Shown here: positions 1-64,000 of the stretch, in pieces
How positions within the stretch are numbered: the stretch's first letter is position 1
How the letters are laid out: every line of letters starts with the position of its first letter
DNA from: Rhodothermus marinus
GTDB taxonomy: Bacteria; Bacteroidota; Rhodothermia; Rhodothermales; Rhodothermaceae
DNA: 64,000 nucleotides
Reading direction: 5' to 3'
NCBI RefSeq assembly: GCF_009936275.1
Contig: NZ_AP019797.1
Location: 425,501-489,500, forward strand
Program-made: the position numbers and the translations under genes
The notes under the pieces: generated by a model
Database searches by the model: none
What the model saw: only the letters and a program-made list of their open reading frames with translations
Told to the model about the DNA's origin: nothing

Positions 1-1
1 C

Positions 2-280
2 CGGGTGGGTGAGCGGCTGCATGACCTGGCCAGCTACCATCAGATCATTGCCATCACGCACCTGCCCCAGATTGCCGCCTTCGGCGACGTGCACTTTCTG
101 GTCGAAAAAGTGGTCGAAGACGGCCGCGCCAAGACGCGCATCCGGCGGCTTTCGGACGAAGAGCGGGCGCGTCAGGTGGCCGCGCTCATGAGCGGCGCCG
201 AGGTGACCGAAGCTGCCCTGGAAAGCGCCCGCGAGCTGATCCGCCAGGTGGCCGCCCGCGAAAAAACGCCCGAAGCCTGA
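2..280 (+). CDS. recN: DNA repair protein RecN, C-terminal part
   Basis: This is the last 92 or so residues of RecN, the SMC-like ATPase that holds double-strand breaks during recombinational repair; the gene enters from the left edge. The ITHLPQIAAFGD segment after the Walker B region, followed by the FLVEK strand and a basic tail, is the typical RecN C-terminal ATPase lobe. The stop at 278-280 is followed 43 bases later by the next gene on the same strand. The start and Walker A lie outside the window. Confidence 0.9.
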   Translation, partial: RVGERLHDLASYHQIIAITHLPQIAAFGDVHFLVEKVVEDGRAKTRIRRLSDEERARQVAALMSGAEVTEAALESARELIRQVAAREKTPEA

Positions 281-323
281 AGTGGCTTCTACAAGTTCTG
301 AAATTCAGAGCAACCAGGAATCG

Positions 324-857
324 ATGATGGCCGAAACCACGACGTTACTGACGCTGCTTCCGGTTACGGCGGGTGCCGAGGAGCGCGCCCGGCACTACGA
401 GGCCGTACGCCGGCATATCGACGCATTGCTCGAAGGCGAAACGGACTGGATCGCCGCCATGGCGACCGTGGCCTGCGAGCTGCACCACGCTTTCGACTAC
501 TACCACTGGACCGGCTTCTACCGGGCCGTTTCGGACGATCTGCTCATCGTGGGGCCCTACCAGGGCACGCACGGATGCCTGCGCATTCCGTTCAGCCGGG
601 GTGTGTGTGGCGCCGCCGCCCGTATGCGACAGACGCAGCTCGTGCCCGACGTGCATCAGTTTCCCGATCACATTGCCTGCTCTGCCACCACGCAGTCGGA
701 GATCGTGGTACCGGTGCTGACGCCGGAAGGTCGCCTGCTGGCCGTGCTGGACATCGATTCGGACATACCGGCCGCCTTCACCGAAGTGGATCAGCGCTAC
801 CTGGAACAACTCTGCGCCGAGCTGGGGCGCCGTTTTGCCGATACGCCGCAGCGGTGA
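324..857 (+). CDS. msrC: Free methionine-(R)-sulfoxide reductase (GAF domain)
   Basis: A 177-residue single GAF-domain protein, expected in the cytoplasm, that should reduce free methionine-R-sulfoxide with thioredoxin. The family's three cysteines are all present: one in GCLRIP, one in GVCG and one in DHIACSA, followed by the SEIVVPV strand. These match the pattern of E. coli MsrC (fRMsr). An upstream GTG at 282 is in frame, but ATG 324 has AGGA four bases before it and fits family length. It follows recN closely and may be co-transcribed. A strong hairpin terminator comes directly after the stop. Confidence 0.88.
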   Translation: MMAETTTLLTLLPVTAGAEERARHYEAVRRHIDALLEGETDWIAAMATVACELHHAFDYYHWTGFYRAVSDDLLIVGPYQGTHGCLRIPFSRGVCGAAARMRQTQLVPDVHQFPDHIACSATTQSEIVVPVLTPEGRLLAVLDIDSDIPAAFTEVDQRYLEQLCAELGRRFADTPQR

Positions 858-862
858 AACGC

Positions 863-898
863 AAAACGCCGGGCCCGAAGGACCCGGCGTTGTCGTTT
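863..898. terminator. Bidirectional intrinsic terminator
   Basis: A 9-bp perfect stem (865-873 with 883-891, AACGCCGGG/CCCGGCGTT) has a 9-base loop and a T-rich flank on the plus strand and A-rich flank on the other side. It lies between the convergent msrC and phosphohexomutase genes and can serve both. Confidence 0.75.
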
Positions 899-915
899 TG
901 CAACTGGCGGCTGCC

Positions 916-2340
916 TCAGTGAGCGGGCACCTCTGCAAAGCCGAGCTGCTCGATCGCGTTGTGCACGTAGGCTTCGGCCAGTTCGGGCGTGGGCGCTTCG
1001 GCATAGACGCGCAACAGCGGCTCGGTGCCCGAAGGCCGGATCAGCACCCAGCCGCGGTCCGTGATATGCTTGAAGCCGTCAAGCGTCTGCACCTCGCGCA
1101 CGGCATCGCCCGCCACTTCCTTCAGGCCACCCGTCTGGCGCAGATGATCCAGCGCCGCCTGCTTTTTCTCCTCGGTCGTGTGCAGGTCGATCCGGTAGAA
1201 GTGGTGCGGCCCGAATTCATCGAACAATTCCTGCACCAGCTCCGAGAGCTTCTTGCCCCGGCGCACCAGCAGCTCGGCCACCAGCAGCCCGATGTAGATC
1301 CCGTCGCGTTCGGGGATGTGGCCCTTGACGGCGATGCCGCCCGATTCTTCACCGCCTACGAGCACGTCGCGCTCGACCATCTGCTTGGCAATGTGCTTGA
1401 AGCCGATGGGCGTCGTCTCGACGCGCAGCCCGTAGGCCTGTCCCATCTTGTCGAGCAGGTGCGTGGTCGAGAACGTTTTGATGATGTCGCCCTTTAAGCC
1501 CTGCTCCTTGTGCAGGTACTTGACCAGCAGGGCCAGAATCTCGTGCGAGGTCACGAAGCGGCCGTTTTCGTCGAACAGGCCGATGCGGTCGGCGTCGCCG
1601 TCGTTGGCCATGCCCAGATCGCATTTTTCGCGGACGACCACTTCGGCCAGCTCCTTCAGGTTGCGCTCGATGGGTTCCGGCGGCTGGCCGTGGAAGCCCG
1701 GGTTCCAGTCGCAATGCAGCTCGACCACGCGGTCGGCGCCCAGCAGGCGGCTGACCAGTCCCTGTGCGGCACCGAACATCGCGTCGTGCGCGACCTTCAG
1801 GTTGCGGGCGATGCCGTCGATGTCCAGCTTCTCCCGGAGCAGGTTCAGGTAGGCCGTGTTCAGGTCGAACAGTTCGATACGGCCGTCACTGACCAGATCG
1901 TCGAAAGCGGGGAGCTCGGCCGGTGGCTCGGCGTCCGGCAGTTCTCGCTCGACTTCGGCGATCATCTCCGGCGAGGCCGGCCCACCGAAGTCCGCCTTGA
2001 TCTTGAAGCCGTTGTATTGGGGCGGGTTGTGGCTGGCCGTGATGACAATGCCCGCGTTGCAACCGAAGTGCTTGGTGGCCCAGCTCACGGCCGGGGTGGT
2101 GGTGAAGGTGTCGGCCATGCGGACCGAAATGCCCTGTGCGGCAAAAATGCGGGCCACATGCTCGGCGAACTCGCGCCCCAGAAAGCGCGTGTCGTGGCCG
2201 ATGACGACTTTCGGGTGGTCGCCGTAGCGCTTCTTAAGCCAGCGGACCGTCGCCTGGGCGACGCGGCCCAGGTTCGCAAACGTGAAATCATCTGCAATGA
2301 CGGCCCGCCAGCCGTCCGTGCCAAACTTGATCTGTGCCAT
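916..2340 (-). CDS. Phosphoglucomutase/phosphomannomutase family protein
   Basis: A cytoplasmic alpha-D-phosphohexomutase of 474 residues that interconverts hexose 1- and 6-phosphates. Landmarks in order: KFGTDGWR at the N-terminus, TASHNP with the phosphoserine, the DGDADR metal loop, the GGEESGG sugar-binding loop and RPSGTEP, which binds phosphate. The start at 2340 gives the family-typical MAQIKFGTDGW; an in-frame ATG at 2349 would add three residues. Substrate (glucose, mannose or glucosamine phosphate) cannot be decided from sequence. It is transcribed toward a shared terminator at 863-898. Confidence 0.9.
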   Translation of the reverse strand: MAQIKFGTDGWRAVIADDFTFANLGRVAQATVRWLKKRYGDHPKVVIGHDTRFLGREFAEHVARIFAAQGISVRMADTFTTTPAVSWATKHFGCNAGIVITASHNPPQYNGFKIKADFGGPASPEMIAEVERELPDAEPPAELPAFDDLVSDGRIELFDLNTAYLNLLREKLDIDGIARNLKVAHDAMFGAAQGLVSRLLGADRVVELHCDWNPGFHGQPPEPIERNLKELAEVVVREKCDLGMANDGDADRIGLFDENGRFVTSHEILALLVKYLHKEQGLKGDIIKTFSTTHLLDKMGQAYGLRVETTPIGFKHIAKQMVERDVLVGGEESGGIAVKGHIPERDGIYIGLLVAELLVRRGKKLSELVQELFDEFGPHHFYRIDLHTTEEKKQAALDHLRQTGGLKEVAGDAVREVQTLDGFKHITDRGWVLIRPSGTEPLLRVYAEAPTPELAEAYVHNAIEQLGFAEVPAH

Positions 2341-2459
2341 CGGTTGCATTCGGGTTTGGTTTCAGGGAAAGCGTCAGGAGAGGTAGGAAAAATAGGACAT
2401 CCCCGCCGGAAATCGTTCCCGATACCGGCCGGAATTTACGCCGTGGTTAAAACTTCGGC

Positions 2460-3023
2460 TTATTCCGAGGCGGCAGCCACCGGAATGCGCACTTCGGTAC
2501 GATCCCAGCGCAGATACAGGTAGGTCTGGCCGTCCTCTTCCTCGAAGGTGATCGTGAAGCCCTCGTAGAGTTTATCCGTCCGGCGCACGGGCACGTCAAA
2601 GCGGAAGAGGTCCAGTTCCGGGTTGTAGTTGAAGGCGCCCCACTGGCCCAGCGCCCGGTTGACGATGATCGTCCAGCGATCCGGATAGGGAATGGTGTAG
2701 AGGCTGTAGGTACCGGCCGGAAGGCGATGGCCGCCGAAGATCAGATCGCCCGTCGTGGTGATTTCGGTGGCCTCGTTGGCCCCGGTACGCCAGACTTCCC
2801 CGTAAGGGACCAGCGCACCGAAAATTTCGCGGCCGCGCTTGCGCGGTGAGCCATAGACGATCTTCACGTAGGTGCTGTCGATCCATGTGGCAGCCAGTGC
2901 CAGCGGACTACGCTCCAGGCTTCCCGAGCGCGGCGGGGGCACGACTTCTACCGAGTCCTGGGCGCGGGCCAGCGCCGGACCCATCAGATAGACGAGCAGG
3001 GCGAGCAGGCAAAAGCGACGCAT
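2460..3023 (-). CDS. Exported DUF2911 family protein
   Basis: A 187-residue protein with an N-terminal signal peptide (MRRFCLLALLVYLMGPALARAQ, cleavage after about residue 21), so periplasmic or surface exposed. The body matches the DUF2911 family of Bacteroidota: the VKIVYGSPRKRGREIFG motif, VWRTGANEATEI, and PAGTYSLYTIP. The function of the family is unknown. It lies 17 bases downstream of a small hypothetical gene on the same strand and may share its transcript. Confidence 0.8.
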   Translation of the reverse strand: MRRFCLLALLVYLMGPALARAQDSVEVVPPPRSGSLERSPLALAATWIDSTYVKIVYGSPRKRGREIFGALVPYGEVWRTGANEATEITTTGDLIFGGHRLPAGTYSLYTIPYPDRWTIIVNRALGQWGAFNYNPELDLFRFDVPVRRTDKLYEGFTITFEEEDGQTYLYLRWDRTEVRIPVAAASE

Positions 3024-3040
3024 GGCGGAGGCCGGTCAGG

Positions 3041-3352
3041 TTATCGGGGAAGGACTTCCAGCGAAATGCTGGTGCGCGAGCGCTTGTGGAGCTTCAGCAC
3101 CGGCTCGAGCGCCTGGTTCACGCAGGCCGCGATGGTGCGCTCGTACTGTTCTTTGGGGGTGCGCCAGGCTTCCGTCACCACCTTGGTAACGAACGCTTCC
3201 GCGTCGCGCAGCGTGGCCGACGTCCAGCCCATCTGATGAAACCGGCGCAGGAGCGCCGATGCGACCTGTCTGGCCAGGTCCTGGCAGAGCTGTTCCAGCG
3301 TAATGGTCATGGCCGGAGCCTGTTGTTCCTGTGTCGTCATGGCGTGTGGCAT
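3041..3352 (-). CDS. Hypothetical protein
   Basis: Up to 103 residues, mostly helical and charged, with no signal peptide or membrane segment and no domain I recognise. Three in-frame ATGs (3352, 3340 and 3310) are possible; 3310 (MTITLEQLCQ) starts at the first clear helix. It is divergent from the arsenate reductase gene and runs into the DUF2911 gene after a 17-base gap, so the two probably form a transcription unit. GC-rich codon use agrees with its neighbours, which favours a real gene. Confidence 0.55.
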   Translation of the reverse strand: MPHAMTTQEQQAPAMTITLEQLCQDLARQVASALLRRFHQMGWTSATLRDAEAFVTKVVTEAWRTPKEQYERTIAACVNQALEPVLKLHKRSRTSISLEVLPR

Positions 3353-3470
3353 GAAGGTGAACGGTGCAAGGAAAATACGATGAAGGGACCTTTGTTTCGT
3401 GCACAGGTTAAAAAAACGTTACAAGCGGAACGTCCGAGCCCGCCAGGACAACAACACTGGAAAAAAGCTC

Positions 3471-3896
3471 ATGGAAAAACTGCGCGTTCTGTTTGTCTGC
3501 ACGCACAATTCAGCCCGCTCGCAGATGGCCGAAGGGCTGTTGCGGGCCATGGCGGGCGATCGGTACGAAGTTTACAGTGCCGGGACCGAGCCGCGCGGCG
3601 TGCATCCGCTGGCCGTGCGCGTCATGCAGGAGATCGGCATCGACCTGAGCGGCCACCACTCGAAGCACGTCGATACCTACCGCGACGTGTCCATGGACTA
3701 CGTGGTGACCGTGTGCGATTCGGCCCGGGAGCATTGCCCCTACGTACCGGCGCGGCGACGCAACCTGCATCAGAGCTTTCCCGATCCCTCGGCCGTCGAA
3801 GGGGACGAACCCACCCGTCTGGAAGCCTTCCGCCGCGTCCGCGATCAGATCCGCGCCTGGCTCGAGGAAACGTTCGTGCGCCAGGTGCCCTCATAG
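3471..3896 (+). CDS. arsC: Arsenate reductase, low-molecular-weight phosphatase type
   Basis: A 141-residue cytoplasmic enzyme of the LMW tyrosine phosphatase fold. The P-loop CTHNSARS (C-X5-R-S) sits at residues 8-15. The pair of cysteines in VTVCDSAREHCPYVP corresponds to Cys82/Cys89 of the thioredoxin-coupled S. aureus pI258 ArsC, so arsenate reduction is more likely than protein dephosphorylation. ATG 3471 is chosen because the P-loop strand starts immediately after it; an upstream in-frame ATG at 3399 adds only low-complexity basic sequence. No other ars gene is adjacent. Confidence 0.85.
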   Translation: MEKLRVLFVCTHNSARSQMAEGLLRAMAGDRYEVYSAGTEPRGVHPLAVRVMQEIGIDLSGHHSKHVDTYRDVSMDYVVTVCDSAREHCPYVPARRRNLHQSFPDPSAVEGDEPTRLEAFRRVRDQIRAWLEETFVRQVPS

Positions 3897-3929
3897 TACG
3901 AACAAGGCAGCCAGACACCTCGATGAATC

Positions 3930-4376
3930 ATGACATGGTATTTTGCTTATGGCTCGAATATGGATTCAGATCGACTGAAAAAGCGCATAAGTAGGAATCA
4001 GGTAGAGGCGAGAAGAGGATGGCTCGAAGGATATACCCTGACATTTGACAAGCTTGCCAATGATGGCAGTGGTTATGCAAACATTCGACCTGCCGAGTCA
4101 GAAACCGTCTACGGAGTCCTCTACAAACTGACCGAAGAAGAATTGCGGAAACTGGACAGATGTGAGGGGGTGCCCGATCACTACGTACGCCGGTCTATCA
4201 GGGTTGAAACCGAACAAGGCAGCGTACAGGCCGAGTGCTATGTGGCCTCGGAGAAAAAAATCCGAAAAGGGCTCAGGCCGAGACGCGATTACCTCGATCA
4301 CCTGATCAGAGGAGCGCAAGAACACAGTCTGCCACCTGAGTATATCGCAAAACTTCGATCAGTTGAACCTCTGTGA
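3930..4376 (+). CDS. Gamma-glutamylcyclotransferase family protein
   Basis: A 148-residue cytosolic protein with the gamma-glutamylcyclotransferase (AIG2-like) fold: WYFAYGSNMD at the N-terminus forms the glycine-rich substrate loop, and the VYGVLYKLTEEEL / LDRCEGVPDHY segment carries the expected catalytic glutamate. It should release 5-oxoproline from gamma-glutamyl amines or peptides. The gene is clearly poorer in GC and uses more A/T-ending codons than all its neighbours, suggesting recent acquisition. It stands alone between arsC and a GNAT gene. Confidence 0.85.
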   Translation: MTWYFAYGSNMDSDRLKKRISRNQVEARRGWLEGYTLTFDKLANDGSGYANIRPAESETVYGVLYKLTEEELRKLDRCEGVPDHYVRRSIRVETEQGSVQAECYVASEKKIRKGLRPRRDYLDHLIRGAQEHSLPPEYIAKLRSVEPL

Positions 4377-4380
4377 TTCC

Positions 4381-4399
4381 GATGCCTGTCGACAGCATC
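4381..4399. repeat. Short palindrome after the gamma-glutamylcyclotransferase gene
   Basis: The sequence GATGCCTGTCGACAGCATC is palindromic except for one extra C. It follows the stop codon of the preceding gene by five bases. There is no T-run, so it is a weak terminator or RNA-stabilising hairpin at best. Confidence 0.35.
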
Positions 4400-4504
4400 G
4401 CATCCGTGCCCGCACGCAATAACAGGGAACATCGGAATGTTTAACGGGAGCTGTTTACATTCCGGTAAAACCATCCCGTCTTTTTGATACCACGGAACGC
4501 GTTT

Positions 4505-4978
4505 ATGCCCGCAGAGCATGAGGTTGTCCTCCGTCCTTTCCGGCCTGACGACCTTCCGGCGCTGGTGGATGTCTACATGGCTGCGTACCGGGATTTTCCC
4601 GAGTACGGTGAGCCTGACGAAGTGCATGCGCTGCGTTATCTGCAGTGGTTACAGCGTCATCACACGCTGTTTCTGGTGGCCGAAGTGGAAGGGCAACCGG
4701 TGGGCTTCATTGTGGTGGATGCCAACTGGCGGGACTGGAATGGTCGTCGGATCGGGGAAATTCACGAACTGGCGGTGCATCCGGAATACTGGGGCCGAAG
4801 CATTGCCCGTCGCTTGCTGGATGCTGCGATGAATCATATCCGCGCGGAGGGCCTGCAGCAGGCCGGGCTATGGGTGGGCGTGCGGAACGAGCGAGCTCAG
4901 AGTTTTTACCGGCGCATCGGATTCCGGCGTTCAGGAAAACCCTGGGGCGCGTGGATTAAAATGGTAAAAAGCCTGTAA
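4505..4978 (+). CDS. GNAT family N-acetyltransferase
   Basis: A 157-residue GNAT enzyme transferring acetyl from acetyl-CoA to an unknown amine. The ELAVHPEYWGRSIARRLLDAA segment is motif A with the pyrophosphate-binding turn (slightly degenerate R-S-I-A-R-R instead of Q/RxxGxG/A), and VRNERAQSFYRRIGFRRSG is motif B. ATG 4505 is preferred over TTG 4484. The last 73 bases overlap, tail to tail, with the M20 peptidase gene on the other strand, so both C-termini share DNA. Confidence 0.8.
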   Translation: MPAEHEVVLRPFRPDDLPALVDVYMAAYRDFPEYGEPDEVHALRYLQWLQRHHTLFLVAEVEGQPVGFIVVDANWRDWNGRRIGEIHELAVHPEYWGRSIARRLLDAAMNHIRAEGLQQAGLWVGVRNERAQSFYRRIGFRRSGKPWGAWIKMVKSL

Positions 4979-6015
4979 AGGACCCGAGCCGTAGACATCA
5001 GCTCTGTCACGGTGATGTGCTCATCCGGGCTGTGGGCGCGGGCCAGGTCGCCGAAGCCGAAAATCACACAGGAAGCGCCTGCTCTGGCAAAGTTGGCCGC
5101 GTCGGTCCAGGAGGGCATCGTGTCGTACTGAGGGCGGCGGTCCAGAGCTTCCACGTACGCTTCCTCCAGAAGCGTCACGCCCGCATGGTGCCCGAAGTCC
5201 AGGGGATTTTCGGCGTCCACGCGGCGGTATTCCACCTCGTCGCGGAACATGGTCCGGGCCAGTTGTTGCAGCACTTCTTCGGCGGGCTCCCATTGCTGAT
5301 CGGCCGGGATGATCACTTCCACCAGAGCCCGGGCCTCCGGAGGGGTGGCGTAATGATCCCAGCCGCCCTGAAACGAGAGCACGTTCAGCGGGCGTTGCAA
5401 TGCATTTTCGGCAGCCTGTAGATAGGCCATAAGGGTGCGAATGGGATGCGGGCCCCGGTGAAAGAGTGCCGCGTGGCGAGGGGTGCCATAGCTCCGCACC
5501 TCGAATTCCAGGGCACCGGCCTGGCGGGTGCAGATGTAGCCGTTGGTAGGCTCCAGTACCAGCACGTAGTGATCCGGTCCCAGCAGGCGGGCCAGCGCGG
5601 CCGAACCGGCCGCTGACGTGTTTTCTTCGTCCACCGTGAAGGCCACCGACACGGGAATCTGGTCGTAAGTCTGGTAGCAAGCTTCCAGCGCGATCGTCAG
5701 CGCTGCGATGAGACCTTTTGTGTCCACGGCCCCGCGGCCGTAGATCCGATCTTCCTCACGACGCGGACGAAAGGGATCTGCCATGCCCAGCGGAGGAACC
5801 GTGTCCACATGGGTGTTGACAATGAAGGGCTTGGCCGGATCGAGGTGAATCAGGTTGTACTGCGGTCGTCCGCCGACCTGCTTGCCTGCGTCCTGACGTT
5901 CCCAGCGAAGGAAATCGAGGCGCTTCTCCAGGTAGTGCAGAATGGGCGTGCAATCCTCATGGCTCGGGATGGCGATGAGCTGTTCCAGTTCCTGAATCAG
6001 GGTGCTCGGCTGCAT
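4906..6015 (-). CDS. M20 family metallopeptidase/deacylase
   Basis: A 369-residue cytoplasmic zinc hydrolase of the ArgE/DapE/carboxypeptidase G2 family, acting on an unknown N-acyl amino acid or small peptide. Visible metal and catalytic residues: VNTHVDTVPP (His, Asp), GRGAVDTKG (bridging Asp), FTVDEEN (catalytic and metal Glu), LEPTN, and near the end ARAHSPDEH (His). The dimerisation domain lies between about residues 175 and 285. The terminal ~25 residues after the last conserved His run into the convergent GNAT gene and are probably unstructured. Confidence 0.85.
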   Translation of the reverse strand: MQPSTLIQELEQLIAIPSHEDCTPILHYLEKRLDFLRWERQDAGKQVGGRPQYNLIHLDPAKPFIVNTHVDTVPPLGMADPFRPRREEDRIYGRGAVDTKGLIAALTIALEACYQTYDQIPVSVAFTVDEENTSAAGSAALARLLGPDHYVLVLEPTNGYICTRQAGALEFEVRSYGTPRHAALFHRGPHPIRTLMAYLQAAENALQRPLNVLSFQGGWDHYATPPEARALVEVIIPADQQWEPAEEVLQQLARTMFRDEVEYRRVDAENPLDFGHHAGVTLLEEAYVEALDRRPQYDTMPSWTDAANFARAGASCVIFGFGDLARAHSPDEHITVTELMSTARVLYRLFTILIHAPQGFPERRNPMRR

Positions 6016-6094
6016 GGGCTGTTGTTCAATAGGTGGGGTGTCAGGGTATGCCGGAAAGCGCCTGTGGAAACTCGCCAGGAGAACCGCACGGCAT

Positions 6095-6125
6095 AAAAAA
6101 ATCCCGCCTACTGGCGGGATTTTTG
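6095..6125 (-). terminator. Intrinsic terminator of the tmRNA gene
   Basis: A perfect stem (6097-6108 with 6113-6124, core ATCCCGCC/GGCGGGAT) and 4-base loop. It ends in a T-run when read on the minus strand and sits about 60 bases beyond the tmRNA 3' end. Confidence 0.8.
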
Positions 6126-6185
6126 AGCGCCCACAAAAATTCTGGTTGTAAATCGATTAAAAATAAAAAACTTACAAGGGCTATC

Positions 6186-6555
6186 TGGTGGAGATGGCGG
6201 GAATCGAACCCGCGTCCGGATGGCCGCCCAGTCAGGCGTCTACGTGCGTAGCCGGCCTATTCGTTGTCGTCCATGCCGTATGCCGGCCGGCGAGGCCAGG
6301 CATGGACCCAGGCTGATTGGAATCTCGCTGCGCCGGTTCAGCCGGCACCGGCTACAGCCAGTCCGCCTCCGACGATGCCTCGCCGCGCGCGGGCGGACGC
6401 GCTGCGCGGGAGACAGATGGCGGGCTTAATTAGGCCGCCATCGCGTACGAGTAGTCGTTCGCACTTATTTTTCCTGGCGAGATTAACGAGCATGCCAGGC
6501 AGCTCGGCACGCAGCCTGCCGTGCGTCTACCACCCGTCGAATCCAGTTCATCCCC
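6186..6555 (-). ncRNA. ssrA: Transfer-messenger RNA (tmRNA)
   Basis: A one-piece tmRNA of about 370 nt that rescues stalled ribosomes. The 5' end GGGGAUG (from 6555 down) pairs as a 7-bp acceptor stem with CAUCUCC before the discriminator A and an encoded CCA at 6188-6186. The T-arm contains GGGUUCGAUUCCC, and GGAUUCGACGGG is present just inside the 5' end. The tag reading frame at 6462-6430 (minus strand) encodes ANDYSYAMAA followed by UAA. The tag ends in MAA rather than the commoner LAA. A terminator follows at 6095-6125. Confidence 0.95.
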
Positions 6556-6600
6556 ATCAAAGAACGCATGCCTTGATACGATCAAACTGCAAAAAGTTCC

Positions 6601-7053
6601 CTACCAGCGCGGCCGCACGTGGTCCCGCTGAAAGGCCGTGCCGGCCGGTTCCAGTCCTTCGGCCTTCAGCGCCGCGTGCAACCGGGGCAATAGCGTGGCC
6701 CGCAGCCCGGCCGGCAGGTAAGGAATCTTGCTGCGGCGGCCCGTGATGTAGTGACGATAGGGGTGGATGAACACGCGCACAAAGCGCCCGTCCACCGGTA
6801 CGGCCTCCAGACGCACCACCACCCGATACAGCCCCCAGTGCTGCAGCGAACGCGGTGCGGTCTCCAGGTGCAAAGAGTCCGACTGCGACACCTCCCAGCC
6901 TTCCGAGGCCAGCGCCCGCGCTACCGGCTGCAGCGAGGGGCCGGTTGTGTCGGGCAGGCAGTAGTCGTAGTAGAGCGGTACCAGGCGCGGACTGCAACCC
7001 GTCCCCGCAAGGCCCAGGAGCAACACCGGGAGGAAGAAAAGAAACCCGCGCAT
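6601..7053 (-). CDS. Hypothetical lipoprotein
   Basis: A 150-residue protein with a lipoprotein signal peptide: MRGFLFFLPVLLLGLAGTGC, with the lipobox cysteine at residue 20, so probably anchored in the outer or inner membrane. The mature part begins SPRLVPLYYDYCLPD and is predicted alpha/beta; no known domain is recognised. ATG 7053 is chosen because it places a proper signal peptide first; an in-frame ATG at 7119 would bury the signal. It ends just before the tmRNA gene on the same strand. Confidence 0.65.
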   Translation of the reverse strand: MRGFLFFLPVLLLGLAGTGCSPRLVPLYYDYCLPDTTGPSLQPVARALASEGWEVSQSDSLHLETAPRSLQHWGLYRVVVRLEAVPVDGRFVRVFIHPYRHYITGRRSKIPYLPAGLRATLLPRLHAALKAEGLEPAGTAFQRDHVRPRW

Positions 7054-7114
7054 CGCGATCGGTCGGCTGCACCAGCAGCCATACCGAAAACGCGCGCAAG
7101 AAGATCCGCATAAA

Positions 7115-7155
7115 AGCATCGGGCAGGTACGCTCACCCTTCGTACCTGCCCGATC
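7115..7155 (-). terminator. Intrinsic terminator of the alpha/beta hydrolase gene
   Basis: A 13-bp perfect inverted repeat (7119-7131 with 7141-7153, TCGGGCAGGTACG and its complement) with a 9-base loop. On the minus strand it is followed by GCTTTTATG, giving a short T-run. It separates the alpha/beta hydrolase gene from the downstream lipoprotein gene. Confidence 0.65.
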
Positions 7156-7250
7156 GGCGGAGGCTCACCGCAATGTGGCATGCAACACCCAGGAGGCAGA
7201 GCGCGCAGCCACATTTGATTCTGTGCAAGCAACATGCCAGACGCTCAGCT

Positions 7251-8120
7251 TCACGAATCTGGGGTAGGAGCAGAAGGAGCTGGCGCCGAGGTGTCCGCTT
7301 TCGCAGACCGGGGGCGTCCGTTCGAAACAACAGTCGGACAGTGTTGCTGCAGAAATGCCAGTAGCAGCGCGTTGAACTGCTCCGGCCGCTCTATCATAGG
7401 CGCATGGCCGCACCGGTCGATGAAGTGCAGCGTGGCGGCCGGCAAATGTTTTCGGAAGGTTTCAGCTACCTCCGGCGGAGTGATCCGGTCGTTGCGTCCC
7501 CAGATGAGGAGCACGGGCATGGTGAGCTCGCAGAGACGATCGGTGACGGTTTCCCGCTGGGCCGAACGGGCCATGCGGATCAGCCGGATCGCCTTCTGGC
7601 GGTCGTGAATCGTGGCCTGCACGCGATCGACCAGCTCGTCGGTGGCGTGCCGGGGGTCGTAAAACGTCAGGGCTGCCCGTTCCCGGATGTACGCGCGGTC
7701 GTAGCGACGCAACGTGGACGTGCCCAGCTCGACTTCGTAAATGCCGGAGGCGCCCGTCAGCACCAGCGCCGCCACGCGCTCCGGATGGCGCAGGGCATAA
7801 AGCAGTGCCAGATGGCCGCCCAGCGAGTTGCCCGCCAGCACAACGCGCTCACATCGCATTGCATCCAGAAACTGCTCCAGAAAGGCGACCAGGCCCTGCA
7901 GGTTGCTTTCACGAACGGGTAGCTCGTAGATCGGAAGCAGGGGAATCCACACGCGGTAGCCGTTTGCGGCCAGCGCTTCGGCCGTGGCCTCCCAGTTAGA
8001 CGGCTCGCCCAGCATCCCGTAGAGCAGGACCACCGGCGGCGAAGCCGACGCCGGGCCGGCCTCCAGATACGCATACGGCTCGGTATGGGAGCGAAACGGT
8101 GCGGGCATACAATTCTGCAC
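7251..8120 (-). CDS. Alpha/beta hydrolase
   Basis: A 289-residue alpha/beta-fold hydrolase, probably an esterase or similar; substrate unknown. The oxyanion region is VVLLYGMLGEPSNW, the nucleophile elbow is AGNSLGGH (Ser), the acid is in LLIWGRNDRITP (Asp) and the histidine is in DRCGHAPMIERPEQF. No signal peptide is present. The start could also be the ATG four codons in (8108). The last 25 residues are proline/alanine-rich and unlikely to be structured. A strong hairpin terminator lies about 100 bases downstream. Confidence 0.85.
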   Translation of the reverse strand: MQNCMPAPFRSHTEPYAYLEAGPASASPPVVLLYGMLGEPSNWEATAEALAANGYRVWIPLLPIYELPVRESNLQGLVAFLEQFLDAMRCERVVLAGNSLGGHLALLYALRHPERVAALVLTGASGIYEVELGTSTLRRYDRAYIRERAALTFYDPRHATDELVDRVQATIHDRQKAIRLIRMARSAQRETVTDRLCELTMPVLLIWGRNDRITPPEVAETFRKHLPAATLHFIDRCGHAPMIERPEQFNALLLAFLQQHCPTVVSNGRPRSAKADTSAPAPSAPTPDS

Positions 8121-8261
8121 AGGCTACTACGGCAGGCGATCCCAAAATACGGCTGCTTTTTCACAGACGCCAGTCAACTGCAGGAGAAACCGGTTCATCA
8201 GCCTCAGCGTTTACCCTGCTCAGCATAGCATTTTCACCACCAGCCCTGAACGTAGTGACCT

Positions 8262-8357
8262 ATGCCTTGCGGACGGAAACGGAAACGGAAAAAGATCGCC
8301 ACGCACAAGCGGAAAAAGCGGCTTCGTAAGAACCGCCACAAGAAGAAGAAACGCTAA
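8262..8357 (+). CDS. AURKAIP1/COX24-type small ribosomal protein (bS22/mS38-like)
   Basis: A 31-residue, extremely basic peptide starting MPCGRKRKRKKIATHKRKK and ending in a lysine/arginine run. It matches the tiny AURKAIP1/COX24-domain proteins annotated in Bacteroidota, which correspond to the conserved C-terminal core of mitochondrial mS38 and mycobacterial bS22, proteins of the small ribosomal subunit. More than 60 percent of residues are Lys, Arg or His. It has its own intergenic space and terminator (8362-8399), so it is probably a single-gene unit. Confidence 0.8.
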   Translation: MPCGRKRKRKKIATHKRKKRLRKNRHKKKKR

Positions 8358-8361
8358 TAAG

Positions 8362-8399
8362 AAAAGCTGCGGTCGGGTTCCGACGTAGCTTTTCGTTTA
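8362..8399 (+). terminator. Intrinsic terminator of the small ribosomal protein gene
   Basis: AAAAGCT (8362-8368) pairs with AGCTTTT, and GTCGG pairs with CCGAC inside the same stem; T-rich sequence follows. It starts five bases after the stop codon. Confidence 0.7.
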
Positions 8400-8426
8400 T
8401 TTGAACACAGGCAACGCCAGATTGGA

Positions 8427-8756
8427 ATGAAAAAGACGTACACGACAGGCGAGGTGGTTCGCGCCGGACTACTGGGTGCGCTGCTGGGTGGGGTGGCTGG
8501 CTTTGTAGTAGGATTGCTGGTTGCTCCCGAGACGGGCGGACAGATGCGCCGCCGCCTCACCTATCAGCTGGAGCACCTGGGCGAACGGCTCCAGCGGCTG
8601 AGTGAGCAGCTCCTGCATCCGCCCAGGCCGGGTGAAGCGCGCCGCAGTGGCGAAGCCCTGGTGGCCAGTGCCCGCGCCGAGGCCGAAACCATCCGCCAGG
8701 ATATCGACGCGTTGCTGGGCGATCTGCGCCGTAAACGGACCTCCGCAAACTCCTGA
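8427..8756 (+). CDS. YtxH-domain membrane-associated protein
   Basis: A 109-residue protein with one glycine-rich transmembrane helix (about residues 12-32, AGLLGALLGGVAGFVVGLLV), then APETG and an amphipathic helical tail rich in Arg, Glu and Leu. This layout (GxxxG helix followed by LLxAPxSG) is that of the YtxH family of general-stress proteins, whose biochemical role is unknown. It is 29 bases upstream of yaaA and in the same orientation. Confidence 0.7.
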   Translation: MKKTYTTGEVVRAGLLGALLGGVAGFVVGLLVAPETGGQMRRRLTYQLEHLGERLQRLSEQLLHPPRPGEARRSGEALVASARAEAETIRQDIDALLGDLRRKRTSANS

Positions 8757-8785
8757 AGCCTGTACCGCCTGGCTTACCGGGATCC

Positions 8786-9598
8786 ATGCCTGAATTCGCC
8801 ATTCTGCTTCCTCCGGCCGAAGGCAAAAAACCCGGCGGCAATCCGCTGGCGCCCGACATGTTCGACTATCGCGCGTCGAACACGTTCAACTACTTCAGCG
8901 AGTTGAATCCGGAGCGCCGGCGGCTGATCGATGCGGTGCAGCAGGCCATTCAGGCCGGGGACGATCTGGAGAAAATCTTCGGAGTGAAGGGACCGGCGCT
9001 GGAAGAAGCCATTCAGGTCAACCTGGAAATCTACAAGGCGCCCCGTATGGCGGCGCTCGACCGCTACAGCCCCGGCGTGATGTACCAGGCGCTGGACTTC
9101 CCCGGATTGCCCACCGGCGCGCAGCGCCGCTTCCTGGAAAACACGATTATCTTCTCGGGCATGTTCGGGCTGCTCCGGCCCGACGATCTGATTCCGAACT
9201 ATCGCCTGCGCATGGACGCCGTGGTGCCCGGCATCGGCAAGGTGTCGCGCTACTGGCGTCCTTACATCAGCCCCATTCTCAACGAGCTGCTTAAAGACCG
9301 CTTCGTCTGGAATCTGCTTCCGGCCGCCCACCAGGAGGCCTGGGAAGACGCCCACACCTACCGCCAGATGGTAGAGATCAAGTTCTTTCAGGAAGAGGGA
9401 GGCCAGCGGCGGCCGGTTTCCCACGGCGTCAAACCGCTGCGCGGCCGTCTGGTCAACTTCATCGTACGCGAAGGACTTGAAGACATCGAGGGCCTGAAGG
9501 CCTGGCGGGATTCGGAAGGGTTCGTGCTGGACGAAGAGGCCAGCGAGTTCGACGAGGCCACCCGCCGGGCCGTGCTGGTGATGGTCAAGCGAGGCTGA
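8786..9598 (+). CDS. yaaA: YaaA family peroxide-stress protein
   Basis: A 270-residue cytosolic protein of the YaaA/DUF328 family, which in E. coli lowers free intracellular iron during peroxide stress and binds DNA. Family signatures: LLPPAEGKK at the N-terminus, FSGMFGLLRPDDLIPNYRLRM in the middle and YRQMVEIKFFQ near the C-terminal third. It lies between a YtxH-like gene and uridine kinase with 4-base spacing to the latter, suggesting translation-coupled expression of yaaA and udk. Confidence 0.85.
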   Translation: MPEFAILLPPAEGKKPGGNPLAPDMFDYRASNTFNYFSELNPERRRLIDAVQQAIQAGDDLEKIFGVKGPALEEAIQVNLEIYKAPRMAALDRYSPGVMYQALDFPGLPTGAQRRFLENTIIFSGMFGLLRPDDLIPNYRLRMDAVVPGIGKVSRYWRPYISPILNELLKDRFVWNLLPAAHQEAWEDAHTYRQMVEIKFFQEEGGQRRPVSHGVKPLRGRLVNFIVREGLEDIEGLKAWRDSEGFVLDEEASEFDEATRRAVLVMVKRG

Positions 9599-9602
9599 CA
9601 GG

Positions 9603-10241
9603 ATGAGGGGACGACCGGTGGTGATCGGCATCGCGGGGGGCTCGGGCTCCGGGAAAACCACAGTGCTGCGCCGCATCGTCGAAGCCTTCGGACCGGATCG
9701 GATTGCCGTTTTAGAGCACGACGCCTACTATCGCGACCTGAGCCATCTCCCCTTTGAGGCCCGCACGCAGGTCAACTTCGATCATCCCGACGCGCTGGAA
9801 ACGTCGTTGCTGCGCGCGCATCTCGAGGCGTTGCTGGCCGGACGGCCCGTCGAAAAGCCCGTTTACAACTTTACCACGCACACGCGTGAGCCCTACACGG
9901 TCCGCGTCGAGCCGCGCCCGGTCATCATCGTCGAGGGCATTCTCGTGCTGGCCGAGCCCGAGCTGCGGGAGCTCATGGACATCAAGCTCTACGTGGATGC
10001 GCCCGACGATGTGCGGCTGATCCGACGTATTCGGCGCGACCTGCAGGAGCGGGGGCGGAGCATCGAATCCATTCTGGAACAGTACGAGCGGACCGTGCGG
10101 CCCATGCACCTGGAGTTCGTCGAGCCCTCGAAGCGCCTGGCCGATGTGATCATCCCCGGCGGCGGGTACAACCAGGTGGCCATCGATATGGTGCTGGCCC
10201 GGATCGCCGCGCTGCTGGAGCAGCACGCCACGTCAGGGTAG
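9603..10241 (+). CDS. udk: Uridine kinase
   Basis: A 212-residue pyrimidine salvage enzyme that phosphorylates uridine and cytidine with ATP or GTP. The P-loop is GIAGGSGSGKTT at residues 9-20. LEHDAYYRDLSHLP contains the catalytic Asp, VNFDHPDALE and VYNFTTHTRE form the nucleoside pocket, and VEGILVLAEPELRELMD is the lid-proximal strand. Start four bases after yaaA. The 3' end overlaps the convergent coaX gene by nine bases. Confidence 0.93.
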   Translation: MRGRPVVIGIAGGSGSGKTTVLRRIVEAFGPDRIAVLEHDAYYRDLSHLPFEARTQVNFDHPDALETSLLRAHLEALLAGRPVEKPVYNFTTHTREPYTVRVEPRPVIIVEGILVLAEPELRELMDIKLYVDAPDDVRLIRRIRRDLQERGRSIESILEQYERTVRPMHLEFVEPSKRLADVIIPGGGYNQVAIDMVLARIAALLEQHATSG

Positions 10242-11006
10242 GCCGCGGTCCGGGTTGTGCTCCAGCAGGAGGTAAACGCCCCGGAGCACCAGATGGGGAT
10301 CGTGCACGTCGACCTGTTCGCTCAGGTGCGTCTGCAACAGCGAAGCCCAGCCGCCGCTGAGGATGACGAGGGGCGCAGTCGCAAGCGTTTCGGCTACCCG
10401 GCGCAACAGTCCCCGTGCGCTTTCCACGAAGCCGTAGAGCAGGCCGGCCTGAATGGCCGTGCGCGTGGAGCGTCCGACAGGTGAAGGCGGCCATTCGAGC
10501 GGCACTTCGGGAAGCTGCGCCGTGCCCCGGGCCAGGGCCTGTTGCATCAGCGAAGGACCGGGCGCAATCACGCCCCCCTGATAGCAGCCGTGTTCGTCGA
10601 TCACTTCGATCGTGAGCGCCGTGCCCGCCAGCAGGGCCAGTACGGGGCGTCGCTGCGGATGCCCGTAAAGCTCCCAGGCGGCGACGGCGGCCGCCAGTCG
10701 GTCGGTGCCCAGTGTGTGCGGGGTCTCGTAGGCCAGCGTGAAGGGCAGGTGCCAGTCCGGCCCGATCAGGGCCGGTCGCACGCCGGTTAGCTGCTGCACG
10801 ACTTCCTGCACGACGGGCGTGCGGGCAGGCACCACCGACGCCATGGCCGCCCGGGTTGGCCGGTAGTTGCGCAGGACGGCGGTCAGCTGCTCCTTCAGCC
10901 CGGCCGCGTCCGGCTCGGCCACGCGGAACGTATGCATCAGGCGACCCGCTTCGAACAGCCCGCCCTTCAGCGCACTGTTGCCCAGATCCAGTGCCAGCCA
11001 GCTCAT
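10233..11006 (-). CDS. coaX: Type III pantothenate kinase
   Basis: A 257-residue ASKHA-fold kinase for the first step of coenzyme A synthesis; the type III enzyme is insensitive to CoA feedback and needs a monovalent cation. Visible motifs: LDLGNSALKGG (phosphate loop), HTLGTDRLAA (catalytic Asp), ALLAGTALTIEVID (second phosphate/ATP loop) and GGVIAPG. The start codon overlaps the stop of the upstream lipoprotein gene (ATGA, 11003-11006), so translation is coupled. Confidence 0.92.
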   Translation of the reverse strand: MSWLALDLGNSALKGGLFEAGRLMHTFRVAEPDAAGLKEQLTAVLRNYRPTRAAMASVVPARTPVVQEVVQQLTGVRPALIGPDWHLPFTLAYETPHTLGTDRLAAAVAAWELYGHPQRRPVLALLAGTALTIEVIDEHGCYQGGVIAPGPSLMQQALARGTAQLPEVPLEWPPSPVGRSTRTAIQAGLLYGFVESARGLLRRVAETLATAPLVILSGGWASLLQTHLSEQVDVHDPHLVLRGVYLLLEHNPDRGLP

Positions 11007-11800
11007 CGGTCGTCAGGCTTCAGGGCCATCAGGTCCTCGAACGGATGTTGGCAGAAGGCCGGGAGGCGCGGAAGGCTGTCGGCTGGCGCCTGCGTGCCAT
11101 AAATGTAGCGCGTCTCCAGACAGAATCGATAGGGTGGGCGGCCGGGCGGATCGAGCTCCAGGAGCACCTGCTCCCGGAGCAGCCGACCGTCGTGCGGGTG
11201 CAGCCACACGCCCAGGAGGCGACGCTCCGAACCGAAGAGCGTCGCGTGTGCTTCCTGCAGACGGGCACCGACGAGCCGCCGGGCATCAAGGTAGAGCAGG
11301 CCCTGGAAGGCGTCCGGTCCTGTACGCTCCGGGTCGGCGGGCCGCACGTGCAGGCGGGCTACCCTTCGGCCGAAAAGCACCGTGTCGGGAAGCGACCGAA
11401 AGCGGTAGGCGTCGCGCTGGCGCGGCTGAAGAAACGGCAGCGGGTCGGGCCAGAGTGCCTGCGTAGCCGCCAGCGGCGTGCGTTCTGCACGGCTGATTGC
11501 ATGATCAAAAGAGCCGGTGGGGAACGTGCCGCTCCGGTCGACGCGAAGCCATTGCAATCCGGAATCGGGACGGTAAAGGCCCGTGCGTACCTCCCGACCC
11601 AGCAATTGGCCGCTGCTGTCCAGCACCACCAGCGTGCGGGTCAGGCGGAAAGTGTCCCGGGCCAACTGCTCGAAAGCCTGGCGGACGGTGGTAGCTTCCA
11701 GTTCGGCCCCCGGAGTTCGGGCAGCCGGCGGACCGGAAGCCGAAGGGCGGCAACTCAGGCTCAAAACACACAGGAAACCCACCCAGTAGAGGGAACGCAT
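11003..11800 (-). CDS. Hypothetical lipoprotein upstream of coaX
   Basis: A 265-residue protein with a lipoprotein signal peptide, MRSLYWVGFLCVLSLSC, lipobox cysteine at 17. The mature region is a mixture of beta strands (RTLVVLDSSGQLLGREV, YRFRSLPDTVLFGRRVARL, GLLYLDARRLVGARL) ending in FCQHPFEDLMALKPDDR; it may have a LolA/LolB-like outer-membrane beta fold, but I recognise no family with certainty. The frame stays open upstream to 12376, but that part overlaps the divergent phosphatase gene. Its stop overlaps the coaX start. Confidence 0.65.
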   Translation of the reverse strand: MRSLYWVGFLCVLSLSCRPSASGPPAARTPGAELEATTVRQAFEQLARDTFRLTRTLVVLDSSGQLLGREVRTGLYRPDSGLQWLRVDRSGTFPTGSFDHAISRAERTPLAATQALWPDPLPFLQPRQRDAYRFRSLPDTVLFGRRVARLHVRPADPERTGPDAFQGLLYLDARRLVGARLQEAHATLFGSERRLLGVWLHPHDGRLLREQVLLELDPPGRPPYRFCLETRYIYGTQAPADSLPRLPAFCQHPFEDLMALKPDDR

Positions 11801-11863
11801 ACATGCCAGGGGTTTAGAAGGCGAAGCGCCGAAAGAACGACCAGAGCAGACGATTGGCTCCGC

Positions 11864-12682
11864 ATGATGGATGCCCACACGCTTTACGAAGAGGCCCGTG
11901 AGGTGGCGGCCCGGCTGGCCCGCGAGGCCGGACAGATCGTTCGCTACTATGCCGGTCGGGTGACCGTCCGCGAAAAAGGCTACAACGAGCTGGTCACGCA
12001 GGCCGACGAAGAAGTACAGCGCTTTCTGATCGAGCAGATCCGCCGGCATTTCCCCGAGCATGCGATTCTGGCTGAAGAGAATCTGTCCGATATGCAGGAC
12101 GGCAGGGAAGGTGCGTCGTTTCGATGGATCATCGATCCGATCGACGGCACGACGAACTTCACGCATGGCGTGCCGCCCTACGGCATCAGCCTGGCGCTTC
12201 AACATGAAGGCCGGACGGTCGTCGGGGTCGTCTACGACGTGCCCCACGACGAGCTGTTCACTGCGGTGCGAGGCGGCGGGCTGTACGTCAACGGGGTGCG
12301 CGCCCGGGTCAGCCAGACCGAAACGCTCCGGGAGGCGCTCATCACGACAGGCTTTCCCTACCGGGAAGTCGTGCATCTGGAAGAATATCTGGAGGCGCTC
12401 GGGCGTGTGATTCGAGCGACGCGAGGGGTGCGTCGGCCGGGCGCGGCTTCGGTCGATCTAGCCTGGGTGGCCTGCGGACGCTTCGACGGATTCTTCGAGA
12501 CGGGCCTGAGCCCCTGGGATGTGGCGGCCGGCATCCTGCTGGTCGAAGAAGGCGGAGGACGGGTGACGGACTTTCACGGGCGGCCCGATCCGATCTTTGC
12601 CCGCCAGATGCTGGCCACGAACGGGCGCATCCACGAGGCGCTCTGCGAGCTGGTCGCGCCGCTGCACCACGTCTACGCCTGA
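11864..12682 (+). CDS. Inositol monophosphatase family protein
   Basis: A 272-residue Mg-dependent, Li-sensitive-type phosphatase (SuhB/IMPase fold) removing phosphate from myo-inositol phosphates or related sugar or nucleotide phosphates. Metal ligands: AEEN (Glu), DPIDGTTNF (Asp, Asp, Thr) and SPWDVAAG (Asp). R. marinus makes inositol-containing and compatible solutes, so an inositol substrate is plausible, but this is inference. ATG 11864 or 11867 may start translation. Confidence 0.88.
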   Translation: MMDAHTLYEEAREVAARLAREAGQIVRYYAGRVTVREKGYNELVTQADEEVQRFLIEQIRRHFPEHAILAEENLSDMQDGREGASFRWIIDPIDGTTNFTHGVPPYGISLALQHEGRTVVGVVYDVPHDELFTAVRGGGLYVNGVRARVSQTETLREALITTGFPYREVVHLEEYLEALGRVIRATRGVRRPGAASVDLAWVACGRFDGFFETGLSPWDVAAGILLVEEGGGRVTDFHGRPDPIFARQMLATNGRIHEALCELVAPLHHVYA

Positions 12683-12693
12683 GTGGCGCCGAC

Positions 12694-12725
12694 TTTTCTT
12701 CGAGGGCTGCGCCGTGCTATCTTCG
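12694..12725 (+). promoter_or_regulatory. Candidate promoter of fabI
   Basis: TTTT, a 20-base spacer, then TATCTTCG resembles the Bacteroidota -33/-7 promoter (TTTG, about 20 bases, TAnnTTTG) with two mismatches. It sits 34 bases before the fabI ATG in the short gap after the phosphatase gene. Confidence 0.4.
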
Positions 12726-12758
12726 AGCATTCCTGTCCACAAAACGCAAGGAAGTCCT

Positions 12759-13610
12759 ATGGCGGAAAAAAGCTATGGTCTGCTGGAAGGCAAAAAAGGC
12801 GTCATCTTCGGGGCGCTCAACGAGCAGAGCATTGCCTGGGCGATTGCCGAGGCGGTGCATCGCGAAGGAGGACGCTTCATTCTGTCGAACGCACCGGTAG
12901 CTAAACGGCTGGGCACGCTGGAAAAACTGGCCGAAAAGACCGATAGTCCGATCATCTGGGCCGACGCCACGAACAACGACGACCTGATGGCGCTTTTCCA
13001 GCAGGCGCGGGAAACATTCGGGCCGTTGGATTTCATCGTCCACTCGATCGGCATGGGGCTCAACATCCGGAAGAATCGCCCCTATGAAGACCTGAACTAC
13101 GACTGGTACATCAAGACACTTGACATTTCCGCCATCAGCCTGCACCGGATCATTCACTGCGCCCTCAAGCAGGAGGCGCTGGCCGACGGCGCGTCGATCG
13201 TGACGCTGAGCTATATCGGCGCGCAGCGCACCTTCTCGAAGTATTCGGAGATGGGTGATGCCAAGGCGCTGCTCGAAAGCATCGTGCGCTCGTGGGGCTA
13301 CCGGCTGGGCAAGCGGCGCATTCGGATCAATGCGATCTCGCAGAGTCCCACGCCCACCACGGCCGGCTCGGGCATCGAAGGGTTCGACGCGATGTATGAA
13401 TTCGCGCAGCGGGTGGCGCCGCTCGGGAACGCCGATGCGAAGAGCTGTGCCGACTACACGGTCACGTTGCTGAGCGACCTGACCCGCATGGTGACCATGC
13501 AGACGCTGTACCATGACGGTGGCTTCAGCAGCATGGGCATCTCGGACGAGCTGATCGAGACGCTGGCGGAAGCGCTGGGCGTGAAGCAGTCGAACGAAGC
13601 CGGATCGTGA
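12759..13610 (+). CDS. fabI: Enoyl-[acyl-carrier-protein] reductase (NADH)
   Basis: A 283-residue short-chain dehydrogenase of the FabI type that performs the last reduction of each fatty-acid elongation round. Features: GKKGVIFGALNEQSIAW (NAD loop of the atypical SDR form), HSIGMG, SYIGAQ then KYSEMGDAKALLES with the Tyr-X6-Lys dyad, and RINAISQSPTPT. Start ATG 12759 has AAGGAAG at 12748-12754. The stop overlaps the start of the next gene. Confidence 0.93.
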   Translation: MAEKSYGLLEGKKGVIFGALNEQSIAWAIAEAVHREGGRFILSNAPVAKRLGTLEKLAEKTDSPIIWADATNNDDLMALFQQARETFGPLDFIVHSIGMGLNIRKNRPYEDLNYDWYIKTLDISAISLHRIIHCALKQEALADGASIVTLSYIGAQRTFSKYSEMGDAKALLESIVRSWGYRLGKRRIRINAISQSPTPTTAGSGIEGFDAMYEFAQRVAPLGNADAKSCADYTVTLLSDLTRMVTMQTLYHDGGFSSMGISDELIETLAEALGVKQSNEAGS

Positions 13611-15166
13611 CCAACCACGCGCACAGGGGACGGACGCGCCCCGGCAGATGGGGCGCCTGGCTGGTGATTTTGCTGTGGGTCGGGTGCAGCGCACCGAAGC
13701 GTCCGGCCTACCTGCCGCCGGTCGGGATCGATGTGCGGCACTACGACGTGGCGCTCCGGCTGGACCCGGAAAAGCGGCGTCTGGAGGGACAGGTAACGCT
13801 GGAGGTGCGCCGCACGCAGGCGGCCACGGAGCTACCCCTGTGCTTCGGGACGCTGGTAGTCGATTCGGTCCGAGTGGGCGGACGCGCCGTGGCGCCCGTT
13901 CGTCGTGGGCAGCGTCTGATCGTCCCGCTGAACGGGGAGCTGCAGACCCAGGTCACGCTTGCCTATCACGGCACGCCGTCCGAAGGCCTCTATGAGGCCA
14001 CTTATCTGGGCCAGCGCGTCGTGTTCACCGATTCCTGGCCCTACCGGGGATGCGGGTGGCTCCCGGCCGTCCACCACCCGTCGGATCCGGCCACGCTGGC
14101 GCTGACGCTCACCGTGCCGCGTGGCTATCAGGCGGCCGGCAGCGGCCGACTGGTGCGCATCGACACGCTCGACGATGCGGTGCGCTTCCGCTGGCAGCTC
14201 GACGCCACGGCCCCCACCTACAGCTTCGCGTTCGCCGTGGCCGACTATGTGCGAACCGATTCCGTCGCCGACGATACGATTCCGATTCATTACTACCTGC
14301 TTCCGTCCGATCGCGATCGGGTCTATCGCCTGCGCCGCACGCCCGATGCACTGCACTGGCTGAGCCGCTGGCTGGGGCCTTACCCGTACCGGAGCTATGC
14401 CGTCGTGCAGGTGCCGATCGACTATGCCGGCATGGAGAACGCTTCGGCGCCCTTTTTGCGGGCCGATCTGTTCGACATGGGCGATGTGGAGGGCGTGCAG
14501 GTGCACGAACTGGTGCATCAGTGGTTCGGCAACCGGGTCTCGATCGCGGGATGGCGCGATCTGTGGCTTTCGGAGGGCACGGCCACGTATCTGACCACGA
14601 TGTTTTATGAGGTGTACGACGGCCTCGAAGCGGCCCGCCGGCAGTGGGTGGACATGGCCCGGCTGACGCCCGAGGCGCTTCGGCTGCACGGCGCGCTGGT
14701 GCCCGGCCGCTACGTGGATCCGGAGGCGCATCTGACCTGGGTACCCTACCGCAAGGGCGCCTGTGTGTTGCACCTGCTCCGGTTGAAGCTGGGCGACGCG
14801 ACGTTCCGGCGGGCGCTGCAGACCGTCTACCGGCGTTTTGCCGGCAAGCCGCTTTCCACCGAGGGCTTCAAGGCCGTGCTCGAAGAGGTCAGCGGCCGGG
14901 ATCTGGACGCCCTGTTCGACTACTGGGTCTACGGCGATCGCCTGCCCGAACTCCGGGTTTACTGGGAGGCCGCGCAGCGCCGTCTGACCTGGCGCGTCGT
15001 GGGTGATGAGGGGACGCTGCAGGACGTCCCCTTCCAGCTGGCCGTCCAGCAGGGCGCGCGAGTCCGGTACGTCGATGCCCGGGCCAGCGCGCTGCAATTG
15101 CCGGAGGCTACCGAACGGCCCGAGGTGCATCCAGTGGGCATTCTGATGAAAGTCGTCTATCCCTGA
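13607..15166 (+). CDS. M1 family metallopeptidase, lipoprotein
   Basis: A 519-residue zinc aminopeptidase-like protein, probably anchored as a lipoprotein (hydrophobic stretch AWLVILLWVGC, lipobox Cys at residue 27). Active site: YAGMENASAPF (GxMEN exopeptidase motif), HELVHQW (HExxH) and, 18 residues on, the Glu of LWLSEGTATY. The N-terminal beta domain (residues about 38-210) is M1-like. It starts at GTG 13607 overlapping the fabI stop, hence coupled. Likely degrades peptides outside the cytoplasm. Confidence 0.88.
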   Translation: MTNHAHRGRTRPGRWGAWLVILLWVGCSAPKRPAYLPPVGIDVRHYDVALRLDPEKRRLEGQVTLEVRRTQAATELPLCFGTLVVDSVRVGGRAVAPVRRGQRLIVPLNGELQTQVTLAYHGTPSEGLYEATYLGQRVVFTDSWPYRGCGWLPAVHHPSDPATLALTLTVPRGYQAAGSGRLVRIDTLDDAVRFRWQLDATAPTYSFAFAVADYVRTDSVADDTIPIHYYLLPSDRDRVYRLRRTPDALHWLSRWLGPYPYRSYAVVQVPIDYAGMENASAPFLRADLFDMGDVEGVQVHELVHQWFGNRVSIAGWRDLWLSEGTATYLTTMFYEVYDGLEAARRQWVDMARLTPEALRLHGALVPGRYVDPEAHLTWVPYRKGACVLHLLRLKLGDATFRRALQTVYRRFAGKPLSTEGFKAVLEEVSGRDLDALFDYWVYGDRLPELRVYWEAAQRRLTWRVVGDEGTLQDVPFQLAVQQGARVRYVDARASALQLPEATERPEVHPVGILMKVVYP

Positions 15167-15182
15167 ACTGAAAACACGCGCT

Positions 15183-15956
15183 ATGATCCGGCTGTTCGTT
15201 TCCGACATCGATGGCTGTCTGGCCGAGCCCTATCGGCCGTTTGCCCTGGATCGGTTTCAGGAGCTGGCCCGGCAGGCACGTCTGGCTGGACGGCCCGGCG
15301 ATCACCCCGTGCTTCCGGCGTTCTCGATCTGCTCCGGCCGGCCCTATCCGTATGTGGAGGCCGTAACGCAGGCGCTGGGGCTGCAGGTGCCCGTGCTGTT
15401 CGAGGCAGGCGCCGGGATGTTCGATCCGCGCGAGGTGGTCGTCCACTGGCATCCGGCCTTCACCGACGAACTGGCCGAGCAGGTCGAAGCGCTGCGTCGC
15501 TGGATGGTCGAACGCTGCATTCCGGGCACGTCGCTCATGCTCGACATCGGCAAGCGCACACAGGCCGGCATGGTCAGCCCCGACACCGAGGAGATTCTGC
15601 GCTTCGTGCCGATCGTCGAAGAGTACGTCGCCGCGCATTTTCCGGCCTTCCATGTGTTTCACACGCATATCTCCATCGACGTCGTGCCGCGTGGTTTTAC
15701 CAAGCGGGAAGGCCTGCAATGGCTCATGGAAACGCTGGGACTCGAAGCGGACGAGGTGTCGTACATCGGCGACTCGAACGGCGATCTGGGGGCGCTGGCG
15801 CTGGTCGGCTACGCGTTTGCGCCGGCCAATGCCGCCGAGTCGGTGCGCCAGCAGGTGCCCTACGTGATGGATGCGCCCGACATCGAAGGCGTGCTGGCGG
15901 CCTATCGCTGGTGCGTCGCCCACAACGAGGCGTGCCGAAAGGCCGTGGCTCCGTAG
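15183..15956 (+). CDS. HAD family hydrolase (Cof/sugar-phosphatase type)
   Basis: A 257-residue HAD phosphatase with a type IIB cap. Motif I is FVSDIDGCL (nucleophile and acid Asp), motif II the Ser of SICSGRP, motif III Lys in FTKREGL, motif IV GDSNGDLGAL. This set is typical of sugar-phosphate and mannosyl-phosphoglycerate phosphatases; the exact substrate is unknown. It follows the M1 peptidase gene by 16 bases. Confidence 0.8.
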   Translation: MIRLFVSDIDGCLAEPYRPFALDRFQELARQARLAGRPGDHPVLPAFSICSGRPYPYVEAVTQALGLQVPVLFEAGAGMFDPREVVVHWHPAFTDELAEQVEALRRWMVERCIPGTSLMLDIGKRTQAGMVSPDTEEILRFVPIVEEYVAAHFPAFHVFHTHISIDVVPRGFTKREGLQWLMETLGLEADEVSYIGDSNGDLGALALVGYAFAPANAAESVRQQVPYVMDAPDIEGVLAAYRWCVAHNEACRKAVAP

Positions 15957-16009
15957 CATGTTGGCCCGCTTTGCCTTAATTTTAAAACCCACGTTAACCT
16001 GACGCGGCC

Positions 16010-16735
16010 ATGATGGGCATCTGGCTCGGTATGCTGCTGGCGTTGAACCTGCGGGCGATAGCGCCCGACTCCGCCCTGACGCTCTACTACGTGGCGGCCG
16101 AGCAGACGCTGCTGCACGCGCAGCCCGGCGAGGGCGCCTACCTGATGTTGCATCGGCGCGAGCCGGTGCACGTGCTCGATCGGGTCGGTCTCTGGTGGCG
16201 CGTGCGCACGCAGGACGGTGCCGAAGGGTACGTGGTGGCGCACGATCTGTCGAACGTCTGGCTCCGGGTCTCCAAGCGCCAGCGACGTCTGTTCGTATAC
16301 CGGGGCACGCGGCTGGTGCGGAGCTTTCCCGTGGATCTGGGTACGAACCCGTTTTCCGACAAAACGCGACGGGGTAGTGTGGCCAGTCCAGACGACTGGC
16401 GCACGCCAGAAGGCGTCTTCTACGTGGCGGCCAAGAATGCCCGGAGCCAGTATTACAGGGCGCTCGTGCTGAACTACCCGACGGCCGACGACGCGCTGCG
16501 CGGCCTGCGTGAAGGGCTGATCAGCGAGGCCGAATATCGGGCCATCGTTGAGGCCGAGGCGCACTTTCGCATGCCGCCGATGAACACGGCGCTGGGCGGC
16601 TGGATCGAAATTCACGGCGACGGCACCGGCCAGCAGGTGACCTGGACCCAGGGGTGCGTGGCGCTCCGCAACGAGGACCTGGATGCCATCTGGCCGCTTG
16701 TGGTGGTGGGCACACCCGTACTGATCGAACCCTGA
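16010..16735 (+). CDS. L,D-transpeptidase with N-terminal SH3-like domain
   Basis: A 241-residue exported enzyme: a short hydrophobic N-terminus (signal peptide or anchor), an SH3-like domain at about residues 25-85 (TLLHAQPGEGAYLM to GAEGYVVAHDLSNVW), then a YkuD domain. The catalytic segment has IEIHGDG and, further on, TWTQGCVALRNEDL with the nucleophile Cys; Gln replaces the usual His just before Gly-Cys. It should form or edit 3-3 peptidoglycan crosslinks, or attach proteins to peptidoglycan. Confidence 0.82.
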   Translation: MMGIWLGMLLALNLRAIAPDSALTLYYVAAEQTLLHAQPGEGAYLMLHRREPVHVLDRVGLWWRVRTQDGAEGYVVAHDLSNVWLRVSKRQRRLFVYRGTRLVRSFPVDLGTNPFSDKTRRGSVASPDDWRTPEGVFYVAAKNARSQYYRALVLNYPTADDALRGLREGLISEAEYRAIVEAEAHFRMPPMNTALGGWIEIHGDGTGQQVTWTQGCVALRNEDLDAIWPLVVVGTPVLIEP

Positions 16736-16740
16736 GCGGC

Positions 16741-17325
16741 ATGCAGGTATCCGGCAACGCGCGGCGCTACACGGTCGACAACCGGCTCTATCGCTGGCAT
16801 ATTCAGCAGTTTCTGAACGAACTGGGGCGACTGGTCGAGGCGACGCGGCCCCAGAGCATTCTGGACGTGGGCTGTGGCGAGGGATTCGTGGCGGCTTTTC
16901 TCAAAAGGCGCTTGCCGGAAGCCGAGATTACGGGCGTCGATCTCTCGGAAGCGGCACTGGCCTACGCACGGGCGCATTTCGGGGAGCTGGCGACGTTCCG
17001 GCAGGCCGACATTTACCGGCTCCCGTTCCCGGATCGGTCGTTCGACACGGTCGTGTGCAGCGAGGTGCTGGAGCACCTGGACGATCCCGATCGGGCCGTG
17101 CGCGAGTTGAAGCGCGTGGCGCGACGCTACGTCGTGATCACGGTGCCGCTGGAACCCTATTTCAAATGGCTGAACATACTCGGCCAGTGGTTGGGCGTAA
17201 GCGAAGATCCCGGGCACGTGCAATTCTGGAATCGTGACGGCTTCGAAACGTTTATCCGCCGACATTTTCCGGAAGCGGAAATCTCGCGCAAGCACATCTA
17301 TCAACTGGCCCGGGGACGCGTTTGA
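16741..17325 (+). CDS. SAM-dependent methyltransferase
   Basis: A 194-residue class I methyltransferase. SILDVGCGEGFVAAFL is the SAM-binding motif I, ITGVDLSEAAL holds the acidic ribose ligand, and FDTVVCSEVLEHLDDPDRAVRELKRV is the UbiE/Methyltransf_11-type motif. The substrate is unknown. It starts five bases after the L,D-transpeptidase stop, so the two are surely co-transcribed; the next gene starts 56 bases downstream. Confidence 0.82.
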   Translation: MQVSGNARRYTVDNRLYRWHIQQFLNELGRLVEATRPQSILDVGCGEGFVAAFLKRRLPEAEITGVDLSEAALAYARAHFGELATFRQADIYRLPFPDRSFDTVVCSEVLEHLDDPDRAVRELKRVARRYVVITVPLEPYFKWLNILGQWLGVSEDPGHVQFWNRDGFETFIRRHFPEAEISRKHIYQLARGRV

Positions 17326-17381
17326 ACCTTCCGGAAAAATTTTGCGTAGGCGGAGAAGACTTCAGCCAGCCATTTCCTGCT

Positions 17382-18740
17382 ATGCGACGCGTTTTCCGGA
17401 GGGCCTTCGGGTTGCTGGCGCTGCTGAGCACGACCGCGATCGGTCGTGCCTCGGAGGGGCCGGTCTATGTGGTGGCCGTCGAGGGCATGGTCGATAACGT
17501 GCTGGTGCAGTACATCGAACGCGCTATCCACGAGGCCGAAGCGGCCGATGCCGCCGCCATCGTGTTTCGGATCGACACGTTCGGCGGGCTGGTGGCTGCG
17601 GCCGATCAGATCCGCCAGCTCATTCTGGACACGCCGCTGCCCACCGTGGCCTTCATCGACCGCAACGCGGCCTCGGCCGGGGCGCTGATCGCCTACGCCT
17701 GCGATCGCATCGTGATGGCGCCGGGCGCTTCGATGGGGGCGGCGACGGTGGTGGAGGGCACCACCGGCGAGGCAGCGCCCGACAAGTACCAGAGCTACAT
17801 GCGCGGACTCATGCGGGCCACGGCCGAAGCCAACGGCCGCGATCCCCGCATTGCCGAAGCCATGGTCGATCCGGACGTAGCGATCGAAGGGCTGGTGCCG
17901 GCCGGCAAGGTGCTGACGCTTTCGGCCCGCGAGGCGCTGGAGCTGGGTGTGGCCGATGCTCTGGCCGCCTCGGTGGACGAAGCATTGCAGGTGCTGGGCT
18001 ACGGACCGCATCCGGTGGTGGCCTTTGCGCAGACGGGCACCGAACGGGTGCTGCGCGTGCTGGCCTCGCCCGTGCTGCAGACGCTGTTTCTGCTGATGAT
18101 GCTGGGCGGGCTTTATTTCGAATTGCAGACGCCGGGCGTGGGCGTTCCCGGCCTGATCGCGCTGGCCGGTGCGCTGCTGTTTTTCGCCCCGAACTATCTC
18201 TCCGGCCTGGTCGAGTTCTGGGAGGTGGTGCTGTTTCTGGTGGGAGTCGGGCTGCTGCTGGTGGAGCTGCTGGTGATTCCGGGCTTCGGCATTGCCGGGA
18301 TTGCCGGGATTCTGTTCATGCTGGCCGGATTGCTGGCGGCGCTGATCGGCAACGTGGGCCTGTCGTTCCCCTCGGCGCGCGAGATCGGTCGGGCGATTGC
18401 CACGCTGACGAGCACGCTGATCCTGCTGGGCGTGGGCATTGCGGTGCTGGGGCGCTACCTGCCCCGCACGCGACGCTTTCAGGAGCTGGTGCTGGGGACC
18501 GGCCTGTCGCGCACGCAGGGCTATACGGCGGCAGCCACTGAGGCGCAACTGACGGGCAAACGCGGATGGGCGGTAACCCCGCTGCGGCCGGCCGGCGTGG
18601 TCGAGATCGCGGGCAAGCGCTACGACGTGGTGGCGTCTGGTCAGTTCGTCCCGGCCAGCACGCCCGTCGAAGTCGTGCGCGTGCAGGGCAGCCGGATCGA
18701 AGTCCGCCCGCTTTCCGAAGCAGAACACCAGACTTCCTGA
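17382..18740 (+). CDS. NfeD-family membrane serine protease (long form)
   Basis: A 452-residue long NfeD protein: signal peptide (to about residue 22, GRASEG), ClpP-like protease domain (about 25-210) with the catalytic Ser in NAASAGALIAYACDR and a Lys in PDKYQSYM; four or five membrane helices (about 225-370); and a C-terminal OB-fold domain (KRGWAVTPLRPAGVVEIAGKRYDV). The archaeal homologue PH1510 cleaves the C-terminus of a stomatin partner. No stomatin gene is adjacent here; instead a short NfeD gene follows after 24 bases. Confidence 0.85.
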   Translation: MRRVFRRAFGLLALLSTTAIGRASEGPVYVVAVEGMVDNVLVQYIERAIHEAEAADAAAIVFRIDTFGGLVAAADQIRQLILDTPLPTVAFIDRNAASAGALIAYACDRIVMAPGASMGAATVVEGTTGEAAPDKYQSYMRGLMRATAEANGRDPRIAEAMVDPDVAIEGLVPAGKVLTLSAREALELGVADALAASVDEALQVLGYGPHPVVAFAQTGTERVLRVLASPVLQTLFLLMMLGGLYFELQTPGVGVPGLIALAGALLFFAPNYLSGLVEFWEVVLFLVGVGLLLVELLVIPGFGIAGIAGILFMLAGLLAALIGNVGLSFPSAREIGRAIATLTSTLILLGVGIAVLGRYLPRTRRFQELVLGTGLSRTQGYTAAATEAQLTGKRGWAVTPLRPAGVVEIAGKRYDVVASGQFVPASTPVEVVRVQGSRIEVRPLSEAEHQTS

Positions 18741-18764
18741 ACGTTCCAAACCGCCGAGTGAACC

Positions 18765-19277
18765 TTGGAGCTGCTGCTTGCCATCACGTTGATTCTGATC
18801 GGCCTGGCGCTGATCGTGGCCGAAGTGTACCTGATCCCCGGGATGAACATTGCGGGGATTCTGGGGGTGGTGCTCGTGCTGTTCGGGCTGGGCTATGCGT
18901 TCACGGCAGCCGGACTACTGGCCGGGCTGGCCGTGCTGTTCGGCACGCTGGTGGCAGGCGGTGTGCTGTTTCTGGTGCTCTGGCGTAGCGGTGCCTGGCG
19001 GCAGTTCGTGCTGGCGACCTCGCTGAAAAGCGAGTCGGCAGAGCGGCCCGGCGAGTACCGCGCCCGCTATCTGGGCAAAGAGGGCATTGCCGTGACGCCG
19101 CTGCGGCCTGTGGGGATCGTCGAGATCGACGGCGAACGCATCGAAGCGGCCACCGAAGGCCAGTACATCGCGGCAGGTAGCCGGGTGCGCGTGGTGGCCA
19201 TGGACCGCCGCCGCTACTTCGTGCGGCTGGCGACGCGTTCGGAAGCTTCGTCTTCACCCGACTCCACCGAATCCTGA
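18765..19277 (+). CDS. Short NfeD-like membrane protein
   Basis: A 170-residue protein with two or three membrane helices (LLLAITLILIGLALIVAEVYLIPG..., ILGVVLVLFGLGYAF..., LAVLFGTLVAGGVLFLVLW) and a C-terminal OB-fold whose GKEGIAVTPLRPVGIVEIDGERIEA closely parallels that of the upstream long NfeD. It starts with TTG, directly in front of the first helix. The pair probably forms a membrane complex organising proteins or lipids. Confidence 0.8.
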   Translation: MELLLAITLILIGLALIVAEVYLIPGMNIAGILGVVLVLFGLGYAFTAAGLLAGLAVLFGTLVAGGVLFLVLWRSGAWRQFVLATSLKSESAERPGEYRARYLGKEGIAVTPLRPVGIVEIDGERIEAATEGQYIAAGSRVRVVAMDRRRYFVRLATRSEASSSPDSTES

Positions 19278-19287
19278 TCGGTGCGCA

Positions 19288-19319
19288 TTTGTGCTTCTGA
19301 TCGGCCGCCCGTATCTTTG
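19288..19319 (+). promoter_or_regulatory. Bacteroidota-type promoter
   Basis: TTTG at 19288-19291, a 20-base spacer and TATCTTTG at 19312-19319 match the Bacteroidota -33/-7 promoter (TTTG, about 20, TAnnTTTG) without mismatch. The next ATG is at 19357, so the 5' leader would be about 33 bases. Confidence 0.65.
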
Positions 19320-19356
19320 CAGGCCGAGTGCCTTCCACCAGACCAGTTATTTACCG

Positions 19357-20061
19357 ATGTCGATGCGTGTTCGCCTGTCGCTGTTGACCGTATTGCTCGG
19401 CCTGCTGGGTTGCCAGTCGTCGCCGTCGCTGGAGCCGCCTGCAGGATGGCTCAGTACCGATGGGCGCTGGTGGCGTACCGGAGTTGATACGACGCTGGCT
19501 TTTCGCGATCTGAGTTCGCTGGCGGCAATGGGACTGGAAGGGGCGCCGATGGCCTCCATTTCGCGAACGTACGCCACCGGCGAGGTGCTCGTGCAGGCCG
19601 TGCGACGCAGCCTGACGCCGCTGTTTCGCGTCCATCCCGAGATCGTCGATTCGCTTTTCAACCGGCACATTGCGCCCGAGCTGGCGCAGGCGTCGATCTC
19701 CGGTGACCTGGAGGCCGAGGTGGACCGGCTTCGTCAGGAAAGCTATCGCAAACTGCAGCGCTACTTCCGCGAGCCGCGCCCCATCACGCGGCTGGGCGAG
19801 GACGTGCCCATCGTGTATCCCGACAGCCTGATCGAAAAGGGCGTGGCCGGCACGGTCGAAATGCAGGTCTATCTGGACGCCGAGGGGCAGCCTCAGGCGA
19901 TCATGTTGCTGGAAAGCGTCCATCCGGTGCTCGACCGGCTGGCCATGCAGGCCACGGCGCAGATGCGCTGGCAGCCGGCCTACGTCCGCCGGGGCGACGA
20001 ATGGGTCGCCGTGCCGTCGTGGGTGCGCTTCAACATCCGCTACCGGATTCCCGAGGGCTGA
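19357..20061 (+). CDS. Lipoprotein with TonB C-terminal domain
   Basis: A 234-residue lipoprotein: MSMRVRLSLLTVLLGLLGC with lipobox cysteine at 19. The C-terminal ~80 residues (YPDSLIEKGVAGTVEMQVYLDAEGQP... to WVRFNIRYRIP) have the TonB C-terminal fold. True TonB proteins have an N-terminal membrane helix rather than a lipid anchor, so this is more likely a TonB-domain outer-membrane or periplasmic lipoprotein than the energy transducer itself. Confidence 0.75.
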   Translation: MSMRVRLSLLTVLLGLLGCQSSPSLEPPAGWLSTDGRWWRTGVDTTLAFRDLSSLAAMGLEGAPMASISRTYATGEVLVQAVRRSLTPLFRVHPEIVDSLFNRHIAPELAQASISGDLEAEVDRLRQESYRKLQRYFREPRPITRLGEDVPIVYPDSLIEKGVAGTVEMQVYLDAEGQPQAIMLLESVHPVLDRLAMQATAQMRWQPAYVRRGDEWVAVPSWVRFNIRYRIPEG

Positions 20062-21384
20062 TCAGCCGATCAGCACGCCCGCGATCGTGGCCGTCATCAT
20101 GTTGGCCAGCGTGCCGGCCAGCACGGCGCGGAGGCCCAGTTCGGCCAGCTCCGAGATGCGCGAGGGCGCCAGCGGTCCGATCCCGCCGATCTGGATGGCG
20201 ATCGAGGAGAAGTTCGCGAAGCCGCACAGCGCGAACGTGGCCATTACAACGGCCTTGTCCGAGAGCGCATTCTGGCCGATGAGCGTCGAGAGATTCAGGT
20301 AGGCCACGAATTCGTTGACCACGAGCTTGGTCCCCACGAGCGCGCCGAACTGCGCCGCGTCGCTCCAGGGCACGCCGATCAGCCAGGCCACGGGCGCCAG
20401 CGTCCAGCCGAACAGCCGCTCCATCGACAGCTCGACGCCCACCAGGCCGCCGGCCCATCCCAGGAAGTAGTTGAGCATGGCGATGAGCGCGATGAAGGCG
20501 ATCAGCATGGCACCGACGTTCAGCGCCAGCTTCAGGCCGTCGGAGGCGCCCGCGGCGGCCGCGTCGATCACGTTGCGTGTGGTGCGCTCGATCGACACCC
20601 GCACGGTGCCGGCCGTGAGCGGCTGACCGGTCTCCGGAATCAGCATTTTGGCCAGTAGCAGCGCGGCCGGCGCCGCCATCACGCTGGCGCCCAGCAGGTG
20701 CTCGGCAAACTGCAGCCGGGCCGCTTCAAGCGCCAGCCCGCGGGCCTGCGCATAGGGATCGCCCAGCAGCTGGATGTAGGCCGCCATCACCCCGCCTGCG
20801 ATCGTCGCCATGCCGCCCGTCATCACAGCCATCAGCTCCGAGCGCGTCATCTTTTCCAGATAGGGACGAACGACCAGCGGCGCTTCGGTCTGTCCGACGA
20901 AGATGTTCGCCGAAACCGACAGCGACTCGGCCCCGCTGGTGCCCAGCGTGCGGCTGACCACCCAGGCTACCGCCTGCACGATCCGCTGCATGACGCCCAG
21001 GTGGTAGAGCACGGCCATCAGCGAGCTGAAAAAGATGATGGTGGGTAGCACCTGAAAGGCAAAGAAAAAGCCCAGGCTGTCGTCGGTGCCGGGGCTGAGT
21101 GCCAGGTTGCCGAACACGAAGCGGGCGCCTTCGGTCGTGAAGTTGAGCACGAGCACGAAGAACGAGCTGACCCAGGCGAAAAACTCCTTGGGCCAGCCCA
21201 GCGGTGCAAACCAGGCGCCCATCTCGCGGCCTTTCAGGATGAAGATGGCCAGCACGATCTGCAGCAGCAGCCCGCCGCCTACCGTGCGCCAGTTGATGTG
21301 GCGACGGTCGCTGGAGAGCAGGTAGGCCAGCCCCAGAATGACGGTCAGTCCGAGAATCCCCCGCAACAGGGCAATCAGGCTCAT
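20062..21384 (-). CDS. Concentrative nucleoside transporter (NupC/CNT family)
   Basis: A 440-residue inner-membrane cation/nucleoside symporter with about ten hydrophobic segments. CNT signatures: VFVGQTEAP-type loop ([21 protein letters not shown]), [14 protein letters not shown], and [15 protein letters not shown] with the NEFVAY nucleoside-binding motif. It supplies nucleosides that uridine kinase (udk, 9603) can phosphorylate. Stop codons of this gene and the TonB-like lipoprotein gene are adjacent in a convergent arrangement with no visible terminator between them. Confidence 0.9.
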
Positions 21385-21415
21385 GGCACGACGTCAGGTT
21401 GGTTGGGCAGACAGT

Positions 21416-21446
21416 AAAAAGGGGCGGCGCCACATGGCGCCGCCCC
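21416..21446 (-). terminator. Intrinsic terminator of the M1 peptidase gene
   Basis: A perfect 11-bp GC stem (21421-21431 with 21436-21446) and ACAT loop; on the minus strand it is followed by CTTTTTACT. It lies six bases past the peptidase stop codon. Confidence 0.85.
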
Positions 21447-21452
21447 GGAAGG

Positions 21453-23369
21453 CTATTCGGTAGAAGTAGATGCAGGCCAGAGATTGTTCGTGCGGTCGAT
21501 GTCGGGCAGCAGATGGTCCGGATCCAGCTCCACCTGCATGGCTTCGCCCGGGATTTCGACAGTCTGGCGGGCGCCGGTGGCCCAGAGTTCTACGGGGAAG
21601 CGATAGCGGGCCTTTCGGCCGTCGGCGTAGGTGGCTTCGACGACGACAGGGAAGACCAGCCCCTGGCGGTTGTGCAGGTAGAGGCGCGTCTGGCCTTCAG
21701 CTACGCGCACGCTGTCGATGGCCTGGTCGAGCAGGTCGGTCGAATAGAACCAGCCGCGCCAGAACCAGTCGAGGTCTTCGCCCGCCACGTTCTCGATCGT
21801 GCGGAAGAAATCGGCCGGCTGCGGATGTTTGAAGGCCCAGCGGCGGATGTAGGTGCGGAAGGCGCGGTCGAAGCGTTCCGGCCCCAGCACATATTCGCGG
21901 AGCAGCCGGAGTCCGAAGCCGGGCTTGCGATAGGCCACGAAGCCCAGCGCCTGCGGCCGGATCTGGTCCGGGTAGGTCATGATCGGCTGGTGCACCAGCG
22001 AGTCCTGCATGCGCCGGACGATGTAGTCGGGCTGCAGACGCTGCGTGCGGGCAGCTTCTTCGCCGTAGAAGGCCAGGTTGGAGTAGTAATTGATGAACGT
22101 GTTGAAGCCCTCGTCCTGCCAGGCGTAGCGGCGCTCGTCGCTGCCCACGATCATGGGGAACCAGGTGTGGCCGAACTCATGGTCGGTCACGCCGAACAGC
22201 CCCTGGCCGCGCGCCCGCACCGAGCAGAACACGATCATCGGATACTCCATGCCGCCTACGATGCCCGCCACGTTGATCGCCACCGGATAGGGGTAGGGGT
22301 ACCACATTTCCGAATAGTGCGCGATGGTGTGGCGCACGTAGCGGGTGGATTCTTCCCAGCCCGGCTGCTCGGGCGTGCCGAGTCCTTCTTTCGGATAGAC
22401 CGACATCAGGAGCACGTCCTGCCAGGAGGCAGCGTCCCAGATAAACGCCTGCGAGGCCGCCCAGGCAAAGTCACGCACGTTCTCGGCATGGAAGCGCCAG
22501 GTCAGCGGCCCTTCGCCGGCCGGACGCGTCTCGGGACGGCCGACTTCTTCCGGACGGATGATGTGTACCGTCTCGGCGCTCTGGCGGGCCTGCGCCAGCC
22601 GCACCCGCTGCGCTTCGGTCAACACCTCGTCGGGGTTCAGCAGTTCGCCCGTGGCCACCACGATGAAGTTGCGCGGGACCGTGATTTCCACGTCGAAGTT
22701 GCCGTACTCCAGGTAGAACTCGCCCTGGCCCAGGTAGGGCGCCACGTTCCAGCCGTTCACGTCGTCGAAGACATACAGACGCGGATACCACTGGGCGATT
22801 TCGTACACGGTGCCCTGTTCGACGCGGAGGCGGCCCATGCGGTCGGCGCCGTATTCCGGCACAATGAAGCTGAAGTCGATCTCCAGTTGGAGCTGACCGC
22901 CCCGGGCGGTCAGGGGTGTGTCCAGGTCGATGCGCATGCGCGTGTCGTCGATCAGGTAGTGCGGCGCATAGCGGCGGCCGTCCTGCACCACCTCGACGCG
23001 GGTGATCCGGAAGCCACCCCCCTCGAAGGCGCCGCGCCAGCGCGAGCCGGGCTCGATGAGCGCGTCGCCCAGGCTGCCCGCGGCAAACAGGTTCTGGTCC
23101 AGTTGCAGCCAGAGTTCCTGAAGGGCCACCGGGGCGTTGTTCGTGTAGGTGATCGTCTCGGAGCCCGTGATCCGGTGCGTGGCGGTGTCGAGCGTCGCGC
23201 GAATCCGGTAATCGACGCGCTGCTGCCAGTAGTCCGGTCCGGGTTCTCCGGAGGCCGTGCGGTAGGTGTTAGGAGCAGGGAGGTCCAGCGGCGCAAAAGC
23301 CGAAGGCTGCGCCTGCAGGTTTCCGACGAGCAGAACTCCACACAGCAACAGGATCCATCGCGTACGCAT
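21453..23369 (-). CDS. M1 family metallopeptidase, secreted
   Basis: A 638-residue zinc peptidase with an N-terminal signal peptide ending LVGNLQAQ. The catalytic segment is TDHEFGHTWFPMIVGSDERRYAWQDEG, containing HExxH and the third ligand Glu; the upstream VAGIVGGMEYPMIVF corresponds to the GxMEN loop. It has an N-terminal beta domain and a C-terminal beta segment (about 520-620). It should act on peptides in the periplasm or at the cell surface. Its own terminator follows. Confidence 0.88.
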   Translation of the reverse strand: MRTRWILLLCGVLLVGNLQAQPSAFAPLDLPAPNTYRTASGEPGPDYWQQRVDYRIRATLDTATHRITGSETITYTNNAPVALQELWLQLDQNLFAAGSLGDALIEPGSRWRGAFEGGGFRITRVEVVQDGRRYAPHYLIDDTRMRIDLDTPLTARGGQLQLEIDFSFIVPEYGADRMGRLRVEQGTVYEIAQWYPRLYVFDDVNGWNVAPYLGQGEFYLEYGNFDVEITVPRNFIVVATGELLNPDEVLTEAQRVRLAQARQSAETVHIIRPEEVGRPETRPAGEGPLTWRFHAENVRDFAWAASQAFIWDAASWQDVLLMSVYPKEGLGTPEQPGWEESTRYVRHTIAHYSEMWYPYPYPVAINVAGIVGGMEYPMIVFCSVRARGQGLFGVTDHEFGHTWFPMIVGSDERRYAWQDEGFNTFINYYSNLAFYGEEAARTQRLQPDYIVRRMQDSLVHQPIMTYPDQIRPQALGFVAYRKPGFGLRLLREYVLGPERFDRAFRTYIRRWAFKHPQPADFFRTIENVAGEDLDWFWRGWFYSTDLLDQAIDSVRVAEGQTRLYLHNRQGLVFPVVVEATYADGRKARYRFPVELWATGARQTVEIPGEAMQVELDPDHLLPDIDRTNNLWPASTSTE

Positions 23370-23459
23370 GACGACAACCGGGTCTGGTCAAACGAACGGC
23401 ACAATATACAGCGATCGGCGGAAAGAAGGGGAAACATCGTCCAGCGCTTCTGACCGGGA

Positions 23460-23493
23460 CAAAAAAGCCCGGTCGATCAGGCCGACCGGGCGG
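23460..23493 (-). terminator. Intrinsic terminator of wrbA
   Basis: Stem 23467-23475 with 23483-23491 (GCCCGGTCG/CGACCGGGC), followed on the minus strand by a run of six T. About 25 bases after the wrbA stop. Confidence 0.85.
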
Positions 23494-23515
23494 GATAGAG
23501 GCGAACCCTTCAGTT

Positions 23516-24148
23516 TCAGGCTTCCTGTGCCTGCAGGCGGCCGACTTTGAGCTGGCGGGCGACCTCGGCCACGTAGCGTCCCTGGAAGCGGGCAATGCGG
23601 CGCTCGACCTCCGACGGCATGCGGCTGCCATCGCCGCCGGTGATGGTGCCGGCCCCGTAGGGCGAGCCGCCGGCCACTTCGTCAATCTGAGTCAATTCGG
23701 CGCAACTGAACGGCACGCCCACTACGATCATTCCATGGTGCAGCAGCGTGGTGTGCGCCGAAAGAATCGTGCTCTCCTGACCACCGTGCTGCGTGGCGGT
23801 GGCGGTGAACACGCTGCCCACCTTGCCGATCAAGGCCCCTTTCGCCCAGAGCGGTCCGGTCTGATCCCAGAAATTGCGCATCTGCGCCGCCATGTTGCCA
23901 AAGCGCGTGGGCGTGCCCACGATGATCGCGTCGTACTCGGGCAGCTCGTCCACCGTGGCGATCGGGGCCTCCTGATCCAGCTTGACTCCGATCTGGCGTG
24001 CCCGTTCTTCCGGAATCAGCTCGGGCACACGTTTGACCACGACTTCGACGCCCTCCACTTCGGCGGCGCCGGCCGCCACCTCCCGGGCCAGCGCTTCGAT
24101 GTGGCCGTACATGCTGTAGTACAGCACCAGCACCCGTGTTTTCTCCAT
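23516..24148 (-). CDS. wrbA: NAD(P)H:quinone oxidoreductase, WrbA type
   Basis: A 210-residue flavodoxin-fold FMN enzyme performing two-electron reduction of quinones. [19 protein letters not shown] is the FMN phosphate loop, [21 protein letters not shown] the WrbA-specific insertion, and [19 protein letters not shown] the second FMN loop. ATG 24148 is chosen because it precedes the first beta strand; the frame remains open upstream. A palindrome and repeated half-sites lie in the divergent region to its right. Confidence 0.92.
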
Positions 24149-24184
24149 GGCTGACGACAACTGGTTTTTGAGAAGGAATGATTG

Positions 24185-24251
24185 TTTGTTTGAACAAATG
24201 AATTTTGAGTGTGGCAACCGGTTTCGTGAAAGGTTGCGAAAAGATGCAACC
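24185..24251. promoter_or_regulatory. Candidate operators between wrbA and the DUF2236 gene
   Basis: TTTGTT-TG-AACAAA (24185-24198) is an inverted repeat 37 bases before the wrbA start. Then GCAACC (24214-24219), GGTTGC (24232-24237) and GCAACC (24246-24251) form alternating half-sites that could pair as DNA operators or as an RNA hairpin toward the DUF2236 gene. No protein is assigned to them. Confidence 0.35.
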
Positions 24252-24347
24252 GTGCTGTAATGGAAGCCCTTCGCCAGGGGCATGGCCGAACCGGAAACCG
24301 AGGGCGGTCCGAGGCTTTCTTCAGTCCGAAGGAAACGGCGGTGTGTG

Positions 24348-25151
24348 ATGGAGGAGCGGTCGGTTGCGCAGCAGGTGAACCGGGAGCGTGTGGTGGTGCT
24401 GGGGTGGGGGCGGGCGCTATTGTGGCAACTGGCCCATCCGCTGGTGGCCGTCGCCGTGGCGCGGCACTCGGACTTTTCCCGTTCGCTGCGGGCCGCCTGG
24501 CGACGCTTTACGCGCACGGTGCAGGCGATGCGGCGCTTGAGCTTCGGCACCGAGGCGGAGGCCGACGAGGTGGCCCGCTGGATCCGACAGGCGCACCGCC
24601 GCGTGCAGGGCAGGCTGGCCGAGCCGCTGGGGCCGTTTCCGGCCGACACGACGTACCGGGCCGACGATCCGGCGCTGCTCACCTGGGTACACGTGACCAC
24701 CGTCGAGGCGACGCTCCATGCCTACGAGACGTTCGTTCGGCCCCTGACGCCTGAGGAGCGCGACCGTTACTGTCGGGAAGCCCGGACGATGGAAGCCTGG
24801 CTGGGGCTTTCGCCGGGCACCTTTCCGGATTCGTGGGCGGCGCTGACGGCGCATCTGCAGGCCGTGCGGGACAGCGGAGTGCTTCAGGTGACCCCCATAG
24901 CGCGTCAGATGGCCGAACATGTGCTGGCACCTACGCCGTGGGTGGCGCCGCCCACGAAACCCTGGCGGCTGCTGACGCTCGGCCTGCTTCCGCCGGAGCT
25001 GCGCGCGGCGTACGGGTTCGCCTGGAGCGAGCGCGACGAGCGGGCCTTCCGGCGACTTGTCGCGTTCATTCGCCGGGGCGTGTCGCAAGCGCCGCGTCGC
25101 GTCCGCTTCTGGCCCGAGGCTCGAGGGTTGCGCCTCCCGCCGAGTCGTTGA
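24348..25151 (+). CDS. DUF2236 / MpaB-family oxygenase-like protein
   Basis: About 267 residues of the DUF2236 (ER-bound oxygenase mpaB/latex-clearing-protein-like) family. Helical features typical of the family: [45 protein letters not shown] with the first His, [21 protein letters not shown] with the second and third His, which in characterised members bind haem b or metal. The reaction is unknown. The start is uncertain: an ATG at 24282 adds 22 residues without family features. It ends 76 bases before the helicase start. Confidence 0.75.
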
Positions 25152-25227
25152 CGCAATCCTCGCTGGCATTCTCGCCGAAAATGTGTTTTCTTTCAGGACT
25201 CCTGATCAGGCAGCCATCCGAGTTTCC

Positions 25228-27534
25228 ATGCGTACGTTTCTGCTCCAATCCGACCCGAATGCTGAGAACGAGACGCCCGAGCCGTTGCCGGAAGCCGCCG
25301 CGCGCATTCTGGAGGGACTCAATCCCGTGCAGCGGCAGGCCGTGCAGGTGACCGAAGGGCCGGTGCTGATCATTGCCGGACCGGGTTCGGGCAAGACGCG
25401 CACGCTCACGCATCGGATCGCCTATCTGATTGCCACCGGACGGGCCCGACCGCACCAGATTCTGGCCTTGACCTTCACGAACAAGGCGGCCCGCGAGATG
25501 ATGGAGCGCATTGAGCGCCTGGTGGGCCCCGAGGCCGCCCGGCACATCTGGATGGGGACCTTCCACGCGATCTTCGCCCGCATCCTGCGCCGCGAAGGGC
25601 ACCGCATCGGCTACACGCCGGACTTCAGCATCTACGACACGGACGACGCGGAGCGACTGCTGCGCGAGCTGATGGCGCGTTACCACATCGATCCGCGCCA
25701 GTACAGCCCGCGCACGATCCGTCATCTGATCTCCAGCGCCAAAAACCAGATGATCGGGCCGGAGGAATACGCCCGTCTGGTGGCTTCGCCCGTGCAGGAA
25801 AAGGCGGCAAAGCTCTACGGCCCCTACCAGGAGGCGCTGCGCCGGGCCAACGCGCTGGATTTCGACGACCTGTTGCTCAAGCCCATCGAACTGTTCGAGC
25901 AGCATCCCGACGTGCTGCAGCGCTACCAGGAGCGCTGGCGCTATTTGCACATCGACGAGTACCAGGACACGAACCGGGCGCAGTACGTGCTGGCGCGCAA
26001 GCTGGCCGAGGCGCACCGTAACCTGTGCGTGGTGGGCGACGACGCCCAGTCGATCTATGCCTTCCGGGGGGCCGACATCGGCAACATCCTGTCGTTTCAG
26101 CGAGACTATCCCGACGCAACCACGATCCGGCTGGAGCAGAACTACCGCTCCACGCGCCGCATCCTGAAACTGGCCGAGGCGATCATCCGGCACAACCGGG
26201 ATCAGCTCGAAAAGCGGCTCTGGACCGAAAACCCGGAGGGCGATCCGATCGTGCTGATCGAGGCGCTTTCGGAGCGCGACGAAGCCCAGAAGGTGGAGCA
26301 GCGCATCCGGGACCTGCACGTGCGCTACGGCTATGCCTTTCGCGATTTTGCCGTGCTCTACCGCACGAACGCCCAGAGCCGTTCGCTCGAAGAAGCGCTC
26401 CGGCGCGGCGGCATTCCCTATCGCGTGGTGGGCGGGCTGTCGTTCTACCAGCGCAAGGAAATCAAAGACGTGCTGGCCTACCTGCGCCTGCTCGTGAACC
26501 CGCACGATGCGGCCAGTCTCCAGCGCGTGATCAACTACCCGGCGCGCGGGATCGGTCAGCGTACGGTCGAGGCGTTGATGGACTATGCCCGCCAGCACGG
26601 TCTGAGCCTGTGGCAGGCCATCGAGCGCGTGGAGGAGGTTGGGCTCCCGACGCGCGCGCAGAAGGCCGTGCAGGAGTTTCACTTCCTGATCGCCCGCCAT
26701 GCGGCCAAGATGGACGCCATGCCGGTGGACGAACTGGCCCGCTCGCTGCTGCAGGAAAGCGGTCTGTTTGAGGAGTTGCGGCGCGAGGGTACGCCGGAGG
26801 CCCTGGCGCGCTGGGAGAACGTGCAGGAGCTGCTGAACGCCATCGCCGAGTACGTGGCCACGGCCGGCGAGCAGGCCACGCTGAGCGGCTTCCTGCAGGA
26901 AGTGGCGCTGCTGACCGATCTGGACGAAATGCCCGAAGACAACCGCGTCACGCTCATGACGCTGCACGCCTCGAAAGGGCTGGAATTTCCCGTGGTGTTC
27001 ATCACCGGTCTGGAGGAGGGGCTTTTCCCGCTGGCGCAGGCCACGCAGGACCGCAAGGACCTGGAGGAAGAGCGGCGGCTGTTTTACGTGGGCGTGACGC
27101 GGGCGCAGCGGCACCTGTTTCTCTGCTATGCCCGCAGCCGCTATCGCTACGGCGAGCAGCAGCCCAGCGTCCGTAGCCGCTTTCTGGAAGAACTCGATAC
27201 GGACGTGATCGTGACCGAGGCCGGGCTTCCCTTCCGCCGCGGCGAAGTGCTGGACCGTCACCCCCGGAGCGAGCGGTACGTGGAGATGGACCCGCACTAC
27301 TACCGCCGGCCGTTGCAGCAGCGAAGCAGCTCCGCCGCAGCGCGGCGCGTGGTATACGACGAAGGGGCCGGCGAGATCGTGCCCGGTGCCCGCGTGGAGC
27401 ATGCGATCTTCGGCGAGGGCAAGGTGCTGGCGCTGGAGGGACAGGGCGATCAGGCCCGGGCCATCGTCTTCTTCCCTGAAGTGGGCCAGAAGAAGCTCGT
27501 GCTCAAATTTGCCCGCCTCCGCCGCATCGATTGA
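25228..27534 (+). CDS. UvrD/PcrA-type ATP-dependent DNA helicase
   Basis: A 768-residue superfamily 1A 3'-5' helicase for nucleotide excision and mismatch repair or clearing recombination intermediates. Motifs in order: Q motif LNPVQRQAV, Walker A IAGPGSGKTRTL, Ia LTFTNKAAREM, II HIDEYQDTN, III GDDAQSIYAFRGA, IV RLEQNYRST, V TLHASKGLEFPVVFI, VI EEERRLFYVGVTRA. The C-terminal ~55 residues (VEHAIFGEGKVL) form the PcrA-type Tudor-like RNA polymerase-binding domain. ATG 25228 begins the native protein; codons upstream in frame extend into the DUF2236 gene. Confidence 0.93.
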   Translation: MRTFLLQSDPNAENETPEPLPEAAARILEGLNPVQRQAVQVTEGPVLIIAGPGSGKTRTLTHRIAYLIATGRARPHQILALTFTNKAAREMMERIERLVGPEAARHIWMGTFHAIFARILRREGHRIGYTPDFSIYDTDDAERLLRELMARYHIDPRQYSPRTIRHLISSAKNQMIGPEEYARLVASPVQEKAAKLYGPYQEALRRANALDFDDLLLKPIELFEQHPDVLQRYQERWRYLHIDEYQDTNRAQYVLARKLAEAHRNLCVVGDDAQSIYAFRGADIGNILSFQRDYPDATTIRLEQNYRSTRRILKLAEAIIRHNRDQLEKRLWTENPEGDPIVLIEALSERDEAQKVEQRIRDLHVRYGYAFRDFAVLYRTNAQSRSLEEALRRGGIPYRVVGGLSFYQRKEIKDVLAYLRLLVNPHDAASLQRVINYPARGIGQRTVEALMDYARQHGLSLWQAIERVEEVGLPTRAQKAVQEFHFLIARHAAKMDAMPVDELARSLLQESGLFEELRREGTPEALARWENVQELLNAIAEYVATAGEQATLSGFLQEVALLTDLDEMPEDNRVTLMTLHASKGLEFPVVFITGLEEGLFPLAQATQDRKDLEEERRLFYVGVTRAQRHLFLCYARSRYRYGEQQPSVRSRFLEELDTDVIVTEAGLPFRRGEVLDRHPRSERYVEMDPHYYRRPLQQRSSSAAARRVVYDEGAGEIVPGARVEHAIFGEGKVLALEGQGDQARAIVFFPEVGQKKLVLKFARLRRID

Positions 27535-27724
27535 ATCGAGTATCGCGCGGGCGAGGTTGTCATAGCAGCCTGTCTGGAAAGGAAGCGGTGTGATCGGCCT
27601 GTCAAAATTATGAAATCGCCGATTCACTGGTGCATGATGGCTCAATATCGATCTACGGACATGACAGGGCGGACACTGAGGGCCGCCCCTGCGTTCTCAC
27701 ATGCACCATGACGTCTGGGAAATT

Positions 27725-28159
27725 CTATTTTCTGTAAATGGTGATCGGCCCGTCAACAGGCACCGAGTTGAGAATCAGCGAATCCCGATTGACGCCCCAG
27801 AGCAGGGGCGTGTCCAGAAATTCCCGAAGCGTCTCGCGGTAGGCCAGCGTGTCGTTGCGGTACACCTCGACGATGCCTTCCGGCCGGATGATGAGCGTTT
27901 CGGTGTATCCCGCCGAGCAGGACGTCCAGACGGACGGTGGTCCGCTCACCGTGAAGAAAACGGCCGTCTTTACCCACCGCCATTCGCCCCAGAGGATCGA
28001 TGTGTCCCGGGAAAAGCGGCCCATGTCGATCCGGGGCGGCGTTTCGTCGCATTCGGATTCGGAAGGGCGCTCGATCGACACTTCCGGCTCGATCAGGGCA
28101 CATCCCGTCAGCAGCAGGACCGCGCCCACAAGTGCATAGAGGCCGGCGCTTCCTTGCAT
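27725..28159 (-). CDS. Hypothetical lipoprotein, lipocalin-like
   Basis: A 144-residue lipoprotein (signal peptide GLYALVGAVLLLTGC, lipobox Cys at residue 20). The mature sequence has LWGEWRWVKTAVFFTVSGPP and ETLIIRPEGIVEVYRNDTLAYRE, the pattern of the small lipocalin-like/META-type beta proteins common in Bacteroidota. No function known. The interval from the helicase stop to this gene (27535-27724) shows only a weak GC-rich hairpin near 27667-27695. Confidence 0.6.
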   Translation of the reverse strand: MQGSAGLYALVGAVLLLTGCALIEPEVSIERPSESECDETPPRIDMGRFSRDTSILWGEWRWVKTAVFFTVSGPPSVWTSCSAGYTETLIIRPEGIVEVYRNDTLAYRETLREFLDTPLLWGVNRDSLILNSVPVDGPITIYRK

Positions 28160-28199
28160 CGGGGAAGAGCAGAAGAGTTTGATTTTCTATAAGATAAAC

Positions 28200-29468
28200 T
28201 CAGGGCGTACTTGTTTCAAGGGCCAGCAGCAGCTCTGTGGCTTCCGGCGATCCGTCGTTCGGCGCCGGGGTGAGGTCCAGCAGCCGGCACATCAGGGCGT
28301 AGAGGTGGATGTTTTCGACGGAAGGAACGACCCGGCCGCGGGCGAAGGCCGGTCCGTGCGCGATCAGGATGCCGTGCATCGAGGGCAGCGTCGGGTCGTA
28401 GCCGTGCATGCCCATCGGGAAGCGGTCGGGCTGTTGTTCGAAGCGCGTGCGCGTGGTGATCGTCCAGCCTTCGTCGGCCAGCCCGACGATCGGCGGGATG
28501 CGGGGATGCGTGCCGAAGTGCAGGTGCGCCGGGAGTTCCGCTTTGCGGTACACGTGCAGGTGCGGATGGGCCTGCTGGAGCGCCTGTAATACGGCCTCGA
28601 AGCGGCCGGGACGCGGCGTAAGCATGAGCACCGGCGACCAGCTGACTACCTGCACGTCGTCGAGGGCGATGTAGTCGTCCAGAAAGATTACCCGCTCGCG
28701 GGAGGTGGCCGTCATGCCGTGGTCCGAGACGACGAGCAAATTCACCCGGTCAAGCAGCCCCCGTGCCCGCAAGCCGTCCACGAGCAGCCGCAGGTAACCG
28801 TCCACGCGCTGCACCGCTTCGGCCACCTCTGGCGCATCCGGGCCGTGTTCGTGGCCGGCGTGGTCCACTTCGCTGAAGTAGAGCGTCAGGAAGCGCGGGC
28901 GCAGCGAGTCGGGCAGGTCCAGCCATTCCAGCACCTGGCGCACGCGCGTCTCGCCGGGAATGCTTCCGTCATAGGGCACCCAGTAGGTGGGGCGAATGCC
29001 GCGGATTTCGGCTTCGGAGCCGGGCCAGAAATAGGTGGCCGTGCGCAGGCCCTGGCGTTCGGCCGTCACCCAGATCGGCTCGCCGTCGCGCCACCAGCGG
29101 CCGTCGGACACGGCATCGCGGTCGCTCAACCGAAACCATCCCAGCGTCGAATCGAACATCGTGTTGGCTACGATTCCGTGATGGTCCGGGTACAACCCCG
29201 TGACGATCGTGTAGTGATTGGGAAAGGTCAGGGACGGGAAGACCGGGATGAGTGCCTCGGCGCGTACGCCCTTGCGGGCCAGCGCGGTCATCGTGGGCGG
29301 CGCGTAGCGATCCAGATAGTCGGCGCGGAAGCCGTCGATCGAAATCAGCAGCAGCGGAGGGGGGCCGTCGTCCACCGGGGTCGTGCGGGTGGTACGGCAT
29401 CCTGTGAGCCACCCGACAAGGAGCGTGGCAAGCAGAACGAGTCGGAGCACAGCAGCGTGTCGGTTCAT
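28200..29468 (-). CDS. Type I phosphodiesterase/nucleotide pyrophosphatase (NPP-like), lipoprotein
   Basis: A 422-residue alkaline-phosphatase-superfamily hydrolase with a lipoprotein signal peptide (VLLATLLVGWLTGC). Metal and catalytic sites: LLLISIDGFRADYL (Asp), PVFPSLTFPNHYTIVTGLYPDHHGI (Thr nucleophile), YFSEVDHAGHEHGP (Asp, His), VVSDHGM (Asp, His) and MHGYDP (His). This set matches ecto-nucleotide pyrophosphatases/phosphodiesterases, cleaving nucleotides or choline phospholipids outside the cytoplasm. The start overlaps the stop of the YccF gene (ATGA), so it is translationally coupled. Confidence 0.87.
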   Translation of the reverse strand: MNRHAAVLRLVLLATLLVGWLTGCRTTRTTPVDDGPPPLLLISIDGFRADYLDRYAPPTMTALARKGVRAEALIPVFPSLTFPNHYTIVTGLYPDHHGIVANTMFDSTLGWFRLSDRDAVSDGRWWRDGEPIWVTAERQGLRTATYFWPGSEAEIRGIRPTYWVPYDGSIPGETRVRQVLEWLDLPDSLRPRFLTLYFSEVDHAGHEHGPDAPEVAEAVQRVDGYLRLLVDGLRARGLLDRVNLLVVSDHGMTATSRERVIFLDDYIALDDVQVVSWSPVLMLTPRPGRFEAVLQALQQAHPHLHVYRKAELPAHLHFGTHPRIPPIVGLADEGWTITTRTRFEQQPDRFPMGMHGYDPTLPSMHGILIAHGPAFARGRVVPSVENIHLYALMCRLLDLTPAPNDGSPEATELLLALETSTP

Positions 29469-29842
29469 GGCAGGCGAACGATTTCGTAGCCAAAAGGCGT
29501 CAGCGCCAGGCGGGCCAGTTTCAGGTGCTGGAGGGCGAACGGAATCCCGATGATCGTGATCGCGCAGACCAGCGCCGCCGCCAGGTGGGTGAGCGCGATC
29601 CAGACGCCGCCCAGCAGGAGCCAGAGCACGTTCATGGCCAGCGCCAGGCAGCCGGTGGCCGGCGGCTTTTCGCGCACGGTGTGGCCGAACGGAAAAAGCG
29701 CCAGCAGGGCCAGCTTGAAACACTGCAGGCCGAACGGGATCCCTACCAGCGTCAGGCACAGCAGCAGTCCGGCCAGCGCGTATTCAAGCGCTACCAGCAG
29801 GCCGCCCAGCACCAGCCAGAGCAGGTTTCCCAGCAGGCGCAT
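29465..29842 (-). CDS. YccF domain-containing inner membrane protein
   Basis: A 125-residue membrane protein made of two repeats of the YccF motif: LGNLLWLVLGGLLVALEYALAGLLLCLTLVGIPFG, then LAMNVLWLLLGGVWIALTHLAAALVCAITIIGIPFA, each followed by a cytoplasmic LALFPFGH/LALTPFGY turn. Four membrane helices are predicted. The role of the family is unknown. It is transcribed with the NPP-like lipoprotein gene downstream. Confidence 0.83.
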   Translation of the reverse strand: MRLLGNLLWLVLGGLLVALEYALAGLLLCLTLVGIPFGLQCFKLALLALFPFGHTVREKPPATGCLALAMNVLWLLLGGVWIALTHLAAALVCAITIIGIPFALQHLKLARLALTPFGYEIVRLP

Positions 29843-29848
29843 CGCGTA

Positions 29849-30106
29849 CTATCGGCCGAAGAAGTAGTACAGAATCAGACCACCGACCGGGAAGAAGATG
29901 ATCAGCAGTGCCCAGAGCGCCTTGCTGGAAAACTCACGCTGACTGTTGGCCAGCTCGATGAGCGCCAGAATGTCGAGCACCACGATCACGGTGCCGCAGA
30001 AGCCGAGCGCCCAGAAGTTCTGAAGACGCTCGATCAGGTTCGGGCCACATCCGGCCAGCAGCAGCGCAGTGGCCCCGAGCAAAAGCAGTACAGGCAGACG
30101 ACGCAT
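29849..30106 (-). CDS. Small membrane lipoprotein, PLD-nuclease-N type
   Basis: An 85-residue protein with signal peptide and lipobox (VLLLLGATALLLAGC) followed by two membrane helices and the motif LWALLIIFFPVGGLILYYFFGR, typical of the PLDc_N domain, a short membrane module also found before cardiolipin synthases. Six bases separate its stop from the YccF start, placing it first in a three-gene unit with YccF and the NPP-like gene. Confidence 0.7.
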   Translation of the reverse strand: MRRLPVLLLLGATALLLAGCGPNLIERLQNFWALGFCGTVIVVLDILALIELANSQREFSSKALWALLIIFFPVGGLILYYFFGR

Positions 30107-30278
30107 GGTCGGTTCTTCGTTGGTGATGCAGCGTAAGAAATCGTGTACGTTGCAGAAAAGCAACCTGCTTTGAGACGCTACGAAAGATCTGACGATTCGG
30201 TTACAGACGGAACAGGAGGCGGGCTTCCCGGTAGGAGGCCGCGATTTTGAGCGTTCGAAGGCTAACCACCGATGAAAT

Positions 30279-31355
30279 ATGCGCATCGGGACGATCGAAC
30301 TGGGCGAGCGGCCCCTGTTTCTGGCGCCCATGGAGGACGTGAGCGATCCGCCGTTCCGGCTGCTGTGCAAGCGCTACGGGGCCGACATGGTGTTCACCGA
30401 GTTCATCTCATCCGGTGGACTGGTGCACGAGAGCGAGGACGCGGTCAAAAAGCTGGACATCTACGACGAAGAACGCCCCGTCGGCATTCAGATCTTCGGG
30501 GGCGAGCTGGAGCAGGTGCGCGAGGCCGCCCGCATCGTCGATCAGATCGGCCCGGACGTGATCGACATCAACTTCGGGTGCCCGGTGCGCAAGGTGGTCT
30601 GCAAGGATGCCGGAGCCGGCGTGCTGCGCGACCTGAACAAGATGCGGGCGCTGACGGAGGCCGTCGTCGAGGTCGCCACGCGACCGGTGACGGTCAAAAC
30701 CCGGCTGGGCTGGGACGATCAATCGATTCGCATCCTGGAGGTGGCCCGAATGCTGGAGGATTGCGGCGTGCAGGCGCTTACCGTCCATGCGCGCACGCGG
30801 GCGCAGATGTACAAGGGCACGGCCCGCTGGGAATGGCTTCGGCGGCTCAAAGAACTCGGTCTCTCGATCCCGATCATCGGCAACGGCGATGCACTGACGC
30901 CGGAAAAGGTCAAGCAGATGTTCGACGAAACCGGCGTCGATGGCGTGATGATCGGGCGCGGGGCGATCGGCAACCCGTGGATTTTCCGGGATGCCAAGAT
31001 CTACATGGAAACCGGCGAACTTCCGCCACCGCCCTCGTGGGAGGAGCGCGTGCGGGTGGTGGCCGAGCACCTGGAGTTGAAGTGCCAGTGGCTGGGCGAG
31101 CGCAAAGGCGTGCTGGAGATGCGCCGCATGTACGGCGGCTATTTCAAGGGCTTTCCGGGCGCCAGCCGGTTGCGCCAGCTTCTGATGGACAAGGAAACGA
31201 AAGCCGAGGTGCTGGAAATCCTGCTGAACTTCCGCCCGGACGATCCCGAAATTCAGGTGGCCGTGCCACGTGCGGTGCGGGCCGTACCGGTCGCGCTGAC
31301 GGCCCGTTTGCCTGCGCCAACACGCCAGAAAGCGCAGACCGTTGAAGCGGCATAA
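30279..31355 (+). CDS. dusB: tRNA-dihydrouridine synthase, DusB type
   Basis: A 358-residue FMN-dependent enzyme reducing uridines in the D-loop of tRNA. APMEDVSDPPFR (FMN loop), DINFGCPVRKVV with the catalytic Cys, KTRLGW, VHARTRAQMYKG and GRGAIGNPWIF are all family motifs; after about residue 240 comes the helical tRNA-binding domain. Length is normal for DusB, plus a C-terminal tail of about 30 residues rich in Arg and Pro. Confidence 0.92.
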   Translation: MRIGTIELGERPLFLAPMEDVSDPPFRLLCKRYGADMVFTEFISSGGLVHESEDAVKKLDIYDEERPVGIQIFGGELEQVREAARIVDQIGPDVIDINFGCPVRKVVCKDAGAGVLRDLNKMRALTEAVVEVATRPVTVKTRLGWDDQSIRILEVARMLEDCGVQALTVHARTRAQMYKGTARWEWLRRLKELGLSIPIIGNGDALTPEKVKQMFDETGVDGVMIGRGAIGNPWIFRDAKIYMETGELPPPPSWEERVRVVAEHLELKCQWLGERKGVLEMRRMYGGYFKGFPGASRLRQLLMDKETKAEVLEILLNFRPDDPEIQVAVPRAVRAVPVALTARLPAPTRQKAQTVEAA

Positions 31356-31364
31356 AATCCGTTA

Positions 31365-31393
31365 TTGACCTTCGCCTCCAGGTCCCGTATTAT
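31365..31393 (+). promoter_or_regulatory. Sigma70-like promoter of the recombinase-like gene
   Basis: TTGACC (31365-31370), a 17-base spacer and TATTAT (31388-31393) make a near-consensus housekeeping promoter. It lies 32 bases before the recombinase-like gene. Confidence 0.45.
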
Positions 31394-31425
31394 TACGGAC
31401 ACCTACGAACCAGGCGGAACGGATC

Positions 31426-32388
31426 ATGGCCGAACGGGAGGCGAAGGACGGGCGCGCCGAGGTGGGATTGAAGCTGACGCTGAACGAGCTGCAACGGCGC
31501 CTTCGGGACTTTCAGCAGGAGTATCTGAAAAACAAAAGCCCGGAGACGGTCGGCACCTACCGGCGGGCGCTGCATGAATTCGAGCGTTGGTTTGCGACGC
31601 AGCGAGGGCAGTTTCGCTTTCGGGTGGCCGATGTGCAGCGCTACAAGCAGTACCTGATGCGTGAGAAGAAGCTGCATCAGGTGTCGGTTTCCACCTATCT
31701 GACGGCGCTACGCCGGTTCTGCCAGTACCTGGTGGACATCGGGCTGCTTTCGGAAAATCCGGCCCGCACGGTCAAGGGCAATCGGCGACCGTCGAGCCAT
31801 TCCCGTTCGGTGCTCACGCGTGTGGAGATCGAACAACTGCTGGCCGTGCTGGATCAGGATACCTCGCAGATTGGCCTGCGCGATCGGGCCATCGTGCACA
31901 TGATGTTGTTTGCGGGATTGAGTGAGGTGGAGATCGTGCGGGCCGACGTGCGCGACCTGGACCAGACGCTGCTGGGCTGGTACCTGCGCGTGCAGGGCAA
32001 GGGGCATACGGCCAAAGACCAGCAGGTGCCGCTGGATCCGCCCGTGGTCGAGGCGCTGCAGGCCTATCTGAACACGCGCGTGCCGCTGCATCCGAGCGAG
32101 CCGCTTTTCGTGTCGCACGGGCATCGCTCCGAGGGGCAGCGACTCAACACCCGCTCGGTGCGCAGCCGCATCAAGCAGCACCTGGAGGCAGCCGGCATCA
32201 CGCGACGCGGCGTAACGCCGCATAGCCTGACGCACACGGCTGCGCTGATCTGGCTCAATCAGGGCATGTCGATCGAAGAAGTGCAGCGCCGCATGCGCCA
32301 CGGCACGCTGGAAACCACGATGATCTACTACCGCAAGCAGGGCCTGCTCAACCGGGATCCGGAAGAGCTGAAGCGCCTGCTGGGTTAA
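31426..32388 (+). CDS. Tyrosine-recombinase-like protein lacking both catalytic arginines
   Basis: A 320-residue protein with XerC/XerD architecture: SAM-like core-binding domain (about residues 30-125) and catalytic domain (about 130-315). Lys192 (QGKGHTAK), His266, His270, His292 (RHGTLETT) and the nucleophile Tyr301 (MIYY) are kept. Where Xer proteins have GLRxSE and HxLRH, this one reads GLSEVE (Ser166) and HSLTH (Thr269), so both active-site arginines are missing. It may bind DNA without normal strand transfer. No attachment sites or mobile genes surround it; an own promoter precedes it. Confidence 0.8.
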   Translation: MAEREAKDGRAEVGLKLTLNELQRRLRDFQQEYLKNKSPETVGTYRRALHEFERWFATQRGQFRFRVADVQRYKQYLMREKKLHQVSVSTYLTALRRFCQYLVDIGLLSENPARTVKGNRRPSSHSRSVLTRVEIEQLLAVLDQDTSQIGLRDRAIVHMMLFAGLSEVEIVRADVRDLDQTLLGWYLRVQGKGHTAKDQQVPLDPPVVEALQAYLNTRVPLHPSEPLFVSHGHRSEGQRLNTRSVRSRIKQHLEAAGITRRGVTPHSLTHTAALIWLNQGMSIEEVQRRMRHGTLETTMIYYRKQGLLNRDPEELKRLLG

Positions 32389-33026
32389 GGCGTGTCGGGC
32401 ACGCGGCCGCCGATCACGAAGAAGTCGTCCACGCGCCAGGCGCAGTCCACATCGACGAACCCGGTGCGTTCGAGCGCCTTCAGGTGGCGGTACAGGGGCA
32501 GCACGCCTACGTGGTCGCCGATGATCAGATGACCGCCGGGCGTGAGCGTATCCCGGATGCCCTGCAGGAGCAGTTCGTAGCGGGTTTCGACCTCGGCCGG
32601 ATCGCTGCGCTCCGAGTCGTGCCCTACCAGCACGTGCAGGGCCAGCGAGGCGAGCACGACGTCGTAGGGGCCGCCGGGCAACGGCTCGCCGTCGGGTACG
32701 ATCGTGGCCTGAATTGTGACCGCATCCGGGCAGTAGTCGGCCACCTTGTCGTAGGCGATGGCCAGCAGGTCGGGGTCCTGGTCGATCAGGGTCAGATGCA
32801 CGAGCGGGTAGGCCGAGACAACGGCCGCGGCGGCGTTGCCGGTGCCGCAGGCCAGGTCGCACACGCGCGTGCCCTCGCGCAAAGGTGGCAGCGCCAGCAC
32901 CATTTCGTCGATCATCTCCAGGGCCAGCGGCATGCGGCGCTCCAGGTGCAGATCGTACCAGTAACCGTCGCGCCAGAAGCCGCTGTGCCGCTGCAGGTTC
33001 TTCCGCCAGCTCGGGAGGTGGGTCAT
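32385..33026 (-). CDS. SAM-dependent methyltransferase
   Basis: A 213-residue class I methyltransferase: RVCDLACGTGNAAAAVV is motif I, LTLIDQDPDLLAIA the ribose-binding strand, PYDVVLASLALHVL motif II-like and DTLTPGGHLIIGDH motif III. An N-terminal segment rich in Trp and His (SWRKNLQRHSGFWRDGYWYDLH) precedes the Rossmann fold. The substrate is unknown. Its stop overlaps the stop of the recombinase-like gene on the other strand by four bases. Confidence 0.8.
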   Translation of the reverse strand: MTHLPSWRKNLQRHSGFWRDGYWYDLHLERRMPLALEMIDEMVLALPPLREGTRVCDLACGTGNAAAAVVSAYPLVHLTLIDQDPDLLAIAYDKVADYCPDAVTIQATIVPDGEPLPGGPYDVVLASLALHVLVGHDSERSDPAEVETRYELLLQGIRDTLTPGGHLIIGDHVGVLPLYRHLKALERTGFVDVDCAWRVDDFFVIGGRVPDTP

Positions 33027-33084
33027 TGCCGGTCCGGTCAGAGCGATTGGTTCGGGAGCGGCACTTCGACTGCAGGGTGCGCGC

Positions 33085-33849
33085 TCAGGATCCCGGCCGC
33101 AGCGTCTCGAACAGCCGCTCGGCCACGCGTCCGCTGCGCGTGGGAAAGCCTTCGGGAACGTGGTGGTGCAGGTAGGCTTCGGTGAGCTGGAGCAGTTCGT
33201 GGCGATGGGAGGGGTTCAGGTGTAGCCGCAGGGCCGTGTCGGGATCGGTCCGTGCCAGAAAGGCGAAGGCCCGCAGCGCCGCCCGCGAGGCCGGTTGCGT
33301 CGGCTCCGGGTCGGCCGAACGCGGACGCACCTGTCCGCTGGCCAGCGCCAGCTCACCGCCTTCCGGACCGATCTGTTCGACGAGCGCGCGTTCGATCCGG
33401 GGCGCAAAGCCCAGCGCGGCGGCCAGCCGGAGCTGAAACCACGGCAGCAGGTTCCAGGCACGGGTCGGAGCTGCATCGAGCCGGGCCAGCACCTGCCAGA
33501 ACGTCTCAAAAAACTCCGGCATAGGCTCCTCAGGCGGCAGTAGCGCATGGACCAGCTCCACCATGCGCAGGCTCAGTGTCAGTTTTTCCAGATTGCGACC
33601 CAGCTCGGACAGATACTGTGCAAAACTGCTTTCGCTGAGCGTCTGAAGTTCGCGGGTCGGGCGGTAATAAAAGACCACCTGCAGGCAGGAAGGCGGCTGC
33701 AATGTGCCGCCGAACCGACTGCCCGGCAGCCGCGCCCCTTTCGCCATGACCGAAAGCCGCCCTTTCGCCCGCGTGAAAAGCGAGGCGATCAGGCTCGTCT
33801 CCCCGTAGGGCAGCGTGCGGAGGACGATGGCTTCGGTGCGGATGATCAT
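33085..33849 (-). CDS. recO: DNA repair protein RecO
   Basis: A 254-residue RecO: N-terminal OB-fold (IIRTEAIVLRTLPYGETSLIASLFTRAKGRLSVMAKGARLP) for single-strand DNA annealing and a helical C-terminal domain. With RecR and RecF it loads RecA on SSB-coated gaps. The position where many RecO proteins have a four-cysteine zinc finger (around residues 150-185 here) holds no cysteine at all, so this is the zinc-free form. Divergent from the ComEA-like gene. Confidence 0.9.
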   Translation of the reverse strand: MIIRTEAIVLRTLPYGETSLIASLFTRAKGRLSVMAKGARLPGSRFGGTLQPPSCLQVVFYYRPTRELQTLSESSFAQYLSELGRNLEKLTLSLRMVELVHALLPPEEPMPEFFETFWQVLARLDAAPTRAWNLLPWFQLRLAAALGFAPRIERALVEQIGPEGGELALASGQVRPRSADPEPTQPASRAALRAFAFLARTDPDTALRLHLNPSHRHELLQLTEAYLHHHVPEGFPTRSGRVAERLFETLRPGS

Positions 33850-33973
33850 GCGCCGTGGCAGATGGCTTTATCCAGAAACGCACGCCTGCGCGGAAAGTGT
33901 CGAGAAAACGACCGATGCGTGCCAACGTCCGGATTTATCTTTACGTTGAAAGACAACCTGTTGCCATTCAGCC

Positions 33974-34369
33974 ATGAAGCTGCTTCGACGCTGGCTGTCG
34001 AACCTTTCGCTCACGCGCACCGAGGCGGGCGTGCTGCTGGGATTGCTTGCGCTGTTGCTGGCGGGGCTGGCCTATCGCTGGTGGCAGCGTCAGCAGCCGG
34101 TGCCGCCGCCGACGGCCGAGGAAGCCGCACGCTTTCGGGAAGGGGCGGCGCGCATGCAGCAGGTGCTCAAGCCCGAGCCACTGAACGTCAACACGGCCAC
34201 GGCCGAAGAGCTGGAACGCCTGCCGCGCATCGGTCCGGTCCTGGCCCGTCGGATCATCGAATACCGTGAAACCCACGGCCCCTTCCGCCGCATTGAGGAG
34301 CTGGAGGCCGTGCCGGGTATCGGGCCGAAGACGCTCGAGGAGCTGGCCCCCCTGATCAGGGTCGAGTAG
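33974..34369 (+). CDS. ComEA-like helix-hairpin-helix protein
   Basis: A 131-residue protein with an N-terminal membrane helix (GVLLGLLALLLAGLAYRWW) and a C-terminal tandem helix-hairpin-helix unit, LNVNTATAEELERLPRIGPVLARRII ... VPGIGPKTLEELAPLI. ComEA proteins bind incoming double-stranded DNA during natural transformation, but short HhH proteins of this shape also occur without competence. The 3' end overlaps the next gene on the opposite strand by 14 bases. A TATCTTTA element at 33936-33943 may be its -7 box. Confidence 0.78.
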   Translation: MKLLRRWLSNLSLTRTEAGVLLGLLALLLAGLAYRWWQRQQPVPPPTAEEAARFREGAARMQQVLKPEPLNVNTATAEELERLPRIGPVLARRIIEYRETHGPFRRIEELEAVPGIGPKTLEELAPLIRVE

Positions 34370-34565
34370 GCGGCTCGGGCGTTTCTTTGTCGTGGTCGGC
34401 GCCGTTCGGACGCGCAGCCTGCTGACGTCGGAGGTATTCGGCCGTAAAGCGGCGGGCGGCTTCGTCTTCACGCTGCAGAAACCGGTACACCGGCACCAGC
34501 AACAACGCCGCCAGCGCCAGAAAGCCGATCAGCGCACCGAGAATGACCAGCGTGTAGTAGTCCAT
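34356..34565 (-). CDS. Small single-pass membrane protein
   Basis: A 69-residue protein: one N-terminal membrane helix (YTLVILGALIGFLALAALLLVPVYRFL) followed by a charged cytoplasmic tail, ending PEPPTRP. No family is recognised. It overlaps the 3' end of the ComEA-like gene (tail to tail) and points away from the divergent esterase gene. Confidence 0.55.
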   Translation of the reverse strand: MDYYTLVILGALIGFLALAALLLVPVYRFLQREDEAARRFTAEYLRRQQAARPNGADHDKETPEPPTRP

Positions 34566-34657
34566 GGGGAACGTTCGGTCTCTTGCGAATCTGAGTCGAA
34601 GCGCTTATTCTGCACGTTAACCGTTTATGTTCGTCTTCACTAAACCCTGCTACACCC

Positions 34658-35491
34658 ATGCATAGCTCTTCCACAACGCTATGGGGGCTGAGCTTGTTGC
34701 TCCTGATCGCCCTGGTCGCGCCCCCGGCTCGTGCGCAGGATTGCAGCTGCACGACGCAGACCGGCTTTCTGCTGCGCACGCTGGAGTACAACGGACAGAC
34801 GCACCACTATCAGGTCTTTGTGCCGCCCGATTACACGCCGGAGCGCACCTGGCCTGTGATTCTGTTTCTGCACGGGGCCGGCGAGCGAGGTACCGATGGC
34901 TTCAAGCCGACGGCCGTCGGGATCGGGCAGGCCATTCGGATGAACGTCGAACGCTTTCCGGCCATTGTGGTCTTTCCGCAGGTGCCGCCGGGACGCGCCT
35001 GGTTTGGCGAGCAGGCCGAGGTGGCCATGGCGGCGCTGGACGAGGTGATGGCCACCTATTCGGTTGATCCCGAGCGGGTCTATCTGACGGGGCTGTCGAT
35101 GGGCGGTCACGGCACCTGGTACGTCGCCTATCACTGGCCGGATCGCTTCGCGGCCATCGTGCCCATCTGCGGGTTTATTGTGTTTCCGGAGACGGCCCGA
35201 GGATTTTTCGGGGAGCTTCCACCGGGCCAGATGGAAATCCAGTCGGCCGAAGATCCGTACCGCAAGGTGGCCGAACGCATCAAGCACCTGCCCATCTGGG
35301 TATTCCACGGGGCCGACGATCCGGTTGTGCCGGTCGAGGCCTCCCGCCGCATGGTGGAGGTGCTGCGCGAACTGGGCGCCGACGTGCAGTACACCGAGTA
35401 CGAAGGCGTCGGACACAACGCGTGGGATCCGGCCTACGCCGAGTTTGCACTCATGCCCTGGCTGCTTTCGCATCGCCGCCCGAAGGAGTGA
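34658..35491 (+). CDS. Secreted esterase/prolyl-oligopeptidase-like hydrolase
   Basis: A 277-residue alpha/beta hydrolase with signal peptide (LLLLIALVAPPARAQ). After a short Cys-containing N-terminus (DCSCTTQTG) come FLHGAGERG (oxyanion loop), YLTGLSMGGHGTW (nucleophile Ser), WVFHGADDPVVPVEASR (Asp) and GVGHNAWDPAY (His). The pattern matches the PHB depolymerase/feruloyl-esterase-like exported hydrolases of Bacteroidota; substrate unknown. The next gene starts 11 bases downstream. Confidence 0.84.
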   Translation: MHSSSTTLWGLSLLLLIALVAPPARAQDCSCTTQTGFLLRTLEYNGQTHHYQVFVPPDYTPERTWPVILFLHGAGERGTDGFKPTAVGIGQAIRMNVERFPAIVVFPQVPPGRAWFGEQAEVAMAALDEVMATYSVDPERVYLTGLSMGGHGTWYVAYHWPDRFAAIVPICGFIVFPETARGFFGELPPGQMEIQSAEDPYRKVAERIKHLPIWVFHGADDPVVPVEASRRMVEVLRELGADVQYTEYEGVGHNAWDPAYAEFALMPWLLSHRRPKE

Positions 35492-35501
35492 AGCGTATCG
35501 T

Positions 35502-35699
35502 ATGATGATGTGCGAGCTGGACCGTGTAGTACTGGTGCAGGACCTCCCCGGGCATGGGCTTGAAGCAGGGGACGTGGGGACCGTCGTGCACGTCTACGGT
35601 AAGGGCGAAGGCTACGAAGTGGAGTTTATCGGCGGAGAAGGGGAGACCGTGGCGGAGATCACGCTGGGACGTGAAGACATCCGCCCTATGCGGTTCTAA
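35502..35699 (+). CDS. DUF4926 domain protein
   Basis: A 65-residue cytosolic protein with the DUF4926 pattern: ELDRVVLVQDLPGHGLEAGDVGTVVHVYG followed by YEVEFIGGEGETVAEITL, probably a small SH3-like barrel. Members are often found near toxin or mobile genes, but here it follows the esterase closely. Three ATG codons in tandem (35502, 35505, 35508) may start it. Confidence 0.7.
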   Translation: MMMCELDRVVLVQDLPGHGLEAGDVGTVVHVYGKGEGYEVEFIGGEGETVAEITLGREDIRPMRF

Positions 35700-35738
35700 A
35701 AAAAACCCGCCGTCGGCCGACGGCGGGTTTTTTTTAGA
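35698..35738. terminator. Bidirectional intrinsic terminator
   Basis: A long palindrome (CCCGCCGTCGG followed by its exact complement at 35706-35727) flanked by A-run on the left and T-run on the right. It can end transcription of the DUF4926 gene and of the convergent Spy-like gene. Confidence 0.88.
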
Positions 35739-35749
35739 CAGACGAAGCG

Positions 35750-36592
35750 TCATCCATCATTTCGCTGCACAGCCTGCCAGGCCCGGACCAGCCGGTGGTG
35801 TAGGCGGACGATCTCCTGCTGCTCAGGGGTCAGGATTTCGCTCAGCGCCCTGCGGTCGGGGCCCGGCTGCAGCGCCAGCGCGGCCAGTTGTTGCTGCTGC
35901 GCGTCGGTGAGGCGAAGCACTTCCAGCATGGCCTTCCGACTGTTTTCCGGCATGGCCTCCAGTCGGTCCAGCCGCTCCTGCTGCTCCGGCGTTAGCAGCT
36001 GGCGGAAGCGGGCGCGGTACTGCTCGCGGAGTTGCCGGGCCTGTTCCCGGAACGCTTCGGCCGAAAGCGTGCCTTCGCGCCGCTGGCGGAGCAGTTCGCG
36101 CATGGCATCGCCCTGGCGGCGCCGGAGCACGGCCAGCGAATCGCGCTGTGCTTCGGTCAGGTTCAGGTAGTCGGCCAGCCGTGCGCCCCGGGCGACCATC
36201 CAGGCGGCCCGACGGGCCGGAGGCCGATCATCCCGGCGGTGCAGCCGTTCGCGGCGCATCCGGCGGTCCGGTCGATCCTGACGCTCCCGCCATCTCCGCC
36301 GGGCCGGGCGTTCCCGCTCGGCGCGCAACGGTTCTTCCCAGAACTCTGCGCGCTGTTCGTCGTTGAGTCGGCGTTGCAGCTCGGCGGCCACGTACCAGAA
36401 GAAGCCGCCCTGCTCGTAGCGGTCGGCGTGACGCGCGAAGGCCTCGCGGAGCGCCTGCGCGGTCGCCTCGGAGAGCTGCAGCCGCTCGGCCATCCGCTGT
36501 GCCACCGCGTTCAGGTCCGGTTGCGACTGGGCCAGCGCGGTCGGCGCGGCCCACACGAGCAGGCCGAGCACCATGGCGCGAATCTTGTTCAT
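35750..36592 (-). CDS. Periplasmic Spy/CpxP-like protein with LTxxQ repeats
   Basis: A 280-residue exported protein (signal peptide to APTALAQ at residue 22). It consists of charged helices carrying four LTxxQ motifs: LTEAQRDSL, LTPEQQERL, LTDAQQQQL and LTPEQQEIV, the hallmark of Spy/CpxP/CnrX chaperone-like sensors. An arginine-rich stretch lies at about residues 90-130. The family buffers envelope stress or unfolded proteins. It has no adjacent two-component system. Confidence 0.72.
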   Translation of the reverse strand: MNKIRAMVLGLLVWAAPTALAQSQPDLNAVAQRMAERLQLSEATAQALREAFARHADRYEQGGFFWYVAAELQRRLNDEQRAEFWEEPLRAERERPARRRWRERQDRPDRRMRRERLHRRDDRPPARRAAWMVARGARLADYLNLTEAQRDSLAVLRRRQGDAMRELLRQRREGTLSAEAFREQARQLREQYRARFRQLLTPEQQERLDRLEAMPENSRKAMLEVLRLTDAQQQQLAALALQPGPDRRALSEILTPEQQEIVRLHHRLVRAWQAVQRNDG

Positions 36593-36640
36593 GGCATTCC
36601 TGTGTTTGGTGAGACGGTTCTGGGTTGCATAACGGAAGCC

Positions 36641-37165
36641 ATGGCGCGCGAGTTGTCACGGTTCTGTGGCGAGTTTCTGGAAAAACCTGACGGACGCATG
36701 GTCGAGACGGTCGTACGGGTGGTCGATGTGTACGCGTATCGGCTGGAAGAAGGCCGACCGCGGTTTCTGCTGCTGCGACGGGCGCCGGGCGTCAGCTACG
36801 CCGGTCAGTGGCGCATGATCGGCGGGAAGATCCGGCGCGGCGAAGCGGCCTGGCAGACCGCGCTGCGTGAGATCGAAGAGGAAACCGGCCAGCAGCCGCG
36901 TCGGCTCTGGGTGGTCCCCTCGCTCAACGCCTTCTACGAGTGGCAGCACGATCGCGTCAATCTGATTCCGGCTTTTGCCGCCGAGCTGACCGACGATCCC
37001 GTGCTCAACGACGAACACGACGCCTTCGCCTGGCTCGACGAAGAGGAGGCCGTCGCCCGTCTGCCCTGGCCCGAGCAGCAACGCCTGCTCCGGCTGACCG
37101 CCCGGCTGCTGCGCCAGGGCCTGCCGCCGGAAATTTTTGTATTCGAATGCGAAAATGCTCAATGA
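36641..37165 (+). CDS. NUDIX hydrolase
   Basis: A 174-residue enzyme with a complete Nudix box, GGKIRRGEAAWQTALREIEEETG (fits GX5EX7REUXEEXGU), hydrolysing a nucleoside diphosphate-X compound. The start ATG 36641 has a weak GGAAG ahead. It resembles dATP or dihydroneopterin triphosphate pyrophosphatases in length, but the substrate is not decidable. The gap to the next gene holds an AT-rich stretch and a hairpin. Confidence 0.83.
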   Translation: MARELSRFCGEFLEKPDGRMVETVVRVVDVYAYRLEEGRPRFLLLRRAPGVSYAGQWRMIGGKIRRGEAAWQTALREIEEETGQQPRRLWVVPSLNAFYEWQHDRVNLIPAFAAELTDDPVLNDEHDAFAWLDEEEAVARLPWPEQQRLLRLTARLLRQGLPPEIFVFECENAQ

Positions 37166-37187
37166 AATATTGAATACTATTTTGTCT

Positions 37188-37195
37188 TATTTTTG
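37188..37195 (+). promoter_or_regulatory. Possible -7 element before the NapA-like gene
   Basis: TATTTTTG matches the TAnnTTTG box; the surrounding 37161-37200 is unusually AT-rich. No correctly spaced TTTG is present upstream, so the call is weak. Confidence 0.3.
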
Positions 37196-37223
37196 CGCTT
37201 GTGCCGAGAGAAATCCTATCTTG

Positions 37224-37255
37224 AGGACAGGTTTTCAAGATGAACCTGTCCTTTT
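37224..37255 (+). terminator. Hairpin with T-run overlapping the start of the NapA-like gene
   Basis: AGGACAGGTT (37224-37233) and AACCTGTCCT (37243-37252) form a 10-bp perfect stem with a 9-base loop, followed by TTTCT (37253-37257); the four T at 37252-37255 overlap the stem end. It looks like an intrinsic terminator or attenuator. The first ATG (37240) lies inside the loop; the second in-frame ATG (37258) lies just after it. Confidence 0.55.
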
Positions 37256-39528
37256 CTATGGAAAGTGGAAAACTGACCCGTCGCGAGCTGCTGCAGCGGC
37301 TCAGCGCGTTGGCCGGCGGGCTGATCCTGACCGGTCCCATTTCCGGATGTGAGGGCTTCTGGCGTCGCGAGCCGGCCATTCCGGTCGATAGCTGGCACAA
37401 AGGGGTCTGCCGGTTCTGCGGCACCGGTTGTGGCATCATGATCGGTGTGCGGGATGGCAAGGTGGTCGACGTCAAAGGCGACGAGTACGCGCACAACCGG
37501 GGGCGGATCTGCATCAAAGGGGTGCTGAATCGCGAAATTCTCTACGTCCGCGATCGGGCGCTGTACCCGATGATCCGCCGCAACGGGCGGCTGGAGCGGG
37601 CTTCTTGGGACGAGGCCATGTCGTTGGTGGCCGAACGCTTCCGGGAGGCCATCGATCGCTACGGGCCCGACAGCGTGGCTTTCTACGGCAGCGGCCAGCT
37701 CTTTACCGAAGAAAGCTACACGGCCAACAAGCTCTTCAAGGCCGGCATCGGCACGAACAACGTGGACGGCAACCCGCGGCTGTGCATGGCTTCGGCGGCG
37801 GCCGGATACATCTCGGTTTTCGGAAAAGACGAGCCGATGGGTTGCTACGAGGACATCGATTATGCCACGTGCTTCTTCATCACGGGCTCCAACACGGCCG
37901 ACTGCCATCCCATCGTCTGGGAACGCATCATGGACCGCAAGCGGAGTCGGCCCGAGACGGTGATCATCGTGGTCGATCCGCGGCGCACGCGCACGGCGCG
38001 CCATGCCGATTACCATCTGGCCATCCGGCCGGGCACCGACGTGGCGCTCTACAATGCCATGATCTACGAGTTCATCCGGAACGGCTTCATCGACCAGGAC
38101 ATGGTCGAAAATTACCTGACGTTCCGGGAAGGCGACGCCGAGCGCACGTTCGAGGACCTGAAGCGGCACGTGGCGCAGTACACGCCGGAGCGGGTAGCGC
38201 CTGTCTGTGGGGTGGATGCCCGGCAGATCGAAGAGGTGGCCTATCTGTTTGCCGCCTCCGAGGCAACCATGTCGATCTGGACGATGGGGCTCAACCAGCA
38301 GGCGCAGGGCACGGCGGCCAACCGGCTGGTCAACGCCATGCACCTGCTCACCGGGCATATCGGGCGGCCGGGTGCCACGCCGTTTTCGCTGACGGGGCAG
38401 CCGAACGCCGGCGGCGGCGTGCGCGACACGGGCGCGCTGGCCCACGCGTTGCCCAACGGCCGCGTGGTGGCCAATCCGCAACATCGGGCCGAGATGGAGG
38501 ACCTCTGGGGCGTGCCGCGTGGCCGCATCAGCCCGAAGCCCGGCTATCACGCCGTGGCCATGTTCGAAGCCATGGCGCGGGGCGATCTGAAGTGTGTACT
38601 CATCATGGGGACCAATCCGGCCCAGTCGCTCCCGCACGCCGAGCGCTACCGCGAGGCCATGCAGCGGACCTTCCTGGTGGTGGCCGACGCCATCTATCCC
38701 ACCGAGACGGCTCAGTTTGCCGACGTCTTTCTACCGTCGGCCATGTGGGTCGAAAAAGGCGGCGTCTTCAGTCAGTCGGAGCGACGCTACCATCTGGTGC
38801 CCAAACTGGTCGAGCCGCCGGGCGAGGCGCGCTCGGACCTGGAGATTCTGGTCGAACTGGCCGATCGCCTGGGCTACGGCGACCTGATCAAGGCACGCAC
38901 GCCGGAGGAGGTCTGGGACGAGTGGCGGCAGATTTCGGCGCATTCGCCCTACAACTTCGCCGGCATCACCTACGAGCGGCTGAAAAAAGAGCGGGGGGTT
39001 CTCTGGCCGGCCCCGACAGAGGACCATCCGGGCACCTGCCGGCGCTACGTGCCGGGTGAGGACCCCATGGCAAAAGGCACCGGCCGCTTCGACTTCTACG
39101 GGCGGCCCGACGGACGGGCGGTCGTCTATCTGGAGCATCAGCAGCCGTCCAGCGATCCGCGCTCGGACGAATACCCGCTCACGCTGGTGACCGGGCGCGT
39201 CTACGAGCACTGGCACACACTGACGATCACCGGCAAACTCGAGGAGCTGGAAGACATCACCACCGACTTTCTGGTAGTGCATCCCCGCGATGCCCATCGC
39301 TACGGCATCCGTGACGGCGAGCCCGTGCTGGTCGAGAGCCGACGCGGGCGTGCCGTGCTGAAGGCGCGGGTGAGCACCGACATCACGCCGGGGGTTGTTT
39401 TTGCGCCTTTCCATTCGCCCGAGGCGTTGGTCAATCGGGTGGTGAACAATACCGTCGATCCGATTTCCAAAGAACCGGCCTTTAAGGAGAGCGCCGTGCG
39501 TATTCGTCCGGCCTCTTCTGCGGCCTGA
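37240..39528 (+). CDS. NapA-like molybdopterin nitrate reductase catalytic subunit
   Basis: A 762-residue molybdo-bis-PGD oxidoreductase. The N-terminus has a twin-arginine motif (TRRELLQRLSA, residues 13-23) and then LTGPISGC, a lipobox with Cys37, so it may be a Tat-exported lipoprotein. Cys57, 60, 64 and 91 bind a [4Fe-4S] cluster, and Cys182 in NPRLCMAS is the Mo ligand typical of NapA/NasA. Further support: DEPMGCYEDID, TMGLNQQAQGT, and C-terminal cofactor-binding domain from about residue 640. Napped by a tetraheme cytochrome gene downstream; no napB or napD is present. ATG 37258 is an alternative start. Confidence 0.85.
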   Translation: MNLSFSMESGKLTRRELLQRLSALAGGLILTGPISGCEGFWRREPAIPVDSWHKGVCRFCGTGCGIMIGVRDGKVVDVKGDEYAHNRGRICIKGVLNREILYVRDRALYPMIRRNGRLERASWDEAMSLVAERFREAIDRYGPDSVAFYGSGQLFTEESYTANKLFKAGIGTNNVDGNPRLCMASAAAGYISVFGKDEPMGCYEDIDYATCFFITGSNTADCHPIVWERIMDRKRSRPETVIIVVDPRRTRTARHADYHLAIRPGTDVALYNAMIYEFIRNGFIDQDMVENYLTFREGDAERTFEDLKRHVAQYTPERVAPVCGVDARQIEEVAYLFAASEATMSIWTMGLNQQAQGTAANRLVNAMHLLTGHIGRPGATPFSLTGQPNAGGGVRDTGALAHALPNGRVVANPQHRAEMEDLWGVPRGRISPKPGYHAVAMFEAMARGDLKCVLIMGTNPAQSLPHAERYREAMQRTFLVVADAIYPTETAQFADVFLPSAMWVEKGGVFSQSERRYHLVPKLVEPPGEARSDLEILVELADRLGYGDLIKARTPEEVWDEWRQISAHSPYNFAGITYERLKKERGVLWPAPTEDHPGTCRRYVPGEDPMAKGTGRFDFYGRPDGRAVVYLEHQQPSSDPRSDEYPLTLVTGRVYEHWHTLTITGKLEELEDITTDFLVVHPRDAHRYGIRDGEPVLVESRRGRAVLKARVSTDITPGVVFAPFHSPEALVNRVVNNTVDPISKEPAFKESAVRIRPASSAA

Positions 39529-39544
39529 AACGTCGGTTATTCCT

Positions 39545-40273
39545 ATGAACCGTCTACAACGCATCCTGCTGCGGGTACTGGTGGTCGGCTGGCCCGGACT
39601 GGCCTGGGCCGCCGAGGGTGAAACGCCCGGTATCACGTCGGCCGAACTGTTTCGGATCATCGGCATTGTGGCCGCGCTGCTGGGCATCGGCTGGCTGGTG
39701 GTGAGCCACTGGCTGCTGCGCGACCGACTGCCCCGCACCTTCTACCACTGGGCCATGCTACTGGGGCTCTTTGCGCTGCCGGCCCTGGCGCTGATGGGGG
39801 CCGTCGAGTTCGTCTTCGAAGAGACGAAGACGGTCGCCTCCTGCAATTCGTGCCATGTGATGGAGCCGTTCGTGCGCGACCTGCAGGATCCGCACAGCGC
39901 TACGCTGGCCGCCCGGCACTATCGCAACAAGTGGATTCCGGAAAACCAGTGCTACGCCTGCCACACGACCTACGGCCTGCATGGCTCGTTCGAGGCCAAG
40001 CGGGACGGCTTTCGGCACTGGTTGCTCTATGTGACCCGGAGCTGGGACGAGCCAATCCAGTACAGCGGATCCTATCCCAACATCAACTGCCTGAACTGTC
40101 ACGGCGAGACCGATGCGTTTCAGCGCGTACCGTCGCATGGTGCGCTGATGACCGAGCTGCAGGCCGATCGGGTAGCCTGCACAAGCTGTCACGGTCCGCC
40201 GCATCCGACGCCGCCCGAGCGGACGCGCCTGCTTTCGGCTGCTCCCGTACACTCATCCCGCGAAATGCCATGA
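39545..40273 (+). CDS. Tetraheme NapC/NirT-like membrane cytochrome c
   Basis: A 242-residue cytochrome with four CxxCH haem motifs: CNSCH at 100-104, CYACH at 136-140, CLNCH at 182-186 and CTSCH at 212-216. N-terminal signal-like helix (to about residue 23), and two further helices (about 37-56 and 70-90) anchor it. It should carry electrons from menaquinol to the NapA-like enzyme encoded 17 bases upstream. Its stop overlaps the start of the next small gene. Confidence 0.85.
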   Translation: MNRLQRILLRVLVVGWPGLAWAAEGETPGITSAELFRIIGIVAALLGIGWLVVSHWLLRDRLPRTFYHWAMLLGLFALPALALMGAVEFVFEETKTVASCNSCHVMEPFVRDLQDPHSATLAARHYRNKWIPENQCYACHTTYGLHGSFEAKRDGFRHWLLYVTRSWDEPIQYSGSYPNINCLNCHGETDAFQRVPSHGALMTELQADRVACTSCHGPPHPTPPERTRLLSAAPVHSSREMP

Positions 40274-40482
40274 ACGCTGCTGCTTCTGTCGATCGTCTGC
40301 TGCGTACGGCCGTCGTGCTGGCCATCGTCGGCCTGAGCTGTCTGCTGATTTTCCTGCTCAGCGGCTTTGCCGCCTGGAGCGTGGGCCTCGGGATCTTTCT
40401 GGGCGTGCCGCTGCTGATGGTGGCGCTGGTGCTTTACGTGCTCGTGGTGATTCGCGATCTGCGGCGGCGCGGGGCGCTCTGA
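40270..40482 (+). CDS. Small two-helix membrane protein
   Basis: A 70-residue protein with two hydrophobic helices (VVLAIVGLSCLLIFLLSGF and LGIFLGVPLLMVALVLYVLVVI) and a basic C-terminus (RDLRRRGAL). The start overlaps the stop of the cytochrome gene (ATGA), so it is part of the nitrate-reductase-like operon and may be an accessory membrane subunit. No family recognised. Confidence 0.6.
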   Translation: MNAAASVDRLLRTAVVLAIVGLSCLLIFLLSGFAAWSVGLGIFLGVPLLMVALVLYVLVVIRDLRRRGAL

Positions 40483-40548
40483 ACCGACCGGATCAGCCGG
40501 GCCGGCTCGGGCGTTCGAGACGGGCTGCTGCTGTGGACTGGTTGGCGT

Positions 40549-42351
40549 ATGGGGACGCTCGCCCGGCTGAATCCGTACTTCTGGAAGTACCGGCGGCTGT
40601 TTGGCCCCGGCTTGCTCTGCGCCATCGCGTCGGCGCTGTTCGCGATGCTCGCGCCGGGCGTCGTCCGCCAGGCCGTCGATAGCGTGCCCCGCTTCGTGGC
40701 CTACTATCGGGCCGTCGAGGGTACCGAAGCCCAGCCGTTCTTCTACGCCTATGCGCTGACGGGCCTGCTCTTCTACGGCGGCGTCATTCTGGGACTGAGC
40801 CTGCTCAGCGGGCTGTTCACGTTTCTGATGCGCCGGACGCTCGTGGTGGCCTCGCGCCACATCGAGTTCGACCTGCGTAACGCGCTCTACGAACACCTGC
40901 AGCGGCTGCCGCCGAGCTTCTACCGGAAGTTTCCTACGGGCGACGTGCTCACGCGCGCGACCAGCGACATCGAGCAGGTACGGCGCTACGTGGGACCGGC
41001 CATCATGTACGCCACGCGGGCCGTGGTGCTCATGGTGGCCGCCATTACCGCCATGCTGCTGATCTCGCCGGAGCTGACGCTCTACACGCTGCTGCCCATG
41101 CCGCTGCTGGCGGTAGGCGTCTTCTGGGTGGCGCACCTGGTCCATCAGCGAAGCGATGCATTGCAGGCCCAGTATGCGCGCCTGACCAGCCGGGTGCAGG
41201 AAGCGCTCAACGGCATCCGCGTGCTGAAGGCCTACACGCGTGAGGAGGCCGAAGCCCGCGCCTTCGACGCCGAAAGCGAGGCCTACCGTCGCCGCATGCT
41301 CGACCTGGCCCGCGTCGATGCCTTCTGGTCGCCGATTTTTCTGCTGCTGACAGGACTTTCGACGATCCTGGTCGTCTGGAAAGGCGGCCAGCTGGCCATG
41401 GCCGGCGCCATCACGATCGGTAACATCGCCGAGTTCATCATCTACGTGGCGCTCATGACCTGGCCGGTGGCGTCGGTGGGCTTTGTCCTGTCGATGATTC
41501 AGCGGGCGTCGGCCTCGATGAATCGGCTCGTCGAGATCTTTGATACCGAGCCGGAAATCCGGGACGATCCGGCCTGGACAGACGATTCGATCCGGCAGAT
41601 CGAAGGGCGGATCACGTTCAAAAACGTGTACTTCCGTTACGAGGAAGACGGCCCCTGGGTGCTCGAAGACATCAGCTTCGACCTGCCGGCCGGCGGCGTG
41701 CTGGGTATCGTGGGACGCACCGGAGCGGGCAAGACCACGCTGGTCGAACTGATTCCCCGGCTCATTGAGCCGGTGCGTGGCGTGGTGGAGATCGACGGGC
41801 ACGACGTGCGGCGCATCCCGCTGGCCGTGCTGCGCCGCGCCATCGGCTACGCGCCCCAGGACGTGTTTCTCTTCAGCGACACGGTGGCGGCCAACATCGC
41901 CTTTGGCGAACTGGAGGCCGACCTGGCCCGCATCGAAGAAGCCGCCTGCGAGGCCGATCTGCTGGAGAACGTGCGGCACTTCCCGCACGGCTTCGAGACG
42001 TTCGTCGGGGAGCGCGGCATCACGCTCTCGGGCGGACAGAAGCAGCGCACGGCGATCGCCCGGGCGCTCATCCGGCGGCCCCGTATTCTCATTCTGGACG
42101 ATGCGCTCTCGGCCGTCGATACTGAGACGGAGCGACGCATTCTGCGCCAGCTGCGTCGGCACTACGGCAAGCGGACGGTGGTCATCGTCAGCCATCGCAT
42201 TTCGGCCGTGCAGGAGGCCGATCTGATCCTGGTGCTCGACGAAGGCCGGATCGTCGAGCGCGGGACGCACGCCGAGCTGCTCAAACAGGACGGTCTCTAC
42301 GCCCGCCTGTACCGGCAGCAGTTGCTGGAGGAGGAGCTGAAACAACTGTAG
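40549..42351 (+). CDS. ABC exporter half-transporter (degenerate-site subunit)
   Basis: A 600-residue type IV ABC exporter half: six membrane helices (about 1-320) and an ATPase domain (about 345-590). Walker A GRTGAGKTT, Q loop APQDVF, signature LSGGQ, Walker B ILILDDALSAVD with Asp where the catalytic Glu is expected, and switch His in VSHRI. It probably pairs with the 43329-45131 product, whose signature is altered. The substrate (lipid, drug or peptide) is unknown. Confidence 0.87.
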   Translation: MGTLARLNPYFWKYRRLFGPGLLCAIASALFAMLAPGVVRQAVDSVPRFVAYYRAVEGTEAQPFFYAYALTGLLFYGGVILGLSLLSGLFTFLMRRTLVVASRHIEFDLRNALYEHLQRLPPSFYRKFPTGDVLTRATSDIEQVRRYVGPAIMYATRAVVLMVAAITAMLLISPELTLYTLLPMPLLAVGVFWVAHLVHQRSDALQAQYARLTSRVQEALNGIRVLKAYTREEAEARAFDAESEAYRRRMLDLARVDAFWSPIFLLLTGLSTILVVWKGGQLAMAGAITIGNIAEFIIYVALMTWPVASVGFVLSMIQRASASMNRLVEIFDTEPEIRDDPAWTDDSIRQIEGRITFKNVYFRYEEDGPWVLEDISFDLPAGGVLGIVGRTGAGKTTLVELIPRLIEPVRGVVEIDGHDVRRIPLAVLRRAIGYAPQDVFLFSDTVAANIAFGELEADLARIEEAACEADLLENVRHFPHGFETFVGERGITLSGGQKQRTAIARALIRRPRILILDDALSAVDTETERRILRQLRRHYGKRTVVIVSHRISAVQEADLILVLDEGRIVERGTHAELLKQDGLYARLYRQQLLEEELKQL

Positions 42352-42358
42352 CGCGATC

Positions 42359-43339
42359 GTGGAGCTGTTTGTCATTCCGCTGGGGACCGCTTCGGCCGTT
42401 CCTACCCGCACGCGGCATCTGTCGTCGGTGGCGCTCTGGCGGGCCGGCCGGCTGCTGCTGTTCGACTGCGGCGAGGGCACCCAGTACCGATTGCTGGCGG
42501 CCGAGCTCAAGGCCCCGCGCCTGGAGGCCATCTTCATCACGCATTTTCACGGGGACCACTTCTTCGGGCTGTTCGGCCTGCTGGCGACGCTGGCGATGCT
42601 GAACCGCACCGAACCGCTGGTGGTCGTGGGACCGGAGGGAATCGGACGCCTGATCGAGTCGATGCCCGGGCTGTCGGAGGCGGAGCGGGGCTTCCCGATT
42701 CGCTACGTGGAGCTGGCGGAGGGATTCGAACACGCGGTGGTGTTCGAGACAGCCGACTACGTGGTGACGGCGCGGCCGGTGGAGCACCGGGTGTTCACGG
42801 TGGGGTATCGGTTCGAGGAGCGCACGCGGCCGGGGCGTCTGCATGTGGAGCGGGCACGGGCGCTCGGGGTGACCGAACCCGAACAGTACCGAGCGCTCAA
42901 AGAAGGGCGTCCGGTGCGGGTGGGCGATCGGTGGGTGCGCCCCGAGGAGGTGCTCGGGCCGCCCATCCCGGGGCGTACGTTCGCCTACCTGACCGACACG
43001 CGTCCCTGCGAGAACGGCCGCCTGCTGGCCAAAGGGGTGGACCTGCTCTACCACGAGGCGACCTTCGGCGAAGTGCACCATGCGCTGGCCGTCGAACGCG
43101 GCCATGCCACCGCCCGCGAAGCGGCCGAACTGGCCCGGGCGGCCGGGGCGCGACGGCTGCTGCTCGGGCACTTCAGTGCCCGCTACGAAGACCCGGCGCC
43201 GCTGGTGGCCGAGGCCCGCGCCGTCTTCCCGAACACCGAAGCGGCCGAGGAATTGAAGCGCTACGTGCTGCCGCCGCACGCGCCGCGGCGGGCGGCCCTG
43301 CAGGCAACGGCCAACATGGCAGACGACCGTGAGCGATAA
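42359..43339 (+). CDS. rnz: Ribonuclease Z
   Basis: A 326-residue metallo-beta-lactamase-fold endonuclease that trims tRNA 3' trailers. It has FITHFHGDHFFGL (zinc ligands), HLSSVALWRAGRLLLFDCGEGTQ at the N-terminus, the exosite insertion in the middle, and the conserved TDTRPCEN and LYHEATF loops with LLGHFSARY near the C-terminus. It starts at GTG 42359, seven bases after the first ABC gene, and overlaps the second ABC gene by 11 bases, so three genes are coupled. Confidence 0.9.
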   Translation: MELFVIPLGTASAVPTRTRHLSSVALWRAGRLLLFDCGEGTQYRLLAAELKAPRLEAIFITHFHGDHFFGLFGLLATLAMLNRTEPLVVVGPEGIGRLIESMPGLSEAERGFPIRYVELAEGFEHAVVFETADYVVTARPVEHRVFTVGYRFEERTRPGRLHVERARALGVTEPEQYRALKEGRPVRVGDRWVRPEEVLGPPIPGRTFAYLTDTRPCENGRLLAKGVDLLYHEATFGEVHHALAVERGHATAREAAELARAAGARRLLLGHFSARYEDPAPLVAEARAVFPNTEAAEELKRYVLPPHAPRRAALQATANMADDRER

Positions 43340-45131
43340 AACGACACGCGACGAGGCGCCGGGACTGGACCGACGGCTGCTGTGGCGCCTGGCCGGCTAC
43401 CTGTGGCCCTACCGGGGCTGGGTGGCGCTGGCCTTCTGCACGGTCATGGCCGAGGCGTTTCTGGGACCGCTCCGGCCCAAACTGGTGCAGGTGGCCATCG
43501 ACCGCCATATCGTCGAAGGCGACTGGAGCGGCCTGCAGCAGATCATCCTGTTGCTTGTGGGCGTGCTCGTCGTGGAAGCGGCGCTGTCGTTCGTGAACGA
43601 CTACCTGACGCAATGGATCGGCCAGCGGGCGATCTACGACATTCGCACGAAGGTCTATCGTCACATTCAGCGCCAGTCGCTGCGGTTCTTCGACCGGACG
43701 CCCGTCGGGCGACTCATCACGCGCGTCACCAACGACGTCGAGTCGCTCAGCGACATGCTCTCGGCCGGCGTGGTGCGCATTCTGGGCGACCTGTTCCGGA
43801 TCGTCTTCATCGCTTCCTTCATGTTCATGCTGGAATGGCGGCTGGCGCTCGTGACGCTTGCGGTCATGCCGCTCATGATGGCGGCCGTGGCCTGGTTCCG
43901 GCGCAAGGTGCGGGAGCAGTACCGCGAGACGCGGCGTCAGATCGCCCGGCTGAACGCCTTCCTGCAGGAGCACATCGGCGGCATGAAGATCGTGCAACTC
44001 TTCAATCGCGAGGCCGAGGAGCTGCGCCGCTTCCGCGAGATCAACGACGCGCATCGCCAGGCCCAGATCAAGACGGTCTTCTACTTTGCGCTCTTCTGGC
44101 CAGCCGTGCAACTGGTCTCCGACACGGCGCTGGGGCTGGTGCTCTGGGTGGGGGGCCTGCGGGCGCTTGAAGGCACACTGACGCTCGGTGTGCTGATCGC
44201 GTTCATTCAGTACGTGCGCCAGTTCTTCGAGCCGATCCGCAACCTGTCGGACCAGTACAACATGCTGCAGAGTGCCATGGCCGGGGCCGAGCGCATCTTC
44301 GGATTGCTCGACCAGGACACGGCGCTGCCCGAGCCGGCCCGTCCCGTGCGCGTCGAACGCCTGCGCGGCCACATCGAATTCCGCAACGTCTGGTTCACCT
44401 ACGACGAGCTGCCGACCGACGGCCAGGAGCCCAACTGGGTACTGCGCGACGTCTCGTTCACCGTCGAGCCCGGCCAGCACCTGGCGATCGTGGGGGCCAC
44501 CGGTGCCGGCAAGACCACGATCATCAACCTGCTGCTGCGCTTCTATGACGTGCAGCGCGGCCAGATTCTGGTGGACGGCCACGACGTGCGCGACTACGCC
44601 CTGCGCGACCTGCGTCGCCACATCGGCCTGGTGCTGCAGGACGTGTTTCTTTTCTCCGGGACGGTGCTCGACAACATCACGCTGGGCGATCCGTCCATTC
44701 CTTTCGAAAAGGTGCAGGAAGCCGCCCGCCTGATCGGGGCCGATCGCTTCATTGAACGCCTGCCGAACGGTTACTTCCAGGACGTACGGGAGCGCGGGTT
44801 GACGCTTTCGCACGGCCAGCGCCAGCTCCTGTCGTTTGTGCGCGCGCTCGTCTACGATCCCGAGGTACTCGTGCTCGACGAGGCGACTTCCAGCGTCGAT
44901 ACCGAGACGGAGCAGCTCATCCAGCGGGCCATGGAGACGCTGCTGCGCGGGCGTACGGCCATCATCATTGCGCACCGACTCTCGACCATCCAGCACGCCG
45001 ATCAGATTCTGGTGATGCACCGGGGCGAAATCCGCGAGCGCGGCACCCATCAGGAGTTGCTGGCCCGCGACGGCCTCTACCGGAAGCTCTACGAGCTGCA
45101 GTTTATGGAGCAGGCCCGCTCGGCCGCCTGA
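43329..45131 (+). CDS. ABC exporter half-transporter (catalytic-site subunit)
   Basis: A 600-residue ABC exporter half. Walker A VGATGAGKTT, Q loop VLQDVF, signature LTLSHGQRQLL (His replaces Gly), Walker B VLVLDEATSSVD with the catalytic Glu, switch His in IAHRLST. With the first ABC gene this gives one normal and one degenerate ATP site, the TM287/288-LmrCD arrangement of heterodimers. It starts at GTG 43329, overlapping rnz by 11 bases. Confidence 0.88.
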   Translation: MSDKTTRDEAPGLDRRLLWRLAGYLWPYRGWVALAFCTVMAEAFLGPLRPKLVQVAIDRHIVEGDWSGLQQIILLLVGVLVVEAALSFVNDYLTQWIGQRAIYDIRTKVYRHIQRQSLRFFDRTPVGRLITRVTNDVESLSDMLSAGVVRILGDLFRIVFIASFMFMLEWRLALVTLAVMPLMMAAVAWFRRKVREQYRETRRQIARLNAFLQEHIGGMKIVQLFNREAEELRRFREINDAHRQAQIKTVFYFALFWPAVQLVSDTALGLVLWVGGLRALEGTLTLGVLIAFIQYVRQFFEPIRNLSDQYNMLQSAMAGAERIFGLLDQDTALPEPARPVRVERLRGHIEFRNVWFTYDELPTDGQEPNWVLRDVSFTVEPGQHLAIVGATGAGKTTIINLLLRFYDVQRGQILVDGHDVRDYALRDLRRHIGLVLQDVFLFSGTVLDNITLGDPSIPFEKVQEAARLIGADRFIERLPNGYFQDVRERGLTLSHGQRQLLSFVRALVYDPEVLVLDEATSSVDTETEQLIQRAMETLLRGRTAIIIAHRLSTIQHADQILVMHRGEIRERGTHQELLARDGLYRKLYELQFMEQARSAA

Positions 45132-45202
45132 GTCCTGCTTGTATTTTCCGGCCGGATGTTATATCATTGTTTATCGTCGAAAAACGATTTTTCAGGAAAA
45201 AC

Positions 45203-45556
45203 ATGGCCCGAAGCGAAACGAAACGATTCCTGCCGCCGGAGGAGCGCATGGCGGCGCTCATGCGGGCGCTGGGGCATCCGGCGCGAATTGCGATCCTGAA
45301 GCTGCTGGCCGAGCGGGGCGCCATGCCGTGCTTCGAGCTGGTGGAGGAGCTTCCGCTGGCTCAGGCGACCATCTCGCAACATCTGCGCACGCTGCGCGAG
45401 GTGGGGCTCATCACGTTCCAGACCGACGGACCACGCTCCTACTACCGCATCCGTCCCGAGGCGCTGCAGGAGCTCGACCGCGCCTTTCGCTTTCTCATGA
45501 TGCAACTGCGCCCGGCCCTTTCCCCCGAACCCGGCTTTCCCCCGAACGTCGCGTGA
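45203..45556 (+). CDS. ArsR-family transcriptional regulator
   Basis: A 117-residue winged-helix repressor: ALMRALGHPARIAILKLLAERGAMPCFELVEELPLAQATISQHLRTLREVGLI is the ArsR-type HTH. It lacks the classical ELCVCDL metal motif; a single Cys sits in the same helix region (MPCFEL). The start ATG 45203 has AGGAA before it. An AT-rich stretch with ATCGT/ACGAT half-sites (45176-45191) precedes the gene and could be its operator. Confidence 0.83.
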   Translation: MARSETKRFLPPEERMAALMRALGHPARIAILKLLAERGAMPCFELVEELPLAQATISQHLRTLREVGLITFQTDGPRSYYRIRPEALQELDRAFRFLMMQLRPALSPEPGFPPNVA

Positions 45557-45561
45557 AAGTC

Positions 45562-45891
45562 ATGGAGGCGACATTGGATCAGATTCGAACTGCAATTCGC
45601 GAGGTGTTCCAGGAGCATGGCCTGGAGCCTGATCAGATTCTGCTATTTGGTTCGCGGGCGCGGGGCACGGCCGGACCTTACAGCGACTGGGATGTGCTGA
45701 TCGTCACCTTCGAAGCATTGACGGTGCCTCAAAAAATGCAGCTCAGCCGGGAGATACGCCGACGGCTGGCCGCCGCGCTACTGGATGTCGATGTACTGAT
45801 CTTTTCTCAGAAAGAGGTTGCCCGGCTTAAAGAGGTACCGGGTACCGTCGTGCAGGCTGTGTTTACAGAAGGCAATGTTTTAAAGTTATGA
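45562..45891 (+). CDS. MNT-type nucleotidyltransferase, antitoxin-like
   Basis: A 109-residue minimal nucleotidyltransferase: LLFGSRARGTAGPYSDWDVLIV has the GSX10DXD active site and VDVLIF carries the third acidic residue. In MNT/HEPN systems this protein AMPylates and thereby neutralises the HEPN ribonuclease partner. Its stop overlaps the start of the HEPN gene by four bases. It is five bases downstream of the ArsR gene. Lower GC than its surroundings. Confidence 0.8.
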   Translation: MEATLDQIRTAIREVFQEHGLEPDQILLFGSRARGTAGPYSDWDVLIVTFEALTVPQKMQLSREIRRRLAAALLDVDVLIFSQKEVARLKEVPGTVVQAVFTEGNVLKL

Positions 45892-46295
45892 AAGAAGAAG
45901 TGCGTCTCTGGGTCATAAAAGCGATCGAAGACCTGAGGCTTATGACACACGAAATGCGTTTGCCTTCGGAGGAGGTGGTAACCAGCGGAGTTTGCTTTCA
46001 TGCGCAACAGTTTGTCGAGAAGTTGTTGAAGGCTTATCTGGTATCCCGGGGTATTGCCTTTGGGCGAACACACAATCTGGAATATTTGTTGGCCCGCTGT
46101 CAACAGGTGGATAAAGATTTCGCTCAGATCGAGGTGGGGAATTTGACAGATTATGCCGTTCAGGTCTGATATCCGGATGATTTCTATGCTCCTTCCTATG
46201 AGGAAGCATGACAGTGCTATGCGTTGGCATTGCAGATCAAGGAGTTCATGTGTGCAAAGCTTCCGGAATTGAAACAGCTGGGCGGTTCTTGTTAA
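45888..46295 (+). pseudogene. HEPN-domain toxin gene interrupted by two in-frame TGA codons
   Basis: The open part (45888-46169) encodes 93 residues of a HEPN protein (HAQQFVEKLLKAYLV and RTHNLEYLLARC). The frame continues past TGA 46167-46169 with YPDDFYAPSYEEA, hits TGA 46209-46211, and continues QCYALALQIKEFMCAKL to TAA 46295. Family proteins carry exactly this YPDDFY...EEA..CY.ALxIKEF end, with Arg at the first stop position. Two CGA-to-TGA changes would explain both. The truncated protein lacks the last helix, so the toxin is likely inactive. Sequencing error is the alternative. Confidence 0.75.
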
Positions 46296-46379
46296 CACCT
46301 CGTCACGTTTGGTGCGAAACCGTTGTCCCGGGAAAGTTCTCTCTTAAGAAGACCTGTCAACACCAACCCGGAGGCAACG

Positions 46380-47144
46380 ATGAAACTGCTGGCCATAAGC
46401 GATCTGCGCGAAGCGTTCGACTACATCGACCGGCTTCCCGAGGTCGTGCAGGAAGCTCGTATTGATGCTGTGCTTTTTGCCGGCGAGATTCTGCAGGCTG
46501 AGGCCCGCAAAGCCGAGTGGGAACGGGCCGTGCGCGAGCAACGGCCGCCGGATCGGGCCCGGCCTGAGGTGGTCGAGGAGCGCAGGAACGACGCCGAGTC
46601 GCTGATGACCTTCTTCCGGCGGCTGAATACGATCGGCGTGCCGGTGTACGTGATTCCAGGCCGGAACGACGCGCCGGAGCGTTTCTTCATGCAGGCCGCC
46701 TTCAACAGCGAGATCGTGACGCCGCATGTGCACATGGTGCACCGGAGCTTTGCGCCGCTGGGCGGCCGTTACATGGTGGCGGGCTTCGGTGGTGAGGTGA
46801 CCGTCGAAGCCCGGGATCACGAGTTCTTCCTGCGCTATCCGGGCTGGGAGGCGATTTTCTCGCTGGACTTTCTGCGGCACCTGGATCCGCCCAAGATTCT
46901 GCTGTTCTACACGGCGCCGGCCGATCGTTTCGAGGAACCGGCCGACCAGAGCGGTCCGGCCGCTGTGGCGCACCTGATCAAGACCTACGATCCGCACTTT
47001 GTGGTGTGTGCAGGCGTGGGCGGCCGCAAGGAAAAGAAGCAGCTGGGGAATACGCTGGTGGTCTTCCCCGGCTCGCTGGCCGAAGGCGACTACGCGATCA
47101 TCGACACGCGGGAGAAAGAGGTGGCCTTCGGGAATCTGCGATAA
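46380..47144 (+). CDS. Metallophosphoesterase-like protein with degenerate metal site
   Basis: A 254-residue calcineurin-fold protein. Expected motif positions are altered: KLLAISDLREAF in place of DxH, FAGEI in place of GD, PGRND in place of GNHD, and the last HGH-type segment reads GVGGRKEKKQL. With these His and Asp losses it may not bind two metals and could be a non-enzymatic relative. ATG 46380 has GGAGG in front; a terminator follows at 47162-47201. Divergence from the HEPN remnant upstream suggests separate expression. Confidence 0.65.
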   Translation: MKLLAISDLREAFDYIDRLPEVVQEARIDAVLFAGEILQAEARKAEWERAVREQRPPDRARPEVVEERRNDAESLMTFFRRLNTIGVPVYVIPGRNDAPERFFMQAAFNSEIVTPHVHMVHRSFAPLGGRYMVAGFGGEVTVEARDHEFFLRYPGWEAIFSLDFLRHLDPPKILLFYTAPADRFEEPADQSGPAAVAHLIKTYDPHFVVCAGVGGRKEKKQLGNTLVVFPGSLAEGDYAIIDTREKEVAFGNLR

Positions 47145-47161
47145 GTTGCGAAACGCACACG

Positions 47162-47201
47162 AACGCCGCGTCGCGCTGTCAGGCGACGTGGCGTTTTCTT
47201 T
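47162..47201 (+). terminator. Intrinsic terminator of the metallophosphoesterase-like gene
   Basis: Stem AACGCCGCGTCGC (47162-47174) with GCGACGTGGCGTT (47183-47195), one G-T pair, followed by TTTCTTT. Confidence 0.82.
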
Positions 47202-47250
47202 ATCTGTACGGGCCTTTGCTCAGAGGATCAGGAGCGTCTCCTGAGCCGCG

Positions 47251-47817
47251 CTACGAGGTCGGCGCCGCCAGCCCCAGCCGTTCGGCCTCGGCCTGCATGC
47301 CGGCGATCACGTGGGCGATGTGTTCTTCGAGCGGAAGGCCCAGCTCTTCGGCGCCCCGGTAGATGTCCTCGCGGCTGACGCCGGCCGCAAAGGCTTTGTC
47401 CTTGAGCTTCTTCTTGACGGATTTGACCGTCAGCCCTTCGAGCCGCGTGGGGCGCACGTAGGCCACGGCCGTGATGAAGCCCGCCAGCTCGTCGACGGCG
47501 AACAGCGCCCGGGCCAGAAGCGTGCGGCGCGGCGTGCCCGTGTAGTCGGCGTGGCCGAGGATGGCCTCGAGCATTTCTTCGGGATAGCCCAGCTCGCGGA
47601 GCACGCGCACACCCACGTACGGATGTTCCTCGGGCGTGGGATGGCGCTCGTAGTCCAGATCGTGCAGCAGACCCGTCATGCGCCAGAGCGTTTCATCTTC
47701 GCCGAAATGGCGAGCGTAGTGCGCCATGGCCGCTTCCACGGCATAGCCGTGGCGCCGGAGATTTTCCGATTGCGTCCACTCGTGAAAGAGCTTCAGGGCG
47801 TCTTCGTAGGTCGGCAT
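47251..47817 (-). CDS. HD-domain hydrolase
   Basis: A 188-residue cytosolic protein of the HD superfamily (HDIG type): RRHGYAVEAAMAHYARHFG supplies the first His, GLLHDLDYERHP the HD pair and VDELAGF a downstream Asp. These proteins are metal-dependent phosphohydrolases of nucleotides; substrate unknown. A small inverted repeat (TCAGGAG-CGT-CTCCTGA, 47228-47244) follows the stop. Three bases separate it from the downstream-oriented TIM-barrel gene, which precedes it in transcription. Confidence 0.8.
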   Translation of the reverse strand: MPTYEDALKLFHEWTQSENLRRHGYAVEAAMAHYARHFGEDETLWRMTGLLHDLDYERHPTPEEHPYVGVRVLRELGYPEEMLEAILGHADYTGTPRRTLLARALFAVDELAGFITAVAYVRPTRLEGLTVKSVKKKLKDKAFAAGVSREDIYRGAEELGLPLEEHIAHVIAGMQAEAERLGLAAPTS

Positions 47818-47820
47818 GGC

Positions 47821-48684
<864 letters not shown>

Positions 48685-48907
48685 GGCCTTTTATAAACCG
48701 GTCTGGTGAACGAAGCACCGTTAAAAAACGACATGATGGATTGTTGCGCAAGGGATCGGGAGAATTTATAAGGAGCCGCCCTGCGGGGCCTCATCGGATA
48801 GATGCCTTCTTTGTTATCTTGTAACGCCGAACCGTTGGGGCGCCGCCCATGGCCGGTGCACTCGGACGGCCTCTCTGTGCGCGATTTTCCAACGACAGGC
48901 GACTCGT

Positions 48908-51466
48908 ATGGAGTCCATCGTACTGGGCATCGTGGCCGTGCTGGTGCTGGGCGTGGGCGCTCAGTGGCTGGCCTGGCGTTTCCGCTTGCCTTCGATTCTG
49001 CTGCTACTCACCTTCGGATTTCTGGCCGGACCGGTAACCGGACTGCTGCCACCCGAGGCGTTGCAGGGCGACTGGGTGTTCGCGTTCGTTTCGCTTTCGA
49101 TCGGGATCATCCTGTTCGAGGGCGGACTGAACCTGCGGCTGTCGGAGCTGCGCGAGGTGGGCAAGGCCGTCCGCAACCTGATCACGATCGGGGTGCTGGT
49201 GACCTGGGTGCTGGCCGGACTGGCCGCCTACCACCTCGTCGGGCTGAATCCGAGCCTGTCCGTGCTGGTGGGCGCCATCCTGACGGTGACCGGACCGACC
49301 GTGGTCATTCCACTGCTACGCCACGTCCGACCTGCGGGGCGGGTGGGCGCCGTGGCCAAGTGGGAAGGGATCACGATCGACCCGGTGGGGGCCATTCTGG
49401 CCGTGCTCGTGCTGGAGACGATTCTGCTGCTGGAGGCGGCGCCGGGCGCGGGCGAGAGCCTGAGCGAAGCGGTCTGGCATGCCGTCGAGGGCCTGCTGCT
49501 GACCATCACGATCAGCGTGGGTATCAGTGTGCTGGGGGCGGCCCTGCTGATTCTGCTGCTCTACCGACGGCTCATCCCCGACTATCTGCAGAGCCCGATC
49601 GCACTGATGATCGTGGTGGCGACATTTGCGCTGTCGAACGTGCTGCAGGAAGAATCGGGCCTGCTGGAGGTTACGCTGCTGGGCATCATTCTGGCCAATC
49701 AGCGCTACGTGCCGGTGCGGCGCATCACGGAGTTCAAAGAGGACCTGCAGGTGCTTCTGATCTCCAGCCTGTTCATCGTGCTGAGCGCCCGTCTGGACAT
49801 CGAATCGCTGCGCTTCATCGAAGAGGAAGCTCTGCTGTTTCTGGCGGCGCTGGTGCTGGTGGTGCGGCCGGTGGCCGTGTGGATCTCGACGCTGGGCACG
49901 AACCTGAACTGGCGCGAAAAGGTGTTTCTGTCGTGGCTGGCGCCCCGCGGGATCGTGGCGGCGGCCGTGGCCTCGCTGTTCGCCTTTCGCATGGAGGCCG
50001 TCTATCCGGGCCAGGCACAGACCATCGTACCGCTCGTCTTTCTGGTGATCGTGGGCACCGTCGCGCTCTACGGATTGACGATCGCACCGCTGGCCCGCTT
50101 CCTGAAACTGGCCGATCCGAACCCGCAGGGCGTGCTGATTCTGGGCGCTCACCTGTGGGCGCGGCGCCTGGCGACGGTCCTGCGCGATCTGGGCTTCAAG
50201 GTGCTCCTGATCGACTCGAATGCCGACAACATTGCGCGGGCGCGACGGGCCCGGCTACCGGCAGCCCGGGTGAACGCGCTCTCGGAAGAGGTGCTGGACG
50301 AGCTGGATCTGAGCGGCATCGGGTATTTTCTGGCGCTGACGCCCAACGACGAGGTGAACGCCCTGGCGGCGCTGCACTTCGCCGAGGTGTTCGACAGCAC
50401 CTCGGTTTTTCAGCTGGCCATGCGTTCGGAAGACGGCGAGCAGGACTTGCCCGCCCACCTGCGGGGACGGCCGCTCTTCGGCGGGAAGGTCACCTATGCG
50501 ACGCTCACCGAGCGCTTCAACCAGGGCGGGGAAATCCGGGTGATCGAGCTTTCCGAGAAGCTGACCTACGAGGCACTACTGGAGGAGTACGAGAACGATC
50601 TGATCTTGCTCTTCGTGGTGCGGGGCAACGAGCTGCTTGTCCATGCCGAGGAGGGACAGCTCACGCCGCAGCCCGGCGACAAGGTGGTGGTGTTTCTGCC
50701 GCCGCGGGCCCGCGAAAAAGAGGAGGTCGAGGCGGTTTCGTTCGAGCAGCTTGTCACGCGGGCCTTCGTGCGCGATCTGGACCGCTGCGCGCCGTTCGAG
50801 GAGCTGGTCGAGGACGTCTCGGCGCTGCTGGCGCAGCGGTTGCCGGTGACGGCCGCCCGCCTGAGCCGGGGCTTTCTCGACGGCGCCCGCTACGGGTTGA
50901 TGCCGATCACGCACGGCGTGGCGCTGGCGCACCTGCGCGTGCCCGAGATCGAGGAGCCCGAACTGCTGCTGGTGCGCTGCCGCGAGGGCGTACAGATCAC
51001 CGTCGACGGCGAGGCCGTGGAGGCGCCAGCCTCGGGCCAGCCGGAGACGGTCTATGCCATACTGTTTCTGGTCAGTCCCGAGGAAAACCCCGGCAAGCAC
51101 CTGCGCACGCTCGCCTACCTGGCCTCACGGATCGACGAGCCCGACTTCCTGGAGCGCTGGCGCAACGCCGCTGACGAGCTGGAACTGAAGGCGACGCTGC
51201 TGGACCCCGAACACTTCCTGATGCTGACGCTACGCGCCGACGACGAGACGGCCGCGTGGATCGGCCACGACGTGGACGAACTGGAACTCCCGCCCTCGTG
51301 CCAGGTGGCGCTGGTGCAGCGCCAGCAGAAACGCTTCGTGCCGGGGCCGTACACGCAGCTGCAGGAAGGGGATCGGCTGATTCTCATCGGCGAGGCGTCC
51401 GCCATCCGGTCCCTCCGCCAGCGCTTCCCCTCCGCCCGCCCCACTTCCGCCTCGGTGGAGAGATGA
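48908..51466 (+). CDS. Cation:proton antiporter with RCK and EIIA-like domains
   Basis: An 852-residue CPA-type (NhaP2/KefB-like) antiporter. About twelve helices up to residue 400 (ILFEGGLNLRLSEL, TVTGPTVVIPLL and EGITIDPVGAI include the ion-site Asp); a TrkA-N/RCK NAD-binding domain follows (VLILGAHLWARRLATVLRDLGFKVLLID) with a TrkA-C part. About residues 640-760 resemble a fructose-type PTS EIIA domain (ITHGVALAHLRVPEI with the phosphorylatable-type His), and a second TrkA-C-like domain closes the protein (YTQLQEGDRLILIG). Likely Na+ or K+ exchange controlled by nucleotide and perhaps phosphorylation. Confidence 0.85.
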   Translation: MESIVLGIVAVLVLGVGAQWLAWRFRLPSILLLLTFGFLAGPVTGLLPPEALQGDWVFAFVSLSIGIILFEGGLNLRLSELREVGKAVRNLITIGVLVTWVLAGLAAYHLVGLNPSLSVLVGAILTVTGPTVVIPLLRHVRPAGRVGAVAKWEGITIDPVGAILAVLVLETILLLEAAPGAGESLSEAVWHAVEGLLLTITISVGISVLGAALLILLLYRRLIPDYLQSPIALMIVVATFALSNVLQEESGLLEVTLLGIILANQRYVPVRRITEFKEDLQVLLISSLFIVLSARLDIESLRFIEEEALLFLAALVLVVRPVAVWISTLGTNLNWREKVFLSWLAPRGIVAAAVASLFAFRMEAVYPGQAQTIVPLVFLVIVGTVALYGLTIAPLARFLKLADPNPQGVLILGAHLWARRLATVLRDLGFKVLLIDSNADNIARARRARLPAARVNALSEEVLDELDLSGIGYFLALTPNDEVNALAALHFAEVFDSTSVFQLAMRSEDGEQDLPAHLRGRPLFGGKVTYATLTERFNQGGEIRVIELSEKLTYEALLEEYENDLILLFVVRGNELLVHAEEGQLTPQPGDKVVVFLPPRAREKEEVEAVSFEQLVTRAFVRDLDRCAPFEELVEDVSALLAQRLPVTAARLSRGFLDGARYGLMPITHGVALAHLRVPEIEEPELLLVRCREGVQITVDGEAVEAPASGQPETVYAILFLVSPEENPGKHLRTLAYLASRIDEPDFLERWRNAADELELKATLLDPEHFLMLTLRADDETAAWIGHDVDELELPPSCQVALVQRQQKRFVPGPYTQLQEGDRLILIGEASAIRSLRQRFPSARPTSASVER

Positions 51467-51531
51467 TGCGGGAAACCGGTAACACTCCAATTCGTGCCAG
51501 TACCCTGGAGATGAGGTGATGGGAGAAGGTT

Positions 51532-51870
51532 ATGCAAACGAATACGGTTGAACTTGCAGAAGTCCTCCGGCAGGCCGTTGCCATTCTAAAAGCTTTCGGC
51601 GTTCGAAAGGTTGTTTTATTTGGGTCGGCGGCACGCGGTAAGCCGGAGATATCCTTGCAGCTCGGAGATCTTGATCTTGCCTGCGAGGGATTGCCAGCTA
51701 CGCGTTTTTTTGAGGCACTGGGGCGTCTGCTTCGTACGCTTCCCATACCGGTAGATCTGATCGATCTGGAAGACCCGGCCTTACCACAGACACTTCGTGC
51801 CAGGGTTTTACAGGAGGGGATCATACTTTATGAGGAAGACACACCTGATGCGGCTTCGGTCGGAAATTGA
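51532..51870 (+). CDS. MntA-type nucleotidyltransferase antitoxin
   Basis: A 112-residue minimal nucleotidyltransferase: VVLFGSAARGKPEISLQLGDLDLAC has the GS and DxD elements, with three more residues than usual between them, and VDLIDLED carries the third acid. With the following HepT gene it forms a HepT/MntA toxin-antitoxin module, in which MntA AMPylates the toxin's tyrosine. GGGAGAAGG precedes the ATG. The 3' end overlaps the HepT start by 41 bases. AT-richer than flanking genes. Confidence 0.83.
   Translation: MQTNTVELAEVLRQAVAILKAFGVRKVVLFGSAARGKPEISLQLGDLDLACEGLPATRFFEALGRLLRTLPIPVDLIDLEDPALPQTLRARVLQEGIILYEEDTPDAASVGN
51812..51819 (+). promoter_or_regulatory. Ribosome binding site of HepT
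   Basis: AGGAGGGG lies ten bases before ATG 51830, inside the end of the MntA-like gene. It decides the HepT start over ATG 51848. Confidence 0.6.
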
Positions 51871-52330
51871 GACGGAATGGCCGCGCCTGGAGATGCTCGT
51901 TCAAGAATTGCAGCAGCTTGTAGCGGGCTTACCCGCTCAGGCTGAACCTTCGCACAGAGATAAGGCTGCGATTGGTGCTTTTCTGCATAGCTTTTATAAC
52001 GGGATAGAGAACATCCTGAAGCATTTGGCCCGGGAGATTGATCAAAATGTACCGAAAGGAGAAGGATGGCACCGCGCGCTGCTGCAACGTATGTCCGTTG
52101 CAGTACCGGGAATTCGGTCCGCCATTCTTCGGCCAGACACGGTAATCATGCTTGAGCCTTATTTGGGATTTCGGCATTTCTTTCGGCATGCCTATACCTT
52201 TGAAATTGACTGGAATAAGCTGCAGCCGTTGATTACGCATGTAGCGGTTGTTTTGAAACAGGTCAGAGCAGATATCTCGGCATTTTTTGAAGCGCAATTA
52301 AATCCCGGAGCGCGTGGAAAGGAATTCTGA
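51830..52330 (+). CDS. HepT-like ribonuclease toxin
   Basis: A 166-residue HEPN protein of the HepT type. FLHSFYNGIENILKHLAREID, LLQRMSVAVPGIRSAIL and the FRHFFRHAYTFEIDW segment, which contains the RX4HXY ribonuclease motif intact (RHFFRHAY). The toxin cleaves RNA when unmodified; the upstream nucleotidyltransferase should AMPylate the Tyr. Reading frame is complete, in contrast to the first HEPN gene at 45888. Convergent with metE. Confidence 0.84.
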   Translation: MRKTHLMRLRSEIETEWPRLEMLVQELQQLVAGLPAQAEPSHRDKAAIGAFLHSFYNGIENILKHLAREIDQNVPKGEGWHRALLQRMSVAVPGIRSAILRPDTVIMLEPYLGFRHFFRHAYTFEIDWNKLQPLITHVAVVLKQVRADISAFFEAQLNPGARGKEF

Positions 52331-52378
52331 GCGATGGGGCCTTGAAGGACCGCCTGGACGTTTCAGCCCGATGGTGGC

Positions 52379-54703
52379 TCACATAGCCTCCGCTGTTACG
52401 CGGGCGCGCAGGCGGCGGGCGGCTTCCACCATGTGGCGCAGGGCGGGCTCGACTTCGGCCCAACGGCGCGTTTTGAGCCCACAGTCGGGGTTGACCCACA
52501 ACCGCTCGGCCGGGATCACCTCCAGCGCCCGTTCCAGCAGCGTCTCGATCTCTTCCACCGACGGCACGCGCGGCGAGTGGATGTCGTACACACCGGGACC
52601 GATGGCGTTCGGGTAGCGGAAGCGCCGGAAGGCCTCCAGCAACGCCATGCGCGAGCGCGCCGCCTCGATGGAGATCACGTCGGCGTCGAGCGCGGCAATG
52701 GCCTCCAGGATGTCCTCGAAGTCGGCATAGCACATGTGCGTGTGGATCTGGGTCTCGTCGCGCACGACGCAGGAGGCAAGGCGGAAGCATTCGACGGCCC
52801 ATTTGAGGTAGGCAGGCCGTTCGCGGCGACGCAGCGGCAGCCCTTCGCGCAGGGCCGGTTCGTCGATCTGGATGACGGCGATACCGGCGGCTTCGAGGTC
52901 GGCCACCTCGTCGCGGAGTGCCAGCGCGATCTGGCGGCAGGTGTCGGCCCGGGGCTGGTCGTCGCGCACGAAGGACCACTGCAGGATCGTCACGGGGCCG
53001 GTCAGGATGCCTTTGACCGGGCGTGCGGTGCAGCGTTGCGCAAAGGTAGTCCAGCGTACGGTCATGGGGCCGCGCCGCGCCACGTCGCCGTAGAGAATGG
53101 GCGGGCGCACGCAGCGCGTGCCGTAGCTCTGCACCCAGCCGTTGCGCGTGACCAGAAAGCCCTGAAGCTGCTCGGCGAAGTACTCCACCATGTCGGAGCG
53201 TTCGGGCTCGCCGTGCACGAGCACGTCCAGCCCGATGGCCTCCTGGCGGGCGATCGTTTCGGCGATGGTGGCTTCCAGAAACTGCTCGTAGGCCGCGCGG
53301 GACAGCTCGCCCCGCCGGAAAGCCGCACGCTTCCGGCGCAGCTCGTCGGTCTGGGGAAACGACCCGATCGTGGTGGTGGGCAGCAGGGGCAGCTTCAGTC
53401 GCGCGCGCTGCAGCGCGTAGCGCTCGGCAAAAGGACGGCCCCGGCGGGTCATCTCGGGCGAAAGCGCAGCCAGGCGCCGGCGCACTTCCGGATCGATCCG
53501 ACGCGGGGAGGTCAGACGTTCCTGGCGCGCCCGGCGGGCGGCTTCGAGCCGATCGTGTACGGCCGCCTCGCCCTCGTTGATCAGGCGTTTGAGCGTGACC
53601 AGCTCCTCGAGTTTCTGGCGGGCGAAGGCCAGCCAGGGACGGATTTCCGGGTCGAGTTCGGATTCGGCGTCCAGGTCGATCGGCACGTGCAGCAGCGAGC
53701 AGGAGGGACCGATCCAGACCCGCTCGCGGCCGAGCGCGTCGACGGCCCGCCGCAGCATGGCGGCGGCCGCGTCGAGATCGGTGCGCCAGACATTGCGGCC
53801 GTCCACCAGCCCCAGCGAGAGGATGCGGTCTTCGGGCAGGTGGGCCAGGGCCGGCTCGAGCTGCTCGGGCGCGCGCACCAGGTCGAGGTGGACGGCCGCC
53901 ACCGGCAGCGAGCACGCCAACGGCAGGTTTTCCTCGAGGCCGCCGAAGTAGGTGGTCAGCACGAGTGCCGGGTGTTCGGGCCGGCTCAGCGCCGCATAGG
54001 CCTGCTGGAAGGCCTGGCGAGCGCCGGGCGGCAGGTCGCGCACCAGACAGGGCTCGTCCATCTGCACGTAGCGGGCGCCGGCCGCCTTCAGGCGGCACAG
54101 CACCTCGGCATAAACGGGCAGCAGACGATCGAGTAGCGTCAGCGGGTCGAAGTGGGCCACCGTCGCCCGGCCCAGCAGCAGGAACGAGACCGGTCCCAGC
54201 AACACCGGCCGCGTTTCGATGCCCAGTGCCTTTGCTTCCAGATACTCGTCGATGGGTTTCGTGAAAGCGAGCCGGAAGGTCTGCTCCGGGTGGAATTCAG
54301 GCACCAGGTAGTGATAGTTCGTGTCGAACCACTTCGTCATTTCCAGCGGCGGCACGCCGGTGCCTTCCAGTCCCCGGGCTTCCAGCTCTTTTTCCTGGAC
54401 GCCCCGGGCCATGGCAAAGTAGGTGGCCAGGTCGACGGTATCGCCTTGCCAGCCGAAGCGTTCGGGCACGGCGCCCACGAGCGCGATCGTGTCGAGCACG
54501 TGGTCGTAGAGCGAGAAGTCGTTTGAGGGAATCTGGTCGATCCCGGCCTCCTGTTGCCATTGCCAGTGCCGGGCGCGGAGCCGGCGTGCCGTCTCCAGCA
54601 ATTCGTTTTCCGAGACCTGTCCGGCCCAGTAGCCCTCGACGGCCCACTTCAGTTCACGCGCGAGCCCGATGCGGGGAAAACCAAGATTCGTTGCCTGGAT
54701 CAT
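52379..54703 (-). CDS. metE: B12-independent methionine synthase
   Basis: A 774-residue cobalamin-independent methionine synthase that moves the methyl group of 5-methyl-THF(Glu)n to homocysteine. The N-terminus NLGFPRIGLARELKWAVEGYW is the family signature. Zinc ligands are in VLVHGEPERSDMVEYF (His), HTHMCYADF (Cys) and WVNPDCGLKTR (Cys). Length is full. It lies downstream of nrdA, nrdB and a DUF433 gene, all on the minus strand, with a 221-base leader (54704-54924) and no obvious terminator between, so the cobalamin riboswitch at nrdA may influence it. Confidence 0.95.
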   Translation of the reverse strand: MIQATNLGFPRIGLARELKWAVEGYWAGQVSENELLETARRLRARHWQWQQEAGIDQIPSNDFSLYDHVLDTIALVGAVPERFGWQGDTVDLATYFAMARGVQEKELEARGLEGTGVPPLEMTKWFDTNYHYLVPEFHPEQTFRLAFTKPIDEYLEAKALGIETRPVLLGPVSFLLLGRATVAHFDPLTLLDRLLPVYAEVLCRLKAAGARYVQMDEPCLVRDLPPGARQAFQQAYAALSRPEHPALVLTTYFGGLEENLPLACSLPVAAVHLDLVRAPEQLEPALAHLPEDRILSLGLVDGRNVWRTDLDAAAAMLRRAVDALGRERVWIGPSCSLLHVPIDLDAESELDPEIRPWLAFARQKLEELVTLKRLINEGEAAVHDRLEAARRARQERLTSPRRIDPEVRRRLAALSPEMTRRGRPFAERYALQRARLKLPLLPTTTIGSFPQTDELRRKRAAFRRGELSRAAYEQFLEATIAETIARQEAIGLDVLVHGEPERSDMVEYFAEQLQGFLVTRNGWVQSYGTRCVRPPILYGDVARRGPMTVRWTTFAQRCTARPVKGILTGPVTILQWSFVRDDQPRADTCRQIALALRDEVADLEAAGIAVIQIDEPALREGLPLRRRERPAYLKWAVECFRLASCVVRDETQIHTHMCYADFEDILEAIAALDADVISIEAARSRMALLEAFRRFRYPNAIGPGVYDIHSPRVPSVEEIETLLERALEVIPAERLWVNPDCGLKTRRWAEVEPALRHMVEAARRLRARVTAEAM

Positions 54704-54751
54704 GGATCGTTTACGTTAAAGGGTTGAAGGAGTACTACGGCAAGGATCTGG

Positions 54752-54831
54752 TACACGGCCAGTAAGCCCCGGAACCGGTCGCTGACACTTCGTGCCTGAC
54801 TGCAAGCAAGTCTCCGCCGGTAGTAAGCCAC
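54752..54831 (-). repeat. Direct repeat in the metE leader
   Basis: AGTAAGCCCCGGA (about 54761-54773) recurs as AGTAAGCCACGGA (about 54822-54834), some 61 bases apart, in the gap between the DUF433 gene and metE. The gap also holds GGAAAA/TTTTCC inverted repeats near 54853-54871. None matches a riboswitch I know. Confidence 0.4.
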
Positions 54832-54924
54832 GGAGGCGCAGCCGAAGTGACGTCGGAAAACGGCTTTTTCCTGGGCAGATGGCGCGCGTTCGCGACATCC
54901 TGGCGGCCCGATGCCGCAGTGCGA

Positions 54925-55137
54925 TTATGGCTGTTCCGAAACATGCCAGGCCGCATAGGCAAGCGCCTGGTAGATGTCTTCGGCTTCCAGCTCCGGATAG
55001 GCTTCCAGCACCTCCTGTACGGTTTTACCCGAGGCCAGCAGCTTCAGGATGGTGCTGACCGTGATGCGCGTTCCCCGGATGGTGGGCTGACCCAGACAGA
55101 TTTCCGGGTTGATCGTGATGCGATCCAGTGGTTTCAT
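54925..55137 (-). CDS. DUF433 protein
   Basis: A 70-residue DUF433 protein: DRITINPEICLGQPTIRGTRITVSTILKLLASGKT and VQEVLEAYPELEAEDIYQALAYAAW are diagnostic. DUF433 proteins are usually antitoxins paired with a DUF5615 PIN-like toxin downstream; here only 220 bases separate it from metE and no complete DUF5615 gene is seen, so it appears orphaned. It starts 54 bases after nrdB on the same strand. ATG 55137 is chosen; an upstream in-frame start at 55176 is possible. Confidence 0.8.
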   Translation of the reverse strand: MKPLDRITINPEICLGQPTIRGTRITVSTILKLLASGKTVQEVLEAYPELEAEDIYQALAYAAWHVSEQP

Positions 55138-55191
55138 CTTGCTGTTTTGTTTTGCGTTGAGACCGGCTGGTTCCAATCCAGTTCCTCCTGC

Positions 55192-56235
55192 TCATTCATC
55201 CCACGAGAGTGCAGCGGCCTGCTGGTATTCGGTGACCCGCGTCTCGAAAAAGTTCTTTTCCTTGAGCAGGTCGATCGTTTCGCTCATCCAGGGGAACGGG
55301 TTTTTCGAGCCGTAGCGGGCTTTCAGACCGATGCGCTCCAGACGTCGGTCGGCGATGTACTGGACGTACTCCCGGAACATGGGCGCCGTCAGGCCCAGCA
55401 CGCCGCGCGGCAGGCAGTCGTAGGCGTAGGCCACTTCCAGCTCGACGGCCTCTTCGATGAGCTGCTGCACCTCGCGCTGAAACTCGGGCGTCCACAGTTC
55501 GGGATTTTCGGCCTTGATACCGTTGATCAGGTCGATCCCGAAGTTCAGATGGATCGTCTCGTCGCGCAGGATGTACTGAAACTGCTCGCCGATGCCGGTC
55601 ATCTTGTTCTGGCGGTGGAAGGAGAGGATCATCGCGAAGCCGCTGTAGAAGAAGATCCCCTCCATGATCACGTAGTAGCCGATCAGGTTTTTCAGAAAGG
55701 CCTGAGCGCCTTCGACGGTGGCCGTGGTGAAGTCGGGCCGCAGCACTTCGCGCGTCAGCTCCATTTCGAATTCGTCCTTGCGGGCCACGGCCGGGATTTC
55801 GCGGTACATGTTGAAGACTTCGCCCTCGTCGAGGCCCAGGCTTTCGACGATGTAGAGGAAGGCGTGCGTGTGGATGGCTTCCTCGAAGGCCTGGCGGAGC
55901 AGGTACTGGCGGCACTCCGGGTTCGTGACGTGGCGAAAGATGGCCAGCACGATGTTGTTGCCCACCAGGCTTTCGGCCGTGGCGAAAAAGCCCAGGTTGC
56001 GCAGGATGACCAGCCGTTCGTCGTCGGTCAGCTTATCGGAGCGCCACAGCTCGATGTCGCGGGCCATGGGGATTTCGCTGGGCATCCAGTGGTTTTTGCA
56101 GCCGTTGAGGTAGTGCTCCCAGGCCCAGGCATACTTGATGGGCATGAGCTGGTTGACGTCCACCTCGTGGCAGTTGATCAGGCGCTTGTCTTCGACGCGG
56201 ATGCGGCGCGATCCGAAAGCGGGAAGCTCCATCAT
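55192..56235 (-). CDS. nrdB: Ribonucleotide reductase beta subunit, class Ic type
   Basis: A 347-residue R2 subunit that generates the radical for dNTP synthesis. Metal ligands: Glu88 (TAESL), Glu119 and His122 (EEAIHTHAF), the Glu of IMEGIFFY, and Glu/His of [10 protein letters not shown]. Phe126 stands where class Ia enzymes have the radical Tyr, and the first ligand is Glu, not Asp: both are marks of the class Ic Mn/Fe enzyme of Chlamydia, which this closely resembles (for example [14 protein letters not shown]). 44 bases separate it from nrdA. Confidence 0.92.
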
Positions 56236-56279
56236 GGCTGTACTCGGTTTTGGTGTGGGACGGGAATGTTGAACAGAGA

Positions 56280-59060
56280 TCACTGGCAGGCTTCGCAGCT
56301 TTCGTCGTCCGGCGAGCAGGCGGGGCCGTCGCGGCGGACGACGATGTCGCTCGACGGTGAGCGGCTTTTCATCCAGCGGGGCTGGATGCCGCGGCGGTTG
56401 ATGTCGAGCGTGGATTTTTCGATCTGGGTGGCGGCCAGCGCCCGCAGGTAGTAGGTGGTCTTCAGGCCGAGTTGCCAGGCGAGCTGGTACATCTCGCTGA
56501 GCTTGCGGCCGCTGGGTTCGGCCAGATACAGGTTGAGCGACTGGCTCTGGTCGATCCACTTCTGGCGCCGGGCCGCGCACTCGATGAGCCAGCGCGGTTC
56601 GATTTCGAAGGCTGTCCGGTAGCGCGCTTTCAGCTCGGGCGGGATGCGGTCGATTTCCTGCACCGAGCCGTCGTAGTACTTCAGATCGTCCAGCATTTCC
56701 TCATCCCAGAGGCCCCGCGCTTTGAGATCGCGCACGAGGTAGGGGTTGAGCTGGGTGAATTCGCCGGACAGGTTGCTTTTCACGTACAGGTTCTTGTAGG
56801 TGGGTTCGATCGACGGGCTCACGCCACAGATGTTGGCGATGGTGGCCGTGGGGGCGATGGCCAGCACGTTCGAGTTGCGCATGCCCTGGCGGCGGATTTT
56901 CTCGCGCAGCGCGTCCCAGTCGAGGCGGGCCGTGCGCGGGACGGGCACCGGCTCGCCGCGTTCGGCTTCGAGCAGGTCGAGCGTGTCGAGCGGCAGCAGG
57001 CCGCGATCCCACTTGGAGCCCTTGAACGTGGGGTAGGCGCCCCGTTCGGCCGCCAGGTCCGACGAGGCCTCGTAGGCGCAGTAGGCGATGAATTCCATGA
57101 GTTCGTCGGCCAGCTCCACGGCGGCCTCGCTGGCGTAGGAGAGTCCCCGACGGTAGAGCACGTCCTGAAAGCCCATCAGGCCCAGACCGATCGGCCGGTG
57201 GCGCAGGTTCGACGTGCGCGCTTCCGGAATCGGGTAGAAGTTGAGGTCGATCACGTTGTCGAGCATGCGCACGGCCGTGCGGATCGTGTCGCGCAGCTTT
57301 TCCCGATCCAGCTCGCCCTGCTCGTCCACGTGCGCCACCAGGTTGATCGACCCCAGGTTGCAGACGGCCACCTCCTCGGGCGAGGTGTTCAGCGTGATCT
57401 CGGTACAGAGGTTCGAGGAGTGGACGACGCCCACGTGATCCTGGGGCGAGCGGATGTTACAGGGATCCTTGAAGGTGAGCCAGGGATGGCCGGTCTCGAA
57501 CAGCATCGAAAGCATTTTACGCCAGAGATCGACGGCCTCGACGCGGCGCCAGTTGCGGATGCGGCCGGCCTCGGCCTCGCGTTCGTAGTGCTCGTAGCGC
57601 TCGCGGAAGGCGCGGCCGTACAGGTCGTGCAGGTCGGGCACCTCGTCGGGCGAAAAGAGCGTCCAGTGCCGGCGCTCCCGCACGCGCTGCATGAACAGGT
57701 CCGGAATCCAGCAGGCTGTGTTCATGTCGTGCGTGCGGCGGCGTTCGTCGCCCGTGTTGCGGCGCAGCTCCAGAAATTCTTCGATGTCTAAATGCCAGAC
57801 CTCCAGGTAGGCACAGACGGCTCCCTTACGCTTGCCGCCCTGATTGACGGCCACGGCCGTGTCGTTGACGATCTTCAGGAAGGGGATGACGCCCTGGCTG
57901 CGGCCGTTGGTGCCCCGGATGTGGGCGCCCAGGGCGCGGACGGGCGTCCAGTCGTTGCCCAGCCCGCCGGCCCACTTCGAAAGCAGCGCGTTGTCGCGGA
58001 TGGCCTTGAAGATGGCGCCCAGGTCGTCCTGCACCGTGGTCAGGTAGCAGGAAGAAAGCTGGGGATGGGGCGTGCCCGCGTTGAAGAGCGTGGGCGTGGA
58101 GTTCATGAAGCGGAAGCTGGAAAGCAGCTCGTAGAACTGGATGGCGCGGGCGGTGGGATCGTCTTCGGCGAGCGCCAGCCCCATGGCCACGCGCATCCAG
58201 AGGTACTGGGGCAGCTCGAAGCGGCGGCCTTCGGGCTCGTGCAGCAGGTAGCGGTCGTAGAGCGTCTGCAGCCCCAGGAAGGTGAACTGGCGATCGCGTT
58301 CGGGATGCAGCGCGGCAGCCAGGCGGTCGATGTCGAACGTCCGGAGCAGGCGCTCGTCGAGGCGGCCCAGGCGGACGCCGTGCTCCAGGTACGCCCGGAA
58401 ACCGGCGCGGCAGGCTTTGGCCTGCTCGGAGGGAGGTATCGGGCGGCCGAAGACTTCGCGGTAGAGCGCGTCCAGTAGCAGCCGGGCGGCCACGTACGTG
58501 TAGTCGGGCTCGCGTTCGATGTGCGTGCGGGCCGCCAGAATCAGCGCCCGGTCCAGTTCGTCTTCGGGAATGCCCGGATAGACCGTGCGGAGCAGCTCTT
58601 CCCGGACCAGCTCGGGATCGACGTCGTCCAGTCCGTCGCAGGCCGCTTCGATGCGGGCACGCAGCGCCTCGTGCGGGAACGGCGCCTCGGTGCCGTCGGC
58701 GCGGCGGTAGGTGAGCTGCTGACGGCGGCGCGCTTCGGCGCGGGCCTCGCGGTAGAGGATGTAGCGACGGGCGACGGCGTAGCGCCCGGCCCGCATGAGC
58801 GTGCGTTCTACTTCGTCCTGAATTTCTTCGACGGACACCTCGGCGCGGTCCCGGCACCAGCGCACCACGGCGCCGGTGAGGGCCTCGATCTCTTCGGACA
58901 GCTCGGCCGAAAGAGGTGCGTCGGCAGGTAGTTCGAGCGTGGCGCGGAAGGCTTTTTCGAGGGCGCGCCGGATGCGTTCGGGGTCGAACGACACGCGTCG
59001 GCCGTCCCGCTTGACGACGGTGGGCAGCGTGTCGGTGACGAGGGTATGCAGGGTGGCCAT
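56280..59060 (-). CDS. nrdA: Ribonucleotide reductase alpha subunit, class I
   Basis: A 926-residue catalytic subunit. N-terminal ATP-cone ([24 protein letters not shown], residues about 14-105) and a second cone-like region (about 115-205), then the (beta/alpha)10 barrel: SSCYLTT (redox Cys), NLCTEI (Asn, radical Cys and Glu), EVAVCNLGS (second redox Cys), and TTYYLRAL for radical transfer. The C-terminus ESCEACQ gives the CxxC that exchanges with thioredoxin. Two N-terminal cones are typical of the Chlamydia-like group. It sits behind a cobalamin riboswitch. Confidence 0.95.
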
Positions 59061-59194
59061 GGCGGTACCTCGGGTTGGTGAAACGTTCAGGATCGAGGTC
59101 CCCCGCGGCCAGAAGGTGGAGAAGGGCAGCAGCAGCCGATGCGAACGGCGACGGTGGGTCGCCCGAGCGGCAGAGCCAGAACGCAGCAGCCACG

Positions 59195-59400
59195 TGCAGC
59201 CGATCACCACCCTGTGACGCGCAGGGTGTGCCGGATCGCCCGCAGTGGGCGCCGGCCGTGATCGCACTTCCGGGCGGGCATTCGGGCTTTTACCGTTGCG
59301 CGACAGCGCCGGAATTCCACCGGCTTCCCCCGTGACGCCGGCACCGCCTCGGGCGGTACCGGCCGCCGTGCCACGACAGCACGGCCCCGGAAGTGGCAGG
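59195..59400 (-). ncRNA. Cobalamin riboswitch upstream of nrdA
   Basis: On the minus strand, 59331-59290 reads GGGGGAAGCCGGTGGAATTC and continues with CGGCGCTG, then GCGCAACGGTAA, which fits the cobalamin aptamer core (GGGAA, GGTG, AATCC, CTG, CGCAAC, GUAA). GCCCACTG at 59250-59243 is the downstream B12 box region. The aptamer follows a strong promoter and precedes nrdA by about 135 bases; a 7-bp hairpin (CACCCTG/CAGGGTG, 59208-59228) lies near its end. B12 binding is expected to repress the downstream genes. Confidence 0.85.
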
Positions 59401-59414
59401 GCCTTGTGGCGGCA

Positions 59415-59443
59415 AGTATAGCACGCCCGCAAGGCGACGGCAA
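59415..59443 (-). promoter_or_regulatory. Sigma70-like promoter of the nrdA riboswitch transcript
   Basis: TTGCCG (59443-59438), a 17-base spacer and TATACT (59420-59415) on the minus strand. The start of transcription would fall near 59408, just ahead of the aptamer. Confidence 0.55.
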
Positions 59444-59800
59444 GGGGTGTGGAAAAAATCTGGATTTAATATCCGTTATTCGTCACGCCTCCCTGGTTCT
59501 GACAGGGGATTGTGGAAAAGTGTTGTCCAATCTGTTTCCGTTATTCCGCAAACCCGGATCAACGATAGCGTCGAAATAGCCGTTATTGAAGAAGATTGGG
59601 TGGCGAACCGTGTGGTAGTGCCTGGTATTGCGAGCAGGTCGCTGTCGGGTGTGTAGGAGTTTCCCCGACATCCCTGTCAGAGATTGCCCGGCATAGGATT
59701 GCAGGTAGCGCCTACGCAACCGATCAAGCTTTGCTTTCGGCGCGAGAACCCATCTGTTCGTTGTTTGAACGCGCAACGTGAAGCCATCAGGGAGGCGATC
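59444..59800. other. Intergenic region between the nrdA promoter and the YceI gene
   Basis: A 357-base AT-richer stretch with no coding sequence I can support. It must hold the promoter for the YceI/porin genes, but no clean TAnnTTTG box with a proper spacer is visible; the nearest TTTG-containing piece is 59760-59767. Confidence 0.5.
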
Positions 59801-60397
59801 ATGAACAGGATAATCCGCACGATCTGGATCCTGGCACTGGGGCTGCTGCTCCCGCTCGGGTTGCGGGCGCAGCCGGTGGTGCTGACCTTCGAGACGGAGG
59901 GGAGCACCTTCCGCGTGACGGGCACCTCGACGCTGCACGACTGGGAATGCGCGGTGACGGACTGGCGGGGTCGGGTAGAACTGGGGCAGGCCGGTGAGCT
60001 GGCTTCGCTGCAGGCGACGGAGGTAGTGGTGCCCGTGGCGGCCATCTCGTGCAAGAACGGCACGATGGATCGCAAAATGCGGGAGGCGCTGAAGGCGGAA
60101 GACCATCCGGAGATTCGCTTTGTGCTGACGCGGGTCGACTCGGTAGCGGCCGCAGCGGAGGGCTATCGGCTCCAGGTGCAGGGACGGCTGACGATCGCCG
60201 GTGCGGAGCAGCCGGTGCAGATGCAGGTGCTGGCCCGCCCGGAAGACGGCGGTTGGCGCTTTCAGGGGGAGCAGCCCCTTTCGATGAAGGCCTTCGGGAT
60301 CAAGCCGCCGACGGCCATGCTGGGCACGCTTCGGACGGGCGACGAGGTGGTCGTGCACTTCGACGTGGTGGCGCGCCCGACTTCCGGCAACCCGTAA
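59801..60397 (+). CDS. YceI family periplasmic protein
   Basis: A 198-residue exported protein (signal peptide to LGLRAQ at residue 23). The body has the YceI/lipocalin-like barrel: STLHDWECAVTDWRG, VVVPVAAISCKNGTMDRKMREALKAEDHPEIRFVL, and LTIAGAEQPVQMQVLAR. YceI proteins bind polyisoprenoids or other hydrophobic ligands. Two Cys, in DWECA and ISCKN, recur in the next gene and may pair. GGGAGG precedes ATG 59801. Confidence 0.83.
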   Translation: MNRIIRTIWILALGLLLPLGLRAQPVVLTFETEGSTFRVTGTSTLHDWECAVTDWRGRVELGQAGELASLQATEVVVPVAAISCKNGTMDRKMREALKAEDHPEIRFVLTRVDSVAAAAEGYRLQVQGRLTIAGAEQPVQMQVLARPEDGGWRFQGEQPLSMKAFGIKPPTAMLGTLRTGDEVVVHFDVVARPTSGNP

Positions 60398-60410
60398 ATC
60401 GCGAAGCGCC

Positions 60411-61019
60411 ATGCGTGTGATCGGTCTGTTGAGCGCGGTGTTGCTCCTGCTGGGCTTCCGGGGAACGCCCTGCTACGTGCCCGATCCGGTGGCGAGCCGG
60501 GTCTGGATCGAGGGACGCTCGACGGTCAACCGCTTCACCTGCGCGGCTACCCGGGTGGAAGGGGTTGGCGAGGTCGAAGCAGGGCGGGCGGTGCAGGCGC
60601 GGCTCGTGGTGCCGGTTCGGGCTTTCGACTGCGGCAAGCAGGCCATGAACCGGGACCTGCAGGAGGCGCTCCAGGCCGATCGCTTTCCGGAGATCCGCTT
60701 CGAACTGAGCGAGGTGGCCGTGCTGGAGACGCCCGCGGCCGACTCGGCCCGGCTGGAAGTGGCCGGGACGCTGACGATCGCCGGCACGACGCGCACCGTG
60801 CACTTCGAGGCGGCGGGGCAACTGCTGGCGTCCGGGCGCGCCCGGCTGGTCGGCTCGCTTCCGCTGAAACTGACCGACTTCAACGTAAAGCCGCCCACCG
60901 CGCTGCTGGGATTGATCCGGGTGCACGATCAGATCACGGTACACTTCGACCTGGTCGTGCAGCCCGTGGCGTGGCGGCCGTGCGCGGTGGCCGCGGCGGA
61001 TTCCCTGAACCAACCCTGA
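60411..61019 (+). CDS. YceI family protein, second copy
   Basis: A 202-residue exported YceI-like protein with signal peptide (LLSAVLLLLGFRG). STVNRFTCAATRVEG, LVVPVRAFDCGKQAMNRDLQEALQADRFPEIRF and LTIAGTTRTVHFEA match the preceding protein, including both Cys positions. It lies 13 bases after the first YceI gene; a local duplication is likely. No lipobox. Confidence 0.83.
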   Translation: MRVIGLLSAVLLLLGFRGTPCYVPDPVASRVWIEGRSTVNRFTCAATRVEGVGEVEAGRAVQARLVVPVRAFDCGKQAMNRDLQEALQADRFPEIRFELSEVAVLETPAADSARLEVAGTLTIAGTTRTVHFEAAGQLLASGRARLVGSLPLKLTDFNVKPPTALLGLIRVHDQITVHFDLVVQPVAWRPCAVAAADSLNQP

Positions 61020-61043
61020 ACAACCAACCAGGAGGAAACAGCC

Positions 61044-62330
61044 ATGCGTACACGGTTAACCGGTGGCATCCTGGCGCTGATCGCGCTGCTGTTGTGGACC
61101 CTGCCGGCCGCAGGCCAGGATAAAGACCAGCCGAAAAACGAGGGGCCGGTGGTACACGGCTTCATCCGGCCCGACTGGCTCATTCAGAATGTGGACGACC
61201 CGTTCCGGGATGACCTGCGGATCTATCACTTTCTGAGCCGGACCCGCGTCTACCTGAAGGGGACCTACGAGGGCGTGCGCTATCGGGTCGAGCTGGGGCT
61301 CTCGGGTCCGGAGGTCGAAATTCCGGTCTCGCGTTCGGGCTTCTGGGGCATGCCGCAGATCCTGCAGGACTTCTATGCGGACGTGCCTTTCCCGGGCGTC
61401 GAGAACGTCTATGTCCGGCTGGGCCAGTTCAAGGTGCCGGCCGGGGCTGAAGGGCTGACCTACTCGGCCTACCTGCCCTTCGTGGAACGCTCGATCGCAC
61501 AGAAGTTCGTGGGGCTGCTGCGGGACTACGGCGCGGCGCTGCACGCCTATCCGAGCGAGAACGTCTCGCTGGCACTGGCGCTGCAGACCGGTCTGGGCCG
61601 GAGCATCCCGAACCGGTATCTGCCCGAGGTGTTCGGCTTTCCGTTCGTGACGGCGCGCGTGCAGTTCGGTCCGAACCAGGGGCATGACCTCTTCCGGCTC
61701 AAGCCGATGCCCTCCGGCGACGAACTGGAGGTGCGGTTGGGCGCCAACGTCACCTACTATAAAGACGTGATCGCCGGGCATTCCTCGGCGCTGAACGTCT
61801 GGAACAAGGAAAAGCCCATCCTGCTGCAGAGCGGCTGGAATCCGCACATCGCCCGGCGTGAGGCCGGTCATCTGAAGGCCGGGGAGCTGCTCATCGGGGG
61901 CGGCGACATCGCGCTGGGCTATCCGACCGCGCAGGGCGCGCTCTGGCTGGAGGGCCAGGTCACCTACGGGCAGTACAAGAACGACTTCGGCGATGTGGCC
62001 GTGACGGCCGTCCGCGCGCAGGCTACCTACAGCCTGGAGACCGTCGCCTTCGGTCTGCGCTACGCGCTGGTGCAGCTCGACGAGCTGGGCGGCGATGCCG
62101 TGGGCGACGATCCGATCCACGAAGTGACGCCCATGCTGACCTACCGGCTGCAGAAGAACGTCAAGATCATCCTGGACGGGAGCATTCTGCTGGATGTGCC
62201 GGTGGCCGTGGAAGAGGGCGTGGGCGCCTATGTGCTGACGGATCACCCCGAGGAGATCACAGCGGAAGGTGTTACGATTGAGCGGCAGAATGTGATCAAC
62301 CTGCGGGCGGCCGTGCAGATCAACTTCTGA
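61044..62330 (+). CDS. Outer-membrane porin, phosphate-selective O/P-like
   Basis: A 428-residue beta-barrel with signal peptide (LLLWTLPAAGQ). Alternating amphipathic strands such as YRVELGLSGPEV, NVYVRLGQFKVPAGAEGLTYSA, VSLALALQTGLGRS and VRLGANVTYYKD match the porin O/P family, and the protein ends VQINF, with the terminal Phe that the BAM machinery recognises. The GQFKVP element is typical of this family. It is 24 bases after the second YceI gene, so the three form one operon. Confidence 0.82.
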   Translation: MRTRLTGGILALIALLLWTLPAAGQDKDQPKNEGPVVHGFIRPDWLIQNVDDPFRDDLRIYHFLSRTRVYLKGTYEGVRYRVELGLSGPEVEIPVSRSGFWGMPQILQDFYADVPFPGVENVYVRLGQFKVPAGAEGLTYSAYLPFVERSIAQKFVGLLRDYGAALHAYPSENVSLALALQTGLGRSIPNRYLPEVFGFPFVTARVQFGPNQGHDLFRLKPMPSGDELEVRLGANVTYYKDVIAGHSSALNVWNKEKPILLQSGWNPHIARREAGHLKAGELLIGGGDIALGYPTAQGALWLEGQVTYGQYKNDFGDVAVTAVRAQATYSLETVAFGLRYALVQLDELGGDAVGDDPIHEVTPMLTYRLQKNVKIILDGSILLDVPVAVEEGVGAYVLTDHPEEITAEGVTIERQNVINLRAAVQINF

Positions 62331-62354
62331 CCGGTCTGGCCGCGGAGGGCAGCG

Positions 62355-62393
62355 TGCGGGGCCCCGGCAATCATGCCGGGGCCCTGTTGTTTT
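62355..62393 (+). terminator. Intrinsic terminator of the YceI/porin operon
   Basis: Stem GGGCCCCGGCA (62359-62369) with TGCCGGGGCCC (62374-62384), loop ATCA, then TGTTGTTTT. Confidence 0.85.
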
Positions 62394-62401
62394 CCGACCA
62401 C

Positions 62402-62437
62402 AAAAAACCCCGGCGATCACGGGGGAAATCGCCGGGG
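62402..62437 (-). terminator. Intrinsic terminator of the PorQ-like gene
   Basis: Stem CCCCGGCGAT (62408-62417) with ATCGCCGGGG (62428-62437); on the minus strand the T-run corresponds to 62407-62402. Confidence 0.8.
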
Positions 62438-62588
62438 AAGGAGCACGTCCCGGGGGGTGAGGCGCGCCTTCAACGATACGGAGGCGCCGGGTATTCGTCA
62501 AGATGAAAGGCAAATTGGCGCCATCAAAACGCGCCGTTCCCGCCGATTTGTGCCGCAGCAGAAGCGCAATTATTCGGGAAGGTCTGGA

Positions 62589-63554
62589 TTATAGCTGCGT
62601 CTGAACGGTCAGATGATGGAGCGTGCCCAGCGAGGACCAGGAGCTGAAGGCATAGTCGAAGTGCAGGCCGGCAAGGCGCAATCCGAAGCCCGCGTTGAAG
62701 CCGGCCAGGTCCAGCCGGGGGCGGATTTTGAGCATTTCGTGGCGGCGGTAGCTGTAGCCGAAGCGCAGTTGAAACGAACGGCTGGCGCCCAGTTCGGCTC
62801 CGAAGTTCAGGTGATAGAACAGGCGACCGAGCCAGGTCTGATTTTCCGGGCGCTGCCAGAAATGGGGCAGGTCGTAGGCGGTCAGGGTCAGTTGCAGCGG
62901 CAGGTAGCGCAGGCGCTTGCGCAGGCCCAGACGCACGTCGAAGGGCAGGCGGTCGGGAGTGGTCCCCAGCGTCTGGAGCGTGACGCCCAGGTGGTGCAGG
63001 CTGGCGCCGAGCGTCAGCAGGTGCTCGGGCAGCTCGTAGCGGAAGCCGGCGTCCAGCGCCAGGGCCGTCGCCCGTCGGTCGGCCAAGGTCGTGTGGATCA
63101 GGTGCAGGCTGGCGCCGTAGTGCAGCGACGGGCCGGCGGCGCGTCCCAGGCCCACCGTCAGGGCCAGGTCGATAGGCCGAAAGGTGCCGTTGCGGTTGCC
63201 TTCCAGGTCGGCCTCGTCGATGGCGCCCCAGTCCAGAAAGCGTAGCGCCAGGCCGAGCGTTCCGAGTTCGCCCCGGTGCCAGCCGTAGGCGATCGTACCG
63301 GCACGGATGTCGCCCAGGTGGTTCAGGTAACTCACCTGCAACTGGCGGTGCTGCGCGGGGTGCAGCAGGGCCGGATTCAGCAGAAACAGCGCCACGTCGT
63401 CGTCGGCGACGGTTGTGGGCGTGTCGCCCAGCGCGGTCACGCGGGCCGAGGGCGCAAGACGCAGAAAGGCAAAACCGCCCAGCGGGGCATCCTGCGCCCG
63501 GACCGGTAAGGCCAGACACAACCAGAGCACCGGCAGGAATCGCCACCCCTTCAT
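62589..63554 (-). CDS. PorQ-like outer-membrane protein
   Basis: A 321-residue beta-barrel-like protein with signal peptide (LPVLWLCLALPVRAQ). The mature N-terminus GGFAFLRLAPSARVTALGDTPTTVADDDVALFLLNPALL is the PorQ/PorV signature of Bacteroidota, followed by strands with aromatic belts. In PorQ-type proteins the function is in or near type IX secretion. No other por/gld gene is present here. The stretch to the next gene (63555-63812) contains nothing I can support. Confidence 0.77.
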   Translation of the reverse strand: MKGWRFLPVLWLCLALPVRAQDAPLGGFAFLRLAPSARVTALGDTPTTVADDDVALFLLNPALLHPAQHRQLQVSYLNHLGDIRAGTIAYGWHRGELGTLGLALRFLDWGAIDEADLEGNRNGTFRPIDLALTVGLGRAAGPSLHYGASLHLIHTTLADRRATALALDAGFRYELPEHLLTLGASLHHLGVTLQTLGTTPDRLPFDVRLGLRKRLRYLPLQLTLTAYDLPHFWQRPENQTWLGRLFYHLNFGAELGASRSFQLRFGYSYRRHEMLKIRPRLDLAGFNAGFGLRLAGLHFDYAFSSWSSLGTLHHLTVQTQL

Positions 63555-63812
63555 TGGCACAGCTTGCTTGCTCGGAGTGTGGGCACGTCGCGTTGTAGCA
63601 ATCGGATCGCTTTCCTGCCGGGCTGGTGAGATCGGGGGTACTTTCCAAATATAACACCGCCCGGGCACAAAAGCGAGGTCCGGCGGATGTATCCAGAGGT
63701 GCCATCAGAAATGCGCCAGAGATGCCATGGCCAATGCGGAGAAGCTGCTACGGCCTGTGCCGTGGGATTCCTAAGCTATTTTTAGAATTTGTTGCACCAG
63801 ATACAGGCACGC

Positions 63813-64000
63813 ATGCGTCGGTGGCAGGTTGTCGGATTGCTGCTCGGGCTGCATCTCGGATTCGTTACTGGGATGGTAGCGCTTTTGAGCCGTCTGCTGG
63901 GTACCGGTCTGCCATCGGCCGAAAGTCTGCTGGTAGCCGTCTGGACGCTTCCCCTCTCTGTATTTGTCGCCTGGTTCATTGGGGGTGATCTGCTGCAGCT
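63813..64000 (+). CDS. Membrane protein, N-terminal fragment
   Basis: The first 62 residues of a membrane protein cut by the right edge: two hydrophobic segments (VVGLLLGLHLGFVTGMVALL and AVWTLPLSVFVAWFI), start MRRWQ. Not enough to assign a family. Confidence 0.5.
   Translation, partial: MRRWQVVGLLLGLHLGFVTGMVALLSRLLGTGLPSAESLLVAVWTLPLSVFVAWFIGGDLLQ

Follow-up and report, generated by a model that had tools for sequence, protein, structure and literature searches.

The gene at 31426-32388 of the window (the whole stretch of 64,000 nucleotides analysed here, from Rhodothermus marinus) raises the question of what a protein with the fold of a tyrosine recombinase does once both arginines of its active site are gone. 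The start and stop of its open reading frame agree with the sequence-only reading of this DNA, and the frame codes for 320 amino acids, arranged as follows:

31426..32388, + strand: coding sequence of the 320-aa catalytically dead tyrosine-recombinase-fold protein (open reading frame list, Pfam, AlphaFold2, structural matches)
31477..31755, + strand: core-binding (SAM-like) domain, about residues 18-110 (Pfam), with the family-specific invariant residues R47, T90/Y91 and R97
31756..31809, + strand: interdomain linker, with the family-specific G118, R121, H125 and R127
31810..32340, + strand: catalytic-fold domain, residues 129-305 (Pfam)

The genome that carries the gene is a single contig of 3.43 Mb. 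The GC content of the frame is 63.4% vs 64.5% for the window (GC3 82%), in agreement with the intact frame and host-like GC proposed earlier. The protein has a pI of 10.2, and its nearest named relative comes from a Rhodothermus sp. MAG (97% identity). Pfam recognises Phage_integrase (2.9e-24) and Phage_int_SAM_1 (2.1e-11). In the AlphaFold2 model (mean pLDDT 85, pTM 0.67) the best structural matches are XerH, XerA and Cre; Int is among the matches too, as are the phage repressors MrpR/YopR and SroF. The core-binding and catalytic-fold domains of the tyrosine recombinase superfamily are thus both present.

The active site is another matter. Alignment with XerD, XerC, XerA and phage integrases places its residues at the following codons:

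31921..31923, + strand: Ser166 (AGT), position of the first arginine (ArgI)
31999..32001, + strand: Lys192, catalytic lysine retained
32221..32223, + strand: His266, HisII retained; Phe or Tyr in Ignavibacteria and Kapabacteria
32230..32232, + strand: Thr269 (ACG), position of the second arginine (ArgII)
32299..32301, + strand: His292, HisIII/Trp position retained
32326..32328, + strand: Tyr301, nucleophile position; lost at least seven times on the orthologue tree

Taken in order, the catalytic positions hold S166 K192 H266 T269 H270 H292 Y301, against R K H R H H Y in active enzymes. GLSE stands for GLR and HSLTHT for HxLRHT, so that serine takes the place of ArgI and threonine that of the arginine of the HxxR motif, while the catalytic lysine and tyrosine are both in place. 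Since conserved residues anchor the two motifs on both sides, a shifted alignment rescues neither arginine, and no reasonable one places Arg at 166 or 269; the central claim of the sequence-only reading, that Ser166 and Thr269 replace the arginines and Lys, His and Tyr are kept, is confirmed.

This state is not peculiar to the strain. Of 40 related genomes searched, the great majority carry an orthologue of 60-99% identity, to which family f15 adds more diverged ones; after a profile recheck of the genomes initially lacking one, only G021 (85% complete) and G027 remained without a clear orthologue. Nearly all sampled Rhodothermales have the gene. Position 269 is Thr in 35/35 close orthologues; at position 166, 31 of them have Ser, three have Gly and one has Ala. 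Pairwise dN/dS among seven Rhodothermus genomes is 0.03-0.08. Inactivation in this strain alone, with the arginines kept elsewhere, is therefore ruled out, and the earlier impression that the gene is not obviously decaying holds in view of these ratios, the order-wide conservation and the conserved gene order.

The usual upstream neighbour in Rhodothermales is odhB (2-oxo acid dehydrogenase E2), seen there at 48 loci, and downstream of the gene come a conserved lipoprotein/outer-membrane-like (PorV-like) gene and secA. In Ignavibacteria it is found upstream of leuS and downstream of SpoIIE-phosphatase, STAS and HATPase genes, and in the genus Rhodothermus it has been relocated to dusB-[gene]-methyltransferase-recO. 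The very diverged copies of f15 and f34 occupy the same two loci (odhB-secA type and leuS type) and are therefore orthologous despite their lost active site; the gene has descended vertically. Three f15 copies (L240-L242) stand at the odhB-secA locus, with L036-L038 as close relatives, and His292 has become Pro among their losses. One copy on a contig labelled Armatimonadetes (L145, JADZEY010000020.1) is closely related to the Chlorobiota copies and has neighbours as in L150; the contig is probably mislabelled or mis-binned, or else reflects a rare transfer.

At E<=1e-30 the family profile matches 84/394 genomes of the phylum. These belong essentially to Rhodothermales, to f16, which is a small sister family, and to lineages of the Ignavibacteria/Kapabacteria type; the family loci were gathered partly with patterns from the Rhodothermales alignment and are thus a biased sample. 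Nearly every member has Ser or Thr at the ArgI position. The remaining residues were lost differently from lineage to lineage: Rhodothermales members have Thr for ArgII and keep the histidines; those of Ignavibacteria and Kapabacteria keep ArgII and have Phe/Tyr for HisII and Leu/Ile for HisIII; f16 members have Val at the ArgII position; and f15 members have lost nearly all active-site residues. Lys192 and Tyr301 are retained in most family members. On an orthologue tree built without the active-site columns, the Tyr301 position requires at least seven changes, and over residues 20-295 nine orthologues without the tyrosine retain 60-64% identity to the window protein; the nucleophile is dispensable. 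The repeated loss of Tyr301 and the lineage-specific losses elsewhere in the active site make a catalytic role common to the whole family very unlikely, as judged from sequence comparison. The family represents a natural series of active-site dismantling, from ArgI to ArgII or both other histidines and then to Tyr, with the protein needed throughout. Other residues became invariant in the family, namely R47, T90/Y91, R97, G118, R121, H125, R127, R234, R243, R246, R289 and R291; most of them differ in XerC/D and, judging by how proteins of this family are generally built, likely lie at DNA-facing places.

The origin of the family lies beside integrases. On trees the dead family is a single clade, and its neighbours are phage and plasmid integrases with RKHRHY intact in 33/33, sampled with a bias, partly by the pattern QGKG[RH]xxKD, which does not require the arginines. 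Simple integrases with this pattern (e.g. Streptococcus thermophilus pSMQ-316) are its tree sisters, with 31-37% identity and a common hairpin motif, and differ from it in the complete active site; no viral or plasmid relative exceeds 37% identity to the window protein, and these relatives have intact sites. Nearest relatives of this kind point to an integrase that was domesticated, lost catalysis and passed to vertical chromosomal inheritance. One member of the phylum (L239) groups with the active integrases outside the dead family.

The window protein resembles XerC/XerD as a two-domain simple recombinase of about 300 aa, with 25% identity to XerD structures, but differs in lacking both arginines and in standing outside both clades. 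XerC, XerA and XerD rank best among the NCBIfam models, all far below cut-off (XerC 144.4 vs 335.15, XerA 137 bits vs 220, XerD 130.7 vs 329.6). Of the earlier label 'Xer-like', the recombinase fold stands and the Xer affiliation does not, as these cut-offs are failed and the family sits beside phage and plasmid integrases. Descent from XerC or XerD likewise found no support on the trees. A phage gene was considered too: PHROGs returned a generic integrase only, and the viral and plasmid relatives are distant, with intact sites. None of the PADLOC models for anti-phage defence matched.

We consider it quite probable that the protein is a chromosomal DNA-binding non-enzyme derived from a phage/plasmid-type integrase and acting as a regulator or an architectural factor. 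The ancestor would have been a simple tyrosine integrase, and catalysis would have been lost, beginning with ArgI, before the split between Rhodothermales, Ignavibacteria and Kapabacteria, with vertical descent afterwards. As the cutting residues went before the orders separated and the gene has yet been carefully kept, DNA binding is most likely its sole role. The core-binding and catalytic-fold domains would still clamp a specific DNA site without cutting it, with a dimer or a higher oligomer probably bound across two half-sites, and the output would be transcriptional regulation or DNA architecture. The new invariant basic residues and a pI near 10 fit a DNA grip that was retained and re-specified without the chemistry. 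Order-wide loss of the arginines, purifying selection, repeated Tyr loss and the precedent of MrpR all favour the putative DNA-binding architectural or regulatory protein already suggested by the sequence-only reading. What is puzzling for a pure DNA binder is the retention of Lys192 and Tyr301 in most of the aligned members, for which it would have no obvious need. In MrpR a change of the Tyr also reduced stability (PMC10516654), and a structural role for the retained tyrosine is therefore possible.

Among cases that have been tested, the closest is MrpR/YopR (PDB 8A0A, 8BPZ; PMC10516654), the master repressor of the SPbeta prophage in Bacillus, which shares the tyrosine-recombinase fold. It has V137/S138 for ArgI and V257 for ArgII, keeps Lys169 and Tyr304, performs no recombination and is a DNA-binding repressor (PMC10516654). 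Both proteins have thus exchanged the arginines for small residues and kept the lysine and tyrosine. However, MrpR belongs to a prophage and its operators are known, whereas the window gene is vertically inherited and its family sits at conserved chromosomal loci among housekeeping genes. TnsF of Tn6022-like transposons (PMC10293859) is likewise an inactivated tyrosine recombinase of active-relative origin that serves for DNA recognition, but it has N-terminal zinc fingers, a TniQ partner and a transposon home (PMC10293859); in the window protein Pfam detects only the core-binding and catalytic-fold domains, and its gene neighbours are dusB, a methyltransferase gene and recO. Tfp/GinC of strand-biased circularizing elements and GInts have the fold without the RHRY motif, with a DNA-binding-only role proposed (PMC10214605); these are mobile-element genes adjoining active integrases, in contrast to the present family, which stands alone among housekeeping genes. 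A dead tyrosine recombinase acting as a DNA binder is therefore a known kind, but MrpR, TnsF and Tfp/GinC serve phages and transposons, and this family is kept by the host. No papers on it were found in the open-access literature searched, and a vertically conserved host family of this depth appears undescribed. The set of conserved DNA-binding proteins in these bacteria would gain an uncharacterised family from it.

The proposal that the gene has its own promoter is supported by one element:

31365..31393, + strand: promoter-like element TTGACC-17 bp-TATTAT, with conservation across seven genomes of Rhodothermus

In these seven genomes the conserved letters (31359-31396) reach past the promoter hexamers, as CCGTTATTGAC and C[CT]GTATTATT, so that an operator may overlap the promoter. 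The upstream palindrome CCGTATTATTACGG was considered as a possible operator and rejected, because its right arm is not conserved within the genus. The search for a DNA-binding site of the protein, this palindrome included, found none.

Among the alternatives, the one that survives best, though we regard it as unlikely, is that the protein serves a Xer-type recombination complex as an accessory subunit without catalysis. It would occupy half the sites beside the recombinase XerR and determine the order or direction of events, with FtsK gamma activating the partner. The genome, a single contig, encodes only two tyrosine recombinases, the dead protein and an intact XerR, and two further single-contig Rhodothermales likewise have just these two. 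Canonical XerD above the NCBIfam cut-off occurs in 0/50 Rhodothermales vs 50/50 in the rest of the class, and 39/40 retain the gamma domain of FtsK (in the window genome at C1:2309980-2310162). However, the dead family co-occurs with intact XerC and XerD in f16 of the same class and in Ignavibacteria (f24, f40), and many Rhodothermales carry the dead protein without a close XerR; for these two reasons the accessory reading is kept minor. Moreover, XerR of Salinibacter itself is missing active-site residues, and no locus was seen at which the dead-family gene is shared with XerR or ftsK.

Quite unlikely, too, is the specific form in which the dead protein partners the sole active recombinase in FtsK-driven dimer resolution, a half-dead Xer machine in an order without XerC/XerD. 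That active enzyme, XerR, is the only intact tyrosine recombinase of the genome (C1:1603791-1604717, L039), carries RKHRHY, lies beside miaA and falls in a separate clade that, in our sample, does not extend beyond Rhodothermales. The dif-like sequence ATAAN6TTATGTNAA was present in 5/5 XerCD genomes tested and was not found in the window genome (G000), G012 or G029. With XerD below the cut-off, the dif-like site not found and FtsK gamma kept, either another way of dimer resolution exists or it was lost. The loss of XerC/XerD across an order that keeps FtsK gamma makes chromosome dimer resolution here a testable question.

In two genomes of the Salinibacter family (G018, G028) an XerR relative (L228, L193) without Lys, His and Tyr (REDRRFV, RGDRRYI) adjoins a second recombinase gene, and an XerR-like gene at G307:C44 also adjoins another recombinase. 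These pairs are possible two-subunit recombinases with one dead partner.

The second proposal of the sequence-only reading, a working recombinase of altered mechanism in which other residues substitute for both arginines, fares worse and seems highly improbable. R. marinus-type sequences still have Lys, both His and Tyr, and the family-specific R289 and R291, candidate substitutes, adjoin His292. The case of one arginine in the CTnDOT integrase invites comparison, as IntCTnDOT members have ArgI in one of two places (PMC8138268). On the other hand, Tyr301 was repeatedly lost among otherwise conserved orthologues, sister lineages lost both other histidines, and the f15 copies, still at the same locus, have hardly any of the active-site residues left. 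The candidate substitute arginines are not conserved family-wide; R291 also occurs in intact XerR and is His in f16. We know of no active precedent for the simultaneous loss of both arginines.

Finally, a decaying, functionless recombinase gene would account for the absent active-site residues and has virtually no chance of being correct, refuted for the family as it is by the low dN/dS, the order-wide conservation and the kept gene order. Annotation pipelines will label genes of this family as integrases.
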